This document shows positions 1 through 64,000 of a stretch of 64,000 nucleotides of DNA, piece after piece; position 1 is the stretch's first letter, and each line of letters starts with the position of its first letter. The notes beneath the pieces are model-generated. The model saw only the letters and a program-made list of their open reading frames with translations. It was not told the origin of the DNA and did no database searches. Made by a program: the position numbers and the translations under genes. Location of the stretch: assembly GCA_038993745.2 (NCBI GenBank), contig CP160630.1, forward strand, positions 620,001 through 684,000. Reading direction: 5' to 3'. The DNA comes from Aliivibrio fischeri (GTDB taxonomy: Bacteria; Pseudomonadota; Gammaproteobacteria; Enterobacterales; Vibrionaceae).

Positions 1-270
1 ATGTACGTTGAAGAAGACGTTAAAGAATGGGCTGAGAAAGCACTTCTTTCTGACGGTGAAAAACCACGTGATGTTAACGGCGTTGAACTTAAAAAAGGTG
101 ACGACGTAACAGTAATTAAAGACCTACCAGTTAAAGGTACTAACCAAGTAATCAAGCAAGGTACAGTTATCCGTGGTATCAGCCTTGGTGACGATCCTCG
201 TTTAGTTTCTGGTAAAGCTAACGGCGGTCAATCTATGTATGTAATCGCTGAGTTCTGTCGTAAAAAGTAA
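1..270 (+). CDS. PhnA-domain protein, C-terminal part (truncated by window edge)
   Basis: The 89 visible residues match the C-terminal PhnA (YjdM-like) beta-barrel domain, with the typical segments GDDVTVIKDL, VKGTNQVIKQGT and a closing EFCRKK. Family members usually carry an N-terminal zinc ribbon before this domain. It is missing here, and the first visible codon is base 1, so the real start is probably upstream of the window. Despite the historical phosphonate name, the family's biochemical role is not established. A strong terminator follows 25 bases after the stop. Confidence 0.75.
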   Translation: MYVEEDVKEWAEKALLSDGEKPRDVNGVELKKGDDVTVIKDLPVKGTNQVIKQGTVIRGISLGDDPRLVSGKANGGQSMYVIAEFCRKK

Positions 271-294
271 TTGATTAATTACTAAAGTGACATA

Positions 295-322
295 AAAAAG
301 ACGCGAATATGCGTCTTTTTTT
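295..322. terminator. Intrinsic terminator after PhnA-domain gene
   Basis: AAAAAAGACGC, loop GAATAT, then GCGTCTTTTTTT forms a stem followed by a T run. It is symmetrical enough to work for the gene on each side, which converge here. Confidence 0.85.
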
Positions 323-345
323 ATGTCTGTATATTATTGAAATAG

Positions 346-924
346 CTAGTCCCTACTCCATTCATACACGTCACTCTGTCCTTTTCCTTTAAAGAAATTA
401 GAATGTTGTTGTATAAACTGATCTTTCTTTAATTCATCAATTGGCCACTCAGAAAAGTTTTCTTTTAGCTCAAATTTATCTGATTTGATTTGTACTGATG
501 TAAGTTGATTTGCGGTACGTCTAAATAGATAACCTCGGCCATTTTTCTCACATTGGAAATTGATCTGTTCTTGCGGAGTTTGATTTAACTTTAGCTTAGC
601 AGGAAAAAATGAACCAGATAGACACGAGTCTTCATACGTCACTATGATTTCTAGCTTATTGGTATAAGTAATATTTACCACAGTAGTGAGTTTTGAACTG
701 GTATCCACGCGTCTAAATAACAGCTGCTTAGTGTCTTTAGTGCGTGTGGTTTGAATTCCATTAGAAAACGGTTCGTAGTACATCCATGACCATTCCCAAT
801 CCATGTCTCGTGATGCGTAATTAAGTTGAGATGATGAGTGTTGCCATAAAGCAAATAAAACAGCGCAGACACCTAAAATGAGCGCAACAGAGAAAGCTTT
901 GAAAAAAGAAGTGACTGAAAACAT
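346..924 (-). CDS. Single-pass membrane-anchored hypothetical protein
   Basis: A 192-residue protein I do not recognise. Residues about 8 to 27 form one hydrophobic segment (FFKAFSVALILGVCAVLFAL), either an N-terminal anchor or an uncleaved signal. The rest is hydrophilic and beta-rich, with two cysteines (in DSCLSG and FQCEKN) that could form a disulphide in the periplasm. It stands alone, convergent with the PhnA-domain gene. A periplasmic location is inferred from the anchor only. Confidence 0.7.
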   Translation of the reverse strand: MFSVTSFFKAFSVALILGVCAVLFALWQHSSSQLNYASRDMDWEWSWMYYEPFSNGIQTTRTKDTKQLLFRRVDTSSKLTTVVNITYTNKLEIIVTYEDSCLSGSFFPAKLKLNQTPQEQINFQCEKNGRGYLFRRTANQLTSVQIKSDKFELKENFSEWPIDELKKDQFIQQHSNFFKGKGQSDVYEWSRD

Positions 925-1083
925 GATGGATACTGATTAATGAACGATCTTGAGAGTTTACCATATGGAAGATATGGGAACTAACATATTCATTAAAATG
1001 CATGAATAGTCAAATGCCTTTGTATAACCCCGGCAATTTTTCTAACTAACTGAATTTTTATGCTTATTAATATATTACAGATA

Positions 1084-1113
1084 CAAAAAAGCCGAGACAT
1101 TACATCTCGGCTT
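1084..1113 (-). terminator. Intrinsic terminator of pntAB
   Basis: Read on the minus strand, AAGCCGAGATG, loop TAAT, then the complementary arm GTCTCGGCTTTTTT ends the pntA-pntB transcript 24 bases after the pntB stop. Confidence 0.85.
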
Positions 1114-1136
1114 ATCGACTCTATCAGATTAACATA

Positions 1137-2513
1137 TTAGATATGTTTGCTGATTTCCACACAACTTTCTTTAGCGTCACCGAAAAGCATTTCAGTATTT
1201 TCTTTAAAGAACAGTGGGTTTTGAACACCAGCATAACCTGTGTTCATAGAACGTTTGAATACGATTACGTTTTTCGCATTCCATACTTCTAGAACTGGCA
1301 TACCAGCGATTGGGCTGTTTGGATCTTCCATTGCTGCAGGGTTAACTGTATCGTTAGCACCAATAACTAGAACTGTATCTGTTTCAGATAAGTCATCGTT
1401 GATCTCGTCCATTTCTAGAACGATATCATAAGGTACTTTAGCTTCTGCAAGAAGAACATTCATGTGACCCGGTAAACGACCTGCAACAGGGTGGATACCA
1501 AAGCGCACTTCAACACCTTGAGCACGAAGTTTTTCAGTGATTTCGTGAACTGGGTACTGAGCTTGAGCTACTGCCATGCCGTATCCTGGAGTGATAACAA
1601 CAGACTTAGAGTTTTTAAGCATTTCTGCTACTTCTTCAGCGGTTGTTTCACGATGCTCACCCTGCTCTTCATCACCAGATGAAGCAACAACGTCTTGACC
1701 GAAGCCACCAGCAATTACGCTGATGAAAGAACGGTTCATTGCTTTACACATGATGTAAGACAGAATTGCACCTGATGAACCTACTAATGCACCAGTAACA
1801 ATCAGTAGATCGTTTGATAGCATGAAACCTGCCGCTGCCGCTGCCCAACCAGAGTATGAGTTAAGCATTGAAACAACTACTGGCATATCCGCACCACCGA
1901 TTGAAGCAACCAAGTGATAACCGAATGCAAATGCGATCAGTGTTACTAGAATAAGTGCGAACATGCTGCCTTCAACACTTACGAAGTGGTAAAGAAGACC
2001 TGCAGATACAACTAATGCTAGTAAGTTCAGCTTATGGCGGTGAGGTAATTGAAGTGCAGATGAGTTAATCACTCCACGTAGTTTACCGAATGCAACTAAA
2101 GAACCTGTGAAAGTAACCGCACCAATGAAGACGCCTAAGAATACCTCTACAAGGTGGATATTTAGCATAGCACCAACAAGAACACCGTGGTCGATGTAAC
2201 TGTTGAAACCAACAAGAACCGCAGCCATACCAACAAAGCTGTGAAGAATTGCCACAAGTTCTGGCATTTCAGTCATTTCAACTTTTTTCGCATAGTAAAG
2301 ACCAATCGCGCCACCCATAGCCATTGCTACGATGATCCAGCCTGTCCCTGTTGAATCAGGGCCAAAGATGGTTGCGATAAGTGCGATAGCCATACCAGTA
2401 ATACCGTAGTAGTTACCGCTACGAGCTGTCTCTTGTTTAGACAGACCTGCTAAACTCATGATAAATAGAACGGCAGATACAATATACGCTGCTTGAACTA
2501 ATCCTGCTGACAT
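1137..2513 (-). CDS. pntB: NAD(P) transhydrogenase subunit beta
   Basis: PntB forms the membrane and NADP(H)-binding part of proton-translocating transhydrogenase, which couples proton entry to hydride transfer from NADH to NADP+. The 458-residue length fits the family. About nine hydrophobic helices fill residues 1 to 270. The soluble domain III follows, with the NADP-binding segment [15 protein letters not shown] and the late [10 protein letters not shown] motif. It lies 11 bases downstream of pntA on the same strand, the standard operon order, and the pair ends in a terminator. Confidence 0.97.
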
Positions 2514-2524
2514 TGTCCTACTCC

Positions 2525-4081
2525 TTATTTATCTTTACGGAACATTTCAAGCATACGCTTGGTTACAGCGAAACCGCCAAATATATTAATACTTGCGATA
2601 AGAACTGCGATAAATGCTAAAAATGAAACGACACCATTACCCTGACCCACTTGCAGTAATGCTCCTACAATGATGATGCCTGAGATAGCGTTTGTTACTG
2701 ACATTAGTGGTGTATGAAGTGAATGACTTACATTCCATACCACGTAATAACCAACCACACACGCAAGTACGAATACAGTAAAGTGTGCTAAGAATGCTGC
2801 TGGAGCGACAGATGCAACCCAACCGAATGCTGCAATACCAGCACCGATCATTGCAAATTTCTTAATTGGTGATGTTGGCTCTTCAACTTTTGGCTCAACC
2901 TTAGCTTTTGGCGCTGCTTTCGCTTGTGGTTGTGCTGACACTTGAATTGGTGGCGCAGGCCAAGTTACTTCACCTTCTTTAACAACTGTTACACCACGAA
3001 GAACAACGTCTTCAAAATCGATGTTGATGTTGCCATCTTTTTCTTTACATAAAAGTTTTAGAAGGTTTACTAGGTTTGTGCCGTATAGCTGAGATGATTG
3101 AGTTGGTAGACGACCAACCATATCAGTATAACCAACGATCTTAACGCCATTTTCTGTTACGAAAACTTCGTCTTTTACTGTGTATTCACAGTTACCGCCG
3201 TTTGCTGCCGCTAAATCGACAATAACACTGCCCGCTTTCATGCTATCAACCATTTCTTTGGTGATTAGCTTCGGCGCTGGACGACCTGGGATAAGCGCTG
3301 TTGTGATGATGATATCAACGTCTTTAGCTTGAGCCGCATATAGCTCTTCTGCTTTTTTGTTGAACTCATCAGACATTTCTTTAGCGTAGCCATCACCTGA
3401 GCCAGAGTTTTCTTTGAAATCAACTTCAAGGAATTCTGCACCCATTGATTGCACTTGTTCTTTTACTTCTGGACGAACGTCAAATGCACGAACGATTGCA
3501 CCAAGGCTACCAGCAGCACCGATAGCAGCAAGACCTGCAACACCAGCACCAGCAACAAGTACTTTAGCCGGTGGAACTTTACCAGCCGCTGTAATTTGAC
3601 CGGTAAAGAAGCGGCCAAATTCATGCGCAGCTTCAACTACAGCACGGTAACCTGCAATGTTTGCCATTGAACTTAGGGCATCAAGCGCCTGAGCACGAGA
3701 AATACGAGGAACCGAATCCATAGCAAGAACGTTAATGTTCTTTGTTGCTAACTTCGCTAGTAGTTCTTCATTTTGTGCAGGCCAAATAAAGCTGATTAAG
3801 CTTGCGCCATCTTGAATTAAATCGAACTCATCAACACCCGTTGCTTCATTTACTTGAGGTGCATTTACTTTCAGAATCAGTTCTGATTTCCATACATCAT
3901 CTGTTGAAACAACAGTTGCGCCAGCTTGTTCAAAAGCTGAATCATCAAAGCTCGCTAAGATACCAGCGTTTGATTCTACAGCAACTGTAAAACCAAGCTT
4001 GATAAGCTGCTCAACCGTTTTAGGCGTTGCAGCAACACGGGTTTCACCCGCGAAGACTTCTCTAGGTACACCAATTTGCAT
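2525..4081 (-). CDS. pntA: NAD(P) transhydrogenase subunit alpha
   Basis: PntA carries the NAD(H)-binding domain I of transhydrogenase and part of the membrane domain. The N-terminus [10 protein letters not shown] is typical of the alanine dehydrogenase/PntA fold. A Rossmann GAGVAG motif lies at residues 178 to 183, and the loop [16 protein letters not shown] is characteristic of domain I. A proline/lysine linker near residues 385 to 405 leads into about four C-terminal transmembrane helices. The 518-residue length fits. It is the first gene of the pntAB operon. The upstream 258 bases (4082 to 4339) hold no gene and should contain the promoter. Confidence 0.97.
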
Positions 4082-4339
4082 AGTAATTCCTTGACTATTG
4101 GCATGAATTTATCAGTTAGTTTTATCCAAGCTAACCGATTAATTCAAGTGTTTTGTAATAAAATGACATATTTTCATTACTTAAAATTTTATACGACCTT
4201 ATTCTCACCGCTATTTAGTAAAAAAACAACATTTTGGTGACAAAAAAGAGGTCAAACCACTAATTGTTACTTATTGATTTTCAAGAATAAGTCGAAAAAA
4301 CAATCAAATTGTTTATTTTTTAATATCAATCTAGTTACA

Positions 4340-4615
4340 TTATTTAAATAATGAATCACCAAGTTGATCGATCAGTACTTTTGCTTTACTTACCATGAGT
4401 TCATCGGCGTTGGCTTTTGATGAGATAACATCGGAGCGAATAAAGCGATGTTCTTTTATTTCGCCGTTGATTTCTTTGGTGAGTTTTCCAGCAATTCGAA
4501 ATTGCGAACCATCAGGTTCTGAGTTTGGATAGATGAGAAAAGATTTGTACTCAACTGGTTCAACAGTAGGTTCAGTTGCAGTTGATGAGCCAAATAGACG
4601 TGAAAAAAGCCCCAT
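4340..4615 (-). CDS. HlyU family (PF10115-type) small protein
   Basis: A 91-residue protein starting MGLFSRLFG, with the family's YKSFLIYPNSEPDGSQFRIAG core, then EIKEHRFIRSD and KAKVLIDQLGDSLF. The family is named after a proposed haemolysin activator but is not the ArsR-type HlyU of Vibrio, and its biochemical role is uncertain. I chose ATG 4615 because an AAGGA ribosome site precedes it; the reading frame stays open upstream without a family match. It lies 79 bases downstream of the OmpA-like lipoprotein gene on the same strand. Confidence 0.75.
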   Translation of the reverse strand: MGLFSRLFGSSTATEPTVEPVEYKSFLIYPNSEPDGSQFRIAGKLTKEINGEIKEHRFIRSDVISSKANADELMVSKAKVLIDQLGDSLFK

Positions 4616-4694
4616 TTCATTTTCCTTTTTGAAATAAGGCTTATTATACATGAGAGAGTTAATTATTAAGTAGATCGATTCTAATAAACTGAGA

Positions 4695-5249
4695 TTATTC
4701 TTCGTCAAAGAGCTCAGTGATTGGCGTTATTCTGATCTCAATACGGCGGTTCTTTTTGCGCCCTTCTGCATTTATGTTAGTAGCAATGGGCTCTGATTCA
4801 CCAAAACCATAGGTATTAATTCGATTTCCATCAACACCATTTTCTTCTAGTAAAGCCAGAACAGAATCAGCACGTTGATTTGAGAGAGACATATTGAATT
4901 TTTTACTGCCACGGCTATCAGTATGACCAGCTATAAATACTTCTGACTCTGGTTTATCATTCAGTAATTTAGCTAACTGTGATAGTACAAGTTTGCTCTC
5001 ATTTTTTATTTCTATACTGCCCGAATCGAAGCTCTTATCACCATTTAGTAAAATGATAATCTCTTCATTTGTTTGAGCAACACTGCCAATATCTTCTGTA
5101 ACAAATTGCTGTAGCTGTTCATTGTGGTAATCAACAAATGACGCAACGGTTGGTGTTTCTGCAATATCTGCCATTTCATCATCTGATGTGCTCTGGCACC
5201 CCATTAATAAACTTGCTGATATGATAATTCCAAGTAGCTGTTTTTTCAT
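4695..5249 (-). CDS. OmpA-family peptidoglycan-binding lipoprotein
   Basis: A 184-residue lipoprotein. The signal peptide ends in the lipobox LLMGC, with the lipidated cysteine at residue 18. The C-terminal half is an OmpA/MotB-like domain: FIAGHTDSRGS, SNQRADSVLALLEENGV, YGFGESEPIATN and RKKNRRIEI. This domain binds diaminopimelate in peptidoglycan, so the protein probably tethers the outer membrane to the wall. It is shorter than Pal in its linker and not part of a tol-pal cluster. A HlyU-like gene follows on the same strand. Confidence 0.88.
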   Translation of the reverse strand: MKKQLLGIIISASLLMGCQSTSDDEMADIAETPTVASFVDYHNEQLQQFVTEDIGSVAQTNEEIIILLNGDKSFDSGSIEIKNESKLVLSQLAKLLNDKPESEVFIAGHTDSRGSKKFNMSLSNQRADSVLALLEENGVDGNRINTYGFGESEPIATNINAEGRKKNRRIEIRITPITELFDEE

Positions 5250-5358
5250 TATAAGTATCCCTAGTCCAAACTAAGAACAATTTATCAAACTTCTTATACA
5301 GTTACTCACTCAGTAAAAATGAAATCGAGTCACTTCATTTACTTTTGAAATTATGATG

Positions 5359-6482
5359 TTACTCAGTATCACCTTTGAGATTGTTTTTATTTCGAGTAAC
5401 GAAAAATAGAAAAGCATAAAGGATACACAGTGCGTATAGACCACTTAAATTCGTTAATACACCGCTTAACCCTGCCCCTTGCTGATTCAGTTTTAAAAAT
5501 CCGTTAATGGCAAAACCACTAGGCAATAGATGCATGATATCGGTAATAATACTTGGCACCATTTCTGCTGGCCAAATAAAGCCTGCACTAAACACAATTG
5601 GCATAGAGCTAAACAAAACAAGTAATAAAATACTTTCAGATGTTGGAAGTACCTTACCAAGGAATAAGCCAAGTAAAATCACAGACGATATGAATGGCAC
5701 CAATAAAACCAGTATTTCTAATGGTGTGCCAAATCGACTGATAGAATAAAAATCAAAGAAATAACCAAAATACAAACACGCTAGTAATAATTCGGTAAAG
5801 AGGAATATTCCAAATCTAACGATCAGATGTGTGACTGTATTTTCATTAGCTGATGATTGTTTTTGTCTTACCCCTACAGCCATTAGTAAGGTTTGCTGAA
5901 GAATAAGCACAAATACCGCCGGAACGACATATTGAACATACCCATGTAATGGTTAAATACAGGAATGTAATTGGATTGGAATGGCCTAAATGAATGAATA
6001 GCCGCATTCATCGGTGTACCATCTATAGCTAAGTGAGCAATTCGATATTCTGCTGAAATAGTTCCACCAGCGGTCATTAATCCTTCCACGATGGTACCGT
6101 AAATCAAGAAATAAGAGGCGTCACCAGCATAACCAACCGTTGGCGCTTCTCCTAATTGAAGCTTTTTTGAAAACTCTGATGGGATAACTAAAAAACCGGT
6201 TATCTCATTGTTTAAAAATTGACTTTTAGCCTGCTCAATACTGTTTGCTTGTTCCACCACATTAACTTGTTGTGAGGTATTGACCATTCGAGCAAACTTT
6301 CTACTTAGTTCCGATTTATCGAGATCCACCACTGAGATCTTTTGCTCTTCAGGGCTTTGATGCTGATACGGTAATGGATACAAGAAGGCATAGAAAAGTA
6401 CACCACCAATCATTGCTAGTACAATCGTAGTGTTACTGAATATGGCTTTTGCTTCTTTTTGAATAAGTAGAAATAGCGACAT
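5359..6482 (-). pseudogene. ABC-2 type permease (second of pair), frameshifted
   Basis: Two adjoining reading frames (6482 down to 5883, and 5910 down to 5359) together make one YhhJ-like ABC-2 permease of about 374 residues. One N-terminal helix, a large periplasmic domain with VVDLDKSELSRKF, and five C-terminal helices are visible. The break lies at the C run 5941 to 5943. Restoring one base changes HYMGMFNMSF into HYMGYVQYVVPAVFVLILQQ and joins the frames. It starts 3 bases after the preceding permease. It would form the membrane channel of a HlyD/TolC-linked exporter. Either a recent pseudogene or a sequencing error. Confidence 0.85.
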
Positions 6483-6485
6483 AAT

Positions 6486-7609
6486 TTATTTCTTTAGCTT
6501 AAGAGAAAGTAATAACAAAGGAAGAGTAAATAAAGTCAGCACCCCAATGTTAGGAAATGCACTAACTAAAGAATCTCCGTAATTTGATAATTCAATTTGA
6601 GCTCGAACAAAATGGCTTGCTGGTAAAATAGAATGCCAAAACGTTGCTAATGAGTTCATATCAGTTACGGGAAATGTTACCCCTAAAAATGCAAAACTCG
6701 GCGCAGTATAAGCACCTGAAATGCTCATTGCTTTTACAATGTCATTTGTACCATAGCCAATGGCAATACCTAGACTGATGCAAGCAAAGCTCATCAAACT
6801 CATGTTTAAAATAAATGCAGTGATTGAACCATTAAATGGAAATCCAATTACACCGTATAAAAAATAAAACAGCACAGCGCCTAGCATCATCGCTATGCAA
6901 AAATAAACCAAGGTAAAGTTGAAAATACTTAAGCGATCTTGTTTATCAAACCACTCACGAAGCGAGTTACATCCTGTTCGTACCGATTCGTTTTGCATAG
7001 CCCAAAGCATGCCAACAATAACCGCCATTTGCCAAATAGCAGGTAAGATGGCAGAAACAAGGAATTGATTATAATTACTACCAAGGTTAAACAATGGTGT
7101 AACCTGTACCTTAATCGGAACGGCTGAATTAATGGCCTGAGTCCAGGTGGTTTCTTTAATGCTTAATTGTTTAATTACTGACAGTTTGGCTTGTGCTGTC
7201 ATGTCTGTTTGCATTAATGCCGAGTTTATTTGCTTAGCGATAAGAATGAACTGGCCATTGTAAAAACCTGTTATTTTGGGGCTTTTACCTAGCATTACGT
7301 TCTTTTCAAAATCATGAGGATAATAATATAGCCATAATTATCACCTTTGGTTAATGCGAGGTTGGCTTTTTCTTTATCCGGTTGAATACTTTTAACTGAA
7401 AGTGTTGGTGTTGCATCGTAATCACGGATCATCATTCTTGACAAATGAGATTGATCGAGATCGACGACATCAATGGGTAATTCTCTAACTACATTTGAAG
7501 AGAATATCCACCAAATCACAAGCGAGATAAGTAGCGGTAAAACAAAAGTTACCGCCATAACCCAAGGGCTTGTAAAGTATGACCGCCAATATGTTTTGAT
7601 TGATATCAT
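6486..7609 (-). pseudogene. ABC-2 type permease (first of pair), frameshifted
   Basis: The first permease of the exporter operon, also split into two frames (7609 down to about 7320, and on to 6486). Adding one base at 7318 to 7319 turns YIIILMILKRT-stop into YIIIPHDFEKNV and runs straight into MLGKSPKITGF, giving about 374 residues, the usual family length. The N-terminal part has a transmembrane helix and the paralogous VVDLDQSHLSRMM segment. The C-terminal part has five or six helices. I placed the start at ATG 7609 (MISIKTYWR), 20 bases past the HlyD-like stop. No ATPase gene is present in the operon. Confidence 0.85.
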
Positions 7610-7628
7610 CGTATTTTGCACTTGATTC

Positions 7629-8612
7629 TTATTTACTTTCAACCGTAACGATGGCACTCATACCAACTCGAAGATCGGAAATAGGATTAACTGGGTGCGC
7701 TTCTATTTCAAAAGTTTTAAGATCAAAGCCCTGACTATTATCAGTTGCACGCCATGTAGCATAATCACCTAAAACGGAAACATGAGTGATTTTGAAATCT
7801 TCAGTGCGATCAAGTGCAGGAAGGTATACTTTTAATATCTCGCCTTTTGTGTAATTTTTTAGCTTGTCTTCACGAACATGAAATAGAGCCCATGCTTCAT
7901 TCATATCAATGACACTAACAACAGGAAATCCTTGAGGAGCGATTTCGCCTTCATTTAATAAAACTTGTGACACTTCACCTTGATACCAGCTGTCAATTTT
8001 TGTATCAGCTACATAGGCTTCAACTTCTGCAACTGAACCCATGGCCATTTTTACTTTTTCGTTAGCTGCACGCTTGGTCTCAGTACGAGCACCCTCTTTA
8101 GCCATTTGATACATTTGGTATGCAGCACTTTCTGTGTATTTGGCTGCTTGCCATTGCGTATAGGTTTCGTCTTTTTTCTGCTCAGCAACAACACCATCTT
8201 TATATAAGTTATTTACACGAGCATAAGTTTTTTCAAGTAGTTGACTAGCCGCTTTTGCTTTACGCCATTGATCTCTTGCTGCGGCAACTTGTTGAGTTCT
8301 TGCCCCTTGTTCTGCTTCTTCTGCTAATGCGCTAGCTGCGGCTTCACCGGCTTTTGCTTGTGCTAATTTAGCTTCAATTTCAGGGCTATAAAGTGAAAAT
8401 ACCGCTTGGCCTTTTTCAATCATATCGCCCTTTTTAACGTAAATGTTTTCGATACGTCCAGGGACTTTAGATGAAATATTGTATTGTTCCGCTTCAATTT
8501 GACCTTGCAATAATTCAGGGCGTGGTTGATAAGCAGACCAAAAGCTGTAGCCAATCCATCCAATAACAACCGATAAAGTAACAATGCTAATAATTTTTTT
8601 TGAGTTACTCAT
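7629..8612 (-). CDS. HlyD-family periplasmic adaptor (membrane fusion protein)
   Basis: About 327 residues from ATG 8612, which has an AAGGG ribosome site 7 bases upstream. An N-terminal anchor helix (residues about 6 to 24) is followed by the biotinyl-lipoyl-like segment GRIENIYVKKGDMIEKGQ. An alanine-rich coiled coil follows, then the second lipoyl half and a beta-barrel ending SDLRVGMSAIVTV. Such adaptors bridge an inner-membrane permease to a TolC channel. The gene sits between the TolC-like gene and two ABC-2 permeases, resembling the YhiI/YhhJ arrangement. Confidence 0.92.
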   Translation of the reverse strand: MSNSKKIISIVTLSVVIGWIGYSFWSAYQPRPELLQGQIEAEQYNISSKVPGRIENIYVKKGDMIEKGQAVFSLYSPEIEAKLAQAKAGEAAASALAEEAEQGARTQQVAAARDQWRKAKAASQLLEKTYARVNNLYKDGVVAEQKKDETYTQWQAAKYTESAAYQMYQMAKEGARTETKRAANEKVKMAMGSVAEVEAYVADTKIDSWYQGEVSQVLLNEGEIAPQGFPVVSVIDMNEAWALFHVREDKLKNYTKGEILKVYLPALDRTEDFKITHVSVLGDYATWRATDNSQGFDLKTFEIEAHPVNPISDLRVGMSAIVTVESK

Positions 8613-8616
8613 ATAT

Positions 8617-9975
8617 TTACCCTTGTCTTGCCTGTAGTTGATATTGTACAAAAGTGTCTGTTTGATTACTTAGTGCTAATAATTTAACTAAAGAAATCAC
8701 ATAATTAAATGAAGCTAAAGAACGTTGAGTCTTAATGCTAGCAAGATAAAGTTCAGCATCGACCACATCTAGAGAAGTAGATAGCCCTTGTTTGAAGGCT
8801 TTCTCACGAAGTTGTACATTTTCTTTGGCTAATTCTAAGCTTGAAGCCAAACCGTTATATTCATCAATCGCTTGGAGTGCTTCTCGATATGTCTTTTCAA
8901 CCAATAACGCAAGGTCTTGTTTAGCTTGGGTTTTTAAGTATTTAACCTGTTGAATCGCACTGTGTGCTGCAACCACTTTGTCTGAGCGACCTTTGTTATC
9001 CAGTAATGGGACATTAACTCCTACACCAACAAGCCAATCAGGTGTTATTTCTGCTGATAAACTGTCGCCTTCATACAGATTATAGTTACCATATAAGTAG
9101 ACGTCGGGGTAATAACGCCCCTTTTCTGCTTTAACTAAGCTTTCTGCTTGTAATTCTTTGGCATCTAAGAGCGCTAAGCCCGGATAAGTATCGAGGGTGC
9201 TATCCACAAATGCATTTAACTGTGGCAGTGATTTGTTTATAAATAATTGAGTTTCTGGGGTTACGGTTTCTGTTGTTTGTAACATACTAACCAATGCTGC
9301 ATTAGCGATGTCGTAATCTTGCTGAGCTTTTCGTAAATCAACTTTGGCTTTATCATAAGAAGCATCAGCCTGTAGACGCTCTACTTTCGCAATTTGACCT
9401 TGCTGTTGTAGTTTAATCGCATTATCTCGATGTTTTGCTAAGCCTTGCTCTACTTCACTATAAGTATTAACCACTTCTTTCGCTAATACGGTACTAAAGT
9501 AATACTTTGCCAAATCTTCATAAGACGCTTGTTGCTTCATTAATAGTTGGCTACGAGCTTCTGCTGTTTTTCCTTCTGCTGCACTTTCAGCTGCAGAAAT
9601 CCGACCGCCAGTAAAAATTGGCCAAATGGCTCGAATGGAACTGGTAAAAATATCTCGTTCAGAAAGCGTTGATGTTAGATTAGGAAGCAAAAATGGAATA
9701 GATGCATTCGTACTGTTCCATACTTGTTCAGCAGAAACCGTTACATCATCATCAAGATAAGTGTAATTTGCGCTTAAGGTGATTGAAGGAAGGTTTAAAT
9801 CAGACGTTCCTGATGCCAACGACTCTTGTCTCTGTACATTCATTCGTTCAGCAGCAATACCGTTGTGATTATTTAATACATTTTTCCAAGCGGAATCGAA
9901 ATCAACAGACTTAGCCTGTACTGATATTGATAGTAATGTAGTAATTAAGATTGAGACACGTGTCATTTTTAGCAT
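8617..9975 (-). CDS. TolC-family outer membrane efflux protein
   Basis: About 452 residues with a signal peptide cleaved near VQAKS. Two similar halves are visible, each with long alanine/glutamine-rich helices, as in the TolC alpha-barrel. The second half begins near KGRYYPDVYLYGNYN and includes VGVGVNVPLLDNKGR. The start ATG 9975 has a strong GGAGGG site. It is the first gene of the exporter operon, and a perfect 16-bp palindrome lies 15 bases upstream of the start codon. The adaptor gene follows after 4 bases. It would be the outer-membrane channel of the exporter. Confidence 0.92.
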   Translation of the reverse strand: MLKMTRVSILITTLLSISVQAKSVDFDSAWKNVLNNHNGIAAERMNVQRQESLASGTSDLNLPSITLSANYTYLDDDVTVSAEQVWNSTNASIPFLLPNLTSTLSERDIFTSSIRAIWPIFTGGRISAAESAAEGKTAEARSQLLMKQQASYEDLAKYYFSTVLAKEVVNTYSEVEQGLAKHRDNAIKLQQQGQIAKVERLQADASYDKAKVDLRKAQQDYDIANAALVSMLQTTETVTPETQLFINKSLPQLNAFVDSTLDTYPGLALLDAKELQAESLVKAEKGRYYPDVYLYGNYNLYEGDSLSAEITPDWLVGVGVNVPLLDNKGRSDKVVAAHSAIQQVKYLKTQAKQDLALLVEKTYREALQAIDEYNGLASSLELAKENVQLREKAFKQGLSTSLDVVDAELYLASIKTQRSLASFNYVISLVKLLALSNQTDTFVQYQLQARQG

Positions 9976-9990
9976 AAACCCTCCGTTAAA

Positions 9991-10006
9991 TAGAGTATAT
10001 ACTCTA
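9991..10006. promoter_or_regulatory. Perfect 16-bp palindrome, probable operator of exporter operon
   Basis: TAGAGTATATACTCTA is a perfect inverted repeat just upstream of the TolC-like gene and downstream of the regulator's terminator. Its size and placement fit a TetR-family operator overlapping the operon promoter. That the adjacent LuxT-like regulator binds it is inference. Confidence 0.5.
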
Positions 10007-10021
10007 AATAAACCTAGATGC

Positions 10022-10053
10022 AAAAAAAAGCTTATCTATAAGATAAGCCTTTT
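10022..10053 (-). terminator. Intrinsic terminator of the TetR-family gene
   Basis: On the minus strand, AAGGCTTATC, loop TTATA, GATAAGC and a run of eight T end the regulator transcript before the exporter operon begins. The two units are therefore probably transcribed separately. Confidence 0.8.
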
Positions 10054-10070
10054 AATACATTTAATCAGAT

Positions 10071-10532
10071 TTATTTTGCCATTCGGATAAGAGATAGACC
10101 TATTAACCACTCTAGATCTTTACGACTCTCTTCGCCATATAGATCTTCAACCATGCTATATAGACGCTCAATACCGTTATGTGCAAATTCATGTGCATTT
10201 GCTGATGTTACAATATGGTGGAACAAAAGACGTAAAATAGCTCGGAATTGTTCGTCTTCTAGGGATGAAATCCAGCTATCAATAAATTGTTGTTTGTCAC
10301 CTTGCATATCAAGGCGCTCAGCAAAAAGACGGAAAATACGACCATCTAACGCTGCTGTAAAATCCGTTTTCTTTGGAAAATGATGGCTAATGCCGGTTCT
10401 AGAAACACCAGTCTGTTGACTTAGTGTTGTGTACGACATTTTGTCATAGCCTAAGCGTAATAGTTGATCAATAACCGCATCCATGATTTTCTGGATGGTG
10501 ATTTCAGTATCTTCTTTACTTCTTTTTGGCAT
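10071..10532 (-). CDS. luxT: TetR-family regulator, LuxT-like
   Basis: A 153-residue protein with an N-terminal TetR helix-turn-helix: MSYTTLSQQTGVSRTGISHH at residues about 32 to 51, followed by FPKKTDFTAAL. The size (about 17 kDa) and sequence pattern match my memory of the Vibrio regulator LuxT/SwrT, which acts in quorum-sensing and swarming control. The symbol rests on memory of the family, not a search. It lies upstream of an exporter operon on the same strand, separated by a terminator and a palindrome, so local regulation of the exporter is plausible. Confidence 0.7.
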   Translation of the reverse strand: MPKRSKEDTEITIQKIMDAVIDQLLRLGYDKMSYTTLSQQTGVSRTGISHHFPKKTDFTAALDGRIFRLFAERLDMQGDKQQFIDSWISSLEDEQFRAILRLLFHHIVTSANAHEFAHNGIERLYSMVEDLYGEESRKDLEWLIGLSLIRMAK

Positions 10533-10989
10533 AATAAAGCTCTTCTAAGTGGTTAGTCCATTAAGAAATCAATCATAAAAATGTACTAATAATGCAATCT
10601 AGTAGATTTGTAAGATTCAAATCCTTTTATAATTTATTTTTATCGTGTATTACTTTCTAAACATCATATAACAACTTGTCCGTTAAATTCGTTCTCAAAA
10701 GTAAGAAATAAAAAATGTAACGTAAATACGAAGTTGTGGCCTAAAAAGCGTTTAGAGTCTAGTTTGCGGTATACAGTATTGAATTACAACAAACGCCTGC
10801 TGATTCTTACAAAAATTTGTCATATAGGTTCGTTTTTTGAGAAATTCATCCCAAGTTAAGTAACTGTGCGTAATTCTTTGTTCAGATGTTATCTTTTATG
10901 CAACTAGATATTCAATATGATAAAAATGGTAGAGTTCTGATAAAAAGCAGCATAGTATTACCCTACTACTACTATTGAGGATACAAGCA
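10533..10989. other. Intergenic region between divergent genes
   Basis: About 455 bases with no credible reading frame. It should hold the promoters of the TetR-family gene (left) and the DUF406 gene (right). It is AT-rich, and I see no palindrome or strong hairpin. Confidence 0.5.
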
Positions 10990-11286
10990 ATGAGTTCTGA
11001 AGTTGAACAAAACGTACCATGTGAAGCATGTGGTTGTAGTGCAGAAATGGGTTTTGTGATTAAAGAAGGTGATGATGTTGCTGAAGTAAGCATCTTCGCT
11101 GACAATAAAGTATTATTAGAATCTGAATTTTCTAACTACTTAGCATTGGCTAAAGAAGTATGTGCAGACGTTGAGCACAGTATTGTAATTACCGAAGATG
11201 AAAAAGAATTGCATGCTCGTCTTAAGTTTTCATGCAGTGCAGAAAAACTAATTTATGAATTAAAAACACGTTCTCTACGTCGTTAA
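10990..11286 (+). CDS. DUF406 family protein (YfcZ/YiiS-like)
   Basis: A 98-residue cytoplasmic protein beginning MSSEVEQN, with the cysteine cluster VPCEACGCSAEMG near the start and the family ending LKFSCSAEKLIYELKTRSL. The cysteines might bind a metal, which is inference. YfcZ-type proteins have no settled function. A GAGG ribosome site 9 bases upstream supports ATG 10990 over the in-frame TTG at 10975. It is followed by a shared terminator with the convergent cold-shock gene. Confidence 0.8.
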   Translation: MSSEVEQNVPCEACGCSAEMGFVIKEGDDVAEVSIFADNKVLLESEFSNYLALAKEVCADVEHSIVITEDEKELHARLKFSCSAEKLIYELKTRSLRR

Positions 11287-11302
11287 CTTTTGTTCAAAAT
11301 GA

Positions 11303-11340
11303 AAAAAAGGCCCTAACTAGTTACCTAGAGGGCCTTTTTT
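11303..11340. terminator. Bidirectional intrinsic terminator
   Basis: AAAAAAAGGCCCT and AGGGCCTTTTTT are complementary arms with A and T runs on both sides. It serves the convergent DUF406 and cold-shock genes. Confidence 0.85.
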
Positions 11341-11355
11341 ATTAATTCTGTATTA

Positions 11356-11562
11356 TTAAAGAGCTACGATATTAGCTGCTTGCGGGCCTTTTTGACCTTG
11401 CTCAACATCGAAAGACACTGCTTGGCCTTCTTTTAACGTTTTGAAGCCTTCTGATTGAATTTGGCTAAAGTGAGCGAACACATCAGGTCCATTCTCTTGA
11501 GCAATAAAACCAAAACCTTTTTCTTCGTTAAACCATTTAACAGTACCAGTTGCTTTAGCCAT
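11356..11562 (-). CDS. Cold-shock domain protein (CspA family)
   Basis: A 68-residue single cold-shock domain, the standard family size. RNP1 is KGFGFI (residues about 15 to 20) and RNP2 is VFAHF (about 28 to 32), the aromatic patches that bind single-stranded RNA and DNA. Such proteins act as RNA chaperones. The sequence [20 protein letters not shown] is close to CspC/CspE-like members, but the paralogue cannot be decided here. The upstream leader is short, unlike the long thermosensing leader of cold-induced cspA. Confidence 0.95.
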
Positions 11563-11750
11563 GATGTTTCCTTAAACCTTAAAAATTTGAGTTTACTAGT
11601 GACACATTTGTCGCTTCGGTATCCATTACCGAATTTCACTATAACAAAAGTAGTTTCATAAATGAAACGTAAAATAAGGACCTATATCACTGATTTGAGA
11701 TTAAACTTATTTGCAAATTTGTCGATAATATAGGAAGAGATTCATTTACC

Positions 11751-12374
11751 GTGAAAATTATGTCTAAATTCAATTACCTGCTAACTGGCCTTATTGGCTG
11801 TGTATTTTTAAGTAATCCAGTTTATGCAGAAAAGCTAAATAAGCACCGTTTAATTAATCATATTGATAGTTATGGAAATATTACGCTTAGAAACACAGAT
11901 TATACAGAGTTACCTGATGACCTTGTTCTTAAAGGTAATTTGAATCTTGCGAACAGCCAAATAAAAAAACTACCAAAAGGTCTTATTGTTAAAGGTAACT
12001 TAAATTTAGCTAACACCGTGATTAAGTCAATTCCTAGAGGCACTAAGGTTGAGGGTTACCTAAACTTAGCTGGTACGACTGAACTAAAACGTTACCCTCG
12101 TGGTATTAAAGTGGCAGGCTTTATTAATTTTGCTGGTTCTGGCGTGACCGAATTACCACAACGATTAACGGTTAATGGTGACTTAAGTGTAATTAGAACT
12201 CCCCTTACTCAATTACCGAAACAGCTAACTGTTACAGGTAATCTATATTTAGGTTATTCAAAAATCACAACGCTTCCTGATGATTTAGTTGTAAAAGGCA
12301 ACATTTATTTAGGTGGTCAACAAATTACTGAATTCCCAGAAACCATAAAAGTTGATGGTTATATTTTTAAGTAG
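11751..12374 (+). CDS. Secreted protein of tandem 20-residue leucine-rich-like repeats
   Basis: A 207-residue protein with a signal peptide ending near VYAEK. From about residue 56 onward it is seven to eight tandem units of about 20 residues on the pattern L-x-V-x-G-N-L-x-L-A-x-T-x-I-x-x-L-P, for example LIVKGNLNLANTVIKSIPRG. The periodic V, G-N-L, L and LP positions suggest a right-handed parallel-beta or LRR-like solenoid. GTG 11751 is preferred because AGGAAGAGA lies 10 bases upstream. The function is unknown; a binding scaffold in the periplasm or outside the cell is inference. Confidence 0.75.
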   Translation: MKIMSKFNYLLTGLIGCVFLSNPVYAEKLNKHRLINHIDSYGNITLRNTDYTELPDDLVLKGNLNLANSQIKKLPKGLIVKGNLNLANTVIKSIPRGTKVEGYLNLAGTTELKRYPRGIKVAGFINFAGSGVTELPQRLTVNGDLSVIRTPLTQLPKQLTVTGNLYLGYSKITTLPDDLVVKGNIYLGGQQITEFPETIKVDGYIFK

Positions 12375-12401
12375 CATTACAATAAGCTCATAAAAAATAT
12401 T

Positions 12402-13337
12402 ATGGGCAGTATTATGTTAGACAACCTACACGAGATGGTCATTTTTGCTACCGTAGCAAATGAATTAAATTTTACTCGAGCAGCAGAAAAGCTTGGGATA
12501 TCTAAATCTCATGTATCCAAACAAGTTAAAGCGTTAGAAACGCGATTAGATTGCCAACTGGTTCAACGTAATAATCGCTCTGTTTCCATTACGGAGTTAG
12601 GCAGCCAGTATGCGGAGTATTGTCAAAAATTAATCGATATTGCTTATGAAGCTGATGCTCTACTTGATGCCCATCACGGTAGGATCTCTGGTGTATTTAA
12701 AGTTGGGATTGCTCAATCGTTTGGCAACAGCCACATTATTCATGCTCTAGCTGAATTCCAAGCACAGTTTCCTGAAATTGAACTCGAAGTGAGTCTTTTT
12801 GATCATAAACCAAAACTACTTGAAGATGGTTTAGATTGCTGGATTGCAATTCATGATGATTTACCAGAAGGTATGGTCGCAAGAAAAATAGCCGATTGTC
12901 GATTTGTTGTTGCGGCTTCTCCTGGTTACATTGAACAACATGGCTGTCCTACACGTCCTGCTGAATTGGTAAAACATAAATGCATTACCTATCAAAGTAA
13001 CGAACGAAGATTTAATGATTGGGAGTTCACCCGCGATGGTGTACACCAAGTAGTTAATGTTCAAAGTAACTTTAAAATTGATAATGCTTCTGCCATTTTA
13101 GACGCAACAAAAGCCGGTGCAGGTATCGCATACTTAGCAAGCTATTTATTAGAAAATGAATTTGATAATGGCAGTTTAGTTCGATTATTAAAAGAATGGC
13201 AGGCAGATATGAAGTTACCGATTTATGCGGTATACCCAAGGAGACAGCATTTGCCTCCTAAGGTAAGAACCTTTATTGACTTCTTATCCCAACAAGTTGG
13301 TAATCCTCCTCATTGGGATAAAAAGCTATTTAACTGA
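12402..13337 (+). CDS. LysR-family transcriptional regulator
   Basis: A 311-residue regulator with the N-terminal winged helix-turn-helix VIFATVANELNFTRAAEKLG, then SKSHVSKQVKALE, and a C-terminal periplasmic-binding-protein-like effector domain from about residue 95. It resembles the subgroup that includes DsdC-unrelated single-gene regulators of Vibrio. The target and ligand are not visible. ATG 12414 (MLDNLHEM) is an equally plausible start. It is convergent with the acyltransferase gene, so it has no divergently transcribed target next to it. Confidence 0.9.
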   Translation: MGSIMLDNLHEMVIFATVANELNFTRAAEKLGISKSHVSKQVKALETRLDCQLVQRNNRSVSITELGSQYAEYCQKLIDIAYEADALLDAHHGRISGVFKVGIAQSFGNSHIIHALAEFQAQFPEIELEVSLFDHKPKLLEDGLDCWIAIHDDLPEGMVARKIADCRFVVAASPGYIEQHGCPTRPAELVKHKCITYQSNERRFNDWEFTRDGVHQVVNVQSNFKIDNASAILDATKAGAGIAYLASYLLENEFDNGSLVRLLKEWQADMKLPIYAVYPRRQHLPPKVRTFIDFLSQQVGNPPHWDKKLFN

Positions 13338-13338
13338 T

Positions 13339-14466
13339 TTATAAGCTAGGTTCAGTTTTGCTTTTCTGTGCGTTATTAACCGGATTAGCGTAAAGCGCAC
13401 GTAGATAAGGCTTTTCTTCTTCTGTTAATTGAGCGAGTTTTTCATTCAACTCGTTGATTACGCCTTGATTAACATCATTTGATTCAACATTTGCAGCAGC
13501 GTAATTGATTGGGAATAAGTGGTAGTTTTGTGTGATTTGCTTATCCATCTCGACCGCTAATTCATCTGCATTTTCAGGTGCGTTAGTTACAACGTCACCA
13601 AAATGAATGTGGATGCGTTTTTTATTGCCGATGATACCTTTAATAATGCTATCGATATCCTCAAACTCGCCTTTTTCATAAGAGCCTTGAGTTGCTAATG
13701 CATTCAGCTCTTTCGCCTTTTGAAGATCCAGTGGATCATTTTCGTATGAAATCGATACGGGAACAATATTTAAACCGTTCATGTAATCAGCGAAACTTTC
13801 TTTACGCTTACGCCCTTCTACATGAAACATTTTTAAAATAGCTGGGTCTGTAAAATCATTACCGTCTTTCGCTCGACCTTCTTTTTGGGCAATCCAAATT
13901 GAATTATTGGTTTCTAGCGAATGTTTGATGTATGAAGATAATAAGCCTAATGCTTGAAGCATTTGACGTGGTGCTTTTGCTGAGCGTTTAACAATAAAAC
14001 TTTTATTCAGTTTCATTAACTCAGTACTGCACGCTTTCTTTAATAGGTTGTCACCAATAGCAATACGTACCGTCTGCATTTTGTTGTTGTATAAAACCCA
14101 GTTCATTAATGCTGGATCCATTGCAATATCACGGTGATTAGATACGAACAAGTAAGATTGTTCTGGATCTAATTTATCAAGACCTGAATGAGTAATACCA
14201 CCTGTTGTGGTTTTGATGGTTTTATTCAAATACTTTGCAACATTAATTTGCACATCTTCAACTGTTTTGATTTTTGATAATGTGCTACGTAATTTGTAAC
14301 GTAGTAATGGAGCAAGAAGCCAAAACAAAAACTTAGATGCTGATGGAAATTTGTAGTGAAGAATGGCTGTTATAAATTCATCATCAGAAATTAATCGCTC
14401 AATAGCCGCAGGCACTTCGTTGTCGTTATATGGACGAATTTCTTGATAGATATCTTGTGTGGTCAT
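13339..14466 (-). CDS. Membrane-associated glycerol-phosphate acyltransferase family protein
   Basis: About 375 residues from ATG 14466 (MTTQDIYQEI). The acyltransferase signature appears as VSNHRDIAMDPA, an NH-x4-D variant of the HX4D catalytic box, followed by an FIVKRS segment and the substrate loop IAQKEGRAKDGND. These fit the PlsC/LPLAT superfamily, which transfers acyl chains onto glycerolipid head groups. The N-terminal region (PSASKFLFWLLAPLLRYKL) is probably membrane-embedded. The substrate is not known. The frame is open further upstream, but that extension looks unrelated. Confidence 0.82.
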   Translation of the reverse strand: MTTQDIYQEIRPYNDNEVPAAIERLISDDEFITAILHYKFPSASKFLFWLLAPLLRYKLRSTLSKIKTVEDVQINVAKYLNKTIKTTTGGITHSGLDKLDPEQSYLFVSNHRDIAMDPALMNWVLYNNKMQTVRIAIGDNLLKKACSTELMKLNKSFIVKRSAKAPRQMLQALGLLSSYIKHSLETNNSIWIAQKEGRAKDGNDFTDPAILKMFHVEGRKRKESFADYMNGLNIVPVSISYENDPLDLQKAKELNALATQGSYEKGEFEDIDSIIKGIIGNKKRIHIHFGDVVTNAPENADELAVEMDKQITQNYHLFPINYAAANVESNDVNQGVINELNEKLAQLTEEEKPYLRALYANPVNNAQKSKTEPSL

Positions 14467-14646
14467 GTTTGGACTTCTGGTTACCGAAAATGGAATAAGC
14501 GCATATTCTACTTGATTTTTATGTCGTTGTACGTGATCAATTTCAGAGGTCGTACCATTGGGGCTCAAATCAATGATAAAGCATGAGAATGCATTGATTT
14601 TTTAATGGAAACCAGTAAAGTTACGCACTTCAATTTAGAGGTCGAT

Positions 14647-15267
14647 ATGAAAAACGCTATTACATTTGAGTCAGACACACTTACTACGCTTTTTTACACT
14701 GCTCGTAAGAAGAAAAATCATTACGAACTGGTTTCGGTTGAATCTGGCGCAATGCTAATTCGTCTTGGCAAGTGGGAATATTTAGTTGAAGCCGGAGAGA
14801 TGTTTTGGCTGCCGTTCGACTCTTTAATCTCAGAAACCGTGGTTCCTAATTCGACCATTTCTAGAATTTGTTTTTCTATAAGAACTCGTGAAAACTTGCC
14901 ACACCAAGGCGGCTATCTTTACTCGACACCATTGCTTTGTGCTGCTTTAAATAAGCTTCAAACGAAAACTATCAGTAACGAAGCACAGCAACGTCTATTA
15001 TCGGTGATTCAGGATGAGATCTTGGATTCGACTTGTCACACATCACTTTCTGATAAATCCAGTGCGATAACGCATTATGTTGCAGAATTAGCGAAAAGTG
15101 CTGCTCCTTCGCAAGTAAATTTATCTGCCGATATGATGATGCTATTAAAAGTTCGTGAAGCTGACAAAATGAGAAAATCAGGCGGTAAAATGGATGTTAT
15201 TGCGGAAAGACTGTTTGAGGGTAACGTTCAATTAATGGAGCAGGCTTTTACTATTTTAAGTGAGTAA
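14647..15267 (+). CDS. AraC N-terminal-domain-like protein without a DNA-binding domain
   Basis: About 206 residues from ATG 14647, which has a TAGAGG site 5 bases upstream. The first half resembles the cupin ligand-binding domain of AraC-type regulators, with SGAMLIRLGKWEYLVEAGEMFWLPFDSL. The C-terminal third contains a helical stretch where the two helix-turn-helix units of AraC would lie, but I cannot see a convincing motif, so DNA binding is uncertain. It is divergent from the acyltransferase gene and may regulate it. That link rests on position only. Confidence 0.6.
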   Translation: MKNAITFESDTLTTLFYTARKKKNHYELVSVESGAMLIRLGKWEYLVEAGEMFWLPFDSLISETVVPNSTISRICFSIRTRENLPHQGGYLYSTPLLCAALNKLQTKTISNEAQQRLLSVIQDEILDSTCHTSLSDKSSAITHYVAELAKSAAPSQVNLSADMMMLLKVREADKMRKSGGKMDVIAERLFEGNVQLMEQAFTILSE

Positions 15268-15303
15268 CACCCTGCTCTAATAAGGTCTTTATGAATTTGA
15301 TGG

Positions 15304-15813
15304 TTACTGAAAAGGCACTTCAAATTGCATAAAGACCTGATCATCCGCTTTATCGTGCCAGCGATAATCAATACGAAATCGTGCGCTTTTGCCTTTTTTC
15401 TCGCCACCAAACGCTAAACTCAACTGTAAACCGTGGCTTTCAAGCCATTCGCCATAAGATTCAAACTCTTCAATTTTTTTATCGTAATACTCTTCTGGTT
15501 GCCAAACGGTAAATCCAACAGCACTATCACTTAAATAACCTGTTAGTAATGGGTCATCACCAGTACTGTATGCCCAGTTCTCCCAGAAGGTAGGCTCTTC
15601 AAACACTTCACTTTCAATTCTATTGGTCATACTAGTTAGTTGATTAATGAACTGATTTACTTCAAACAGTGGGATTAAACATGATGAGGTTGAAGAGTAA
15701 ATTTCACGAGAATAACTATCGTAACTTTCCTGAAAACAAGTGGCCTTATTCCCTGCACTCACATTTAAAGGCAGTAAGAAAAGCAGACTAAGTAAACTCA
15801 CTTGTTTCTTCAT
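15304..15813 (-). CDS. Secreted hypothetical protein
   Basis: A 169-residue protein with a clear signal peptide (MKKQVSLLSLLFLLPLNVSAG), so probably periplasmic. Two cysteines (ATCFQ and SSCLIP) could form a disulphide. The rest is acidic and aromatic-rich (PTFWENWAYSTGDD, VWQPEEYYDKK). I do not recognise the family. It starts 6 bases from the stop of the preceding nadD-like gene, on the same strand, so the two may be co-transcribed. Confidence 0.7.
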   Translation of the reverse strand: MKKQVSLLSLLFLLPLNVSAGNKATCFQESYDSYSREIYSSTSSCLIPLFEVNQFINQLTSMTNRIESEVFEEPTFWENWAYSTGDDPLLTGYLSDSAVGFTVWQPEEYYDKKIEEFESYGEWLESHGLQLSLAFGGEKKGKSARFRIDYRWHDKADDQVFMQFEVPFQ

Positions 15814-15819
15814 TTATTG

Positions 15820-16332
15820 TTACTCGTATAATCGATGTTTCTTTATATAATCCGCAACATGCGGTGTTGTTAAGTGGCTAATTTCCATATTGTCACCAAT
15901 TGCATTCCTTATGTCTGTGCTGCGGATCGCAACTGTTTCAGGACATGCCATGACAGACCAACGTTTTACTATTTCGTCTGACTTATGAAACTTAGCAAAT
16001 TGTAATAGGTTGTCGGGTCCTATTATGAAAGTTATATCGGCGTTTTTTTCATTTTCTTGAAGTCTATTTAGCAGTGAAAATGTAGTTACGCTCTGATCTG
16101 GAATGTAAATCTCTTTTTCTAATGTCGAGATTTCGACATTTTTGATAATTAAATCTTTAGCAAATTCATTCAACATTTCTACACGAGTATCAAATGAAAG
16201 CATGGTTTTTCCCCAAGCATGGGCAATACTCGGTACGAGTAATACTCTATCAAAATGCCCAAGACGCTCGATAACGCTTTTATGACCAAGAGATGGCGGA
16301 TTAAACGCGCTTCCAAATACAGCAATCTTCAT
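15820..16332 (-). CDS. Nicotinate-nucleotide adenylyltransferase-like protein
   Basis: A 170-residue nucleotidyltransferase with the N-terminal ATP-binding motif GSAFNPPSLGH, which matches the G-x-F-x-PP-x-x-GH of NadD/CoaD-type enzymes. The later motif IRSTDIRNAI corresponds to the ISSTxIR loop. Such enzymes join ATP to nicotinate mononucleotide in NAD synthesis. It is shorter than canonical NadD (about 210 residues), so it may be a paralogue with another substrate. It is divergent from nadE, consistent with NAD metabolism. Confidence 0.8.
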   Translation of the reverse strand: MKIAVFGSAFNPPSLGHKSVIERLGHFDRVLLVPSIAHAWGKTMLSFDTRVEMLNEFAKDLIIKNVEISTLEKEIYIPDQSVTTFSLLNRLQENEKNADITFIIGPDNLLQFAKFHKSDEIVKRWSVMACPETVAIRSTDIRNAIGDNMEISHLTTPHVADYIKKHRLYE

Positions 16333-16486
16333 ACAAACTTCCTATCAATTTGATTATAAACAGCATAAGTGAAAATTTTGTCAAAGGCTATGCCATGTAT
16401 CATTTCTCTATTATTAATTACATTATTTCAGTATTATTAATCAACATTAATCGTAAATAAGACTCGAATGAGCAAAGGAATGAGTA

Positions 16487-17317
16487 ATGCAGCAGCAAAT
16501 TGTTGAAGAAATGAAAGTAAAGGTGTCAATTGACCCTGTTGAAGAGATCAAAAAACGTGTGGACTTTATTAAAGGTAAATTGCTTGAAGCTCACTGTAAA
16601 TCGTTAATTCTTGGTATCAGTGGTGGTGTTGATTCGACAACTTGTGGTCGTTTAGCTCAACTTGCCGTAAACGAACTTAACCTTGAGACTCAAAGTTCTG
16701 ATTATCAATTTATCGCAGTTCGTCTTCCTTATGGTATCCAACAAGATGAAGATGAAGCACAACTAGCACTCCAATTTATTCAACCGACCCACTCTATTAG
16801 TATTAATATTAAAGACGGTGTTGATGGTCTACATTCAGCTAATCACATCGCACTTAAAGATACGGGTTTATTGCCAACCGACAGCGTAAAAATCGATTTT
16901 GTAAAAGGTAATGTTAAGGCTCGTGCTCGTATGATTGCTCAATACGAAGTTGCAGGCTATGTCGGTGGTTTGGTATTAGGCACTGATCACTCTGCTGAAA
17001 ATATTACGGGCTTTTATACTAAATTTGGTGATGGTGCGTGTGACTTAGCGCCTTTGTTTGGTTTAAATAAACGCCAAGTTCGTGAGGTTGCAGCGCAATT
17101 AGGTGCACCAGAGCAGTTAGTTAAAAAAGTACCAACTGCGGATTTAGAAGAGTTAGCACCACAGAAAGCGGACGAAGATGCTTTATCTGTTAGCTATGAT
17201 CAAATTGATGACTTTTTGGAAGGTAAAAAAATTGATGCTGATGCAGAAGCTCGATTAATTAAAATCTACCAAATGTCTCAGCATAAACGTAAGCCTATCC
17301 CAACTATTTATGATTAA
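16487..17317 (+). CDS. nadE: NH3-dependent NAD+ synthetase
   Basis: A 276-residue enzyme that amidates deamido-NAD to NAD with ammonia and ATP, the last step of NAD synthesis. The PP-loop SGGVDS is at residues 45 to 50. Other visible motifs are [20 protein letters not shown] and [14 protein letters not shown]. Length and motifs fit the ammonia-dependent form, with no glutaminase domain. It is divergent from the nadD-like gene. The stop overlaps the convergent GIY-YIG gene by 4 bases. Confidence 0.96.
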
Positions 17318-17598
17318 TCATTAATAGTTGGTAATGGTATTTGATTAATGACTAAGGCTTCTTTTGAGGCTTTAGTCATCTTTTTTATACGATATTCGTA
17401 TTTTAAAGCAATGGATTTATTTTCAACGTCGTGTTGCCAAACTAAGGTCAAAGGCCCTTTTCCTTTAAGGTATTTTGCCCCTTTCCCATTTTGATGCATT
17501 TTAAAGCGTCGTTCTAAATTATTAGTAATGCCGCAATACAAGCTACCTACCCGAGTTCTTATCAGGTAGATAAACCATGTGTTCTTTTTTTCAGTCAT
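17314..17598 (-). CDS. GIY-YIG nuclease-superfamily protein (YhbQ-like)
   Basis: A 94-residue single GIY-YIG domain. The two diagnostic strands read WFIYLIRT and [12 protein letters not shown], with the conserved arginine in ERRF and an asparagine-containing [12 protein letters not shown] segment. The family includes small stand-alone proteins such as YhbQ whose nuclease role is mostly unproven. Its start codon overlaps the stop of the YceH gene (TAATG), so the two are translationally coupled. Confidence 0.88.
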
Positions 17599-18251
17599 TA
17601 TTTATCAAGTAAATTGTTGATAAGTTTCTTTAGTTCTTCTACTTCGAGTTTTAAATCAGCTACATCTGATTCGAGTGCCACAATACGTTCATTATCATGT
17701 GATTCTGAAGGTGCCTGTTGAACCGTTGCTGTTGCTTGACTGACTTCCCCACAGAATAAATGAGCAAAACGTGCTTCTCTTTTTCCTGGTTCTTTTGCTA
17801 ATTTGATAACTTTAGGGCTGTGTTCATCTGCAGAAAGACCATTTAATACGTTTTCAACTTGAGCTACGTTATCAAATTCACATAAGCGCTGTGTTCTAGT
17901 ACGAAGTTCGCCTGGTGTTTGCGGGCCACGTAAAAACAAAACACATAAAACAGCGAGTTCTTGCTTAGAGAGTTTAAGACTACCAAATTCGGTATTACAG
18001 AAACGGTGTTGGTATTTCGCTACACGTGAATTACCTCGTGTTTCATCAGTAATGATACGTTCTTGGATCAGTGCATTCACACTGTCTAGGACATCAGAAT
18101 CCGCTAGTGATGTTACAGGGTCACGATTACTTTTTTGATTACAGGCAGTTGTTAATGCATTGAGAGTTAATGGATATTGCTCTGGTGTTGTGATTTCTTT
18201 TTCAATTAAACAGCCGATAATACGGATCTCAGTCTCGCTAAATATTCTCAT
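17598..18251 (-). CDS. YceH-like protein (DUF480/UPF0502)
   Basis: A 217-residue protein of tandem winged-helix fold, with family segments EIRIIGCLIEKEITTPEQYP, LTTACNQKSNRDP, RGPQTPGELRTRTQRL and a C-terminal coiled coil (IVALESDVADLKLEVEELKK). The function is not established, although the winged helices suggest nucleic-acid or protein binding. It is the first gene of a two-gene unit with the GIY-YIG gene. Confidence 0.9.
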   Translation of the reverse strand: MRIFSETEIRIIGCLIEKEITTPEQYPLTLNALTTACNQKSNRDPVTSLADSDVLDSVNALIQERIITDETRGNSRVAKYQHRFCNTEFGSLKLSKQELAVLCVLFLRGPQTPGELRTRTQRLCEFDNVAQVENVLNGLSADEHSPKVIKLAKEPGKREARFAHLFCGEVSQATATVQQAPSESHDNERIVALESDVADLKLEVEELKKLINNLLDK

Positions 18252-18402
18252 TTTATCTTTTCCTTGCTTATAACCGCCTAAAATGACGTAAGTGTGAGCT
18301 AAGCGGTTAAAATATGTTATTAACTAATCAATTAGTAGATACGCTATATTCTATTCATGATAGTATTCTTAAGTTAAATTAATATCAATTGGAGAAACAC
18401 TC

Positions 18403-18822
18403 ATGGGCCTTTTTAGTAGTCGGTCTACCTCGGCATCTTTATCTATCGTTGCAAAAGGTTGCCGTATCATCGGTAATCTAGAATCAGAACAAAGCATCCA
18501 AATTGATGGCTATGTTCAAGGTAATATTGCAACTGAAGCTGAAGTGATTGTTACTCCTACTGGGAGAGTTCAGGGCGATATCAAAGCGGGATTAGTTTTG
18601 ATTAATGGTTTGGTTGAAGGAACTTGCCAAGGTGGCGAAGTGAATATTCAAGCTAAAGGTAAATTTAAGGGAACCATGCAAACTCAGCATCTTACTATCG
18701 ATAAAGGTGGTTTGTTAATTGGTGAAAACCTTGAAGTTGTTGAAGTTGAAAATGTAACTAAGATTTCTCCAAACAGAGACCTAGACAAAGAAGCAAGTGA
18801 AGATAGCTCAAAATCTGCGTAA
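18403..18822 (+). CDS. Bactofilin (polymer-forming cytoskeletal protein)
   Basis: A 139-residue protein with a central bactofilin domain (residues about 14 to 115). The regular short beta strands of a right-handed beta-helix show as GCRIIGNLESEQSIQIDGYV, GRVQGDIKAGLVLINGLVEG and KGKFKGTMQTQHL. Bactofilins polymerise without nucleotide and act in cell shape, stalks or polar scaffolds. Flexible hydrophilic termini flank the domain. It is followed 100 bases later by a YeeX-family gene on the same strand. The cargo in this organism cannot be read from the sequence. Confidence 0.92.
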   Translation: MGLFSSRSTSASLSIVAKGCRIIGNLESEQSIQIDGYVQGNIATEAEVIVTPTGRVQGDIKAGLVLINGLVEGTCQGGEVNIQAKGKFKGTMQTQHLTIDKGGLLIGENLEVVEVENVTKISPNRDLDKEASEDSSKSA

Positions 18823-18921
18823 TACCATCTTTTTAACACTGTATTGATCTTGTTATTGTTTTCGCTATCGCATTTATGATTTAATCAAGATAGAAGCTAT
18901 TAAATATTATAGGAAATTGAA

Positions 18922-19230
18922 ATGAACAACGTTTTTGAAATCATCAACCAAGCTCGTCGTAAAAACAAACTGAAGCGTGAACTTCAAGACAACCAAAAGA
19001 AAATTCGTGATAACCAAAAGCGTGTAACGCTTCTAGAAAACATGCTTGATTACATTCACCCTACTATGACTACAGCTGAAGTTATTGCAGTTGTTGAAAA
19101 CATGAAAGCTGACTACGAAGACCGTGTTGATGATCACATCATCAAAAGTGCTGAAATCTCTAAATCTCGTCGTGATATCAGCCGTAAGATCCGTGAACTT
19201 ACAGAAGCTGATAAAAAAGCGAACAAATAA
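18922..19230 (+). CDS. yeeX: DUF496 family protein YeeX
   Basis: A 102-residue, highly charged coiled-coil protein. The segments [20 protein letters not shown] and [20 protein letters not shown] match the UPF0265/YeeX family. Its function is unknown in any species as far as I know. It is followed by a strong intrinsic terminator. Confidence 0.9.
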
Positions 19231-19246
19231 TCGCTTATTTATGATG

Positions 19247-19279
19247 AAAAAAGGAGGCTAAATTTGCCTCCTTTTTTTT
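19247..19279 (+). terminator. Intrinsic terminator after yeeX
   Basis: AAAAAAGGAGGC, loop TAAATTT, GCCTCCTTTTTTTT. The strong stem and T run end the yeeX transcript. It may also serve the convergent PAS gene. Confidence 0.88.
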
Positions 19280-19294
19280 GTTTATACTTAGATA

Positions 19295-19738
19295 TTATTT
19301 TTGGTTTAATCGCTCAGCCAAAGCTTCTGCAGTTACGTCTTCAACCGCTAGAAACATTGATTTGATTTCTCCAGTTGTACTTCGCATTGGATTCAATGTG
19401 ACATTCTGATACATAAACTCACTTTGTTGAGTAATTGGTCGAACATTACGACAACGAAACAAGTACGGCTTTTGACGCCAAGTAATAAAACTTCTTGTTC
19501 CTAGTTCAAATACAGGTTTTGTTTTGGCCTTAAACCAAGCTTCGTTTATTTCTGGAAATAAATCGAACAATGATTTTGTCATCACATCATGGGCTTGCTT
19601 TCCACTATGATGCGTCATGAATCCATTCCATAAGTGCACATTAAATTCTTTATCGACTACGATTAGTCCGATATCGACGTTTTGCACCATATCGACCATC
19701 CAATGAAACTGTTCAAATTCAGCTGGGATCCCATTCAT
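19295..19738 (-). CDS. PAS-domain protein
   Basis: A 147-residue single PAS domain with no output domain: NVDIGLIVVDKEFNVHLWNG, then the helical and beta segments to EIKSMFLAVEDVTAEALA. It probably binds a small ligand or a partner protein. Its start codon overlaps the stop of the upstream response-regulator gene (TAATG), so the pair is co-translated. A signalling module in which the PAS protein partners the CheX-like regulator is likely, but the input signal is unknown. Confidence 0.85.
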   Translation of the reverse strand: MNGIPAEFEQFHWMVDMVQNVDIGLIVVDKEFNVHLWNGFMTHHSGKQAHDVMTKSLFDLFPEINEAWFKAKTKPVFELGTRSFITWRQKPYLFRCRNVRPITQQSEFMYQNVTLNPMRSTTGEIKSMFLAVEDVTAEALAERLNQK

Positions 19739-20742
19739 TATTCGTCATCCAATAGGTAAGCAAGTTTGTTGTCTAAAATTGGTAATGATTCATCAACTAT
19801 CATTAATAGCATATCGCATTTAATTTGTGTGCCATCAATGTTATAGCTCACTTCAAAAGCCATGATACGGTTGAATGTCCCTTTGGTTGATTCAACAACA
19901 CTATCTATAGAAATATGCTGACCAAGCAGTACTGGTGCACTTTGGAAAAAACGCACTTCTGCTTGCTCCCCAATCCCTTTAAGGAAAGCTCCGACCAAAA
20001 TGTTTGAAACATCCATCAATAGCTCAAGCTCTAAACTTGCATCGTCACTTTCAGGGTAATCCATTAAGCTCAACAAATCGGATACGCTTGAATCACTTAA
20101 TAAAATCAAAGCTTCACCAGCGATACCCTCACCACTAAACCCTTGGCACACACCTGACATATGTTCATTCGTCGCTAAGTGGCGTAATGTCATTTGTAAT
20201 TCACTCATTTCGAATAAATTGACGTTTGGAAGTGGCATGTGCACAAATACATCAAAGTGTCTTGCTAATGAATCTGCTGCTCGCCCTATTGCTACGTTTG
20301 CCACCTCAAGATAAACATCTCGACGTCGCAACTGAATTGGTTGAACCGACTGCACTTGATAGCTTGCAGGTTTTTCTGGTTGAATACCAATATTATGTAA
20401 TGTTGAGATTAAGGTCGCTTTATCTAATGGTTTTTTGATGAAGGCTTTTGCACCCAGTTCAGCAACTCGTTGTTGTGCTTTAGGTTGTATATCACCAGAA
20501 ACAACAACGGTAGAAATGGCAATGTTACGTTTTTGAATTTCTTCAAGCGTACCGTAGCCATCTAACTCAGGCATGGTTAAATCAAGAAAAAGAATATCAA
20601 AGGTATTGGCTTCTAATTTATGAATAGCGTCCCAACCATGTTGAGCAAACTCGATATTTGCTCCCCATGATACAGGTATTACACGGGATAGTTGTTTACG
20701 AGCCAGAGCGGAATCGTCACAGATTAAGATGGAAATGGCCAT
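19738..20742 (-). CDS. Response regulator with C-terminal CheC/CheX-like phosphatase domain
   Basis: A 334-residue two-domain protein. Residues 1 to about 120 are a receiver domain with acidic residues D9 and D10, phospho-acceptor D54 in LFLDLTMPELDG, and the conserved lysine in FIKKPLDK. Residues about 140 to 330 resemble CheC/CheX, with LELLMDVSNILVGAFLKGIG matching the E/D-x-x-N-x-x-x-G phosphatase signature. CheC-type proteins dephosphorylate CheY-P, so this may tune a chemotaxis-like phospho-relay. It is coupled to the PAS gene. Confidence 0.88.
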   Translation of the reverse strand: MAISILICDDSALARKQLSRVIPVSWGANIEFAQHGWDAIHKLEANTFDILFLDLTMPELDGYGTLEEIQKRNIAISTVVVSGDIQPKAQQRVAELGAKAFIKKPLDKATLISTLHNIGIQPEKPASYQVQSVQPIQLRRRDVYLEVANVAIGRAADSLARHFDVFVHMPLPNVNLFEMSELQMTLRHLATNEHMSGVCQGFSGEGIAGEALILLSDSSVSDLLSLMDYPESDDASLELELLMDVSNILVGAFLKGIGEQAEVRFFQSAPVLLGQHISIDSVVESTKGTFNRIMAFEVSYNIDGTQIKCDMLLMIVDESLPILDNKLAYLLDDE

Positions 20743-20828
20743 CTATTTGAACCTTAATTAATAAATCTATTACTGCACTATAGCAAGGATTATAGGCCAT
20801 GAATACGGTAAAGAATATATAAGACATG

Positions 20829-20852
20829 AAAAAGGAGCCTTAAAAGCTCCTT
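20829..20852 (-). terminator. Intrinsic terminator of the small membrane protein gene
   Basis: Minus-strand AAAGGAGC, loop TTTTAAG, GCTCCTTTTTC forms a compact stem 26 bases after the stop of the gene at 20878. Confidence 0.75.
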
Positions 20853-20877
20853 TGTCGTCAGTTACTTGATACTTTAT

Positions 20878-21243
20878 TTAGGCTGTTCTCAAGTACTTCT
20901 TTAGTAATGGCTTCGAGATTTTTGCATCTTTAATCTTAAACCAAAGGTAAGTTGCAACAATGGAAAAGAATAAATATGAAACAGCAAAAATAAACGGTGA
21001 TGAGATTAACTCTGCGTTCATACCAATGATCACGCCCGTTATGGTTACTGTAATTTTTGCGAATAAGCCTAAAACCAGCATTAACATTGCAAGTTGAGGA
21101 TACTTGGTCGTTCGAAATGCAAACCAGTGACAGCACCCTACCGCTAATGTAGCAATACTTAAGCCTAAAATGAAAGAATGAAAATGCTCAGCAGCTGCAA
21201 CACCACCGATAGTTGATATTAAAAAAATTAGAAGTAATTTCAT
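20878..21243 (-). CDS. Four-helix integral membrane protein
   Basis: About 121 residues from ATG 21243, which is preceded by GAGGTG. Four hydrophobic helices are visible: LLLIFLISTIGGVAAA, ILGLSIATLAVGCCHWF, LAMLMLVLGLFAKITVTITG and FIFAVSYLFFSIVATYLWF, followed by a lysine-rich tail. The positive tail suggests a cytoplasmic C-terminus. The family is not recognised. It stands alone with its own terminator. Confidence 0.75.
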   Translation of the reverse strand: MKLLLIFLISTIGGVAAAEHFHSFILGLSIATLAVGCCHWFAFRTTKYPQLAMLMLVLGLFAKITVTITGVIIGMNAELISSPFIFAVSYLFFSIVATYLWFKIKDAKISKPLLKKYLRTA

Positions 21244-21515
21244 AAACACCTCAAATGAAAAATTGGAGCATCCTTTCAAATTTGAAATCTTTGTTTCCGC
21301 TGCATTCTATCGCTTTTAATTTAAAATTCAAGTATGTAAAAAATGGATAATTGTTACATAGATGTTTCATTAATAGTGAATTGAAATGAACAACAAACCA
21401 TAGATGCGATAGCTAATAGAAAAGTCTTATTATTGATGCATCATATGTTAATGAATGGTTAATTTTGATTAATTTAATAAGAGGAATATATTTATAAAAT
21501 ATTTGAAATGAGGCA
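21244..21515. other. AT-rich intergenic region
   Basis: About 270 bases with no reading frame of note, between two same-strand genes. It should carry the promoter of the four-helix membrane protein. No structured element was seen. Confidence 0.4.
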
Positions 21516-21548
21516 TAAAAAAAGCACCCTATTTCTAGGATGCTTTTA
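21516..21548 (-). terminator. Intrinsic terminator of the DUF3332 gene
   Basis: Minus-strand AAAAGCATCCTA, loop GAAA, TAGGGTGCTTTTTTT. Stem with one G-T pair, 20 bases after the stop. Confidence 0.82.
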
Positions 21549-21568
21549 AAAAATAGATAAAACGCAGA

Positions 21569-22120
21569 TTAAGCTTGAGTTGCTGCTACGTAGTTTTCTA
21601 ATTCTGAAATTTGTACTGTAGTGATGTGTTTACCGTCTAGGTAGAATGCAACACTATCATCTACTTTTTCGCCACGAAGTACTTGTTGAGTACCATCTAG
21701 TAATGCAACGTGCATTTCAAGCGTGTTTGCATCGATTTGTTCAACAGCTGTGCTCTTAACGTTGTTGTTAACTTGTAAAGGTGCAACTGGTGCTTTTGTC
21801 ATTGATGCGTCGATTTTGTCGTTAACTTTAAATACAGCACCGCCAACATCTTTATCTACGATCGCAGGGCTCTTACCTGTGATGATGTTTTTACCAGTCC
21901 AGAATTCGATTGAGTTAAAGATAAATAAGTCAGCTGCTGCTGAAATACCATAAACAGGAGCAAGTAGAATATAAAGTCCAGCACGGCCGTAACGGTTATC
22001 AACTGCTTTTAAGTTACCAAAAGTAACAAGTTGAGTAACACCCATTTGACCCATACAACCAGTTAAAGTAGTCACGCCTAGCGCCACTGCTACAGCTATT
22101 TTCATCTTTTTAAAGTTCAT
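21569..22120 (-). CDS. DUF3332 family lipoprotein
   Basis: A 183-residue protein with a lipobox TLTGC near residue 22, so it is probably a lipoprotein. Conserved DUF3332 features are LVTFGNLKAVDNRYGRAGLY, LLAPVYGISAAADLFIFNSI and EFWTGKNIITGKSP. A hydrophobic stretch near residues 47 to 68 may insert in the membrane. The family is common in Vibrionaceae and marine bacteria and has no assigned role. It is monocistronic, with a good terminator. Confidence 0.88.
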   Translation of the reverse strand: MNFKKMKIAVAVALGVTTLTGCMGQMGVTQLVTFGNLKAVDNRYGRAGLYILLAPVYGISAAADLFIFNSIEFWTGKNIITGKSPAIVDKDVGGAVFKVNDKIDASMTKAPVAPLQVNNNVKSTAVEQIDANTLEMHVALLDGTQQVLRGEKVDDSVAFYLDGKHITTVQISELENYVAATQA

Positions 22121-22435
22121 AATATTCTCTATTTATTAGTGTTGTTGTTAACGCACCGCATATTATCAAGTAATTATTTGTAAAAACAGACCCAACATCA
22201 ATATTTTACAAAAAACTGACAGAATAATGCCGCATGATCGTCAAATATATGACGTCAATAAAAGTGAAATATTAGATTGAAAAAATGTGGTGTAATTTTC
22301 ATACAACCTATTCCAATAAATAAAAAGTGCTGATAAACTCCGCGCAGTTTTACGTGACACGTGTCATATTTCTAAAAACAGCAGTTAATTATTCAAGAAT
22401 TAATTGTAATAAACTTTCAACTCACTGAGAAAACG
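22121..22435. other. Divergent intergenic region with palindrome
   Basis: About 315 bases between the DUF3332 gene and the transporter gene. No reading frame is present. It contains the perfect palindrome at 22355 to 22366 and presumably both promoters. Confidence 0.5.
22355..22366. promoter_or_regulatory. Perfect 12-bp palindrome TGACACGTGTCA, possible operator
   Basis: TGACACGTGTCA lies 70 bases upstream of the OxlT-like transporter start. It is a perfect inverted repeat in otherwise AT-rich DNA, where GC-containing palindromes are uncommon by chance. The regulator is unknown. Confidence 0.4.
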
Positions 22436-23674
22436 ATGAAAAATATCGATAAAGCAATGCGTATCCTGCTAGCAGGCTTTTGCATTAACCTATGTTTAGG
22501 AATTCTTTACGCATGGAGCGTATTTAATAAAGCACTTGTAACTGATATGGGATGGACTGCGTCTCAAGCGTCTCAACCTTATGCGACTGCAACGATCACT
22601 TTTTCAATCTGTCTTTTAGTTGCCGGTATTCTTCAAGACCGCATGGGTCCTCGCTTAATTCTTATTTTCGGTACGGTTCTAGTTGGTCTAGGTATGATCG
22701 CTTCAAGCTTTGCTGAAACTGTATTCATGCTTAACATCACTTTCGGTATCATGACTGGTGCTGGTATTGGTTTTGGTTATGCATGTTTAGCTCCGTCTGC
22801 AATGAAATGGTTCCACCCTTCTAAGAAAGGTATGGTAAACGGCTTAATTGCTGCTGGTTTTGGTTTAGCTGCTATCTATTTAGCGCCTGTAACATCAGCG
22901 CTTATCTCTATGTATGGTATTCAAACAAGCTTTTTAGTTCTTGGTGTAGCCATTCTTATTATCGCTGTTCCTTTAGCGACAACGATCAATAACCCACCAG
23001 AAGGTTACCAACCAGAAGAGCCTAAAGTTAAAGCTGGTAAAGCGCCAGTAACAACTCGTAAGCCAATGGATCTAAACTGGAAAGCAATGCTTAAAACACC
23101 ACAGTTTTACTCATTATGGATCATGTATGCGTTTGCAGCGTCAGCTGGTCTTATGATCATTGGTAACATCACAACAATTGCAAGCATGCAAGCAAACCTA
23201 CCGAATGCGGTTTACTTAGCTTCTCTACTTGCTGTATTCAATTCAGGCGGTCGTGTTGCTGCTGGTATGCTTTCTGATAAGATCGGTGGTGTTAAAACAT
23301 TACTTATCGCATTTGTGCTTCAAGGTGCGAACATGGCTCTATTTAGCATGTACGACAATGAAGTAATGCTAATCATCGGTACAGCTGTTGCTGCTGTTGG
23401 TTACGGTACACTGTTAGCCGTATTCCCATCACTTACTGCTGAGTTCTACGGTCTGAAAAACTACGGTACTAACTACGGTGTTCTATACACTTCATGGGGT
23501 ATTGGTGGTGCTATCGGTGCTGCAGTTGTTGGTTTCTCAATGACTCAAGGTGGCGACTATGCTCTAGCGTACACCATCTCTGCTGCGATGGTTGGTGTTG
23601 CAATTATTCTAGCTCTAGTTACTAAGCCTATCTCTGAAGAGAAAGCACAACAACTAAGCCCTGCTACAGTTTAA
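22436..23674 (+). CDS. MFS transporter, OxlT/YhjX-like
   Basis: A 412-residue major facilitator with about 12 helices in two halves and a hydrophilic central loop (EGYQPEEPKVKAGKAP). The first helix motif CLGILYAWSVFN and the loop QDRMGPR, with the second-half counterpart SDKIGG, match the oxalate/formate antiporter-like family. Members exchange or import small carboxylates. YhjX of E. coli responds to pyruvate, but the substrate cannot be decided here. A palindrome lies upstream and a strong terminator follows. Confidence 0.9.
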   Translation: MKNIDKAMRILLAGFCINLCLGILYAWSVFNKALVTDMGWTASQASQPYATATITFSICLLVAGILQDRMGPRLILIFGTVLVGLGMIASSFAETVFMLNITFGIMTGAGIGFGYACLAPSAMKWFHPSKKGMVNGLIAAGFGLAAIYLAPVTSALISMYGIQTSFLVLGVAILIIAVPLATTINNPPEGYQPEEPKVKAGKAPVTTRKPMDLNWKAMLKTPQFYSLWIMYAFAASAGLMIIGNITTIASMQANLPNAVYLASLLAVFNSGGRVAAGMLSDKIGGVKTLLIAFVLQGANMALFSMYDNEVMLIIGTAVAAVGYGTLLAVFPSLTAEFYGLKNYGTNYGVLYTSWGIGGAIGAAVVGFSMTQGGDYALAYTISAAMVGVAIILALVTKPISEEKAQQLSPATV

Positions 23675-23690
23675 TATTATTCAATAAAAT

Positions 23691-23725
23691 CAAAGCCCGT
23701 TTGCAATTGTAAACGGGCTTTTTTT
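23691..23725 (+). terminator. Intrinsic terminator after the MFS gene
   Basis: AAAGCCCGTTTGC, loop AATT, GTAAACGGGCTTTTTTT. Strong stem with a T run. Confidence 0.88.
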
Positions 23726-23783
23726 GTTTTTTTCCTCTTTTATTATTACAATATAACTTATCTTGAATTTATTGGATTTGCCT

Positions 23784-26137
23784 ATGTTCTCTAAACGCTC
23801 ATTATTAATTGCCTTTGTTGTTATTTTCTCCGGTTGTGCCACGTACGCCACATATAACTACGATCAATTGTTTGGAGAGGAGCAAGTTCAAGAACGTATT
23901 CACGAATATAAGTCACCAGAGAGTATTGATTACCTTGATGATGTGAAACCTCTTATCGATAAACGCTGTGTGGTATGTCACGCCTGCTATGATGCGCCCT
24001 GTCAATTAAAAATGTCTTCAGCGGAAGGTATCGATCGTGGCGCGCATAAATCGAAAATTTATGAAGGAACACGTTTAGTTGCTGCAAATCCTACTCGCTT
24101 ATTTGAGGATGCTCAAACGACGCAAGAATGGCGTGATATTGGCTTCTCTCCTGTACTTAATGAACGTGACCAAAATGAAATTGCAAACACCGAAGCTGGT
24201 GTTATGGCACGCATGCTGACTTTAAAACAGACAAATCCACTTGCTAAAGAGAAACAATTAACAGGTTATGATTTTTCTATCGATCGTGACCAACAATGCC
24301 CTACGATCGAAGAAATGTCTGATTATGAGAGTCAATATCCAAGCTGGGGTATGCCTTATGGAATGCCTGAGTTATCTAATTCAGAACACGATTTACTAAT
24401 GAATTGGCTAGAGCAAGGCGCTCATATGAGTGATATTGCTCCGCTTTCGGATTCTGATATTGCAAATGTTGAAAAATGGGAAACCTTTTTCAATGGTAAT
24501 TCATTAAAAGAACAACTTACCGCTCGTTACCTATACGAACACTTATTTTTAAATCATTTATATTTTACAAAAGATCCTAATACGTTACGCTTCTTTAAAG
24601 TTGTACGCTCGGCAACGCCTCCAGGTGAACCTTTATCACTTATCGCAACACGTCGCCCATATGATGATCCGGGTGTAGAACGTGTTTATTATCGTGTAGT
24701 TCCTGTCAGAAGTAGCATTGTTGATAAAACACATATGCCCTACTTACTTGATCAAGAACGTTTTGAAAAATGGACTAAGTGGTTTGTTACTGCAGATTAT
24801 CAAGTAACATCGCTACCAAGTTACTCAACTGAAATTGCCGCTAATCCTCTAGTTACTTTTGTGGATCTACCCGTTCACTCGCGTTACAGCTATTTATTGG
24901 ATGAAGCACAAGATACAATTCAAGGCTTTATTAAAGGTCCGGTTTGTCGTGGTCAACTTGCTCTTAATGTGATTAATGATCATTTTTGGGTTTTCTTTGT
25001 CGATCCAGACAAAACCGATAGTCCCGATGTGGTGAAGTTCTATCGTGAACAAAAAGAGAATCTTGCTTTACCTGCAGAGTTAGACAGTACAACAGTGCCA
25101 ATTACAAGTTGGATTCAATATTCTCGAAATCAAGCAAGATATTTAGAAGCAAAAAATACGTATCTAAATAGTATCTTTTCTAATGGTCAGCACTTAACTC
25201 TCGATCTAATTTGGAATGGTAATCAAACTAATGATAATGCGGCATTAACTATCTACCGTCATTTTGATAGTGCTTCAGTTATTAAAGGATTAAATGGACC
25301 TACTCCAAAAACAGCTTGGGTAATTGATTATGCATTATTAGAGCGTATTCATTACCTATTGGTTGCTGGTTTTGATGTGTATGGTAATTTCGGCCATCAA
25401 TTGATGACTCGTATGTACATGGATTTCTTAAGAATGGAAGGTGAAAGTAACTTTTTAGCTTTATTACCTAAGAAAATGCGTAAGGCTGAATTTGAAAGCT
25501 GGTATCAAGATCCATCACCTCAACTAAGTCGTTTCTTACAGCGTGATGTACAGCCATTTGAGCAGCCAACACAAATAAAATATATTTCTGATAATCCAAA
25601 AGATGAACTCTTTACTAAATTAAGAAAACGCATGGGTAGTGGTTTATCAACCGTTACAATGTAACTAATTCTGAGTTGGATAAATCGTCTCACATTGCTT
25701 TAAATAGTATTGATCGCATTCAAGGCGATGGACTGCAATACTTACCTCAAATCATGACGGTTAAAGTTGTGTCTAATAAAGGAAAAAGTGAATTTTTCAC
25801 CCTATTAAATACAAGTGCGCATAAGAACATTTCTTCTTTATTTAATGAAGAAGGAAATCGTATTCCTAAACTTGACCGCTTGTCTATCCTATACGGTGTT
25901 GTAGGTAGTTACCCTGCTGCCTTTTTAGAAATTGAAGAATCTAAATTACCTGATTTTGTTAAACAATTAAGCAAAGTGGGTTCTGAAGAAGATTACGTCG
26001 CATTACTTGATGGCTATGCAATTAGACGCAGCTCAAATAAATTCTGGGCTTATAGTGACGAGTTAACAGAATGGTATAAAATGAAATATCCAATCGAAGC
26101 AGGTCTTTTAGATTACAATCGATTTGAAAATAGATAA
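23784..26137 (+). pseudogene. cti: Fatty acid cis/trans isomerase, frameshifted near the C-terminus
   Basis: Two frames (to 25664, and 25676 to 26137) together make a 784-residue Cti, close to the usual length. Cti is a periplasmic c-type cytochrome that turns cis-unsaturated membrane fatty acids to trans under solvent or heat stress. A signal segment and lipobox-like SGC lead into the haem motif CVVCHACYDAPCQ. The break is at the A pair 25649 to 25650. One extra A changes GLSTVTM-stop to GLSNRYNVTNSELDKSS and joins both parts. The start is ATG 23784 (MFSKRSLL). Either pseudogene or sequencing error. Confidence 0.88.
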
Positions 26138-26204
26138 TTCTTATTTTTGAATATTGAAAAGTGAGTGTACACAGGAGACACTCACCTTTTTAGGGGTATT
26201 TTAC

Positions 26205-26831
26205 TTGTTGGAACAAATATTTATACAATGCCTTCATGCATTTAGTGATGATTACAAAACCATTTGTAAGCATCATTACCCTACTATTCATAATCGCGGA
26301 ATGTCACCATCACATCTAAGTTCTGCTTTTCATCGTCGACTAAAAGCGATCGTCCAAGCACAAGGTTACTCTTGTGAAATAACCCTTTTCTCGCATGATA
26401 CAGAACATCAATTGTATGTTTTTTCATTACTGATTAATGATGAACGTATATGGATGATCTACCCTCAGTTTTTAAATGCAAAAACAGAAGCCAAAACACA
26501 AATATATGCGGCTATAGAAGAACTTAAGAAAAGTGATGCTTTATTATTGAATGACCACTTAATGGTATTGTGTGATCATTGGTTTGATAGAACAAGAAGC
26601 AGTAAAGAGTTGTATTTCTGGTGGACAGGCAAAATGCCTGAAGACAACGCGATGTATACTCACCAAGGCATTCATAACTTAATATCTGAAACCACACTCG
26701 ATAAGCAATTAAATAACTTAAGCATGACATGTTTGAATCGCTCTATATATCATCCATTAGAGTCGAATCAACAACATGTCTTACTTAAATACTTTTTATG
26801 TTTTAGCCTTTTTCGTTATATTCATAACTAA
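26205..26831 (+). CDS. Hypothetical protein
   Basis: I do not recognise this protein. About 208 residues follow the most plausible start, TTG 26205, which has AGGGG 8 bases upstream. The frame is open back to TTG 26154, so the start is unsure. It is hydrophilic with histidine and tryptophan clusters (CDHWFDRTRSSKELYFWWTGK) and no helix long enough to span a membrane. It follows the isomerase gene on the same strand by 67 bases and is convergent with the PilZ-like gene. Confidence 0.55.
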   Translation: MLEQIFIQCLHAFSDDYKTICKHHYPTIHNRGMSPSHLSSAFHRRLKAIVQAQGYSCEITLFSHDTEHQLYVFSLLINDERIWMIYPQFLNAKTEAKTQIYAAIEELKKSDALLLNDHLMVLCDHWFDRTRSSKELYFWWTGKMPEDNAMYTHQGIHNLISETTLDKQLNNLSMTCLNRSIYHPLESNQQHVLLKYFLCFSLFRYIHN

Positions 26832-26836
26832 TGGCT

Positions 26837-27211
26837 TTACCCAAGACTTTCTTCACTATCCTTACTTGGATGCTCTATGTGAATAACCCCTTTACAGCCT
26901 AAATTTTCTATCTGCGTTTTATGTAGTTGAGTACTTAAATAAAAGCCGTATTGGTAAAGCGTTTCACCTTTTACTGATTTTATTTCTTTTCTATACACAA
27001 TATCGCCAATCATTGCAGGAAATGAACGAATTCTCAGTTCACAACTGCCTTCTTGTAATTTACGTTCACTTGTAAAACCAAACCCTTTTTTAGATACATC
27101 CATTAATTTAACGCTAACAAAAGGCATCAATCTATGTGCCCAAAATATTTTAGCATTAACAGATTTTTTACACTCAAATCTGGGCCAACGGCGCTTTAAT
27201 AAAAATTCCAC
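26837..27211 (-). CDS. PilZ-like domain protein
   Basis: A 124-residue protein with the look of a PilZ domain. RRWPRFECKKSVNAKIFW stands where the c-di-GMP-binding RxxxR lies, and DVSKKGFGFTSERKL matches the D/N-x-S-x-x-G second motif. The first motif is imperfect, so c-di-GMP binding is not certain. It stands alone, convergent with the preceding hypothetical gene. Confidence 0.65.
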   Translation of the reverse strand: MEFLLKRRWPRFECKKSVNAKIFWAHRLMPFVSVKLMDVSKKGFGFTSERKLQEGSCELRIRSFPAMIGDIVYRKEIKSVKGETLYQYGFYLSTQLHKTQIENLGCKGVIHIEHPSKDSEESLG

Positions 27212-27403
27212 ATCTCACCTTGAGTTTGTCTTTATGCGCTTATTCTCAACAAAAACCGAGGATATTTCAACAAGATTATCAGTAAAATTATCATGAATGA
27301 TACACTGTATAATGGATTATTTTTGATTTTGGTAAGATTATACAAACCATATATGTAAACAGCTTTTTATATTCATCGATATGAATGACTAAACATTCGT
27401 TCT

Positions 27404-28816
27404 TTAGTACGTTTGTGCAAGCTCAACTGGATACCCTCTTTCTATAGCAAACTGTTCGGCTAAATGACAAACATCATCATTAGATGGTTGAGTAAGTGTA
27501 TTAATTTCTGTGCTTAATTTTATTGTTTGCGCAATTTGTTTTGCGCATTCAATAGCAGATGAGGCTTTTACTATCTCTGCTCTAAAATAACCATGGCCAT
27601 CATAATTAATCGTCGCAGCTCTTAGTGTTATATCATCACCTGGAATTTGTTGAGCACCATATAACGGTTTTCCTGCTGTGGATGCAGTTTCAAACGAAGC
27701 AATAAATTGTGATAGATGCTTAATGGCTTTTTCGGTTCGCTCTTGCTGAATACTTTCTTTCCAACCATTCGTAATTTTATTGATGAATTTTTCTGGTAAC
27801 TGTGGCTGAGAAGATAGCTCTGAAGAACGAGATAGCCCATCTTTAAATAAGGTAATTTCTTCTGTCATACCGTGTAATTGAAAATAACCATTAGGGTATG
27901 GAGTTAACTGTGCCATTCCTTTTGGAGTGCCTCTTTCTCCATGAAATATTACTTCTGGCCATTTTCCAAAAAAGTCACTATTCCAATGAGTCACATAAGC
28001 AGCTTTGAATTCAACCAACCTTTTGGTTTGCTGTTGTGCAAGATCATCTATGATACCGGTGCGAAATCCTGCACAATTGATGACATAATCAAAGTTACAA
28101 TTGGTGACGGTGTCACTTTTTGAAATACTTAAAAACCAATTGCCATTATCTTGCTTATTTAATTTTTCAACTCGACTTAAAAGATGCAAATTTACATTGG
28201 ATTGTTCACTGAGAACTAATTGAGCAGTTGATGCCATTCTAAATACACTTAGCCCATACTCTTGCACAATGACTACTGGGTATTTTATTTGCTCTAAATC
28301 TGTGGTTTTAGCGAATGGGATCATCCACTCTGTCATTGAGCGAGGTTGACTTGTTGGCTCAAGTTTTGCGATTTCAAATAATTCTTGTTTTGTAAACGTC
28401 GTGAAATAATCTTCTGGTCTACCAAATACTTCATTCTTTTTAGATTGTTCAATGAGTTGCTGATAGTGCTTTTGCAATAAATTTAAACGCGGTAAAAGAT
28501 CGCTCGCTTCAGCTCTATCGTCTTTAGGTACTGCGATAATTGTCGGTCTAATATTTAATGAATGAGGGAAAAATTGAGCGGTTTGAATTGACTCTGTTAA
28601 TAAAGCGATACATTGCTCATCAGAGATCTCACGGTACAAATTACCGCCGGCGTGTAAATGACAAATAGGTGGACCATTAACTAAACTGGTTCCTTGTTCA
28701 AAAAGATCAATTTCAATATCAAATTTTGACAGATACATTGCAATTGTTGAGCCTGCAACGCCACCACCAATGATGGCTACTTTCTTTTTTGAAGGTTTTT
28801 GTCCATTATTTTCCAC
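27404..28816 (-). CDS. FAD-dependent oxidoreductase (DAO-like)
   Basis: A 470-residue flavoprotein. The N-terminal Rossmann motif IIGGGVAGSTIAMYLS is at residues about 15 to 30, followed by the acidic ribose-binding end DLFEQG. A mid-protein VINCAGFRTG fits the second FAD contact of D-amino-acid-oxidase-type enzymes. The C-terminus (LYGAQQIPGDDITLRAATIN) is typical of dehydrogenases acting on amines or amino acids. The substrate is unknown. It is monocistronic. Confidence 0.82.
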   Translation of the reverse strand: MENNGQKPSKKKVAIIGGGVAGSTIAMYLSKFDIEIDLFEQGTSLVNGPPICHLHAGGNLYREISDEQCIALLTESIQTAQFFPHSLNIRPTIIAVPKDDRAEASDLLPRLNLLQKHYQQLIEQSKKNEVFGRPEDYFTTFTKQELFEIAKLEPTSQPRSMTEWMIPFAKTTDLEQIKYPVVIVQEYGLSVFRMASTAQLVLSEQSNVNLHLLSRVEKLNKQDNGNWFLSISKSDTVTNCNFDYVINCAGFRTGIIDDLAQQQTKRLVEFKAAYVTHWNSDFFGKWPEVIFHGERGTPKGMAQLTPYPNGYFQLHGMTEEITLFKDGLSRSSELSSQPQLPEKFINKITNGWKESIQQERTEKAIKHLSQFIASFETASTAGKPLYGAQQIPGDDITLRAATINYDGHGYFRAEIVKASSAIECAKQIAQTIKLSTEINTLTQPSNDDVCHLAEQFAIERGYPVELAQTY

Positions 28817-28948
28817 AATCCAAGCAATATTTATATTAACCTGGCTATTTTACTTTGCGTCACAAAAAAATAATAGAATAGAGAAAGAAAAAGCTTGATC
28901 TATATGTATTGTACTTATAATTCAATAAGTTAAACTGTTATTCAAACA

Positions 28949-28983
28949 GTTACCCACAGAAATTGTGGATAACTGTGGGTAAC
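28949..28983. promoter_or_regulatory. Inverted repeat with DnaA-box-like sequences
   Basis: GTTACCCACAG and CTGTGGGTAAC are perfect 11-base arms around a 13-base centre that contains TGTGGATAA, the exact complement of the DnaA box TTATCCACA. Each arm also contains TTACCCACA, one mismatch from the box. It lies directly after the stop of the small gene at 28985, so it may instead be a terminator stem, but no T run follows. Confidence 0.5.
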
Positions 28984-28984
28984 T

Positions 28985-29218
28985 TTAACCCCACAAGGTT
29001 AATTTAATAATTCTGATAGCAACACCTAAGATAAGTAGGCTAATCCCAATTCGATACCACTTATATTCATTAACAGACATTTCAATTCGTTTTACAAACA
29101 GCATAACGGCACCACTTATGTCTGATGTTCTTCGAGAATACTGGGTTATTGAGACTAATATGCACACCATACCAATCAACATAAATAGATACTGTGCTAT
29201 ATCAATGAGAAATTCCAT
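28985..29218 (-). CDS. Small two-helix membrane protein
   Basis: A 77-residue protein with two hydrophobic helices: FLIDIAQYLFMLIGMVCILVS near the N-terminus and WYRIGISLLILGVAIRIIKL near the C-terminus, separated by a charged loop. It is family-unrecognised but has a GGAGCG ribosome site just upstream and clean coding character. It is divergent from the ABC-class ATPase gene. Confidence 0.65.
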   Translation of the reverse strand: MEFLIDIAQYLFMLIGMVCILVSITQYSRRTSDISGAVMLFVKRIEMSVNEYKWYRIGISLLILGVAIRIIKLTLWG

Positions 29219-29382
29219 ATTTACGCTCCTTACTGTGTTCTATGTAACTATCTCTTTTTTCATTGATTAAAGTAAATTAGCAAATAGTCTTATATATTTT
29301 CAGTATGCTGTTATAAAGAGGTACTTATTCATCCTTGTATTTTGTTATACTGCTCACAACTTTATTAGATTATGTGAATGTA

Positions 29383-31029
29383 ATGGAACAGCTTGAAGCC
29401 AAACTAAAAAAATTAGAAAAACGAAACTACCGTAGTTATACCTCTATTAAAGGGGAATACGATTTTACCGACTTCACTCTGTATATCGATAATGTTCAAT
29501 CTGATCCTTATGCACCACCAACACGTATTCGTGCAAAACGTGCATGGTCGCTAACCCATCTTCAATGGCTTCAAGAAACGTCACTTGATTATCAACGTGC
29601 TGCTCGTGATTTTTTAGCTCGCCACTTTAGTGAGTTATTAGAAAAAGATGCAACGCTTTCAATTGCGTTATCTGGTCAGACGGTTTTAGACCATACTTCA
29701 GTCATTTTTGATGATGAAGGTATCGAACTTCGTTACAACATTAATTTACCAGCTGATGGTCGTGAGATTTTAGCGAAAAAAGCGATTAATATTTTAACTT
29801 TCCATATGCCAAAATATGTACGCCGTACACTTTTAGCTCGCGAGCTTCCTATAGAAGAGTTAAAAGAACATTGTAAAGTTATCGTTGACCAAGTTGCTCT
29901 TCGTCGTCAGCTTTCTGAGCACGGCTTAGTTGCTTTTGTTGCTAATGGCAGTATTTTACCTCGAATTGCTGGTAATAATGATCGTCCAATGAAGGATGCG
30001 ATTGCATTTCAAAGCCCTGAGTCGTTAGAAGTCGAGCTAATGACGCCTAACCGTGGCCCTGTAAAAGGCATGGGAATTCCAAAAGGCATCACGTTAATTG
30101 TGGGTGGTGGTTTCCATGGTAAATCAACACTATTGAATGCATTAGAACGCTCTATTTATGATCATATCCCTGGCGATGGTCGTGAATATATCGTAACAGA
30201 AGAATCTACAACAAAAATTCAAGCAGAAGATGGACGTTGTGTTCATAATTTGAATTTATCGAACTACATTAACCATTTACCTATGGGTAAAGACACAACA
30301 TGCTTCTCAACTCAAGATGCATCAGGTTCTACATCACAAGCAGCATGGCTTCAAGAGTCACTAGAAGCTCAGGCTAAAACTCTTTTAATTGATGAAGATA
30401 CGTCTGCAACCAATTTCATGATCCGTGATGAACGAATGCAAGCATTAGTAAATAATGGTGCAGAACCCATTACCCCTCTTGTCGATCGCATTGGTCAGTT
30501 ACGTGATGAAATGGGTGTTTCTACAATTCTTGTTATGGGTGGCTCTGGTGATTACCTTGATGTTGCAGACACGGTTATCCAAATGCATGACTACCAAGCA
30601 GTTGATGTTACTTCAAAAGCGAAAGAAGTGGTTGTTTCACACCCTACTACGCGTGTGCGTGAAGGCTCGGACAATTTGCTACCAACCGAGATGCGTCAAT
30701 TAAACCGTTCTTCCCTTCAAGCGATTCTTCAAGAAGGCAAGTTCCGTATTCAAGCGAAAAACAAAGATTCGTTACGTTTTGGTCGTGAATATATTGATAT
30801 TACCGCTATCTCTCAACTTCAGTCTTCAGCGCAAGTTCATGCTATTGGTTGGATGTGGTTTCAGTTATCACAAACTCCAGGTTGGGAATCGAACCCTGTT
30901 GAGTTTATTGCTCAGCAACTTCATGATAATTGGTATGAAATGATGCCAAAGCACGGTGATTTAGCTAAACCGCGTGTTATTGAAGTAATGGCGGCACTTA
31001 ATCGTATGCGTGTAGCTGAATTTAAATAG
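29383..31029 (+). CDS. ABC-class P-loop ATPase (PF09818-type)
   Basis: A soluble ATPase of 548 residues from ATG 29383 (MEQLEAKLKKLEKRNYRSY). The P-loop is GGGFHGKST, near residue 245. LLIDEDTSATNFMIRDERM contains the Walker B region, and the protein ends with basic and aromatic sequence. These match the bacterial ATPase-of-the-ABC-class family (MRB1590-like), for which RNA-related functions are discussed in eukaryotes; the bacterial role is unknown. The frame is open upstream to 29335, but that stretch is unrelated in character. A terminator follows. Confidence 0.9.
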   Translation: MEQLEAKLKKLEKRNYRSYTSIKGEYDFTDFTLYIDNVQSDPYAPPTRIRAKRAWSLTHLQWLQETSLDYQRAARDFLARHFSELLEKDATLSIALSGQTVLDHTSVIFDDEGIELRYNINLPADGREILAKKAINILTFHMPKYVRRTLLARELPIEELKEHCKVIVDQVALRRQLSEHGLVAFVANGSILPRIAGNNDRPMKDAIAFQSPESLEVELMTPNRGPVKGMGIPKGITLIVGGGFHGKSTLLNALERSIYDHIPGDGREYIVTEESTTKIQAEDGRCVHNLNLSNYINHLPMGKDTTCFSTQDASGSTSQAAWLQESLEAQAKTLLIDEDTSATNFMIRDERMQALVNNGAEPITPLVDRIGQLRDEMGVSTILVMGGSGDYLDVADTVIQMHDYQAVDVTSKAKEVVVSHPTTRVREGSDNLLPTEMRQLNRSSLQAILQEGKFRIQAKNKDSLRFGREYIDITAISQLQSSAQVHAIGWMWFQLSQTPGWESNPVEFIAQQLHDNWYEMMPKHGDLAKPRVIEVMAALNRMRVAEFK

Positions 31030-31046
31030 CAAATCACAACTTTTAT

Positions 31047-31075
31047 AAAGCCTCCTTCTATAGGGGGCTTTTTTG
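31047..31075 (+). terminator. Intrinsic terminator after the ABC-class ATPase
   Basis: AAAGCCTCCTTCTATAGGGGGCTTTTTT: a stem (with a G-T pair) and T run 18 bases after the stop. Confidence 0.8.
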
Positions 31076-31303
31076 TATACAATGCTTTTCTTTTAACAAA
31101 TAACAATCAATTTGATTACAAATTAAACATTCAATAATGATTATCTACTGAATAAAAGTGAATAATTACTTTTTTTTAATGAATAGTATTCCACTTCATT
31201 AGAAAACAGTGTAATCTCCACTTTATTGAATGAATACGGAAATTTAGTGAATAATAATGCTAAGGAATAGCAGTTTATTAACTAGTGGTAATTTGAGAGA
31301 TTT

Positions 31304-32671
31304 ATGCAAAATTCAAGTGAGAGTGTACCAATGAGCAAGAAGAAGAATCTTCTAATGTTCCTTATCCCGTCATTAATCGGCTTGTTCCTTTTTATGGCAC
31401 CAATAACCTATAACGGTGATATTACTATCCCAGTTGCCGTTTTAGCTAAATCAATTCAAGCTTTATTCGGTGAGCACCTAGTAGCTATGGTTACTGGCAT
31501 CACTATGTTTATGGCAGTAGTAACTATCTTGTTTAAATTATTTAAACCAAGTTTTATTACCAGCAATGAATTCCTATTTGGTCTATTGAACCCAAGCCCA
31601 CTTTGGTTCGTCGTTCGCCTAATTGGTGGTGCAGCGGCAGCAATGGTATTTTTTCGATTCGGTCCTGAAGCTATTTGGGAACCAAATACTGGTGGTTTAG
31701 TATTAAACGATTTACTTCCTGTTCTTTTTTCTGTATTCATTTTTGCAGGCTTATTATTACCTCTTCTTCTTAATTTTGGTTTACTTGAATTATTTGGTGC
31801 TTTGTTAAGTAAAGTGATGCGTCCAGTTTTCAATTTACCAGGTCGTTCAGCTATTGACTGTATGGCATCGTGGTTAGGTGATGGCTCTGTTGGTATTCTT
31901 TTAACAAGCAAACAATATGAAGGTAAGTTTTATACTCAGCGTGAAGCTGCTGTTGTTGGTACGACTTTCTCTGCAGTATCAATTACTTTCAGCCTTGTTG
32001 TTATTGCTCAAGTTGAACTAGAAAGTTATTTCTTACCATTTTATTTAACAGTATGTCTTGCTGGTGTTGTGGCTGCGATTATCATCCCTCGCCTACCACC
32101 ATTAAGTCGCAAAAAAGATCTGTTCATTGATGGTACCGAACGTGATGCCGATGCTGAATTAATCCCAGAAGGATACACAACATTTTCTTGGGGTTTAGAG
32201 CAAGCGATGAACAAAGCCGCTAAAGTAACTTCTATTAGAGGCGTATTTGGTGAAGGCGTTAAGAATGCAGTAGATATGGTGTTTGGTGTATTACCTGTGG
32301 TAATGGCATTAGGTACTGTCGCTCTTGTTATTGCTGAATATACTTCTGTTTTCACTGTACTTGGTCAACCGTTTATTCCGTTCCTTGAATTACTAGGTGT
32401 TCCTGAAGCGGCTGCTGCATCTCAAACGATTGTTGTTGGTTTTGCTGATATGTTTATTCCATCAATCTTAGCGGCATCAATCGATAGTGAAATGACTCGT
32501 TTTGTGATTGCTGCAATGTCAGTTACACAGTTAATTTATATGTCTGAAGTTGGTGCTTTATTACTTGGTAGTAAGATCCCTGTAAACATTTTTGAACTGT
32601 TTGCTATCTTCATCTTACGTACTATTATCACACTTCCAGTAATTGCAGGTATGGCACATTTAATTTTCTAA
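31304..32671 (+). CDS. YjiH family / nucleoside-recognition (Gate) domain membrane protein
   Basis: A 455-residue polytopic protein with about ten helices. Family signatures include the N-terminal FLIPSLIGLFLFMAPI, GRSAIDCMASWLGDGSVGIL (Gate-type re-entrant region), a second half with VFGVLPVVMALGTVALVIAE, and FADMFIPSILAASI. YjiH-like proteins are putative transporters of unknown substrate. ATG 31304 follows GAGAG; ATG 31331 (MSKKKN) is the alternative. The gene is monocistronic and followed by a terminator. Confidence 0.88.
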   Translation: MQNSSESVPMSKKKNLLMFLIPSLIGLFLFMAPITYNGDITIPVAVLAKSIQALFGEHLVAMVTGITMFMAVVTILFKLFKPSFITSNEFLFGLLNPSPLWFVVRLIGGAAAAMVFFRFGPEAIWEPNTGGLVLNDLLPVLFSVFIFAGLLLPLLLNFGLLELFGALLSKVMRPVFNLPGRSAIDCMASWLGDGSVGILLTSKQYEGKFYTQREAAVVGTTFSAVSITFSLVVIAQVELESYFLPFYLTVCLAGVVAAIIIPRLPPLSRKKDLFIDGTERDADAELIPEGYTTFSWGLEQAMNKAAKVTSIRGVFGEGVKNAVDMVFGVLPVVMALGTVALVIAEYTSVFTVLGQPFIPFLELLGVPEAAAASQTIVVGFADMFIPSILAASIDSEMTRFVIAAMSVTQLIYMSEVGALLLGSKIPVNIFELFAIFILRTIITLPVIAGMAHLIF

Positions 32672-32695
32672 TTAAACGTCACTCTCACCTATTTA

Positions 32696-32725
32696 AAGCG
32701 ATCTCTTATGAGGTCGCTTTTTTTT
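32696..32725 (+). terminator. Intrinsic terminator after the YjiH-family gene
   Basis: AAAGCGATCTC, loop TTAT, GAGGTCGCTTTTTTTT. The stem carries G-T pairs. It overlaps the 3' end of the small reverse-strand ORF at 32706. Confidence 0.75.
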
Positions 32726-32876
32726 GACTTAAATACTCATAGAAGACAAATGATAATATTGGTGTGAATAATAATGAGAAAATGAAAGCTATTGGGCCTG
32801 AACGCTCATAGCTTTTAGCTATAACGGCGACCCCTAATGATAATGAAATATATATCCATAAAGAGAAGTAAATCAT
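32706..32876 (-). CDS. Small two-helix membrane protein (56 residues)
   Basis: A short frame reading MIYFSLWIYISLSLGVAV, then IAKSYERSGPIAFIF and SLLFTPILSFVFYEYLSQKK. Two hydrophobic helices flank a charged SYERSG turn and the tail is lysine-rich, a composition unlikely by chance. The pattern resembles small phage/bacterial proteins of the form helix-GPxxxFxxSLLxxP-helix. No strong ribosome site is visible, and the last codons overlap the YjiH terminator, so confidence is moderate. Confidence 0.5.
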   Translation of the reverse strand: MIYFSLWIYISLSLGVAVIAKSYERSGPIAFIFSLLFTPILSFVFYEYLSQKKATS

Positions 32877-33013
32877 ATAAGACCAACATGTTACACAATA
32901 AAAACAATGCTAGCGTTATATATCTTCTATACCATTAGTGATACTTGATTTGGTAAAATGTGCTGAATTATCAGCAATTATAGGATTTAACAAATTATGT
33001 TAGATTATTAGAT

Positions 33014-33046
33014 AAAAAAAGGCTTAGTAATAAACCTAAGCCTTTC
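33014..33046 (-). terminator. Intrinsic terminator of the DUF3297 gene
   Basis: Minus-strand AAAGGCTTAGG, loop TTTATTA, CTAAGCCTTTTTTT, 22 bases after the stop. Confidence 0.83.
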
Positions 33047-33068
33047 AATACTTATAATAAGTAAATGC

Positions 33069-33323
33069 TTATTTATAAAAAGCTTCAACTGTGCCTTTTA
33101 ATTTAATTAGCATTGGTTGTCCACGACGATCAAGTGCTTTAGGTGAAGGGATCTTAACCCAACCTTCGCTGATGCAATATTCTTCAACATCAAAACGCTC
33201 TTTACCATTTAAACGAATACCAATGTGATGCTCAAAGCATTCAGCAACGTGGTGTGGGCTACGAGGATTGCCAGAAAGGTGGTCTGGTAAAGTTGGTTGA
33301 GTTTTAGCGTCGTTCATGTTCAT
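33069..33323 (-). CDS. DUF3297 family protein
   Basis: An 84-residue protein whose core LPDHLSGNPRSPHHVAECFE, then HIGIRLNGKERFDVEEYC and KIPSPKALDRRGQP, matches DUF3297. It is cytoplasmic, with no signal or helix. The function is unknown, although the family is widespread in gamma-proteobacteria. It ends in its own terminator and is divergent from the small gene at 33522. Confidence 0.88.
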   Translation of the reverse strand: MNMNDAKTQPTLPDHLSGNPRSPHHVAECFEHHIGIRLNGKERFDVEEYCISEGWVKIPSPKALDRRGQPMLIKLKGTVEAFYK

Positions 33324-33521
33324 GACCTATAAAATAAAAGTGCGTCATTGTAGTCAATCTAAGACTAAGTCACAAGTGCTCTTCATCAATATCATTTATG
33401 ATACTTACCTAGCGGAGTTAATTTTTATTATTTCGTGTTCTAGCTGTTTTGTGATGGGCATCCTTAAATCTTTTTCCTATACTAGTCATAATATTAGATG
33501 AACAATATGGAGATAATGCAA

Positions 33522-33749
33522 ATGGATACAACGTCACTCATCTATAACACTCTCACAAATTTAGCAACTGCAGAGCCGACTCAATGCGCTCAAATTCGAC
33601 AAAAACTGTATGATGAACTTAATTTATCATTTGATAAAAAGTTTGCATTATATTCAAGTGTGCTTGGTCCGGTGAGCGCAGGAAGGATTGACGATCTTAA
33701 TGATGCAGTTAATAAAGCTCGTGCTATTCTAGAAGATAAAAATTATTGA
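33522..33749 (+). CDS. Small conserved-looking hypothetical protein
   Basis: About 75 residues starting MDTTSLIYNTL. GGAG at 33508 to 33511 supports ATG 33522, or ATG 33516; the frame is open back to ATG 33498. It is mostly helical and soluble, with LGPVSAGRIDDLNDAVNKAR near the C-terminus. The family is not recognised. A perfect 10-bp hairpin follows. Confidence 0.6.
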   Translation: MDTTSLIYNTLTNLATAEPTQCAQIRQKLYDELNLSFDKKFALYSSVLGPVSAGRIDDLNDAVNKARAILEDKNY

Positions 33750-33764
33750 TGCTGTAATACGTCA

Positions 33765-33790
33765 TTCTAGCCTTTTAATTAAGGCTAGAA
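33765..33790 (+). terminator. Perfect hairpin after the gene at 33522
   Basis: TTCTAGCCTT, loop TTAATT, AAGGCTAGAA. The stem is perfect, but no T run follows, so termination strength is unsure. Confidence 0.5.
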
Positions 33791-33820
33791 ATCCGTTTGT
33801 AAATAATGAGGCTTGTCTTG

Positions 33821-34351
33821 TTAAAAAGTGCTCAGTATTTTTATCGAGCTAATTTTATTATCAAACCCTTTCGCATTCCCTTCCCCACTTTTACGAGTAT
33901 AAAAACCACCAGTATAGTTTTTACCTTCATAAAAACGAACAGTCCAACCTGATGGGATATCATAAGAAGACATTCTATCGTCAAAATTGTAATCACTTAA
34001 ATCAGGTTCATTATGCTCAATACTTATCGATGACCCCATTTGATTACTGTGACTGTAAATCTCCATGCTCTTATTTGTGTTTGATTCTAAACCAAGCATG
34101 ATTGTTGATTGGTTGCATTTCGCTTCGCGAGACTTACAAAAAATACTATCTTCACCTTGAGATTTTTCACAGCGTCGTTGTACTTTATAACGTGCAATAT
34201 CCTCTGTTATTCCTGCTTCTGCAAAAATGTCTTGGAACGGTTGAAGAGTACAGATGTATATCCGGCTCTCGTTATCAGAATCAAAATTAAATCCAGCATA
34301 AGAAGCTGAACTCAAACCTAAAAGAGTGGTTAAAATGATTATTTTTTTCAT
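33821..34351 (-). CDS. Secreted beta/gamma-crystallin-like protein
   Basis: A 176-residue protein with a signal peptide cleaved near SYAGF. The C-terminal half resembles one beta/gamma-crystallin motif: a Y-D core in DDRMSSYDIPSGWTVRFYEG, then KNYTGGFYTRKSG and DNKISSIKIL. Such modules often bind calcium. The N-terminal half has four cysteines that could pair outside the cytoplasm. It is probably periplasmic or secreted. The role is unknown. Confidence 0.75.
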   Translation of the reverse strand: MKKIIILTTLLGLSSASYAGFNFDSDNESRIYICTLQPFQDIFAEAGITEDIARYKVQRRCEKSQGEDSIFCKSREAKCNQSTIMLGLESNTNKSMEIYSHSNQMGSSISIEHNEPDLSDYNFDDRMSSYDIPSGWTVRFYEGKNYTGGFYTRKSGEGNAKGFDNKISSIKILSTF

Positions 34352-34546
34352 GATTACTATCTACCACAGCAAATACATTGCCATCATAAAGCACCCAAAA
34401 AGCCACCAAAAAACTGATGGGAAGATTATCGTAACGCAAGATATATTAGAACAATATGACTGAATTTCAAACGGTTATATTATTAATTATTCGATAACCT
34501 AGAGATGCATCAACATTACTTCTCTGTGAATTAAATACTCTTTTTG

Positions 34547-35122
34547 TTAAATTGGTCTTGTCATAATTAATGGGTTTGAATTTAGTGTTTCGCAGTCTTT
34601 GTATAAATCAGCAGATAATTGGCGAAAAGCCGCTTGTTTAATATATGATGTTTTAAAGGCAATCATTGCTTCTTCTATCTTATTAGAATATATAGGGGTA
34701 ATAGACACATTATTCCACTGATAATTAACATCGGTAACGTACACATTTAACGCATCATAAGGTAATTGAAATACTAATGTTTGATTGCAAGGAGTAAAGG
34801 TTCCCAAAGGCGTCCCACTTGCATCTTGTGCTTTAGTGGACGTAATAGCGATAAAACTCCCCGCTTTAGCTGACCCTACAATATACCGTCTATCTTTTGT
34901 ATATTGATAAGACAAAGAGGAAAACCAATCTTCTTTAAAAACCGCATTTTCAAAGTCAATTTTACCTAATGACAATTTGATATCATAAATACTCGTAATG
35001 TTACCTATAACAAAGTTCACATTATGTAATTCTGTTTCTTTTTCAGTTACCACTTCGGTTTTCGTCGTTGAACATCCACTTAGGGCCAAGATCAGGGCTA
35101 AATTAAACATCCTTGCTAACAT
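34547..35122 (-). CDS. Lipoprotein of unknown function
   Basis: A 191-residue protein with a lipobox ALSGC (lipidated cysteine near residue 17) followed by a STTKTEVVTEKETE linker. The body is beta-rich and ends KDCETLNSNPLIMTRPI. The family is not recognised. It is the last ordinary gene before the gene-poor border of the integron. No terminator with a T run is seen directly after it. Confidence 0.7.
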   Translation of the reverse strand: MLARMFNLALILALSGCSTTKTEVVTEKETELHNVNFVIGNITSIYDIKLSLGKIDFENAVFKEDWFSSLSYQYTKDRRYIVGSAKAGSFIAITSTKAQDASGTPLGTFTPCNQTLVFQLPYDALNVYVTDVNYQWNNVSITPIYSNKIEEAMIAFKTSYIKQAAFRQLSADLYKDCETLNSNPLIMTRPI

Positions 35123-35265
35123 GTAAGCACCTTATACGTATAAAAGCTTATTGATTTAAATTAATTAAATCTTATAACATTGCTAAATACCTAACAGGTA
35201 TAAAAATGTGAACTGATTCGAATATATTCAATAACACGGTAACCCCGAACAGCTCTCTTAACTAT
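35123..35265. other. AT-rich border sequence
   Basis: No reading frame or structured element was seen. It presumably contains the promoter of the lipoprotein gene to its left. Confidence 0.4.
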
Positions 35266-35396
35266 AAAAAAAGGGACTCAATGACTCGAATGAGTCCCAA
35301 ATCTGTAATATCCATTTACAGTAATACTTATAAATAAGGAGTAAATACACCTTATCACTATGTCATTTATTAACCAACTATTAAATAAAACAGGTT
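35266..35396 (-). ncRNA. Candidate small RNA element, copy 3 (border copy)
   Basis: About 131 bases that align along their length, on the minus strand, with two tandem elements inside the integron (51802 and 51984). Shared landmarks are AACCTG near the 5' end, ATAGTTGGTT, TTATTTAT, ACTGTA, then a terminator GGGACTCA-loop-TGAGTCCC with seven T. A 33-codon ORF lies just upstream on the same strand, so this copy could be its 3' untranslated region. Calling it an RNA is inference from the conserved terminator-ended layout. Confidence 0.45.
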
Positions 35397-35434
35397 TTCC
35401 TCCTTAATTTACTTATTTCAGGTTGTTTAGGGAA

Positions 35435-35536
35435 TTATGAAATTTGTCCTGAAATAACAAATAGTATTTCAAGCAAGCTAGATACAATCAAATCAAAAAA
35501 TACATAGAAAAGTTCATCATTGATATAAGTAGTCAT
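35435..35536 (-). CDS. Very small hydrophobic peptide (33 residues), possible
   Basis: The frame MTTYINDELFYVFFDLIV, then SSLLEILFVISGQIS, is preceded by a GGCGAGG ribosome site 8 bases upstream. It is one amphipathic-to-hydrophobic helix, a size and composition seen in type I toxins and small membrane regulators. It lies 38 bases upstream of the terminator-ended element on the same strand. There is no homology support, so it may be chance. Confidence 0.35.
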   Translation of the reverse strand: MTTYINDELFYVFFDLIVSSLLEILFVISGQIS

Positions 35537-35873
35537 TTAATTACCTCGCCTTTAGTTATCATGTTGGAGATTATTAGAAAATCACGGAAATACAACTTCA
35601 GTAACTGTAAAATATTACAGTCTTAATGATTTTAATATTTGTATTAGTACCTAATTTCAGGGGGTAGCATACTGATATTAAAGATTATTACAACTCTTAC
35701 TTGATGCTTTTATACTGTTATTATTTAATAAGTTTCTTGTTACTTATTTGCATTTAAAGAAAGGGGTAAATCTATTATTGGAAACTATAAATATTTGCAT
35801 TAATCATTGACATTACACTAAGGGGAGAGTTTAAAGTTAACTCAAATATACAAATTGATTAATGAGGTAACTT
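35537..35873. other. AT-rich border sequence without a gene
   Basis: No frame over 30 codons with a ribosome site was found. It lies between two divergent very small ORFs and may hold their promoters. TAAGGGGAGAG near 35819 has no start codon at the right distance. Confidence 0.4.
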
Positions 35874-35981
35874 ATGGGATGTTGTAATAAAACACCAAAT
35901 GGTGGAGCCCCTCTAGGGTTATTATTAAAAGTAATTTTTTGGATTGGACTTTTTATATTTTTGATCGCTTTATGGCAGTAA
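35874..35981 (+). CDS. MGCC small membrane protein (35 residues)
   Basis: The frame reads MGCCNKTPNGGAPLGLL, then LKVIFWIGLFIFLIALWQ. GAGG stands 8 bases before the ATG. The cysteine pair after the initiator, the glycine-rich turn and a single clean transmembrane helix make chance unlikely. I recall similar MGCC-type mini-proteins in Vibrio, but cannot confirm this. It is the last feature before the half attC. Confidence 0.55.
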   Translation: MGCCNKTPNGGAPLGLLLKVIFWIGLFIFLIALWQ

Positions 35982-36130
35982 GCTTAATGAGTTCAATCGT
36001 AATGATTGTTCACATATACTAAAAACTAAAACGCAAAAACAACTTATAGAATCAAGTAATTTTTCTATGAAAATAGTGACATATGAAATTGAAAAAATTC
36101 ATATTTACGACGATTCGGTCATAGTCAAAA
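35982..36130. other. Degenerate sequence before the array end
   Basis: About 150 bases. A short frame from about 36067 (MKIVTYEIEKIHIYDD) has no ribosome site and runs into the half attC. It may be a decayed cassette remnant. Confidence 0.35.
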
Positions 36131-36205
36131 TTGACGTATTAAAACGATAAACACCCGGCAAAATGAGATTGTCGAGTGTAGCAAATCGTGTTGATGCATT
36201 TGTTA
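36131..36205 (-). repeat. Half attC site at the left end of the array
   Basis: It retains TTGACGTATTAAAACGATAA and the arm GTAGCAAATCGTGTTGATGC with the outer GTTA, but the opposite arm (GCATAACACGTTTGCTAC) is missing. It therefore cannot fold the full recombination hairpin. Confidence 0.8.
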
Positions 36206-36896
36206 TATTGCCATATCTGAAATTGCTAATTGAACAGCTTGAGCTGCATGAATTTCAGTTGTGTCGTATAATGGGACTTCTGTATGCGCTTGCTGAATAA
36301 GTAGAGCTATTTCAGTACAACCTAAAATAACAGCTTCAGCGCCCTGCTCATGCAAACTTTTAACGATACTTAAATACTTTTCTCTTGAGTCAGAGTTAAT
36401 AACGCCTCTGCACAATTCATCGTAAATAATGTTATGAACAGTCGTACGATCATTCTCTTCTGGTACAACAACTTCAATACCAAATTTTTCGACCAAGCGA
36501 CTTTTATAGAAATCCTGCTCCATAGTAAAACGAGTACCAAGCAGCCCAACTTTTTTAATGCCATCAATAACCAATTTATTAGCTGTTGCATCGGCAATAT
36601 GAAGAATTGGGATTGATATGCTACTTTCAATTTCAGGCGCAACTTTATGCATTGTGTTAGTACAAATAAGTAGGAAATCAGCTCCACCAGCTTCAACCGA
36701 TTTTGCAGCTTCTGAAAGTATTAATGCAGTTTCATCCCACTTACCTTGATGTTGTAACTTTTCGATGTCATCAAAATTTACGCTGTATAGGCAGATTTTC
36801 GCAGAATTAAGGCCACCAAGTTCATCTTTTATGCCTTCATTAATAACTTGCAGTGGATTCCCAACTCATGCCACCTAACATTCCAATTGTTTTCAT
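36203..36896 (-). pseudogene. Aspartate/glutamate racemase family, frameshifted cassette gene
   Basis: From ATG 36896 the protein starts MKTIGMLGGMSWESTASY and then hits a stop. The family's reading continues in another frame (NEGIKDELGGLNSAKICLYS, catalytic LICTNTMHKVAPE, and second cysteine VILGCTEIALL) to a TAA inside the half attC. A loss of 8 or 11 bases between short direct repeats (AGTTATTA) near codon 18 explains the shift. Restored length is about 234 residues, normal for YgeA/RacX-type racemases, which interconvert L- and D-amino acids. Leftmost cassette. Confidence 0.82.
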
Positions 36897-36924
36897 CTTG
36901 TACTTCATTCCTTAAAAGTAATAT

Positions 36925-37023
36925 AACGCGTATATAATACGTTTTCTGCCATGCAAACTTACCACTAAATACGGTAAACACAAAGGAATTAGAATGCAGC
37001 AAAACCTGTTAATTCATTTGTTA
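36925..37023 (-). repeat. attC site, degenerate
   Basis: About 99 bases. AACGCGTATATAATACGTTT and CTGTTAATTCATTTGTTA are diverged arms around an ACCACTAAATACGGTAAAC core. The left-end sites are visibly more decayed than the rest. Confidence 0.75.
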
Positions 37024-37030
37024 TGTGACT

Positions 37031-37480
37031 TTATTCCATTAGTAATTTAGGCCAATTTACATCAGCTTTAACAACATTACCTTTGATGTCTTTTCTCCAA
37101 GTCTTTTGGACTGATTTACTATAATTAAGGTACAGTTTACCTTCAAAAATATCCCAAGCATTAGGGTCTATTTTTGCTGTATAACCTTCACTCACGGCCC
37201 ACGCGCAGTAACCACCATATTGAGGTGCATATATTGTAGGATTAGATACAAATAGTTTAAGATTGTTTTGTGAAGAAAAGTACCATTTTGAACCATTCCA
37301 TTTGTAAGTAATATTTTTGTTACCTTTTATAGCTTGGCTTTCTGTAAAGTATGCGACGGGATCATACCCTTTGATAGCTTTACCGAAAAAGTCACTGTTT
37401 ACAGGCTCAACTGAAAAAGCAGGTGTGAGTAAACCTAACCATAAAAAGAATGTAAATATTAATTTTGTATAATGACTCAT
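37031..37480 (-). CDS. Periplasmic YHS-domain protein
   Basis: A 149-residue protein with a signal peptide (cleaved near AFSVEP) and a YHS-type domain: KAIKGYDPVAYF, KWYFSSQNNLKLF, YAPQYGGYCAWAVSEGY and WDIFEGKLYLNYS. YHS domains are linked to metal (copper or haem-related) proteins, but this secreted form has no settled role. A cassette gene with the usual minus-strand orientation. Confidence 0.85.
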   Translation of the reverse strand: MSHYTKLIFTFFLWLGLLTPAFSVEPVNSDFFGKAIKGYDPVAYFTESQAIKGNKNITYKWNGSKWYFSSQNNLKLFVSNPTIYAPQYGGYCAWAVSEGYTAKIDPNAWDIFEGKLYLNYSKSVQKTWRKDIKGNVVKADVNWPKLLME

Positions 37481-37541
37481 ATTAACTCCCTGATTTAACG
37501 AATAGATAAACTAAATAAAAATTTTAGGAATTACATAACGG

Positions 37542-37975
37542 CTAACAACATTTGACCATTTTAATGTGAGGAACACCTGTTACTTTAGCTATATAAGAAT
37601 TCCCTATCGTTTCAAAGCCAATTTTTTCATACATTACTACTGCATGTAATCTAGCATGTAAAAACACTTCTTCAGCTTCTTTTCCAAAGCTAAATTTACT
37701 AACTCTGATAAAATTCTAGTCCCTAAACCCTTACCTTGCATTTTGGGTTGTACAACCATCTGGGATATTTTAAAAATACCTTTTGCAATTTCACTTAACC
37801 GACCATACGCATATAACTCGCTCTTCTCAACGATAGCTACATGAGTACTATTTTCTTCCAAATCATCAATTAGAATTTCTTTTGGTAATCCTGGTTCGCG
37901 AAAAAATAAATCGTATCGTAAATTTAAGACTTGTTGATATATATCATCCGTACTTTGTAAGTTGATAATTTCCAT
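37542..37975 (-). pseudogene. GNAT N-acetyltransferase, frameshifted cassette gene
   Basis: The first frame carries the acetyl-CoA motif QMVVQPKMQGKGLGTRILSE (R/Q-x-x-G-x-G/A as QGKGLG), then drifts into LKKCFYMLDYMQ-stop. Adding one base in the T run 37680 to 37683 restores LEKEAEEVFLHARLHAV, then VMYEKIGFETIGNSY and a stop at 37542, giving 144 residues, normal for this family. The target is unknown. No clear attC separates it from the YHS gene; only ATAACGGCTAACAACA remains at 37535. Confidence 0.82.
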
Positions 37976-37991
37976 TTTTCCTCCTTTTTCA

Positions 37992-38074
37992 TAACACCGG
38001 TCAACTTATAATGATAATCATACTCGAAATTAAAAGCGCCGAATGTTGTAAATAGCGTGTTGATGGCTTTGTTA
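37992..38074 (-). repeat. attC site, degenerate and short
   Basis: About 83 bases. AACACCGGTCAAC at one end and GTGTTGATGGCTTTGTTA at the other, with a poor internal match. Recombination competence is doubtful. Confidence 0.6.
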
Positions 38075-38770
38075 TATGCACTGCTTAACTAAACTGCTAG
38101 CTAATTGTTTAGTCTCTGATAAGTTTTGATACCAGTTATTAAAAACCAATTGAAATTCAGTAAAAGTCATAGTACCAAAATCATAAAATTTGTATCGATT
38201 TAATACATCGATCACTTTATCTCTATTAATTAATTGAGACGTAAATCTGACTGCTGTTACATGAGCTGTACTAAGTCTATATCTGCTATCAATCGTGGTG
38301 TGTAATAAAGATTCTTGATATCTATTTCTCAATTTATTTCGTAACTCATTTAAACCTTCTCCAATAGGAAATCCTTGAATTAAAATGCAAGATGTTGATA
38401 TTGTTATTCATTCAAATTTAATACTTATCGATTCTGTGTCTTGCATGCATTGTTTGAAAATTTGAACATATGAAAAGGTATCGATATCAGCCAGTTGGAA
38501 TCCAGATATGCAGCTAATAATAGAGAGAATAGTTAAATGTAATTCTTCTTCAGGATAGTAATATTGCTTAGGTTCGACTTTCTTTAATTCACATAAGAAT
38601 TCAGTTATTTTTCGGCTAACTTTACTCTCATTATTTTGTAGATAAGTTAAAGCCGTGATACCTCTTCGAGTATCGTTAGGGTCACTAATTAACTTATCAA
38701 TATTGCACTGTCCGCTTTCTATTTTTGAATACGAAGAATCCCACATTTCATCATAAATTCTCTTTAGCAC
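38072..38770 (-). pseudogene. 2H phosphoesterase-like protein interrupted by an in-frame stop
   Basis: A 233-codon frame from GTG 38770 broken by one TGA at 38408 to 38410. Both halves share the frame. Two HxT motifs, EELHLTILSI in the first half and STAHVTAVRF in the second, are the signature of the 2H superfamily (LigT, cyclic-nucleotide and RNA phosphodiesterases). The intervening sequence ITISTSCILIQGFPIGEGLN reads through naturally. A single base change would restore the gene. The substrate is unknown. Its stop codon overlaps the attC. Confidence 0.72.
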
Positions 38771-38790
38771 AGAATTGACCTCACTAAATT

Positions 38791-38902
38791 AACGTATAAG
38801 CTTGTATAGCACCTTTACTTACTATGCAGGTTAGGCTCAAATTGGTAAACCCAAAGAAATCTAGAATGCCGAGTGTAGCAAATCCAGTTGACGCATTTGT
38901 TA
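38791..38902 (-). repeat. attC site, degenerate
   Basis: About 112 bases. The core GGTAAACCCAAAGAAATCTA and GAGTGTAGCAAATC are clear, but the outer arm AACGTATAAGCTTG is diverged and the other reads CAGTTGACGCATTTGTTA. Confidence 0.7.
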
Positions 38903-38907
38903 ATTAT

Positions 38908-38977
38908 GTGCCAAAGTGACACGGAACTTGTCAGCGTATAATAATTAAACTACAATTTATTTGTGCTACTTTGACAC
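38908..38977 (+). promoter_or_regulatory. Promoter and paired operator of the toxin-antitoxin cassette
   Basis: TTGTCA (38928) and TACAAT (38951) are separated by 17 bases, a good sigma-70 promoter. GTGCCAAAGTGACAC (38908 to 38922) and GTGCTACTTTGACAC (38963 to 38977) are inverted copies matching at 12 of 15 positions, placed on each side. This layout fits autoregulation by the DUF1778/GNAT complex. Confidence 0.65.
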
Positions 38978-38992
38978 TGAATGGAGATTATT

Positions 38993-39265
38993 ATGGCAAC
39001 TGCATTACCTCGTATTACAGCACGTGTAGATATTGATACACAAGAACTACTATCTCAAGCTGCGGCTATTGCTGGTATGTCTAGTATTAACTCATTTGTG
39101 CTTAGTGCGGCTGTAGAAAAAGCTAAAACTATTATGGAACGTGAACGTGCTCTACAACTAAGTCAGCAAGATTCTATGACGTTAATGACTGCGTTAGACC
39201 AACCAGGTAAACCAAATAGCAATTTACAAAAAGCAGCTTCACGTTATATGGATAAAACTCAATAA
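38993..39265 (+). CDS. DUF1778 antitoxin (TacA/AtaR-like)
   Basis: A 90-residue protein starting MATALPRITARVDIDTQELL, the ribbon-helix-helix region of DUF1778 antitoxins, which bind DNA and neutralise a partner acetyltransferase through the C-terminal tail. GGAGATTATT before ATG 38993 sets the start. It overlaps the toxin gene by one base (TAATG-type coupling). It lies on the plus strand, against the array direction, and has its own promoter, as toxin-antitoxin cassettes usually do. Confidence 0.92.
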   Translation: MATALPRITARVDIDTQELLSQAAAIAGMSSINSFVLSAAVEKAKTIMERERALQLSQQDSMTLMTALDQPGKPNSNLQKAASRYMDKTQ

Positions 39266-39768
39266 TGAATACTGTCCAATTAGAAAAAGCTAAACATGAC
39301 CGAAGTCGTTTTGATTGTGGCATTACCGCATTCAATAATTACTTAAAAGTTATGGCAAGCCAACAAGCTAAGAAAGACAATACTCGTACCTTTGTTCTTG
39401 AAGATAAACAATGTCCTGAACATATTATTGGTTATTACACATTAACCATGACACCTATTGATATTCAGGATTTACCTTCTAAATTACAAAAGAAACATCA
39501 CAGTGTAACTTCTGGTGGTTTAATTGCCCGCTTAGCCGTCGACCATAGATACAAAGGTCAAGATTTCGGTGAGTGGCTTTTGATTGATGCGCTTAGAAAA
39601 CTATTAATGGCAAGTGAAACAGTGGCCTTCCCTGTTGTCATTGTTGATGCAAAAGATGGCGCTGAATATTTCTATGAAAAATACGGTTTTACCGCATTCA
39701 AAGACGCTGATAACAAACTGTTTATTACAATTGCAGACATTAGAGCTAGTATCGGTGAATTAATTTAA
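39265..39768 (+). CDS. GNAT-family toxin (TacT/AtaT-like)
   Basis: A 167-residue acetyltransferase with the family's opening LEKAKHDRSRFDCGITAFNN, the acetyl-CoA-binding area LIARLAVDHRYKGQDFGEWL and YFYEKYGFTAF near the end. Relatives acetylate aminoacyl-tRNA and stop translation. The antitoxin gene is directly upstream and overlaps by one base. Such pairs are thought to stabilise cassette arrays by post-segregational killing. Confidence 0.92.
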   Translation: MNTVQLEKAKHDRSRFDCGITAFNNYLKVMASQQAKKDNTRTFVLEDKQCPEHIIGYYTLTMTPIDIQDLPSKLQKKHHSVTSGGLIARLAVDHRYKGQDFGEWLLIDALRKLLMASETVAFPVVIVDAKDGAEYFYEKYGFTAFKDADNKLFITIADIRASIGELI

Positions 39769-39782
39769 ACCGAGAAGCAGTT

Positions 39783-39899
39783 AACGCCGCAATAACACGT
39801 TTGCTACTATGCAATTATACTCAAAATTGACGCCTTAAAACGAGATACACCCGACACCTGAGATGCCGAGTGTAGTAAATTGTGTTGATGCATTTGTTA
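39783..39899 (-). repeat. attC site, hybrid arms
   Basis: About 117 bases. One end reads AACGCCGCAATAACACG (the GCAAT type) and the other GTTGATGCATTTGTTA (the ATGCA type), so the outermost stem is mismatched. The core TTAAAACGAGATACACCCG belongs to the most frequent subfamily. Confidence 0.88.
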
Positions 39900-40561
39900 T
39901 ATTTTTTACCTGAGAACAACGCAACACATCCTATCATTTCCACTTTTACATCCGTAAAGTGCTCGTTTAACGATGCCACTAATGATTTTAAGTCATCGTT
40001 ATAGTTACTAAATATTCCTTTTTTATTGTAAACACCCATCAATTTTTTAGCGAAAAAGTTTAGTTTTGTATCCTTGCCCAAAATTGTACTACCAAACAAA
40101 ACCCCACCATCATTCAGATGTTCTTTTAGATGCTTAAACATAATACCCTTATCAATCAAATTTCCAGGTAAACAATGAAGCAAGTAATTAACACTAATTG
40201 AGTCAAATTTATCGATATTTAACTCAAGAGGCTCAAGTACGTCCCCGCAGTAAACCTCAGGTTGGAAATGATTTATTGCTTTTGAAGTTGTATCAAGACT
40301 ATTTTGATTTAAATCTAGCAAAGCGATACGTTTTGTTGATTGAGGTAGATAATTCTTGAGGTAATAACCTGAGCCAACACCAACATCTAAATGATTAGAT
40401 GAAACTAACATTGAAAATTGTTCGCTAATAAATCTAGTTGGGCATTTCCAAAAATAGTTATTTGAGACTCCTAAAACCCAGAAATCATATATTGAGAGTA
40501 CTTTCTTCGAGTAGACAGCTTGTCCAGCAACTGTGGATTCTTTATTCATTTTTAATTTCAT
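39821..40561 (-). CDS. Class I SAM-dependent methyltransferase
   Basis: A methyltransferase with motif I LDVGVGSGYYLKNYL, the acidic ALLDLNQNSLD end of beta-2, and motif IV FDSISVNYLLHCLPG. The substrate is unknown. The frame runs 78 bases into the attC, adding NKCINTIYYTRHLRCR and more. In most neighbours the attC TAA is the stop. Here one extra base in the T run 39902 to 39907 would give GKKI-stop there, so the tail may come from an indel. ATG 40549 is an alternative start. Confidence 0.85.
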   Translation of the reverse strand: MKLKMNKESTVAGQAVYSKKVLSIYDFWVLGVSNNYFWKCPTRFISEQFSMLVSSNHLDVGVGSGYYLKNYLPQSTKRIALLDLNQNSLDTTSKAINHFQPEVYCGDVLEPLELNIDKFDSISVNYLLHCLPGNLIDKGIMFKHLKEHLNDGGVLFGSTILGKDTKLNFFAKKLMGVYNKKGIFSNYNDDLKSLVASLNEHFTDVKVEMIGCVALFSGKKYNKCINTIYYTRHLRCRVYLVLRRQF

Positions 40562-40635
40562 ATAGTTATAAATTATCAAACTTCAATTTATACTAAAAAA
40601 TAAAGATAGCAAATCTTACCAGAGATAAAAAATAT

Positions 40636-40753
40636 AACGCCTGCATAACACGTTTGCTACCAGGCAGATTAAACTCAAATTTACCACTTGATACGGTAAA
40701 CCCAAAGAAACCTAGAATGCCGAATGTAGCAAATCGTGTTGATGCATTTGTTA
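40636..40753 (-). repeat. attC site
   Basis: 118 bases, AACGCCTGCATAACACG to GTTGATGCATTTGTTA, with the ACCACTTGATACGGTAAAC core and matched GCTAC/GTAGC arms. Confidence 0.93.
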
Positions 40754-40772
40754 TAAAAATATCTTCTCACAA

Positions 40773-41243
40773 CTACATACTTTCTTTAATTACAAGTAAA
40801 AGAGAATATAAATCACCCAATTGCTTTTTACGAGTATGCATAGAATCCGGTGTTAATTCATAGCCCTTTTCTACTTCTATACGTTCATCTAGCATATGAA
40901 GTAATTGTTGATAACTAGTACTCTCCAAATTATGAGCAATTTCATTACGTATCTTATTTAATACGTATACTTTTTTGAAAAGCCCACAATATACATTAGG
41001 ATTAAACAAGTTTACAACCAACTTACGTTTACTTGAAAATGAATTATTTATCATTTTATTACTGATACTTGGTGATTTGAAAATTATTTCACCTAATAGC
41101 CTTTCAATACACAAATGCATTTTCAATATGTATATTTCAGTCACACCATTTAACTCAGGTTCGGTATGCCTTACCATTCCATAAGTGTTTAATAACATAT
41201 TGTTTTTATAGTGAATATTTTCGTTCAAATGAAAGAGTTTCAT
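40773..41243 (-). CDS. HEPN-like hypothetical protein
   Basis: A 156-residue, mostly helical protein. The segment VYVLNKIRNEIAHNLES contains R-N-E-I-A-H, an R-x4-H motif typical of HEPN ribonucleases and their inactive relatives. The position in a predicted long helix supports the match. Many HEPN proteins are toxins or phage-defence effectors, but no antitoxin partner is in this cassette. Assignment rests on the motif only. Confidence 0.6.
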   Translation of the reverse strand: MKLFHLNENIHYKNNMLLNTYGMVRHTEPELNGVTEIYILKMHLCIERLLGEIIFKSPSISNKMINNSFSSKRKLVVNLFNPNVYCGLFKKVYVLNKIRNEIAHNLESTSYQQLLHMLDERIEVEKGYELTPDSMHTRKKQLGDLYSLLLVIKESM

Positions 41244-41275
41244 ATCTTACTTCATTAAGTTTATCGGATTTTTAT

Positions 41276-41375
41276 AACGCCGCAATAACACGTGCGAACA
41301 CCTTACTTTCCAAACCAATTATACTTCAAACCACAAACGCCGAGTGTAATTAGCATCGTGTTGATTGCTTTGTTA
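41276..41375 (-). repeat. attC site, short GCAAT type
   Basis: 100 bases. AACGCCGCAATAACACG pairs with GTGTTGATTGCTTTGTTA. The centre (GCGAACACCTTACTTTCC) differs from all other sites here. Confidence 0.88.
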
Positions 41376-41381
41376 TATTGC

Positions 41382-41846
41382 CTATTGATAAACAACATGA
41401 AATCGTTCCAATACAAGAACCATGTCCTCACTAGGCTTAATATTTAACTCTGAACATTCAGCAGCAAAGAAACGCCAATGAGCTTCACGCCACCATTTTA
41501 ATGAACGGTCGCCCTCGCCTTCTGCATGAGCAAACTCAGCCGTAACTTCGTTATATTTACACGTTTCAACTGAATCTATTTCAATGATACAAATTGGGTT
41601 CCCATTCCAATCAACGACCACTTGTAAATGACCAACAGTTGGCATTGGTTCTTCACCAGATTCATACCAAACATTTAAGCTACAAGTTGCTGTCTTTTGA
41701 CCAATTCGGATTAATTCTGCACATAAATTGGCATTATGCTCATCAGCGCAGAAATAGTCAGAACTGAATGATTGATATTTTTTACGCTCAGTTTCAGAAA
41801 GTGAACTTAGGTACTTATTCAAGTAGATTTGAGACTGTTCTTCCAT
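41382..41846 (-). CDS. ASCH-domain protein, copy 1
   Basis: A 154-residue ASCH (PUA-like) domain protein: LIRIGQKTATCSLNVWYESG, GHLQVVVDWNGNPICIIEI and HAEGEGDRSLKWWREAHWRF. ASCH domains bind RNA or, as in E. coli YqfB, hydrolyse acetylated nucleosides. The GDRS and KWWRE segments match the typical ASCH core. A second copy, differing at six residues, lies at 61686. The AAGAGG site is 6 bases before the ATG. Confidence 0.9.
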   Translation of the reverse strand: MEEQSQIYLNKYLSSLSETERKKYQSFSSDYFCADEHNANLCAELIRIGQKTATCSLNVWYESGEEPMPTVGHLQVVVDWNGNPICIIEIDSVETCKYNEVTAEFAHAEGEGDRSLKWWREAHWRFFAAECSELNIKPSEDMVLVLERFHVVYQ

Positions 41847-41874
41847 GAAATCCTCTTAATTATTTTCGCAATAT

Positions 41875-41992
41875 AACGCCTGCATAACACGTTTGCTACT
41901 ATGCAAATTAAGCTCAAATTTACCACTTAATACAGTGAACTCAAAGAAACCTAGAATGCCGAATGTAGCAAATCGTGTTGATGCATTTGTTA
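41875..41992 (-). repeat. attC site
   Basis: 118 bases with the ACCACTTAATACAGTGAAC core and GCTAC/GTAGC arms. The TAA of its outer end is the stop codon of the next gene. Confidence 0.93.
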
Positions 41993-43607
41993 TGTTTCTG
42001 AATCAGGACCTTTTGTTAGCTTAAAACAAACAGGATCGTATTTATTTCCATAGCTAAAACGTAATTCTTGGATTTCTGAATGGTAAGTTATATTTTCTGG
42101 AAAACATTCCAGAACAATATTTGGATAACGATCTAAAATACTTGAAAGTTTATTTTCGCACCAGTTTAACACTTTGATATGTAAAGCTCGCCATGATTTT
42201 CCATACACCCCTTCACTAACCGGCTCCAGCCCTAGAACAAATAAAATATAAACCAACATTTCAACAGAATCGACATTCGGATTTTTTTCAATTTCCTTGA
42301 TCTTATCGTAAATTAAATTATTAACTTTTGACAAAACAATGCAATCCTCATCCCGAATAAAACCGCTAGTACGGTAAAGCTCATCCCACACTATTCTTTT
42401 TTGAATAAACTTCCTGACTTTATAATCTGAGCTGATATTAGAGGCATATGTTATTGCTTCGAATAGCAAGCATGAGAGAAAATCGTCTACATAACGCTTA
42501 CTAACTCCATTAACATTAATGGCACATGTTAATTTTGAAGTAGAATTAAAGAAGTTAGAAAGCTCCTGCATTGTTTTAAAAGAATCATGCCTATAGTTTA
42601 ATTCATTACTACTATCGATATATTTTAAACTGTGAAAAATAGACTGAACTGTAAACTTTGGCCAATGAAGAAAACTGGTACTTTCATCTACGTCACTACT
42701 CTCAAGAAATGCTTTAATAGACATATTAAGCAAAAATAGGTAAGCTCGCCACTTTTCGTAATCTTGATCTGCATCATTAATATCTGGAGTTAGCAAAAAA
42801 CTATAATTGTTAACTATTTTATAGTTATCATAGATACCACTACAAATTGGTTTAAATATACTAAAATAACTAGAAGAAAATTCGTTACTTTCACGATAAA
42901 TAAATGATTCTCGATTATCAAGTGCACAGGTAATGAAATTCATAGACAATAGGCCCAAATCCATATTGAATTTTTCTTTTTCATTAGCTAATTCATATAT
43001 CTTGCTAAAAAGTATTGGATGCTTATCAAGCATAATCCTACATATAAGTTTATCTGAAATTAGAGCTATAAGTGTATTAGCATATTTTTCTTCAATTTTT
43101 ATATTCTGCTTGTCTATTTCTGATGCTAACTCTACTACCTCTTTGATTGAGTATAATATTTCATCTAGCATTACTGATATACTATCAGCATTTCTAGATA
43201 TAAATATATTACCGACATAACCAACATATTTTTCTGCATTACGCCTACCAAATCGCGGAGGTTTAATAAATGCAAACCTTGCCCATAAAACAAAAACACT
43301 AAGATAAGTAAAAGCAAGGATTATCTGCAAGTCTTCAAATGTTACCGGACTGTCTTTTATAACCGGAAATCCTTTTAAGAGCCAGATTTCCATCATCAAA
43401 CAAAAAATGCCAATAAAAGACATGACATAAAAACTACTTTTATGTAAATTAAATGGTGCTATATAACCTAAACTTATAACGAATATCAATTATATTCCAA
43501 GCTAATACCATTATAGCAAGACTAGCTAAGTATTCAGAAAACCCAAAAAACTTACCCGCTTCCGCATTGATCGTTTCAAAACATATATTATAAAAACAAT
43601 TATCCAC
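41990..43607 (-). pseudogene. Large membrane-anchored hypothetical protein, frameshifted near the N-terminus
   Basis: From GTG 43607, with GGGAGG upstream, the first frame reads MDNCFYNICFETINAEAGKF and a helix ASLAIMVLAWNIIDIRYKFRL, then stops. The main frame follows with APFNLHKSSFY, two more helices and a long helical cytoplasmic domain ending at a TAA in the attC. Adding one TA unit at 43459 to 43468 joins them as RYKFRLYIAPFNLHKS, giving 539 residues. I do not recognise the soluble domain. Confidence 0.7.
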
Positions 43608-43640
43608 AAGTATTTAACCTCCCAGTTCAGACCGAAACAT

Positions 43641-43758
43641 AACGCCTGCATAACACGTTTACTACTATGCGATTATACTTAATATTGACGCCTTAAAACG
43701 AGAAACACCCGACAACCTGAGATGCCGAGTGTAGTAAATCGTGTTGATGCATTTGTTA
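43641..43758 (-). repeat. attC site
   Basis: 118 bases with the TTAAAACGAGAAACACCCG core and ACTAC/GTAGT arms. The outer TAA is the stop of the CYTH gene. Confidence 0.93.
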
Positions 43759-44307
43759 TACCGTAAGACTTTCTGAGTACATTTTTCGGTATGAACGATG
43801 TTCTAAGTCCGTAGAACTTAGACCAAACTTACTTGCTAAAATAATCAGTTCAAACCGATAACTTTCAAGTAGGCTCTCATCGTCAGTCATTATGGCAAAT
43901 TCAGCAAAATCACCTAACCCACTAAGAGTATCGACAGTAATATGAAATTCACCAACAAAGTAAATACTACGCGTTTTCTTCATGGCTAAAACAACATCAT
44001 AGCCCATTGTATTAAGCATACTTTTCGCTTTATTGGCATCGGTGATATTCGTTGCTTCACAACGGTCAGCCTCTGGCCCTTTAACTATCCAAAGCTTAAT
44101 TCCGGACGGTTCCATTTCACGAATACAAAGACTTTTATTTTCAGCCAAAAGTACTTGTTCAGGAGTATCAAAGTAACAATCTGATTCTAAGTTATCTTCA
44201 AGCATGACTTCATACGTCATTGAATTCAATATAGTTAAAAACTGAGATTTAGACTTCAACCTATATTTCAATTCAACTTCAAACTTACCTTCAAAATGTT
44301 CTGACAT
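43756..44307 (-). CDS. CYTH-domain protein (class IV adenylate cyclase-like)
   Basis: A 183-residue protein with the N-terminal ExExK signature as EVELK at residues 10 to 14, then ESDCYFDTPEQVLL, SLCIREMEPSGIKLWIVKGP and a late DLEHRSYRKMY. CYTH tunnel enzymes include CyaB adenylate cyclases and thiamine triphosphatases that act on triphosphates with a metal. The acidic and basic tunnel residues appear present, so it is probably active. The substrate is not decided. Confidence 0.88.
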   Translation of the reverse strand: MSEHFEGKFEVELKYRLKSKSQFLTILNSMTYEVMLEDNLESDCYFDTPEQVLLAENKSLCIREMEPSGIKLWIVKGPEADRCEATNITDANKAKSMLNTMGYDVVLAMKKTRSIYFVGEFHITVDTLSGLGDFAEFAIMTDDESLLESYRFELIILASKFGLSSTDLEHRSYRKMYSESLTV

Positions 44308-44394
44308 CGCATCACTACTTACTTAAAATGATAAAGAAGGCTAGATTAGCATGATAATTCACTTATTTCAGTTAACTACATTCGATTACGGTAT

Positions 44395-44513
44395 AACGCC
44401 TGCATAACACGTTTGCTACTATGCAGACCAAACTGAATTTTACTGCCTTAATCACTGAACTAAAGACAAAATGACAACGCCGAGTGTAGCAAATCGTGTT
44501 GATGCATTTGTTA
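44395..44513 (-). repeat. attC site
   Basis: 119 bases with the TGCCTTAATCACTGAAC core and GCTAC/GTAGC arms. Confidence 0.93.
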
Positions 44514-44525
44514 TAAGCGTAGTGA

Positions 44526-45197
44526 TTATTCAGATATTTTCTGTTCGATATGCCTACATGTTGGAAATGAACTACAACCCCAAAATTCATTGCCAACTGA
44601 TTTACCCTTTTTAGCCACTTTAAGAACCATATTCGATGAACATTTAGGGCACTGTTTATCGGTGGAATCAAGTTCAAAACTAGGCATTTCAGGTTCAGCA
44701 TTTGATAAAACACTTTGTAAACTGAGTCTGATACTTTCGATACTATAAGCTTGTTTAGCTGGTATACGAATAAGTGGGAAATAAGCCGATTCACAAGCGC
44801 TCTCTAAAAACTGGTCTCTAGACTTTCGTTTAGCATTATTATGAGAACTGTCGTCTAATTCGATTGCACAGATAACTGACAAGTCATCTTGATTACACAA
44901 AACAAAATCAAAGTGCTTAGCTGATATTTTATTAAACGCGATCTGCCATGCTGATTTTGTCATTCCTTTTTCAGGCGCAATAACATCAGCAACTCGAACT
45001 TTACCAAAAACTAGCACATTATCAGTAGCAACGGTTTGTTGTAGTACACCAAAAAATGAACGTTCTGCGGGAGTAAATAATGCCCCGAGTTGACGATAAG
45101 AATGTTCACTTTTAGTCGATGATTGGCTTAATTTAAGCTTAGTAATAAAAAACAAAACCAGAACAAAAATCAAAGCTATTATGATTAGAATTTCCAC
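44526..45197 (-). CDS. DUF2726 protein with C-terminal topoisomerase-type zinc finger
   Basis: 223 residues from GTG 45197 (GGAG 5 bases upstream). An N-terminal helix (ILIIIALIFVLVLFFIT) anchors it. Residues about 38 to 165 are a DUF2726 nuclease-like domain (FTPAERSFFGVLQQ, FDFVLCNQDDLSVICAIELD, SRDQFLESACESAYFPLIRI). A single zinc ribbon follows: CPKCSSNMVLK to FWGCSSFPTCRHIEQ. The D...E-x-D core suggests a PD-(D/E)XK-like fold. A DNA-related role is likely. Confidence 0.88.
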   Translation of the reverse strand: MEILIIIALIFVLVLFFITKLKLSQSSTKSEHSYRQLGALFTPAERSFFGVLQQTVATDNVLVFGKVRVADVIAPEKGMTKSAWQIAFNKISAKHFDFVLCNQDDLSVICAIELDDSSHNNAKRKSRDQFLESACESAYFPLIRIPAKQAYSIESIRLSLQSVLSNAEPEMPSFELDSTDKQCPKCSSNMVLKVAKKGKSVGNEFWGCSSFPTCRHIEQKISE

Positions 45198-45292
45198 GAT
45201 ATCTCCATTAATTCAACCTTTTACTTCCATATCTTGGCCTAGTTTAAAATAACCAAGAAACCGCTGTAATTACCATTTCAATTTAAGCTTAT

Positions 45293-45410
45293 AACGCCTG
45301 CATAACACGTTTGCTACCATGCAAATTAAACCCAAATTTACCACTTAACACGGTAAACTGAAAGAAACCTAGAATGCCGAATGTAGCAAATCGTGTTGAT
45401 GCATTTGTTA
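45293..45410 (-). repeat. attC site
   Basis: 118 bases with the ACCACTTAACACGGTAAAC core and GCTAC/GTAGC arms. Confidence 0.93.
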
Positions 45411-45430
45411 TATGCAAACAACCATTCTTA

Positions 45431-46060
45431 CTATGAGGTCATTACTTTAATGCCAAAAATGGTAAACAATCCACCAGTGACATAATCCATAAACCCAGAG
45501 ATGCGAGCATAAACGCTTTTAACTGATTCATGGGAAAACGCCGTAGCTAAGAATAAGTGCCAACTAAGCGTAATTGAAGCCATTGTTAGCATGATTGCTA
45601 ATATCATCGTTGAACTCATGTTTTCAGGCATGGAAACACTGAATAAACTGACGACAAAGAAACCCGTTTTCGGATTTAAAATACTGGTGATAAAAGCTGA
45701 AATGAAAACCTTTCTTTTCGATGGTGATATCGTTTTATTGATTTCGGTTGACTCACCTAACCTTTTTATTTTTCGAGTTAGATAAATCTGACGCATTCCC
45801 AAATACAATAAATAACCGCCACCTACCATTTTCATTAAACCAAATAATTGAGGAAAATGAGAAAAGAGAATAACTAAGCCAGAGCCACCAAAAAACGACC
45901 ACAGTAACGTCGCACAACTAACACCGAAAGCAGAAAAAGCCGCAATTTTACGGTCGTAATTAAGTGCAGTGTTAATCGTTAAAAGTACATTAGCACCAGG
46001 AGTCGCAACAGCTAACATCCAAATTAAAGCCACATGAAGAAGAACCAATAAATATTCCAT
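45431..46060 (-). CDS. LysE/RhtB-family amino-acid exporter
   Basis: A 209-residue membrane protein with about six helices. The family's first helix and loop read MLAVATPGANVLLTINTALN (the conserved PGP-like stretch is PGAN here), followed by GGGYLLYLGMRQIYL and ILNPKTGFFVVSLF. RhtB-type proteins export amino acids such as homoserine, threonine or lysine. A transport cassette gene with the usual orientation. Confidence 0.92.
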   Translation of the reverse strand: MEYLLVLLHVALIWMLAVATPGANVLLTINTALNYDRKIAAFSAFGVSCATLLWSFFGGSGLVILFSHFPQLFGLMKMVGGGYLLYLGMRQIYLTRKIKRLGESTEINKTISPSKRKVFISAFITSILNPKTGFFVVSLFSVSMPENMSSTMILAIMLTMASITLSWHLFLATAFSHESVKSVYARISGFMDYVTGGLFTIFGIKVMTS

Positions 46061-46106
46061 TACCTACCATTCCAATAAATTAAGCAGTGAGCTTAAAAAA
46101 GCATAT

Positions 46107-46224
46107 AACGCTTGCATAACACGTTTATTACCATGCAAACCAACCGAATTTAACCGCACTAATCACAAAACTAAAGGCAAACCCAGAACGCCGAGTGTAA
46201 TAAATCGTGTTGATGCATTTGTTA
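46107..46224 (-). repeat. attC site
   Basis: 118 bases with AACGCTTGCATAACACG, TTATTACC/GTAATAAA arms and the CGCACTAATCACAAAACTAA core. The outer TAG/TAA overlap ends the next gene. Confidence 0.92.
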
Positions 46225-47049
46225 GGCATATGCCAACCCACTATCAGTTTTTAGCTTGTATAAAACTCTAATGCCGCCTTTTCTAGTTTTCTCTTCACTA
46301 AATTCAAACAATTCTGTTTTAAGCATCAATGACTTTAATGATTTATGTTCCGTACTTTTACGAAGTGATTCCCACTCTTCGGGTTCATATTTTTTTAATA
46401 AATAACTAGCTGAATGCAATAAAGTCCAACCATCCTTTCTAGCTGTTTCCTTTGCAATTTTAGTAAGCATAAGTACCAAACTATTTAACCGTAAAACTTG
46501 AATTATTAGCTCTTGCTTATAGGCATCTGAAGAAATAAATTCCGACATTGTTTTTTTACCGTCTGCTAATGCTTTAATAAAAGACTGAGTCGCATTGATT
46601 TCTGAACGTATATGCTCACATTGTATATCTAGCCTTTTGCTAATGTGTTCACAGCTATCAATCGATTTTAAATCAAGCTCAAGAAGTAAATGATGAACTA
46701 ATTTATTCCTTTCTTGAACTAATTTGGATAATGATTCTTTTTTATTTAAATAAAAATCCTCATTATCAATCCAAAATTTGAAAGATATATAAGGTTCTTC
46801 ATGGTCATCAGCACTTCTTATACTTTCGTTTTGACTCTTATTCTCTATAAACTGTCCAACTAATTGCCCCATCGTTTGTCTACTTATGGAAGCTTTTTTA
46901 AATTCAATAATATCTTGCAGTTCACTTATACGGCCATCAATTTCCCGAAATGTAAGAACATACTTCAATAACCCTTCAAGCTGTTGAAATAAAATGATAT
47001 TTCGACCTATTTTCCTTTGTACTTCACTAATTAAATCGGTTAATAGCAT
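46222..47049 (-). CDS. HEPN-like protein with OST-HTH/LOTUS-like C-terminus
   Basis: A 275-residue protein. Residues about 105 to 125 carry KLVQERNKLVHHLLLEL, where R-N-K-L-V-H is an R-x4-H HEPN-type motif. The C-terminus (DGWTLLHSASYLLKKYEPEE, WESLRKSTEHKSLKSLML, GIRVLYKLK) resembles an OST-HTH/LOTUS winged helix, a fold that binds RNA and protein. The combination suggests an RNA-directed enzyme or regulator. Both assignments are from motifs. GGAG precedes the ATG. Confidence 0.65.
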   Translation of the reverse strand: MLLTDLISEVQRKIGRNIILFQQLEGLLKYVLTFREIDGRISELQDIIEFKKASISRQTMGQLVGQFIENKSQNESIRSADDHEEPYISFKFWIDNEDFYLNKKESLSKLVQERNKLVHHLLLELDLKSIDSCEHISKRLDIQCEHIRSEINATQSFIKALADGKKTMSEFISSDAYKQELIIQVLRLNSLVLMLTKIAKETARKDGWTLLHSASYLLKKYEPEEWESLRKSTEHKSLKSLMLKTELFEFSEEKTRKGGIRVLYKLKTDSGLAYA

Positions 47050-47066
47050 ATTTACTCCATGTGCCT

Positions 47067-47185
47067 AACGCCTGCATAACACGTTTACTACTATGCAATT
47101 ATACTTAATATTGACGCCTTAAAACGAGAAACACTCGGCAAACTGAGATTGCCGAGTGTAGTAAATCGTGTTGATGCATTTGTTA
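47067..47185 (-). repeat. attC site
   Basis: 119 bases with the TTAAAACGAGAAACACTCG core and ACTAC/GTAGT arms. Confidence 0.93.
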
Positions 47186-47195
47186 TGTCCGTTAT

Positions 47196-47801
47196 TTAAA
47201 GTGGTTCTGCTTTTTTTTCGTCAACTGATTCATTACCTTGCAATGGTGGTAAATTAACGACGTACATTGGCAGAGGTCGTTCACCTGAAACCACCTTCTC
47301 AATGCCCGTAAGAACGTTTAATTGGCTTTGCTCATAATCTCCATGCGCCTTAGGTCTATAACAATCACGTTCTAACTGTACTTTATCGTAGTCATAAGAT
47401 AAACACTGTGACATTGCATATATAAGCTCAACGAATAGTTCATCATTTTTCTTAAACCAAGGTTCAAGTGAATCATATTCTGATTGACGATTTAAATGGC
47501 TATTATACATTTTCCAAGCATGAGTTACGGCTTGCTCTTTCTTCGTTTGATACTTTGTCCTTATGATTGGTAAAACTCGTCCATAGAATTCAATATCTAT
47601 CATATTCAGTGATTGTACATGTTCCTTATGTAATCGTTCAGCACGAGTAGACATCAAAGTTCGAAAAATTCGCATTCGCCTTTCACGTTTTTCACTCAGG
47701 CTTTCAACAAGTTTCTGAGCCTGAACGGCCAAAATCGGCCCTAAAACAACCGCTGCCGTCATGATGATATCTTTATTATCCATATTGATGGATTCAAACA
47801 T
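47196..47801 (-). CDS. Membrane-anchored hypothetical protein (DUF6680-like)
   Basis: 201 residues with one N-terminal helix (IIMTAAVVLGPILAVQAQ), then a charged ERRMRIFRTLMSTRAERLHKE region and soluble helices ending EPWFKKNDELFVELIYAMSQ. It resembles DUF6680 proteins of unknown function found in defence-rich or mobile contexts, an assignment from memory. GGAG lies 8 bases before the ATG. Confidence 0.65.
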   Translation of the reverse strand: MFESINMDNKDIIMTAAVVLGPILAVQAQKLVESLSEKRERRMRIFRTLMSTRAERLHKEHVQSLNMIDIEFYGRVLPIIRTKYQTKKEQAVTHAWKMYNSHLNRQSEYDSLEPWFKKNDELFVELIYAMSQCLSYDYDKVQLERDCYRPKAHGDYEQSQLNVLTGIEKVVSGERPLPMYVVNLPPLQGNESVDEKKAEPL

Positions 47802-47839
47802 TTCTTATACTCCAAACTCATTTTAATCGATGAGAACAT

Positions 47840-47957
47840 AACGCCTGCATAACACGTTTGCTACTATGCAATCATACCTAAAATTGATGCCTTAAAACGA
47901 GAAACACCCGACAACCTAAGATGCCGAGTGTAGTAAATCGTGTTGATGCATTTGTTA
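47840..47957 (-). repeat. attC site
   Basis: 118 bases with the TTAAAACGAGAAACACCCG core. One arm reads GTTTGCTAC against GTAGTAAA, leaving one G-T pair in the stem. Confidence 0.93.
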
Positions 47958-48082
47958 TGTGCGTACGATACATGAAATTTAGTAAAAATGCATAGAAAAA
48001 CAATCAGTTTACCTATTGTTTGATTGAAGATAAAAAACTATGATTTAACACAGTATTAAACATTAGTCATCGGGATATATTC

Positions 48083-48457
48083 ATGCTAATTGCTAGGTTT
48101 TACTTCGTTACATTTTTAGCTATCGCTTTTTTGGGTTCGTGGACAACAAGCGCAGATCCTGGTTCAGCATTAGATATGCCGCCGCCATTAATAGCTGGCA
48201 TATCATCAGTAGTATTTATTTTCATGACAATAGCCCTTTTTAGCCAAAGTTTAAACACTAACCTCTTAAAAGATTATCAATTGAAAATAATATCTTTCAG
48301 CTATTTTGCTGTCTCATTCTATTCTTGGATTGCTCCTATTTATAAATACTGGGATCAAGCTGCTTTTGAGATCTGGGGTTGGGGATTACTAATTCTGATA
48401 TTTATCGATTTAGGTGCAAGTATTACAATATTAAAAGGAAATAGAAAATGTCATTAG
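48083..48457 (+). CDS. Membrane protein in a plus-strand cassette
   Basis: 124 residues with four hydrophobic segments: FYFVTFLAIAFLGSW, MPPPLIAGISSVVFIFMTIALF, ISFSYFAVSFYSWIAPIY and WGLLILIFIDLGASITIL. The family is not recognised. It lies against the array direction and overlaps the next gene by 10 bases, so the two are coupled. It must use its own promoter in 47958 to 48082; TTGATTGAAG with TATGAT downstream is a candidate, not certain. Confidence 0.65.
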   Translation: MLIARFYFVTFLAIAFLGSWTTSADPGSALDMPPPLIAGISSVVFIFMTIALFSQSLNTNLLKDYQLKIISFSYFAVSFYSWIAPIYKYWDQAAFEIWGWGLLILIFIDLGASITILKGNRKCH

Positions 48458-48756
48458 CTAACCTTAAACAGTTTAGCCCTCTGTCATCTTTAATTAGCTT
48501 GGCGTATAAAGAATTTCAAAATAAACAAAGCTCAGATAAGTTTTATCGAGCTAATGTACCATTAATAAAATTGGCCATTGAAGAAGGATTTACTTTACAG
48601 GATAAAATGCTTCGTGATTCAGTTGACGCATTAGAAAGTCTAGCCCCATTTGGAGCAAGAAGAAGTAACTTTGAAAGACGTTACTTAATCGACGAAAGAA
48701 CTATTTTAGACCTACCAAATGATCCAGACAAATTAGCATATGGGTATTGGTGGTAA
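48448..48756 (+). CDS. Soluble hypothetical protein paired with the membrane gene
   Basis: 102 residues, helical and charged, starting MSLANLKQFSPLSSLISLAY, with ARRSNFERRYLIDERTILDL near the end. AGGAAA precedes the ATG, which lies inside the upstream gene. The family is not recognised. A hairpin (48763 to 48788) follows before the attC. Confidence 0.6.
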   Translation: MSLANLKQFSPLSSLISLAYKEFQNKQSSDKFYRANVPLIKLAIEEGFTLQDKMLRDSVDALESLAPFGARRSNFERRYLIDERTILDLPNDPDKLAYGYWW

Positions 48757-48762
48757 TAAATA

Positions 48763-48788
48763 TTAAGACCGTAATTTCGCGGTCTTAA
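48763..48788 (+). terminator. Hairpin after the plus-strand cassette operon
   Basis: TTAAGACCG, loop TAATTTCG, CGGTCTTAA: a perfect 9-bp stem. Only a short AATT follows, so termination strength is uncertain. Confidence 0.55.
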
Positions 48789-48796
48789 TTGCACAT

Positions 48797-48914
48797 AACG
48801 CCTGCATAACACGTTTACTACTAAGCAATTATACTTAATATTGACACCCTAAAACGAGAAACACCCGACAACCTGAGATGCCGAGTGTAGTAAATCGTGT
48901 TGATGCATTTGTTA
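48797..48914 (-). repeat. attC site
   Basis: 118 bases with the CTAAAACGAGAAACACCCG core and ACTAC/GTAGT arms. Confidence 0.93.
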
Positions 48915-48917
48915 TAA

Positions 48918-49331
48918 CTACGCTTTTGATGATGCTGATTCTATATGGTTTACAGCTGCACCTAATACAAAATGACAAAAAGTAGCCATTATAAATAATG
49001 TAAATTGAGTTTTACCTAAACCATCACTTGGTATTACCAACATTAAAATATTAATAACCACATTAACGACTAACCCAAATGCGACCAAGATCGTTAAATA
49101 AAAACTAATTGCTGATGTTTTTTTGGGTCTATGTGTTTTAGCTAATGCTGTAGCTAATTTAACAATAAGCTGTCCATAAACAATTGTTGCAGCAATCCCC
49201 CAATCAGGAAGCATGTAAAAACTACCCACAGCTCCTTGAGCATTCCGCACAATAAGAATTATGATAAATGGTAATATAACAAAAACATAATCAGCTATTA
49301 ATGCCAACATGTTACCGCTAGTATTTTTCAC
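48918..49331 (-). CDS. Four-helix membrane protein, second gene of a two-gene cassette
   Basis: 137 residues with four helices: MLALIADYVFVILPFIIILIV, GIAATIVYGQLIVKLATAL, FYLTILVAFGLVVNVVINIL and FTLFIMATFCHFVLGAAV. The start overlaps the stop of the upstream gene by 14 bases, so the two are translationally coupled and probably act together. The family is not recognised. A membrane effector or anchor is inference. Confidence 0.7.
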   Translation of the reverse strand: MKNTSGNMLALIADYVFVILPFIIILIVRNAQGAVGSFYMLPDWGIAATIVYGQLIVKLATALAKTHRPKKTSAISFYLTILVAFGLVVNVVINILMLVIPSDGLGKTQFTLFIMATFCHFVLGAAVNHIESASSKA

Positions 49332-50199
49332 GATCTTTTTGCGCCTCTTGAATGAGAAACTGCACCTCTTTACCTTTAATTACTTTCTCAACATGCAAGA
49401 CTTTATAATTTCTATTTGTAAATGATTTTGCATTTTTAAGTTTACAAGCGTCATAGCTAATAAAAGCGATTAAAGCATCACCTGGGTCCAAATGCCCTAA
49501 CTCACATTTTTGATAGCGTGATAACCATTCTTTATGCTCAATTGATGCAGAAAAGACAGTATTTCTTTCTACACTTTTAAAGTCCCATTGTGAATCACCT
49601 AGAAATTCAGGTTTCTTAACTAGCAATGTTTCTGTTCTTTTGACCGTCGTCGAATGCTCCACAAACAAATCATCGACATCTTTATCAAACCTAACTTTTG
49701 TATTCAAATAAACAACATTTGAGCTTGCTGGCGTTTGGATATCGATAGTTTCACCATCAACTAATAATTCAGATGCTTGACACAATTTTTTAATATCTTT
49801 TGCATATTGATACCTATCAATATTAATTTGATTTGGAAATTCAACTTTATCCTGAGTCATCAAATCATCTTCAATTTTACAAACTGACTTATCAATACTT
49901 TCTTCAGAATCAAATTCATCAAGCCCAACCATCGAATTAGCTATTAGGCGTGGAATAGAGCCAATTGCTTCAGCAATTAGTTTTATTTTTGAGCCACATT
50001 TGATTACGCTTTTTAATGAACCAGTCTCAACAGCAGAAAGTTCATAAGTAAAATTTAGATCTGCATCTACGGCTTTACCTACTGTATAGGTTAGTGATTC
50101 AAATGCGGAGACATACGCAGCCATAGCTAAAAAGACGCGTTCTGGCTTCCCTACGCAAGGCTTGTAATCCAGCCTTATTTCAAATGACTCTTCGTACAA
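49318..50199 (-). CDS. Soluble hypothetical protein, first gene of a two-gene cassette
   Basis: 293 residues, no membrane helix. The N-terminal part (FEIRLDYKPCVGKPERVFLA, MAAYVSAFESLTYTVGKAVD) looks like an alpha/beta domain seen in uncharacterised proteins of mobile regions. The C-terminus is beta-rich, ending HVEKVIKGKEVQFLIQEAQK. I do not recognise the family. The overlap with a four-helix membrane gene suggests a sensor and membrane-effector pair. Confidence 0.65.
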   Translation of the reverse strand: MYEESFEIRLDYKPCVGKPERVFLAMAAYVSAFESLTYTVGKAVDADLNFTYELSAVETGSLKSVIKCGSKIKLIAEAIGSIPRLIANSMVGLDEFDSEESIDKSVCKIEDDLMTQDKVEFPNQINIDRYQYAKDIKKLCQASELLVDGETIDIQTPASSNVVYLNTKVRFDKDVDDLFVEHSTTVKRTETLLVKKPEFLGDSQWDFKSVERNTVFSASIEHKEWLSRYQKCELGHLDPGDALIAFISYDACKLKNAKSFTNRNYKVLHVEKVIKGKEVQFLIQEAQKDREKY

Positions 50200-50235
50200 T
50201 TTATACTCCTAATGACAAATTAAAAAAGTAGTTAT

Positions 50236-50353
50236 AACGCCTGCATAACACGTTTACTACTATGCAATTATACTTAAAATTGACGCCCTAAAACGAGAAA
50301 CACCCGACAACCTGAGATGCCGAGTGTAGTAAATCGTGTTGATGCATTTGTTA
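50236..50353 (-). repeat. attC site
   Basis: 118 bases with the CTAAAACGAGAAACACCCG core and ACTAC/GTAGT arms. Confidence 0.93.
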
Positions 50354-50365
50354 ACAAGCAATTAT

Positions 50366-51565
50366 CTACCTAGCTTTATAAGCTATTAAAGCTTGCTGCA
50401 ACCAAGAATCTTGTTCCTTGATATTTTTAATCACCCAATTAATGAATTTAGCTGAATACCTGTGAATATCAGTATAATTATGATACTCAGAATTATTATT
50501 TGCTTTAATTTTATGTTTATAACAGATAGCTTGAAAAGAGTGTTGATTTAATACTACCTTTGATTGCTCTCTATTCATTTGTTCAATAGCAGCCTTTGTT
50601 GTAAAAGGATGCGTTGTATTTAAATCTTTAGCTTGAGTGATAATAACTGCTTGTTGACCATTATCACCCACACTCAGAGTTAAATCGGCCTGACTTGGAT
50701 TTTTTGTTAAAGCTAATTTATAGTCAATTGAGATAGAGTATTTATCTGAGCCAATCTCTTTACTTGTACTTTCAAATTGCTTTAAAAAGTTAGTAACCTC
50801 TACAGCTGTTATATCACCATATGATTCTTTTATGATACCGATTTCAGGATCAGGGCCATCTAACACCAAACTTAACATGCCAACACTCTGGCCAGCTAAA
50901 GGAGAATTCCCCATTTGATTTCGATAACGTTCTTGATAATTTAAAACGTTGGCTTGAAATAATCTTGAAAGTTGAGGCTGTAATTCTGGAATCAGAAGGT
51001 GTGTCGCATGATCTCGTAGCTGTATTAGTGTCTCTATATTTAATTTTACAGGATCATTATTTTGCAACCTCAATGGTAAAGAATCAGATATCGAAATACT
51101 TTTCCCATTTTTATAAAATACTTTCTCCTCACCTAAAGCTTCCAAAATCTCAGCTTTCAAAAATAACTCCCAAGCGTTTACCATCATAATAGTAAATGCC
51201 TCAATCCTATTACATAGGCTAGGTCGGTTATACATTTCTAAAGCTAATGTAAATGCATCTAAACTTCTTTTTATCAACTTCTGATACATTTTCTCATTTG
51301 GCGATAATTTACGCGCAGAAGTACTTTGTGACATTAAGCGAATAAATTCATCATTAGAAACTTTAGAAAGTCCTTCTGATACCCATCCTCCATGTTCAGA
51401 TTTAAAAATATAGGAACCTTTTAATTTCTCACTTATATATTTCCCAACACTTTTAGGGTTGTAACCTGTTGCTATTGCCGCATCTTGATATGTAAAGCTT
51501 TGCGCTTTATCTTCTTGTTCTCGAAAAAAGTCGAGCAAAAGTATTCTTTTATCTTTTCTAGCCAT
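50366..51565 (-). CDS. DUF3644 (HEPN-related) protein
   Basis: About 399 residues from ATG 51565. Residues about 10 to 65 resemble a winged helix-turn-helix (FTYQDAAIATGYNPKSVGKY). Then DUF3644: LIKRSLDAFTLALEMYNRPS, ETLIQLRDHATHLLIPEL with R-D-H-A-T-H as the HEPN R-x4-H motif, and ITAVEVTNFLKQFE. DUF3644 is grouped with HEPN domains and is often found near restriction or defence genes. The C-terminal 80 residues (FTTKAAIEQMNREQSKVVLN) resemble an EC042-2821-like helix-turn-helix region. Confidence 0.85.
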   Translation of the reverse strand: MARKDKRILLLDFFREQEDKAQSFTYQDAAIATGYNPKSVGKYISEKLKGSYIFKSEHGGWVSEGLSKVSNDEFIRLMSQSTSARKLSPNEKMYQKLIKRSLDAFTLALEMYNRPSLCNRIEAFTIMMVNAWELFLKAEILEALGEEKVFYKNGKSISISDSLPLRLQNNDPVKLNIETLIQLRDHATHLLIPELQPQLSRLFQANVLNYQERYRNQMGNSPLAGQSVGMLSLVLDGPDPEIGIIKESYGDITAVEVTNFLKQFESTSKEIGSDKYSISIDYKLALTKNPSQADLTLSVGDNGQQAVIITQAKDLNTTHPFTTKAAIEQMNREQSKVVLNQHSFQAICYKHKIKANNNSEYHNYTDIHRYSAKFINWVIKNIKEQDSWLQQALIAYKAR

Positions 51566-51592
51566 AATCAATATACCCTACTATTGCTTGTT

Positions 51593-51710
51593 AACGCCTG
51601 CATAACACGTTTGCTACCATGCAGATTAAGCTCAAATTTACCACTTAACACGGTAAACTCAAAGAAACCTAGAATGCCGAATGTAGCAAATCGTGTTGAT
51701 GCATTTGTTA
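51593..51710 (-). repeat. attC site
   Basis: 118 bases with the ACCACTTAACACGGTAAAC core and GCTAC/GTAGC arms. Confidence 0.93.
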
Positions 51711-51801
51711 TACGTGTCTACTTTAGTTTGAATAAGCACATATACAAAACTTAATATAACTTACAGCTCATCACAGATAAAACAGTACAAGAGGTATGAA
51801 C

Positions 51802-51930
51802 AAAAAAAGAGCTCGATGACTGGAATCGAGCCCTGAACGTGAAATGCTTGTCTACAGCAACACAAAATTAGTGAGGAGTTCTAGTTTATTACTGGAATCA
51901 CTCCCAACCAACTGTAAAATAAGACAGGTT
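51802..51930 (-). ncRNA. Candidate small RNA, copy 1 (integron cassette)
   Basis: 129 bases. On the minus strand it runs from AACCTGTCTTATTTTACAGT through GCTGTAGACAAGCATTTCAC to the terminator GGGCTCGAT, loop TCCAGTC, ATCGAGCTC and seven T. The GCTGTAGACAAGCATTTCAC block is nearly identical in copy 2, and the terminator stems co-vary while keeping pairing. A stand-alone RNA gene is inferred. The promoter is not evident. Confidence 0.55.
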
Positions 51931-51983
51931 TGTTTTTAATGCTCCATCCTTTTAATAAAGTAAAACTCTCAATATCTCTGCAC

Positions 51984-52114
51984 AAAAAAAAGGACTCATT
52001 GGCTAGAATTGAGTCCCAGAAGTGAAATGCTTGTCTACAGCCACACATAAATAAGTAGTGACTACGATTTTATTACATTGAAATTGCCTTACTAACTGTA
52101 AAATCAGGTAGGTT
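51984..52114 (-). ncRNA. Candidate small RNA, copy 2 (integron cassette)
   Basis: 131 bases. It has the same layout as copy 1: AACCTACCTGATTTTACAGT at the 5' end, GCTGTAGACAAGCATTTCAC, then GGGACTCAATT, loop, AATGAGTCC and eight T. It lies directly upstream of copy 1 on the minus strand, so the two could also be processed from one transcript if its terminator leaks. Confidence 0.55.
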
Positions 52115-52155
52115 ACTATTAAATATTTACAATTTGGACGTCGTTGATTTCGTAT

Positions 52156-52275
52156 AACGCCTGCATAACACGTTTGCTACTATACAGACCTAGCTGAATT
52201 TTAACGCCTTAATCACTGAAACTAAAGGCAAACTGACAACGCCGAGTGTAGCAAATCGTGTTGATGCATTTGTTA
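52156..52275 (-). repeat. attC site
   Basis: 120 bases with the CGCCTTAATCACTGAAAC core and GCTAC/GTAGC arms. Confidence 0.93.
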
Positions 52276-52392
52276 TACAATCATTTTGCGACAGACTTAA
52301 CATTAATATTCATTGACACAATAGATGAACGAGAGCACTGTATGCAAACACATGCATGTACATAAAAACAGCGTTAAAAATGGAGATAAAAC

Positions 52393-53265
52393 ATGAAAAA
52401 AAATAATATTATAGATAACAGTGAGAACCCTACTAAATCTACAAAGCTAGAAAGAATAAGATATTGTATTTTCTTCGGTTCATTTTATGTCTATTTATCT
52501 GGAGCTTTATATTTCTATGGCTATATGGGAAAGCTAGGGTTTAAAGGAGCCTCTCTTGACAGTATATTCTCACCTCTAGTATTTTCTCAATATTTTTTCA
52601 GTGAAATTTTCACTAAAGCATTTATCATTCAAGGTGCTAACCTTTTATTGTTTCCTTTAGACAATTCTTTAATTATCACTTCTTTATTAATATTATTCGC
52701 TATTGCTATTAAATTAAAAGTTCTAGATAAACTATCATTAAAAATGACTTCTATTGCAAATAACTTAAAGAACCCAGAAAAGTCATTTATTCAAAGAAAC
52801 CCAATTATAAGCGCATTTTTAGCATTTCCAGTTGTATATTTAGGGCAAGCAGCAAGTTTCATTTTATTTCTTTTCTTATCTATATTTATAATGCTACCAC
52901 TTTACATTCCATATAATGCTGGTGCAATTTCAGCAAAAAACATGACCGAAACAAATAATGGCATGGTGTGTAATGGATTTAATTGGAATGAAGATAAATA
53001 TAAAAATGAAGACATTATCTTGAGTTGCGAGCGAATTAGAGTAAATAAGAATGGGGACAATATATCAGGTACTGTTATCCATTCAGATTCAAAATACTTG
53101 TACGTAAACACAAATCATTTGTTATTACGAGTTAAAGATGAAAATGTTGTCACATGTACAAATAAGCAACGAAATCAGATGAAAAAAGAAGCAACAATAG
53201 AAAACCTTGGTGAGAACTCATTCAAAAATTGTAATGAATTATACTTAGCTATGGACTCAAAATAA
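52393..53265 (+). CDS. Membrane protein in a plus-strand cassette
   Basis: 290 residues. About five hydrophobic helices (YCIFFGSFYVYLSGALYFYG, FIIQGANLLLFPLD, NSLIITSLLILFAIAIKL, IISAFLAFPVVYLGQAASF, ILFLFLSIFIMLPLYIPY) are followed by a soluble C-terminal domain of about 110 residues with several cysteines. GGAGATAAAAC precedes the ATG. The family is not recognised. It opposes the array direction and must have its own promoter in 52276 to 52392. Confidence 0.7.
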   Translation: MKKNNIIDNSENPTKSTKLERIRYCIFFGSFYVYLSGALYFYGYMGKLGFKGASLDSIFSPLVFSQYFFSEIFTKAFIIQGANLLLFPLDNSLIITSLLILFAIAIKLKVLDKLSLKMTSIANNLKNPEKSFIQRNPIISAFLAFPVVYLGQAASFILFLFLSIFIMLPLYIPYNAGAISAKNMTETNNGMVCNGFNWNEDKYKNEDIILSCERIRVNKNGDNISGTVIHSDSKYLYVNTNHLLLRVKDENVVTCTNKQRNQMKKEATIENLGENSFKNCNELYLAMDSK

Positions 53266-53274
53266 TGCTTGTAT

Positions 53275-53394
53275 AACGCCTGCATAACACGTTTGCTACG
53301 ATACAGGCCTAGCTGAATTTTAACGCCTTAATCACTGAAACTAAAGGTAAACTGACAACGCCGAGTGTAGCAAGTCGTGTTGATGCATTTGTTA
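53275..53394 (-). repeat. attC site
   Basis: 120 bases with the CGCCTTAATCACTGAAAC core. The arm reads CAAGTCGTG in place of CAAATCGTG. Confidence 0.92.
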
Positions 53395-53432
53395 TGCGTA
53401 TTATTCGATGGTGAATATTACGACTAAACGGA

Positions 53433-53672
53433 CTATATCAGTCCGAATTTTTTCATTGCATTCTTTACAACCAAGATTTTTTCTTCTGGGCATGGATATT
53501 TTCTCTCCGTTGATGATAGACGATTGGGAGCTTGTTTCATTTTAATCCCATTCAATTCTTTTATATGAGCTATCCAACAACTTTTAACTGAAAAGTTATA
53601 TTTTCTTTTCACGTATTCCTGTACTTTTTTATAAGTCATATTCCCATTTCCAAATTTAATGAATGCATCCAA
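53433..53672 (-). CDS. Small conserved-looking hypothetical protein
   Basis: 79 residues, basic, with MTYKKVQEYVKRKYNFSVKS, CWIAHIKELNGIKMKQAPNR and a PCPEEKILVVKNAMKKFGLI tail. I recall proteins with this MTYxxVQ...CWIAHxKE...PCPEEK pattern as common small hypotheticals of mobile regions, without function. The true start could be ATG 53639 (MTYKKV). Confidence 0.65.
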   Translation of the reverse strand: MDAFIKFGNGNMTYKKVQEYVKRKYNFSVKSCWIAHIKELNGIKMKQAPNRLSSTERKYPCPEEKILVVKNAMKKFGLI

Positions 53673-53807
53673 TTAAAGTAGCATGGTGATAAAAATAATA
53701 CTTTGATGCAGAAATAAAATGCATAGCTCACTATTTGAAGTCTGTGCGATTACTCAAAAAAATATATCGCTAAGAATGATAGAAAATGAAATGTTACCGA
53801 AACGCAT

Positions 53808-53925
53808 AACGCCTGCATAACACGTTTGCTACCATGCAGATTAAACTTAAATTTACCACTTAATGCGGTAAACCCAAAGAAATCTAGAATGCCGAATGTA
53901 GCAAATCGTGTTGATGCATTTGTTA
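53808..53925 (-). repeat. attC site
   Basis: 118 bases with the ACCACTTAATGCGGTAAAC core and GCTAC/GTAGC arms. Confidence 0.93.
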
Positions 53926-53931
53926 TATTTT

Positions 53932-54741
53932 TTAACAGAACCATTGCTGCAGTTTCTGATTTGGTTGAATTCCCTCGATGTCCCCCATTAAAACTATAGC
54001 GTCAGAGTTTAGTCCATTTAATGAAGGGCCAAATAATCCACGAATAGCACCAGAACGATGTAAGACGACATAAAATCGGTCATGAAACTTCAGTTTGGGC
54101 GAATAATCCTTAAGAGTGATATTTTTATAATTTTTTTTCAAAAACCTATGAAGTAACGTTCTTGAGTTCTTAGTTCCCCGTTTAGGTGATGGCGTCATTC
54201 GCAATATAAATGAATCATCCTTGCTCAACCCTAATGCACTAAGATAATCCAATAAGTTGTGATATCCGCCATCTTTACCATCCTCACTAACATCAGAATA
54301 TATATAGGGGTCTGTCAATATAATCTCTCTGGGCATGTCAGAATTTGGGTGAGTCTGTTTAACTAAATTTAAGAAACTATCTTTCGGTGGTTTAGCTTTC
54401 GGTCCTCCGGCTGCAACTTGTAAATTTAACAAACCTGAACCATCTGATTGAATACTTTGACTAGAAGTTTTCATTGGACAATTAGGAGCCCTACATTCTT
54501 GCCCTTGTTGGGGGATATAAACCTCGTTATCTAACTCATTACGAATCCATTCATGTAAAGCTTCAATAATCGACTCAGGATCGTAAAATCTATGCCATAT
54601 AAAAGGATATTCATGAAGTACTCGATCATATTTAATGATATCGAAAGGTGATTTGAATAACTCAGGTAACTCTTTTTTCAACTCTTCTACATCTGACTTT
54701 CTAGCTTTTAAACCTAACGAAAACCTTATAAACCAACTCAT
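53932..54741 (-). CDS. PLD-like domain protein
   Basis: About 269 residues from ATG 54741 (MSWFIRFSLGLKARK), with GGAG 11 bases upstream. The C-terminal part holds LKFHDRFYVVLHRSGAIRGL, then FGPSLNGLNSDAIVLMGD. H-D-R-F with a later G-x-S-x-N is the pattern of degenerate PLD-superfamily domains, where HxK is reduced to one half. A short cysteine pair (CRAPNCPMK) sits mid-protein. Such domains occur in nuclease effectors, but activity is uncertain with one catalytic half visible. Confidence 0.68.
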   Translation of the reverse strand: MSWFIRFSLGLKARKSDVEELKKELPELFKSPFDIIKYDRVLHEYPFIWHRFYDPESIIEALHEWIRNELDNEVYIPQQGQECRAPNCPMKTSSQSIQSDGSGLLNLQVAAGGPKAKPPKDSFLNLVKQTHPNSDMPREIILTDPYIYSDVSEDGKDGGYHNLLDYLSALGLSKDDSFILRMTPSPKRGTKNSRTLLHRFLKKNYKNITLKDYSPKLKFHDRFYVVLHRSGAIRGLFGPSLNGLNSDAIVLMGDIEGIQPNQKLQQWFC

Positions 54742-54767
54742 ATTAATGGAACTCCGAATAAAAATAT

Positions 54768-54885
54768 AACGCCTGCATAACACGTTTACTACTATGCAAT
54801 TATACTTAAAATTGACACCTTAAAACGAGAAACACCCGACAACCTGAGATGCCGAGTGTAGTAAATCGTGTTGATGCATTTGTTA
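54768..54885 (-). repeat. attC site
   Basis: 118 bases with the TTAAAACGAGAAACACCCG core and ACTAC/GTAGT arms. The outer TAA ends the DUF262 gene. Confidence 0.93.
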
Positions 54886-55877
54886 TGTAATTATGGTACG
54901 GATGACTTCAGCTCTTTCTATACGCCTTGAACGACTAGAGCTACCTTGTATTGCTGCATGATGATATTTTGCCTGAGCCTCTTCAAGCTTGTCAGAATCT
55001 ATTTTACCTTCTAAAGAAGAATAAAAAGATTTTAGAATTCTCTCAAGTTTTACGATATCAGGTGATATATCTTTTGATACATACTGCTTATCCAGTTCAA
55101 TAAATAACGTAAAAAAGTCTGCTTTATTCCAAACTCTAGATTTTTTGTCAAAACTTAAAGATTCTATTAGTCTAAAGTTTTTCTGTATTCGACTGTTAAT
55201 TTCTTCTTCTTCGTCAAAAACATCATTATAAGTAGAGAGAAATTGTTCGAGCTTACTAGAAGCATTGAAGTATCCAGTTAACATGGTTGAAACTAAAGTT
55301 AAGCAATATCGTAAATCTTGCATTCTGCGAATATCATTCGCAGTAAAAAAATTGACATTATTAAAAAAATCGTCTTCTGACATTTTTTCACCAAAAGTTT
55401 TAAATGCCCCCCAAATCTAGCATTATCGATTTCCATTGCATTAAGTGAATAACTGGTTGCATTAATCTTTTGAAAGATATCTTTGATATCTTCAATTGGT
55501 AAGTCACCTAAATCGCGAGCCACAACATCGTATTGAAGAAACGCTTTCTTCGCTTCATCTGACAATTCACTATACTTAGGCATATTATCAAGAAGCTCAA
55601 TTTCATCACTTTCTTTAAAATAGTGATGAAGCGTCGTAATTCGCTGTTGCCCATCAACCAAATATTCTGTTGCAATACCAGTAGTTGCATCAACGTCGCC
55701 TGCTGCTAAGTATATTTCTGGGAATGGGTAACCTTGTAAAACAGTATCGATAAAAGCGACTTTTTCCTTATTAGTCCACACTAATCTGCGTTGAAAGTCA
55801 GGACGAGCAATCAAAGAACCATTATCAAGACCTACGATTAGTTCTCGTAGTTTTTTATTAGTTGCAACTGTTTTCAT
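54883..55877 (-). pseudogene. DUF262 (ParB/GmrS-like) protein, frameshifted
   Basis: The first frame has the DUF262 core IARPDFQRRLVWTNKEKVAF, then IDTVLQGYPFPEIYLAAGD and EYLVDGQQRITTLHHYF. The DGQQR loop is the nucleotide-binding/ParB-like signature. The frame breaks in the C run 55407 to 55412. A seventh C restores NARFGGAFKTFGEKMSEDDF and the helical C-terminus, giving 331 residues. DUF262 proteins include GmrSD-type nucleases that cut modified phage DNA. Its start overlaps the upstream gene's stop by 4 bases. Confidence 0.8.
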
Positions 55878-56503
55878 TCTTCTAACTCCAAGAAAGTTTT
55901 ACATTCATTAATCGATTTTAATTGATAGGCTTCAACAAATTGCCAGTCTGCATATAAACCAGCTGCAATTGTTAAATCTCCATACTTACCAGAAGCTGTT
56001 AGCTTAGAGAAATATGAAAACCACTCTTTGCGCACTTGAAATTTACCAGGTGACGATGGTAGCTGATCTGGTCTCATCCAACCTTCAAACATATTTTGTT
56101 TAAATTGTTTGCCTTTATACCATGAAGGATTCTCCCTACTATATGTATAAACTTGACGCCAATAATCATTAAAAAGCGATGGCGACACTATAGCAATATC
56201 CAGATCGGATTCATCTCCAAAAGCTCTAAATCTTGGTTTAGTTTCTTTTAATTCTTTAGTTTCTGAGTCAAATACCTTCTTTTCAGATAAACTGAAACCT
56301 AATTTACCTGAGCCAACCAAAAAAACGCAACTTGGATGAACTTTAAAATGAGATGCAATCTCTTCTTTAAGCTCATAATATAAAACACTATCTAACCAAA
56401 AGCTGTCACCAAAAATTATATGCTTACGCAAAAACATTTCAGAGTCAGTGGAAAGAAGCTCCTTTTTTATCAAATCCAACTTCCCTTCTATGTTGTTTTC
56501 CAT
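55874..56503 (-). CDS. Nucleotidyltransferase-like protein, partner of DUF262
   Basis: About 209 residues from ATG 56503 (GGGAGA upstream). CVFLVGSGKLGFSLS with FGDESDLDIAIVSPSLF is the GS...D-x-D core of the DNA-polymerase-beta-like nucleotidyltransferase fold. The fold also includes MNT-type antitoxins. It is the first gene of a two-gene cassette and overlaps the DUF262 gene by 4 bases, so the two proteins probably act together. Confidence 0.75.
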   Translation of the reverse strand: MENNIEGKLDLIKKELLSTDSEMFLRKHIIFGDSFWLDSVLYYELKEEIASHFKVHPSCVFLVGSGKLGFSLSEKKVFDSETKELKETKPRFRAFGDESDLDIAIVSPSLFNDYWRQVYTYSRENPSWYKGKQFKQNMFEGWMRPDQLPSSPGKFQVRKEWFSYFSKLTASGKYGDLTIAAGLYADWQFVEAYQLKSINECKTFLELEE

Positions 56504-56529
56504 ATATCTCCCTTTTCTATGAATTACAT

Positions 56530-56647
56530 AACGCCTGCATAACACGTTTACTACTAAGCAATTATACTTAATATTGACGCCTTAAAACGAGAAACACCCG
56601 ACAACCTGAGATGCCGAGTGTAGTAAATCGTGTTGATGCGATTGTTA
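56530..56647 (-). repeat. attC site, GCGATT end
   Basis: 118 bases with the TTAAAACGAGAAACACCCG core. The outer end reads GTTGATGCGATTGTTA in place of GATGCATTTGTTA. Confidence 0.92.
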
Positions 56648-57430
56648 GCTGCGTACTCTAGTGGCTTGAGCTTCATAAGCATCGATGAAATCTATATTCA
56701 TCTGACTTAACGTTTGAACCGATTTTTTATCATTGATTAAAACTACATTTTTATTATTTTTCAAAAATGATTTGATTTTAGATTTTTTAAAGCCAATTTT
56801 CATTTCTTGCTTAAATATAGGTATATAAAACATTAAAGCGCCGATAATAACTAGTCTCATAACAAAGCTATCATCTGCTTGAACCACGACCGATATTCGT
56901 ACGTGAAACGGATTTAACTCTCCTTGACTAGTCACTGTATAATTATTATCTTGAAAACCTTGAATTTCAGAGCTATTTAATATTCTTGGTTTAACCAAAC
57001 CAATCATTAGAAAACAATCTTGAGAACACAATGATGCATCATTATCAAGAATATAAGATATATACTTATCAAATAGTTCTGGATGTGAACTAGCTGAGCG
57101 AGTCGAATTAAAAGAAATTTTTAGTAACCATCTTAGTAAAAGATGGAAATCATATGACAAATCAATACTCGATTTGACAAAATTTTCGACCATAATTCCA
57201 TTACTAGTTACAAATTTCTGGGCATAATCATCGAGTTCCCCTAACTTAACATTATTACATTCCCCACATACATCTTTTACAATCATTTCAGAAGGTATCA
57301 TTTTACCGGCTTTTTCATTCCAACCAATATGCTTACCTAATTTTTCCTTTTGAAATTTATACATAAAATTAGGAATTACATGTTCCCTAGTAAGCTTATC
57401 ATCATTTTTACAATAGGCACAAATAGCCAT
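56645..57430 (-). CDS. HNH-type endonuclease domain protein
   Basis: 261 residues. CAYCKNDDKLTREHVIPN and the later DVCGECNNVKLGELD give the two-CxxC zinc site with the central H and N of an HNH (ICEA/McrA-like) nuclease core in the first 70 residues. The rest is helical with a hydrophobic patch (RLVIIGALMFYIPIF). Stand-alone HNH proteins often act in restriction or phage defence. The stop codon is the TAA of the attC. Confidence 0.85.
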   Translation of the reverse strand: MAICAYCKNDDKLTREHVIPNFMYKFQKEKLGKHIGWNEKAGKMIPSEMIVKDVCGECNNVKLGELDDYAQKFVTSNGIMVENFVKSSIDLSYDFHLLLRWLLKISFNSTRSASSHPELFDKYISYILDNDASLCSQDCFLMIGLVKPRILNSSEIQGFQDNNYTVTSQGELNPFHVRISVVVQADDSFVMRLVIIGALMFYIPIFKQEMKIGFKKSKIKSFLKNNKNVVLINDKKSVQTLSQMNIDFIDAYEAQATRVRS

Positions 57431-57457
57431 AAAATCCTCGTATATATAAAAGCAGCT

Positions 57458-57575
57458 AACGCCTGCATAACACGTTTGCTACTATGCAGATTAAACTTAA
57501 ATTTACCACTAAACACGGTAAACCCAAAGAGACCTAGAATGCCGAATGTAGCAAATCGTGTTGATGCATTTGTTA
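57458..57575 (-). repeat. attC site
   Basis: 118 bases with the ACCACTAAACACGGTAAAC core and GCTAC/GTAGC arms. Confidence 0.93.
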
Positions 57576-57585
57576 TGTGAATTGC

Positions 57586-58101
57586 CTAATTGATCCCATG
57601 AGCCTTTTTAAAGCGTCTTACTTTTGTTCTCATATTTTTCATTGGTGACGATGTATTAAATTGGATCATTCGTCCTAACGTCCATTGCTCATACCACAGG
57701 ATTTCATATAAAGCATAATTATCAAGGCTATTAATTAGTTCTAAAACTTCTTTAGTTGTCGATTTAAACTCAAGCTGTAAATCAACGAAATCCCAGTCTT
57801 TATAATGAGCTTGGAAGCTTTGAGCTAATTCACCTAGTTGATTCCATTTATAACCGGTTTCAGGGAAATCTACAGGCTTTCCATTTGATTTTAGTTGATA
57901 CCATTTAAGAACAAGCTTACCCCAACCTATTAAATATGAAAGAGTATCGCAAACACTAACTTTTGTATTTTTTACGTTTCCTTCAATTTCCAAATCACGA
58001 GATAACTCCGATGGAATAGATTGATAATCAACCAATAATTTAGATGAAATAGAGCTAATCGCATCAACTAACTCATCTTTATTTTTTGGGACTGAGGACA
58101 T
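57586..58101 (-). CDS. ClbS/DfsB-family four-helix protein
   Basis: About 171 residues from ATG 58101, supported by GGAG six bases upstream. Family segments are SVPKNKDELVDAISSISSKL, VSVCDTLSYLIGWGKLVLKW, KPVDFPETGYKWNQLGELAQ and WTLGRMIQFNTSSPMKNMR. ClbS protects colibactin producers by hydrolysing the cyclopropane warhead; most relatives have unknown substrates. The cassette may offer resistance to a genotoxin or similar compound, which is inference. Confidence 0.88.
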   Translation of the reverse strand: MSSVPKNKDELVDAISSISSKLLVDYQSIPSELSRDLEIEGNVKNTKVSVCDTLSYLIGWGKLVLKWYQLKSNGKPVDFPETGYKWNQLGELAQSFQAHYKDWDFVDLQLEFKSTTKEVLELINSLDNYALYEILWYEQWTLGRMIQFNTSSPMKNMRTKVRRFKKAHGIN

Positions 58102-58119
58102 TTTAGACTCCATTCACAT

Positions 58120-58237
58120 AACGCCTGCATAACACGTTTACTACTATGCAATTATACTTAATATTGACGCCTTAAAACGAGAAACACCCGACAATCTGAG
58201 ATGCCGAGTGTAGTAAATCGTGTTGATGCGATTGTTA
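58120..58237 (-). repeat. attC site, GCGATT end
   Basis: 118 bases with the TTAAAACGAGAAACACCCG core and the GTTGATGCGATTGTTA end also seen at 56530. Confidence 0.92.
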
Positions 58238-58774
58238 TGTTTTGGTTTGAATAAGTTTAGATAACATTGCTTCTGCAACTTGATCACCAAAAGTTGACAT
58301 ACATTCTGGACCGTCATAGATAATTTCACCGTCTGCATGTTCACGAATGAACATATTCAATGTCAACGCACTATTATGAGCTGTTTCAAAAAATGGAACC
58401 GGTTGTTGTTCAAAATGAATGTCATGATGTACTACCCACTTATTACGAAACAAAACCATTTCTTCTCGATATTCGTTAAATTCGGCGAGACTTAGCTTTG
58501 TTGATTTAAGCAGTGAATCTATAAATTTCTGATGATATTCCTCTGGTATTAACTTCTTCCAATGCCCCTCATCTTTCCACGAACCAAACAATTTACACCA
58601 ACTTGTTACTGCATCACAAAGTAACACATTGTGGATATGTGTATATGGACACAAGCCACCAAACTCACGATCTAACTCTTGGCACTTATGTTCAAGAGCA
58701 AGAAAACAGGAGTGCGACCGAAAAAATGAGTGTAAGACCGTCAACCGACCATGTAACTCTTTGACATTATTCAT
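58235..58774 (-). CDS. HEPN/AbiU2-like helical protein
   Basis: About 179 residues from ATG 58774 (GAGG upstream). It is helical, with EMVLFRNKWVVHHDIHFE. R-N-K-W-V-V-H-H fits an R-x5-H or R-x6-H HEPN motif followed by D, as in AbiU2-type abortive-infection proteins. The start FLALEHKCQELDREFGG is compatible. The assignment is by motif only. The stop is in the attC. Confidence 0.62.
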   Translation of the reverse strand: MNNVKELHGRLTVLHSFFRSHSCFLALEHKCQELDREFGGLCPYTHIHNVLLCDAVTSWCKLFGSWKDEGHWKKLIPEEYHQKFIDSLLKSTKLSLAEFNEYREEMVLFRNKWVVHHDIHFEQQPVPFFETAHNSALTLNMFIREHADGEIIYDGPECMSTFGDQVAEAMLSKLIQTKT

Positions 58775-58793
58775 TTTCACCTCGTAAAAACAT

Positions 58794-58911
58794 AACGCCT
58801 GCATAACACGTTTACTACTATGCAATTATACTTGAAATTGACGCCCTAAAACGAGAAACACCCGGCAATCTGAGATGCCGAGTGTAGTAAATCGTGTTGA
58901 TGCATTTGTTA
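58794..58911 (-). repeat. attC site
   Basis: 118 bases with the CTAAAACGAGAAACACCCG core and ACTAC/GTAGT arms. Confidence 0.93.
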
Positions 58912-58946
58912 TGCCGAAACTATAAGCTTACATAATTAACTAAGTG

Positions 58947-59390
58947 TTATTGACCTAGAGAGTTAGTAATATCGTAAACTCTACGATTAGACTCTATCGC
59001 ATAAACTCTACCACCAAGAGCTTTACATTCTAAATCGCTTTTTCCTTTCCAATTTACACCTGTTCCGTACATTACAGGTCGAACAATTCGCCAAGGCCAA
59101 AACCCAAAGCGTTGACCACCTTGAAAATTAACAACTGTATTTGCACCTGCTCTATCGGCATTCTCAAGTAACTTTGGCATAACTCGACTTACTGAGCCAT
59201 AAGTTCCTCTAGCTGCTTTTAAAGGTTTAATATGTTTATATTCAATATTTGGACTACTATCAAAAACACATTTAGTTCTCATGTTTTTAGCGTAATGTGC
59301 AGAGACTGAACTCCCTTCCTGTAATGTACTTAAATCAGCAGAACAACCAGAGAGTAAAATACAACCTATAATAACTAAAACTTTATTCAT
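58947..59390 (-). CDS. RcsF-like small lipoprotein
   Basis: 147 residues with lipobox LLSGC (lipidated cysteine near residue 16). The body (KHIKPLKAARGTYGSVSRVM, LENADRAGANTVVNF and a final CKALGGRVY) resembles DUF4156/RcsF-like lipoproteins, which have a ferredoxin-like fold and a C-terminal cysteine. An outer-membrane location is likely. The role is unknown. Confidence 0.72.
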   Translation of the reverse strand: MNKVLVIIGCILLSGCSADLSTLQEGSSVSAHYAKNMRTKCVFDSSPNIEYKHIKPLKAARGTYGSVSRVMPKLLENADRAGANTVVNFQGGQRFGFWPWRIVRPVMYGTGVNWKGKSDLECKALGGRVYAIESNRRVYDITNSLGQ

Positions 59391-59527
59391 AACGCTCGTT
59401 CATTTATTTTATAAAGTCTTGTAAACTATCACTTAAATACAAAGTTGTTCAGTTCTAAACTTACGCAACTACTATAAACATTCTCTTATATGACATTGAT
59501 TCAGTTTCCATTCAGGTTGAGCGGCAT

Positions 59528-59647
59528 AACGCCGCAATAACACGTTTATTACTACGACGGCTTAGCTGAATTTTACTGCCTTAAACATCAAAACCAAAGA
59601 CAAACCTACAATGCCGAATGTAATAAATCGTGTTGATTGCTTTGTTA
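59528..59647 (-). repeat. attC site, GCAAT type
   Basis: 120 bases. AACGCCGCAATAACACG pairs with GTGTTGATTGCTTTGTTA; arms are TTATTAC/GTAATAA. Confidence 0.92.
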
Positions 59648-59655
59648 AATGCGAT

Positions 59656-60108
59656 TTAAAGTAATCTACAAACTAACCGCAACATATCTTTGTGCTGAAT
59701 ACCATTTTCATAGATGTCTTCATCATAATTATCGAGAAAGAAATCTTTTACGATTGAGTCAACTCGAAACCCATGCCGTTGATAAAACGACAATTGATAG
59801 CCAAAAGTTCCCGTTCCTAGCTCTACGTTACTGTAGCCATTCAAAGCTAATTCGTTTAATACAAATTTGAGGAGATTTGAGCCAATACCTTTTTGTTGAT
59901 ATTCCGGAGCTATCGCAATATTGTAGATTTCGACCACAGAAGAACTAAGCTGCTTACTAATACAAATACCGACTATTTCATGATTTTTAAAAGCACCGAA
60001 ACAGTCAGAACTATTCAGATACTTATTAATACATTCTTGAGATGGATCTGCTTCAAGTAATAATTTCATTGGGGCTAAACCTGATGATATTTTTTTAAAC
60101 TCAATCAA
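59656..60108 (-). CDS. GNAT-family N-acetyltransferase
   Basis: 150 residues from TTG 60108, with AGAGG 8 bases upstream. The acetyl-CoA signature is APEYQQKGIGSNLLKFVL (Q-x-x-G-I-G), and the late motif GYQLSFYQRHGFR is typical. The target is unknown. GNAT genes are common integron cargo, sometimes giving drug resistance. Confidence 0.88.
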   Translation of the reverse strand: MIEFKKISSGLAPMKLLLEADPSQECINKYLNSSDCFGAFKNHEIVGICISKQLSSSVVEIYNIAIAPEYQQKGIGSNLLKFVLNELALNGYSNVELGTGTFGYQLSFYQRHGFRVDSIVKDFFLDNYDEDIYENGIQHKDMLRLVCRLL

Positions 60109-60140
60109 ACCATTTTCCTCTCAAAGTCTTTGAAGCATTT

Positions 60141-60257
60141 AACGCCTGCATAACACGTTTGCTACCATGCAGATTAAGCCTAAATTTACCACTCAACACG
60201 GTAAACAAAAAGAAACTAGAATGCCGAATGTAGCAAATCGTGTTGATGCACTTGTTA
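60141..60257 (-). repeat. attC site
   Basis: 117 bases with the ACCACTCAACACGGTAAAC core. The outer end reads GATGCACTTGTTA. Confidence 0.92.
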
Positions 60258-60878
60258 TGAATCTATTTTATGGTTTAAATTATTCGCATCTTCGAATACT
60301 TTTGTCTTTTCAATAAATACATCTTCTATATAACGTGAATAATCAGTACTGAATACTTGAGGTTCTTTGATTACAATAGCATTAAGTTCTACATCCGTTT
60401 TCTCTGGAGTAATAATAACTTTAAAAATAAGATCATAATATGATACCTGAAATTTAGAGTTACCTTTTATGTAACCACTAATGGAAAATAGTGCTGGAAT
60501 ACTAAAATGATTAAGTGTTTTAATCACACCATTTTCAGATAAGTTAAATGTTGATATGTGTTCAGTAACAAACGCTGAAAAAACGTCATCGTCAAAAGTA
60601 AAGTTAGGAGATCCCAATGAAATTGACTTCATATCTAAATCATTTGGCAAATTAATAGTTACACTATGAAGTAATGAATCTTTAGATACTGGAATTAAAG
60701 AGATCTTCGACTTTACTTTTTCCATTTTCAAAACGATAACACGCTCAGAGTTATACGAATTTAAAGAAAGCTGATAAGCCTTTTCACTAATATTGTTAGC
60801 ATGCAAAGATACAAAAACCGCAATAACTGACAACGCAACAGAAACAACTGTTACAATTTTATTGAAATTCAAATACAT
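60255..60878 (-). CDS. Single-pass membrane hypothetical protein
   Basis: 207 residues. One N-terminal helix (KIVTVVSVALSVIAVFVSLH) anchors a beta-rich soluble domain (SISLGSPNFTFDDDVFSAFV, LFSISGYIKGNSKFQVSYYD). The family is not recognised. Its stop TAA is in the attC. Confidence 0.65.
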   Translation of the reverse strand: MYLNFNKIVTVVSVALSVIAVFVSLHANNISEKAYQLSLNSYNSERVIVLKMEKVKSKISLIPVSKDSLLHSVTINLPNDLDMKSISLGSPNFTFDDDVFSAFVTEHISTFNLSENGVIKTLNHFSIPALFSISGYIKGNSKFQVSYYDLIFKVIITPEKTDVELNAIVIKEPQVFSTDYSRYIEDVFIEKTKVFEDANNLNHKIDS

Positions 60879-60899
60879 TTCCTTTTAATTTAGACTCAT

Positions 60900-61018
60900 A
60901 ACGCCTGCATAACACGTTTATTACTATGTAAACCAACCTGAATTTAGCCGCCTTAATCACAAAACCAAAGGCAAACCCAGAACGTCGAGTGTAATAAATC
61001 GTGTTGATGCATTTGTTA
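60900..61018 (-). repeat. attC site
   Basis: 119 bases with the CGCCTTAATCACAAAACC core and TTATTAC/GTAATAA arms. Confidence 0.93.
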
Positions 61019-61022
61019 TGTG

Positions 61023-61529
61023 CTATTTTACGTGCTGATTTATTAATTTTTCCAATTTTAATTGCGCCGCTTCAAACCAAATATGAAGCTCTTCATTAGC
61101 TTCTATATAAGGGTGGTCGCTAGGAATCGTATCTCCACTTTCGAGCTTGGGTTCACTTAATTCATCCATACCTAAACTAATGATATTTGTAGATATTGTC
61201 GTATCTATCTTTGACTTACGAAAATATAGACTACATAAAGTGTCAATCCTGATTCCAAGCCCTACAAACTTTTCAATAAGCTTTTCATCATAATTCTTAC
61301 CTAGATTGAGCGAGCGATTTACCTCGGCACCTAACGAGTAAAACTCATGTACCGATCCTGTAAGCTCTTCTAGCTTTTCTATAACCCTTTCTTTTCTATC
61401 TCGTTTCCTAATAAACCATTGGTTTAATAATAAGAGTGTAACAGCAAGAGTTGTCGAGATAGCGACAGTAAACAACTTTGCTTGTTCTGTAGGTTCAGAA
61501 AACACTATAGAAAACCATTCAAATATCAT
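61023..61529 (-). CDS. Membrane-anchored coiled hypothetical protein
   Basis: About 168 residues from ATG 61529, with AAGGAA upstream. A helix (LFTVAISTTLAVTLLLLNQW) is followed by charged IRKRDRKERVIEKLEELTGS and a long helical domain. It resembles the DUF6680-like protein at 47196 in layout (N-terminal helix, basic stretch, helical body), though not clearly in sequence. The role is unknown. Confidence 0.62.
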   Translation of the reverse strand: MIFEWFSIVFSEPTEQAKLFTVAISTTLAVTLLLLNQWFIRKRDRKERVIEKLEELTGSVHEFYSLGAEVNRSLNLGKNYDEKLIEKFVGLGIRIDTLCSLYFRKSKIDTTISTNIISLGMDELSEPKLESGDTIPSDHPYIEANEELHIWFEAAQLKLEKLINQHVK

Positions 61530-61559
61530 CAAAATTCCTTGTATACTGAGATAGCACAT

Positions 61560-61679
61560 AACGCCGCAATAACACGTTTATTACTATGACGACTTAGCTG
61601 AATTTTACCGCCTTAAACACCTAAACCAAAGACAAACCTACAACGCCGAATGTAATAAATCGTGTTGATTGCTTTGTTA
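61560..61679 (-). repeat. attC site, GCAAT type
   Basis: 120 bases. AACGCCGCAATAACACG pairs with GTGTTGATTGCTTTGTTA; TTATTAC/GTAATAA arms. It serves ASCH copy 2 but differs in its centre from the attC of copy 1. Confidence 0.92.
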
Positions 61680-61685
61680 TATTGC

Positions 61686-62150
61686 CTATTGATAAACGAC
61701 ATGAAATCGTTCCAATACAAGAACCATGTCCTCACTAGGCTTAATATTTAACTCTGAACATTCAGCAACAAAGAAACGCCAATGAGCTTCACGCCACCAT
61801 TTTAATGAACGGTCGCCCTCGCCTTCTGCATGAGCAAATTCAGCCGTAACTTCGTTATATTTACACGTTTCAACTGAATCAATTTCAATGATACAAATTG
61901 GTTTCCTATCCCAATCAACGACCACTTGTAAGTGACCAACGGTTGGCATTGGTTCTTCACCAGATTCATACCAAACATTTAAGCTACAAGTTGCTGTCTT
62001 TTGACCAATTCGGATTAATTTAGCACATAGATTGGCATTATGCTCATCAGCACAGAAATAGTTTGAACTGAATGATTGATATTTTTTACGCTCAGTTTCA
62101 GAAAGTGAGCTTAGGTACTTATTCAAGTAGATTTGAGACTGTTCTTCCAT
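61686..62150 (-). CDS. ASCH-domain protein, copy 2
   Basis: 154 residues, differing from the copy at 41382 at six positions (D30N, E43K, a three-residue change NGN to DRK, and A to V late in the protein). The sequence immediately upstream of the start, up to the next attC, is the same in both. Two cassettes 20 kb apart with nearly the same gene point to cassette duplication or repeated capture. The function is as for copy 1. Confidence 0.9.
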   Translation of the reverse strand: MEEQSQIYLNKYLSSLSETERKKYQSFSSNYFCADEHNANLCAKLIRIGQKTATCSLNVWYESGEEPMPTVGHLQVVVDWDRKPICIIEIDSVETCKYNEVTAEFAHAEGEGDRSLKWWREAHWRFFVAECSELNIKPSEDMVLVLERFHVVYQ

Positions 62151-62178
62151 GAAATCCTCTTAATTATTTTCGCAATAT

Positions 62179-62297
62179 AACGCTTGCATAACACGTTTAT
62201 TACCATGCAAACCAACCTGAATTTAACCGCCTTAATCACGAAACCCAAGACAAACTCAGAACGCCGAGTGTAATAAATCGTGTTGATGCGATTGTTG
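62179..62297 (-). repeat. attC site, altered core end
   Basis: 119 bases with AACGCTTGCATAACACG and TTATTACC arms. The outer end reads GATGCGATTGTTG, with the usual final A changed to G, though the GTT needed for the core remains. Confidence 0.9.
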
Positions 62298-62757
62298 TGC
62301 GGACTATCTTTCGGCTTAGCTAGCTTGGTAAAGAACTGCTCCGCCAAGATTTTCTAAGCCTTGATTTTAATTTACCGATGCCAATTAAGCGAACAAAATG
62401 TTCTTAAATTGCGAGATGAAGTAAATGGAAAACAGATACATTTTTTACACCATTTGAACGGTTTGGTTTCAGCAGATTTTGAGCTGATAAACCAAATATC
62501 CTAACCACAATTGGGATTGAAAATGCGGCGAGGAAAACACGGATGCAGGCTAAAATGAGGCAATACCAAAGAACCATTGAAGCGTAAAAATGCCTCTGAA
62601 ACGCCTGAATTTAGGCCGACAATGCTTAATTGCCGAACCTGATGAAACAAATACTAAAAGGCAACAAAAAAAGAGGATTTGTGATAGCTAAATAGCGCTT
62701 ACAAAAGTCTCGTTTCTATTGATGAACCGTGCAAAAAATTTCGGACTCAGTACGCAT
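62298..62757. other. Cassette with no recognisable gene
   Basis: About 460 bases with no frame over 60 codons. On the minus strand several fragments of open frame look protein-like (for example around 62560 to 62480), so it may be a decayed gene. The base composition is slightly richer in G and C than the neighbours. No terminator or tandem element was seen. Confidence 0.5.
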
Positions 62758-62875
62758 AACGCCTGCATAACACGTTTGCTACTGTGCAGATTAAGCTCAA
62801 ATTTACCACTTAACACGGTAAACTCAAAGAAACCTAGAATGCCGAGTGTAGCAAATCGTGTTGATGCATTTGTTA
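62758..62875 (-). repeat. attC site
   Basis: 118 bases with the ACCACTTAACACGGTAAAC core and GCTAC/GTAGC arms. Confidence 0.93.
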
Positions 62876-62891
62876 GGCGAATGCCTAAAAG

Positions 62892-63509
62892 TTATAAGCC
62901 ACTCTTCGTAATTATTTGAGCTAAAGCTGCACCTAAATTTGTTGTTTCATAGCTAACTTTTAATTCATTATTTAACGCATTAAGCTTGAAGTCTCTCCTT
63001 AACAAACCAAGATTTGCTAATTCTTCATAATGTTCTTTTCCACGCTTATGAGATTGAGTAAGATCAAAAGGTTTAGCTTTGTGTGAATAGCAAGATAACA
63101 ACGGTTTAATTAAAGCAGGGGAAAATATATCAATTGCGTAAATTACACGTTCAAATATATCAAGTGTAATAATACCATTATTTAATGAGATAAAAGCTTC
63201 AGCTAGCCACCTTGGTTTATCGATACTATTTGCATTATCAATAATCAGAGACATATTGATACTAATCGTATCCAATTTTTTTATATCCTTGATATCCAAT
63301 GGTTTATTATTAATACCATTGGTTTTTAAATGATTTAAAAAAGACTCTAATTTTTTAGAAAACAAGGCATTAGAAACATCTTTTTTCAAACGAAAAGCAG
63401 TAACAATATTACCAATTAAAGGCAATTCACCAAGAATACTGTCTTCCAAGAGAAGTGATAATACACTGTCAGTATTTTCAGAAACCAAATCTATCACGTT
63501 CTTTTTCAT
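62892..63509 (-). CDS. Hypothetical protein, DUF4393-like
   Basis: 205 residues. The N-terminal part (LSLLLEDSILGELPLIGNIV, TAFRLKKDVSNALFSKKLES, FLNHL) resembles uncharacterised proteins with a short membrane-associated or amphipathic segment followed by an all-helical domain. The C-terminus (EELANLGLLRRDFKLNALNN) looks like a winged helix end. Weak recognition only. The role is unknown. Confidence 0.6.
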   Translation of the reverse strand: MKKNVIDLVSENTDSVLSLLLEDSILGELPLIGNIVTAFRLKKDVSNALFSKKLESFLNHLKTNGINNKPLDIKDIKKLDTISINMSLIIDNANSIDKPRWLAEAFISLNNGIITLDIFERVIYAIDIFSPALIKPLLSCYSHKAKPFDLTQSHKRGKEHYEELANLGLLRRDFKLNALNNELKVSYETTNLGAALAQIITKSGL

Positions 63510-63531
63510 AATTTATCCACTTAATTCGCCT

Positions 63532-63651
63532 AACGCCTGCATAACACGTTTGCTACGATACAGTCTTAGCTGAATTTTAACGCCTTAATCACTGAAACTA
63601 AAAGCAAACTGACAACGCCGAGTGTAGCAAATCGTGTTGATGCATTTGTTA
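63532..63651 (-). repeat. attC site
   Basis: 120 bases with the CGCCTTAATCACTGAAAC core and GCTAC/GTAGC arms. The outer TAA ends the DUF2971 gene. Confidence 0.93.
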
Positions 63652-64000
63652 GCACGATTCATATTGAGTGCTCCAATGCTCGCTAGTTTCATCCATAGCT
63701 TCAATATCTAACCCAATATACTCTTGATGCCGAATAGATTGATAAAATTCAATATTGCGCCCTGAAAAAAATTCTCTTACCTGTTTTTTAACATTTGCTG
63801 GAGTCCTAATACCAAAAGAAATGCTTTTTATTGCGTTAGAATTATAGCTAAGCAATGAATTTCCTGACTCTGGGACTAAAAGTCTCCATTCTTTTTCATA
63901 AGCCCAATCATTTGATTTTGTTGCCATTAAAGAAATAATATAGTCAATTAACAAACCTACGTCTGCGCCCATATTAGAACGGACATAATGTAAATATGCA
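63649..64000 (-). CDS. DUF2971 protein, C-terminal part (truncated by window edge)
   Basis: The visible 117 residues include the family hallmark DWAYEKEWRLLVPESG and the later SISFGIRTPANVKKQVREFF. The frame remains open past ATG 63972 to the right edge (HYVRSNMGADVGLLI), so the true start lies beyond the window. DUF2971 proteins are frequent in mobile and defence-rich regions; their role is unknown. The stop TAA is shared with the attC. Confidence 0.82.
   Translation of the reverse strand, partial: AYLHYVRSNMGADVGLLIDYIISLMATKSNDWAYEKEWRLLVPESGNSLLSYNSNAIKSISFGIRTPANVKKQVREFFSGRNIEFYQSIRHQEYIGLDIEAMDETSEHWSTQYESC

Follow-up and report, generated by a model that had tools for sequence, protein, structure and literature searches.

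Tandem terminator-ended elements in an integron cassette of Aliivibrio fischeri belong to a narrowly distributed family of candidate small-RNA genes

The DNA analyzed here, hereafter the window, is a 64,000-nt stretch of the Aliivibrio fischeri genome (two contigs, 4.35 Mb) corresponding to C2:620001-684000. On its minus strand lies a whole integron cassette, W (51592..52154), with attC arms at both borders: a body holding two copies of one element (51711-52154) is followed by the cassette's own attC (51592-51710), and the attC of the preceding cassette (52155..52275, minus strand) forms the border of the body on the intI side. The array is headed by an integron integrase gene on the plus strand (C2:713,958-714,941; TIGR02249, 372.9 bits against a cut-off of 265). 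A script counted 67 attC sites and 66 cassettes in C2:656,924-711,789, W and a second double cassette, X, included, and one further attC, the last detected on this side of the array, occupies window 36104..36206 on the minus strand (84% over 103 nt, E 9.9e-29). Array and elements are read on the minus strand, away from intI at the high-coordinate end, W being ~42 kb from it, and the elements share the orientation of their cassettes, one of the marks of an integron gene cassette. W is such a cassette, an attC-bounded body in an integrase-headed array.

Within W, copy W2 (51984..52114) comes first in the reading direction and W1 (51802..51930) second; a third copy, W3 (35266..35396), lies ~0.7 kb past the last detected attC, at the array end far from intI. 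All three are on the minus strand and are diverged versions of one ~130-nt element, as an earlier note made from the sequence alone had described them, the position of W3 at the array border included. A covariance model of the six copies in this genome (R1) gave W2, W1 and W3 144.2, 143.6 and 117.7 bits, respectively, each being a training sequence of that model. In whole-genome blastn W2 matched W1 at E 7.8e-15, a relation above chance. W3 was absent from the 18 places found with W1 at E up to 10, though it can be aligned, and matched EL58a, a copy in Aliivibrio sp. EL58, at 72% across 132 nt (E 2.4e-11, with ~136 kb of this genome being searched). The blocks that the note listed for the copies needed some correction: W2 starts AACCTA and not AACCTG, W1 is without TTATTTAT and W3 reads ATTTAATAGTTGG.

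Each of these copies ends, on the minus strand, in an intrinsic terminator: W2 with an 8-bp stem and T8 (51984..52017), W1 with a 10-bp stem of other sequence, pairing kept, and T7 (51802..51834), and W3 with an 8-bp stem and T7 (35266..35298). A generic scan limited to loops of 3-8 caught the terminators of W1 and EL58a and missed those of W2, W3 and the copy on contig C1 (chr1). The observation that the stems differ in sequence while pairing is retained extends to all eight copies of the family, in which all stem cells that have a letter on each side form standard pairs (a single cell is a gap); three of the eight pairs of this helix (helix 3) are changed on both sides, and 100% of the counted cells are paired. 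The intrinsic terminator is kept by compensatory change, a feature looked for in small-RNA genes. When a script demanding a perfect stem of at least 6, a loop of 3-24 and then T6 or more was run over the 66 cassettes, sense-strand terminators appeared in only two, W and X, with two in each, and an antisense terminator in three others.

By ORF size W is free of protein genes, as claimed before: its longest sense ORF (55 aa) runs from one element copy into the other, and the longest antisense ORF has 31 aa. The script called 7 of the 66 cassettes gene-less, for which six is the fairer count because one of them (672155-673262) holds a 290-aa antisense ORF. No ORF common to the elements was seen by eye among ORFs of at least 20 aa at three of the six loci (W, W3 and chr1), and a small protein or dual-function RNA was set aside on the lack of a shared frame at those three. 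The cassette that follows in the reading direction (window 50366-51571, minus strand) encodes a 401-aa protein matching PADLOC PDC-S19 (best E 5.5e-78) as well as Pfam DUF3644 and a restriction-endonuclease-like domain, making it a candidate defence gene carried as integron cargo directly downstream of W. Elsewhere in the array a ~152-aa cassette gene occurs in two copies (L020 15248 and 16647, minus strand; C2 ~699-701 kb), and other cassettes, with bodies of equal length (498, 470, 412 and 458 nt), may recur too. A 578-aa protein that by eye looks like a NACHT-like NTPase adjoins intI (L021 8926-10662, plus strand, against the array direction); it had no PADLOC match.

With W1 as query in whole-genome blastn, five of the 18 listed places scored E 4.9e-11 or better, namely W1, W2, X1, X2 and the copy on C1. 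X1 and X2 form the second double cassette (C2:702.5-702.8 kb, 31 kb from W), and the chr1 copy lies at C1:1,283,452-1,283,599 by the coordinates of the covariance model; used as a blastn query, the latter matched 2 of 61 relatives, its own genome and EL58 (G001, same genus). Across 329 family genomes R1 returned six matches in the own genome, two in EL58 (E 6.8e-26 and 7.9e-16; neither copy belongs to the training set) and one in another genus (G249) at E 0.0086. A second model built from all eight copies (R2) and run with laxer filters on 14 genomes of the genus found the same eight strong places in 2 of the 14; its 19 further rows (E 0.017-0.99, ten other genomes) were taken as chance after seven had been re-scored and four of those read as alignments. 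The weak G249 match, read as plain sequence, was dropped as short or terminator-driven like those rows. On 394 genomes drawn from the order, a draw seemingly without EL58, R2 matched the own genome only; both large searches, of 329 and 394 genomes, used stricter filters, which lose weak matches. The sole match to a degenerate pattern outside Aliivibrio in the genome_contigs collection (L039) was assigned to chance, the sequence around the pattern being unlike by eye and the model not matching there at E up to 1. Neither window 51711-52155 nor the EL58a element had a blastn match of plasmid or phage origin, viral_contigs held no match to a 23-letter degenerate pattern, and a plasmid or phage origin was set aside on these results. 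The family, with eight copies spread over six loci of two species (W1, W2, W3, X1, X2 and chr1; EL58a and EL58b in Aliivibrio sp. EL58), is very narrowly distributed. The central proposal of the note, a mobile, terminator-ended and apparently non-coding family present as integron cargo and beside the array, holds for this enlarged set.

Seven of the eight copies sit in, or within ~1.2 kb of, attC arrays. True cassettes account for three loci, W, X and EL58a, the last with a single element; chr1 and EL58b have no recognizable cassette of their own. Three successive attC matches (L041 5009-6616; partial in the case of the first) lie ~1.15 kb from EL58b (L041 7535-7893), which occupies the expected start of a parE toxin gene: the longest ORF there begins inside the element, and the Pfam match of the ParE ORF behind it starts only at profile position 35 of 89. 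The chr1 copy lies in a 403-nt gap between a nuclease-like gene and queD, no attC being detected within the 15 kb examined; a possible attC relic was rejected as a lone 22-nt match inside queD. This gap exceeds by ~350 nt the one in nine relatives that have the same two neighbours. Of 13 other members of the genus, these nine carry the two genes side by side with little between them (52 nt in G002). EL58, G013 and G003 have, by eye, another neighbour than this pair, and G008 was not read by the script. Among the 16 loci searched there, R2 found the element in the own-genome locus only. A MITE-like insertion at chr1, considered for a direct repeat ATAAAAAA and an inverted repeat GTCTAATA noticed by eye, was rejected, the repeats being of low complexity or off the ends; at other places the flanks of the insert matched only twice, and weakly (E 0.005 and 0.009).

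The elements are not always the 3' end of one conserved protein gene, a pattern named in the note as telling against the family, since upstream neighbours differ among the loci. Upstream lies an attC for W2, X2 and EL58a and the sister copy for W1 and X1; before chr1 the nuclease-like gene ends ~100 nt away, a gene present in 14 of 14 genus genomes with the element beside it in one; W3 is preceded by a 33-aa ORF without clear relatives and EL58b by an ORF of 168 aa that 2 of 14 genus genomes have. Downstream settings comprise an attC and then different cassettes (W, X, EL58a), convergent queD (chr1), the parE remnant (EL58b) and a 191-aa ORF (W3). The stretch before W3 (window 35435-35640, minus strand) contains a palindrome CTGTAATATTTTACAG (35605-35620), an SD-like GGCGAGG and the 33-aa hydrophobic ORF (MTTYINDELFYVFFDLIVSSLLEILFVISGQIS), an order that we take to be reminiscent of SOS-controlled type I toxins. 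This ORF had no Pfam match and, in the 13 other genus genomes, only short matches in four (E 0.05-0.1).

Conservation before the terminator stem is concentrated in two blocks of the alignment, columns 3-25 and ~63-86, which flank a variable middle; in 10,000 column permutations this clustering was never reached, whether all eight copies or five lineages were used. The blocks comprise AACCUGUCUGAUUUUACAGUUGG and the GUGUUGCUGUAGACAGGC region, and GUGUUGCUGUAGACA is one conserved block of the element. Copies at unrelated places keep one start-to-terminator unit. Ahead of the terminator, folding is not better than that of shuffled sequences in any of the eight copies (z +0.02 to -1.64, mean -0.81); with the terminator included, z was -2.6, -1.0 and -3.1 for the three window copies. 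A long internal hairpin (82.5% of cells paired in helix 1, 95% in helix 2) was dropped as a conserved feature because only 1 of 10 pairs is changed on both sides and folding does not exceed that of shuffles. Between W and X the element 5' parts and the tail are each 92% identical, the terminators 94% and 100%, and the spacer 78% with 26 indel columns; the equal values for 5' parts and tail give little sign of recent extra constraint on the former.

The EL58a cassette region, its neighbouring attC included, aligns with the W2/X2 end of the double cassettes at 77-78% over ~300 nt. In the tree W1 groups with X1 and W2 with X2 (99/99 and 97/98), the three other inner branches being weak. Because of these groupings, tandem duplication most likely preceded cassette duplication, and from the tree together with the EL58a alignment the most likely course is that tandem duplication turned a single-copy cassette into a double one, of which the array then gained a second copy. 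An integron cassette would once have captured one element copy, a state still seen in EL58; in the present genome the element would have been duplicated inside the cassette, the two copies diverging, before the whole double cassette was copied to a second place in the array, with single copies also arriving close to the borders of arrays and, in one case, far away from all of them. W1 and W2, which in the earlier note share GCTGTAGACAAGCATTTCAC almost exactly, are identical over these 20 nt; X1 departs from them at several positions, a hint of possible gene conversion.

Matches to the sigma-70 consensus were not found in the W cassette (0, with 2.0 expected by chance) or around W3 (0, with 3.2 expected). 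Upstream of chr1 there is one 9-of-12 match, in a stretch with 3 found against 2.4 expected, and the single match at EL58a falls inside the element itself. By eye, an AT-rich TATTTAAT precedes W2, X2 and EL58a. A section heading in the accessible part of PMC11014356 states that such promoters cannot be found in silico. The Rfam search proposed in the earlier note gave no match in the window, the gathering cut-off not being reached, and over five element loci six sub-threshold matches at E up to 1, none of them over the element.

Judging from the sequence, we somewhat favour the reading that the element is a small-RNA gene of ~130 nt, one of a new, narrowly distributed and integron-borne family with an AACC start and a terminator end. 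Its promoter, transcript, association with Hfq and targets are what we infer beyond the alignments. The RNA would start at or near the conserved AACC and end at the intrinsic terminator with its T7-T8 tail; it would most likely pair in trans, with AACCUGUCUGAUUUUACAGUUGG, the GUGUUGCUGUAGACAGGC region or the two blocks together making the contact and Hfq probably binding the U tail, for which a T7-T8 run is suitable, and the variable middle would let copies drift in target choice. No target emerged: as a candidate, intI ranked 36 of 141 initiation regions taken from ~3% of the genome. The complement of the 5' block with one mismatch occurs at 11 places, five of them family copies and six outside, against five for a reversed control pattern; no start codon of an ORF of at least 80 aa lies beside the six. 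Strong duplex energies for two duplicate cassettes had prompted the idea of pairing with attC-derived RNA. When 8 of 29 attC were compared with 100 shuffles per copy, sense attC gave no signal (z +0.26 to -1.67), and antisense attC gave z from +0.51 down to -2.33; 2-4 of 100 shuffles did as well as chr1, W3, EL58a and EL58b, and 13-65 did as well as the other four. Pairing with attC RNA was set aside on this inconsistency among the eight copies.

The element might serve as a terminator or insulator module with which the cassette stops transcription along the array, any RNA being the tail of read-through transcripts; we regard this as unlikely, though deserving of weight. Two terminators in series would suit an insulator, the W cassette has no recognizable promoter, and other gene-less Vibrionaceae cassettes act on array transcription according to the accessible part of PMC11014356. 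In some cross-lineage pairs the terminator is also the best-kept part, with 93% against 67% before the stem for W2-EL58a, 89 against 66 for W3-EL58a and 82 against 58 for W2-W3, but this does not extend to pairs with W1 or chr1. A terminator, moreover, needs only ~35 nt, yet two blocks in the ~95 nt ahead of it are conserved between species, and the chr1 copy keeps them where no array exists to insulate. It seems very unlikely that the element is a relic in decay, a repeat without function that is passively carried along when cassettes are copied: its patchy distribution, the equal divergence of 5' parts and tail between W and X and the two copies lacking a recognizable cassette would all fit, but selection must at some time have acted to give the compensatory changes in the stem and the block-wise conservation, and all eight copies have an intact stem. 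A tandem arrangement of RNA elements, each closed by a terminator, also resembles tandem attenuators, in which receptors each with a terminator would act in cis on a downstream gene as an attenuator or riboswitch; this we consider extremely improbable and reject because, by position and reading, no downstream gene is shared at the six loci, and the Rfam results, with no match in the window or over the element at five loci, likewise argue against it.

The small-RNA reading has a variant in which the 5' block doubles as a LexA operator and the RNA is induced on DNA damage, which appears quite unlikely. A LexA-box-like palindrome, CTGT-N8-ACAG, lies in the 5' block of W1 (51912..51927; ranks 16-17 of 47 together with X1) and is exact in five of the eight copies (W1, X1, chr1, EL58a, EL58b), with three of the eight inner positions varying among those five; it is broken in W2, X2 and W3 (scores of 7.2 for W2 and 6.0 for W3). 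The genome has 47 such sites against 26 for a reversed control. Scored with a matrix of seven boxes from five genes recognized from their translations (recA, dinB, lexA, recN, topB), the best element, EL58a, reaches 16.6 and touches the leave-one-out range of the recognized boxes (16.4-19.8). The own-genome boxes (14.5-15.3) rank 16-18 of the 47 exact-pattern sites, just below the recognized SOS group, and they and EL58b (13.6) fall below the gap after rank 14. Between 7 and 24% of random inner octets score as well as the element boxes, the window count of the pattern (2) was reached by 17 of 100 shuffles, and CTG-N10-CAG is absent from the 19-kb stretch with intI, where 2.0 were expected by chance. 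As CTGT and ACAG both sit inside longer conserved blocks, an RNA function would conserve them too. A LexA operator in the element is a weak, testable lead and not a finding. Its extension, that LexA would repress W1, X1 and chr1 in a DNA-damage-induced family while W2 and X2 have lost the operator and become constitutive, is decidedly unlikely; if true, cassette shuffling would multiply two tandem regulatory RNAs that diverge from each other and are controlled differently. Identical CTGT-N8-ACAG pairs also occur elsewhere on C2 (G000:C2:1333338 and 1347142, 14 kb apart; C2:1003060 and 1054334, 51 kb apart), which suggests repeated elements.

The title of Chen et al. 2011 is said to call sRNA-Xcc1 of Xanthomonas integron-encoded. 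The precedent that the earlier note drew from it is real as to the RNA, since Northern blotting showed sRNA-Xcc1 to be a small RNA (PMC2996969, in the part accessible), and like the element it is a small-RNA gene in an integron cassette with a narrow distribution. The likeness is one of description, and sRNA-Xcc1 has 88 nt against ~130 nt. The accessible text of PMC12444791 reports signs of horizontal transfer for the sRNA-Xcc1 cassette and states that its widespread form also encodes symE, opposite to Pc transcription, although the review PMC8876359, as far as its accessible part goes, describes the Xanthomonas cassettes as ORF-less. The element differs from the sRNA-Xcc1 cassette in its sense orientation and tandem copies, and no symE-type opposite ORF was found in W, where the longest ORFs are the 55-aa sense and 31-aa antisense frames. 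The same part of PMC8876359 has some ORF-less cassettes encoding regulatory RNAs, and mentions Treponema cassettes from oral metagenomes that are non-coding with attC, like W, and for which antisense promoter activity is reported. Closer in host are the gene-less promoter cassettes of Vibrionaceae superintegrons, among them F1-F3 of V. fischeri ES114, which are ORF-less like W and come from a related bacterium; in the accessible text of PMC11014356 these gene-less cassettes show sense-strand promoter activity, with mapped starts for F1 and F2. Compared by description, F1-F3 are read as promoters for downstream cassettes, whereas W has two sense terminators and so should hinder downstream expression. 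Our search of the full-text literature (supplements and most subscription papers lie outside it) found no paper on this element family or on a tandem small-RNA cassette in Aliivibrio.

Integrons have been studied mainly as collectors of protein genes, and the element suggests that RNA genes may be collected and multiplied as well. With its tandem and cassette duplications and its copies outside cassettes, the family would be an example of RNA genes that the same machinery captures, multiplies and diversifies, and the natural series of single cassette, double cassette and chromosomal copy would let new regulatory RNAs be watched as they arise. For the role of gene-less cassettes, the present case means that these can bring terminators and not only promoters.
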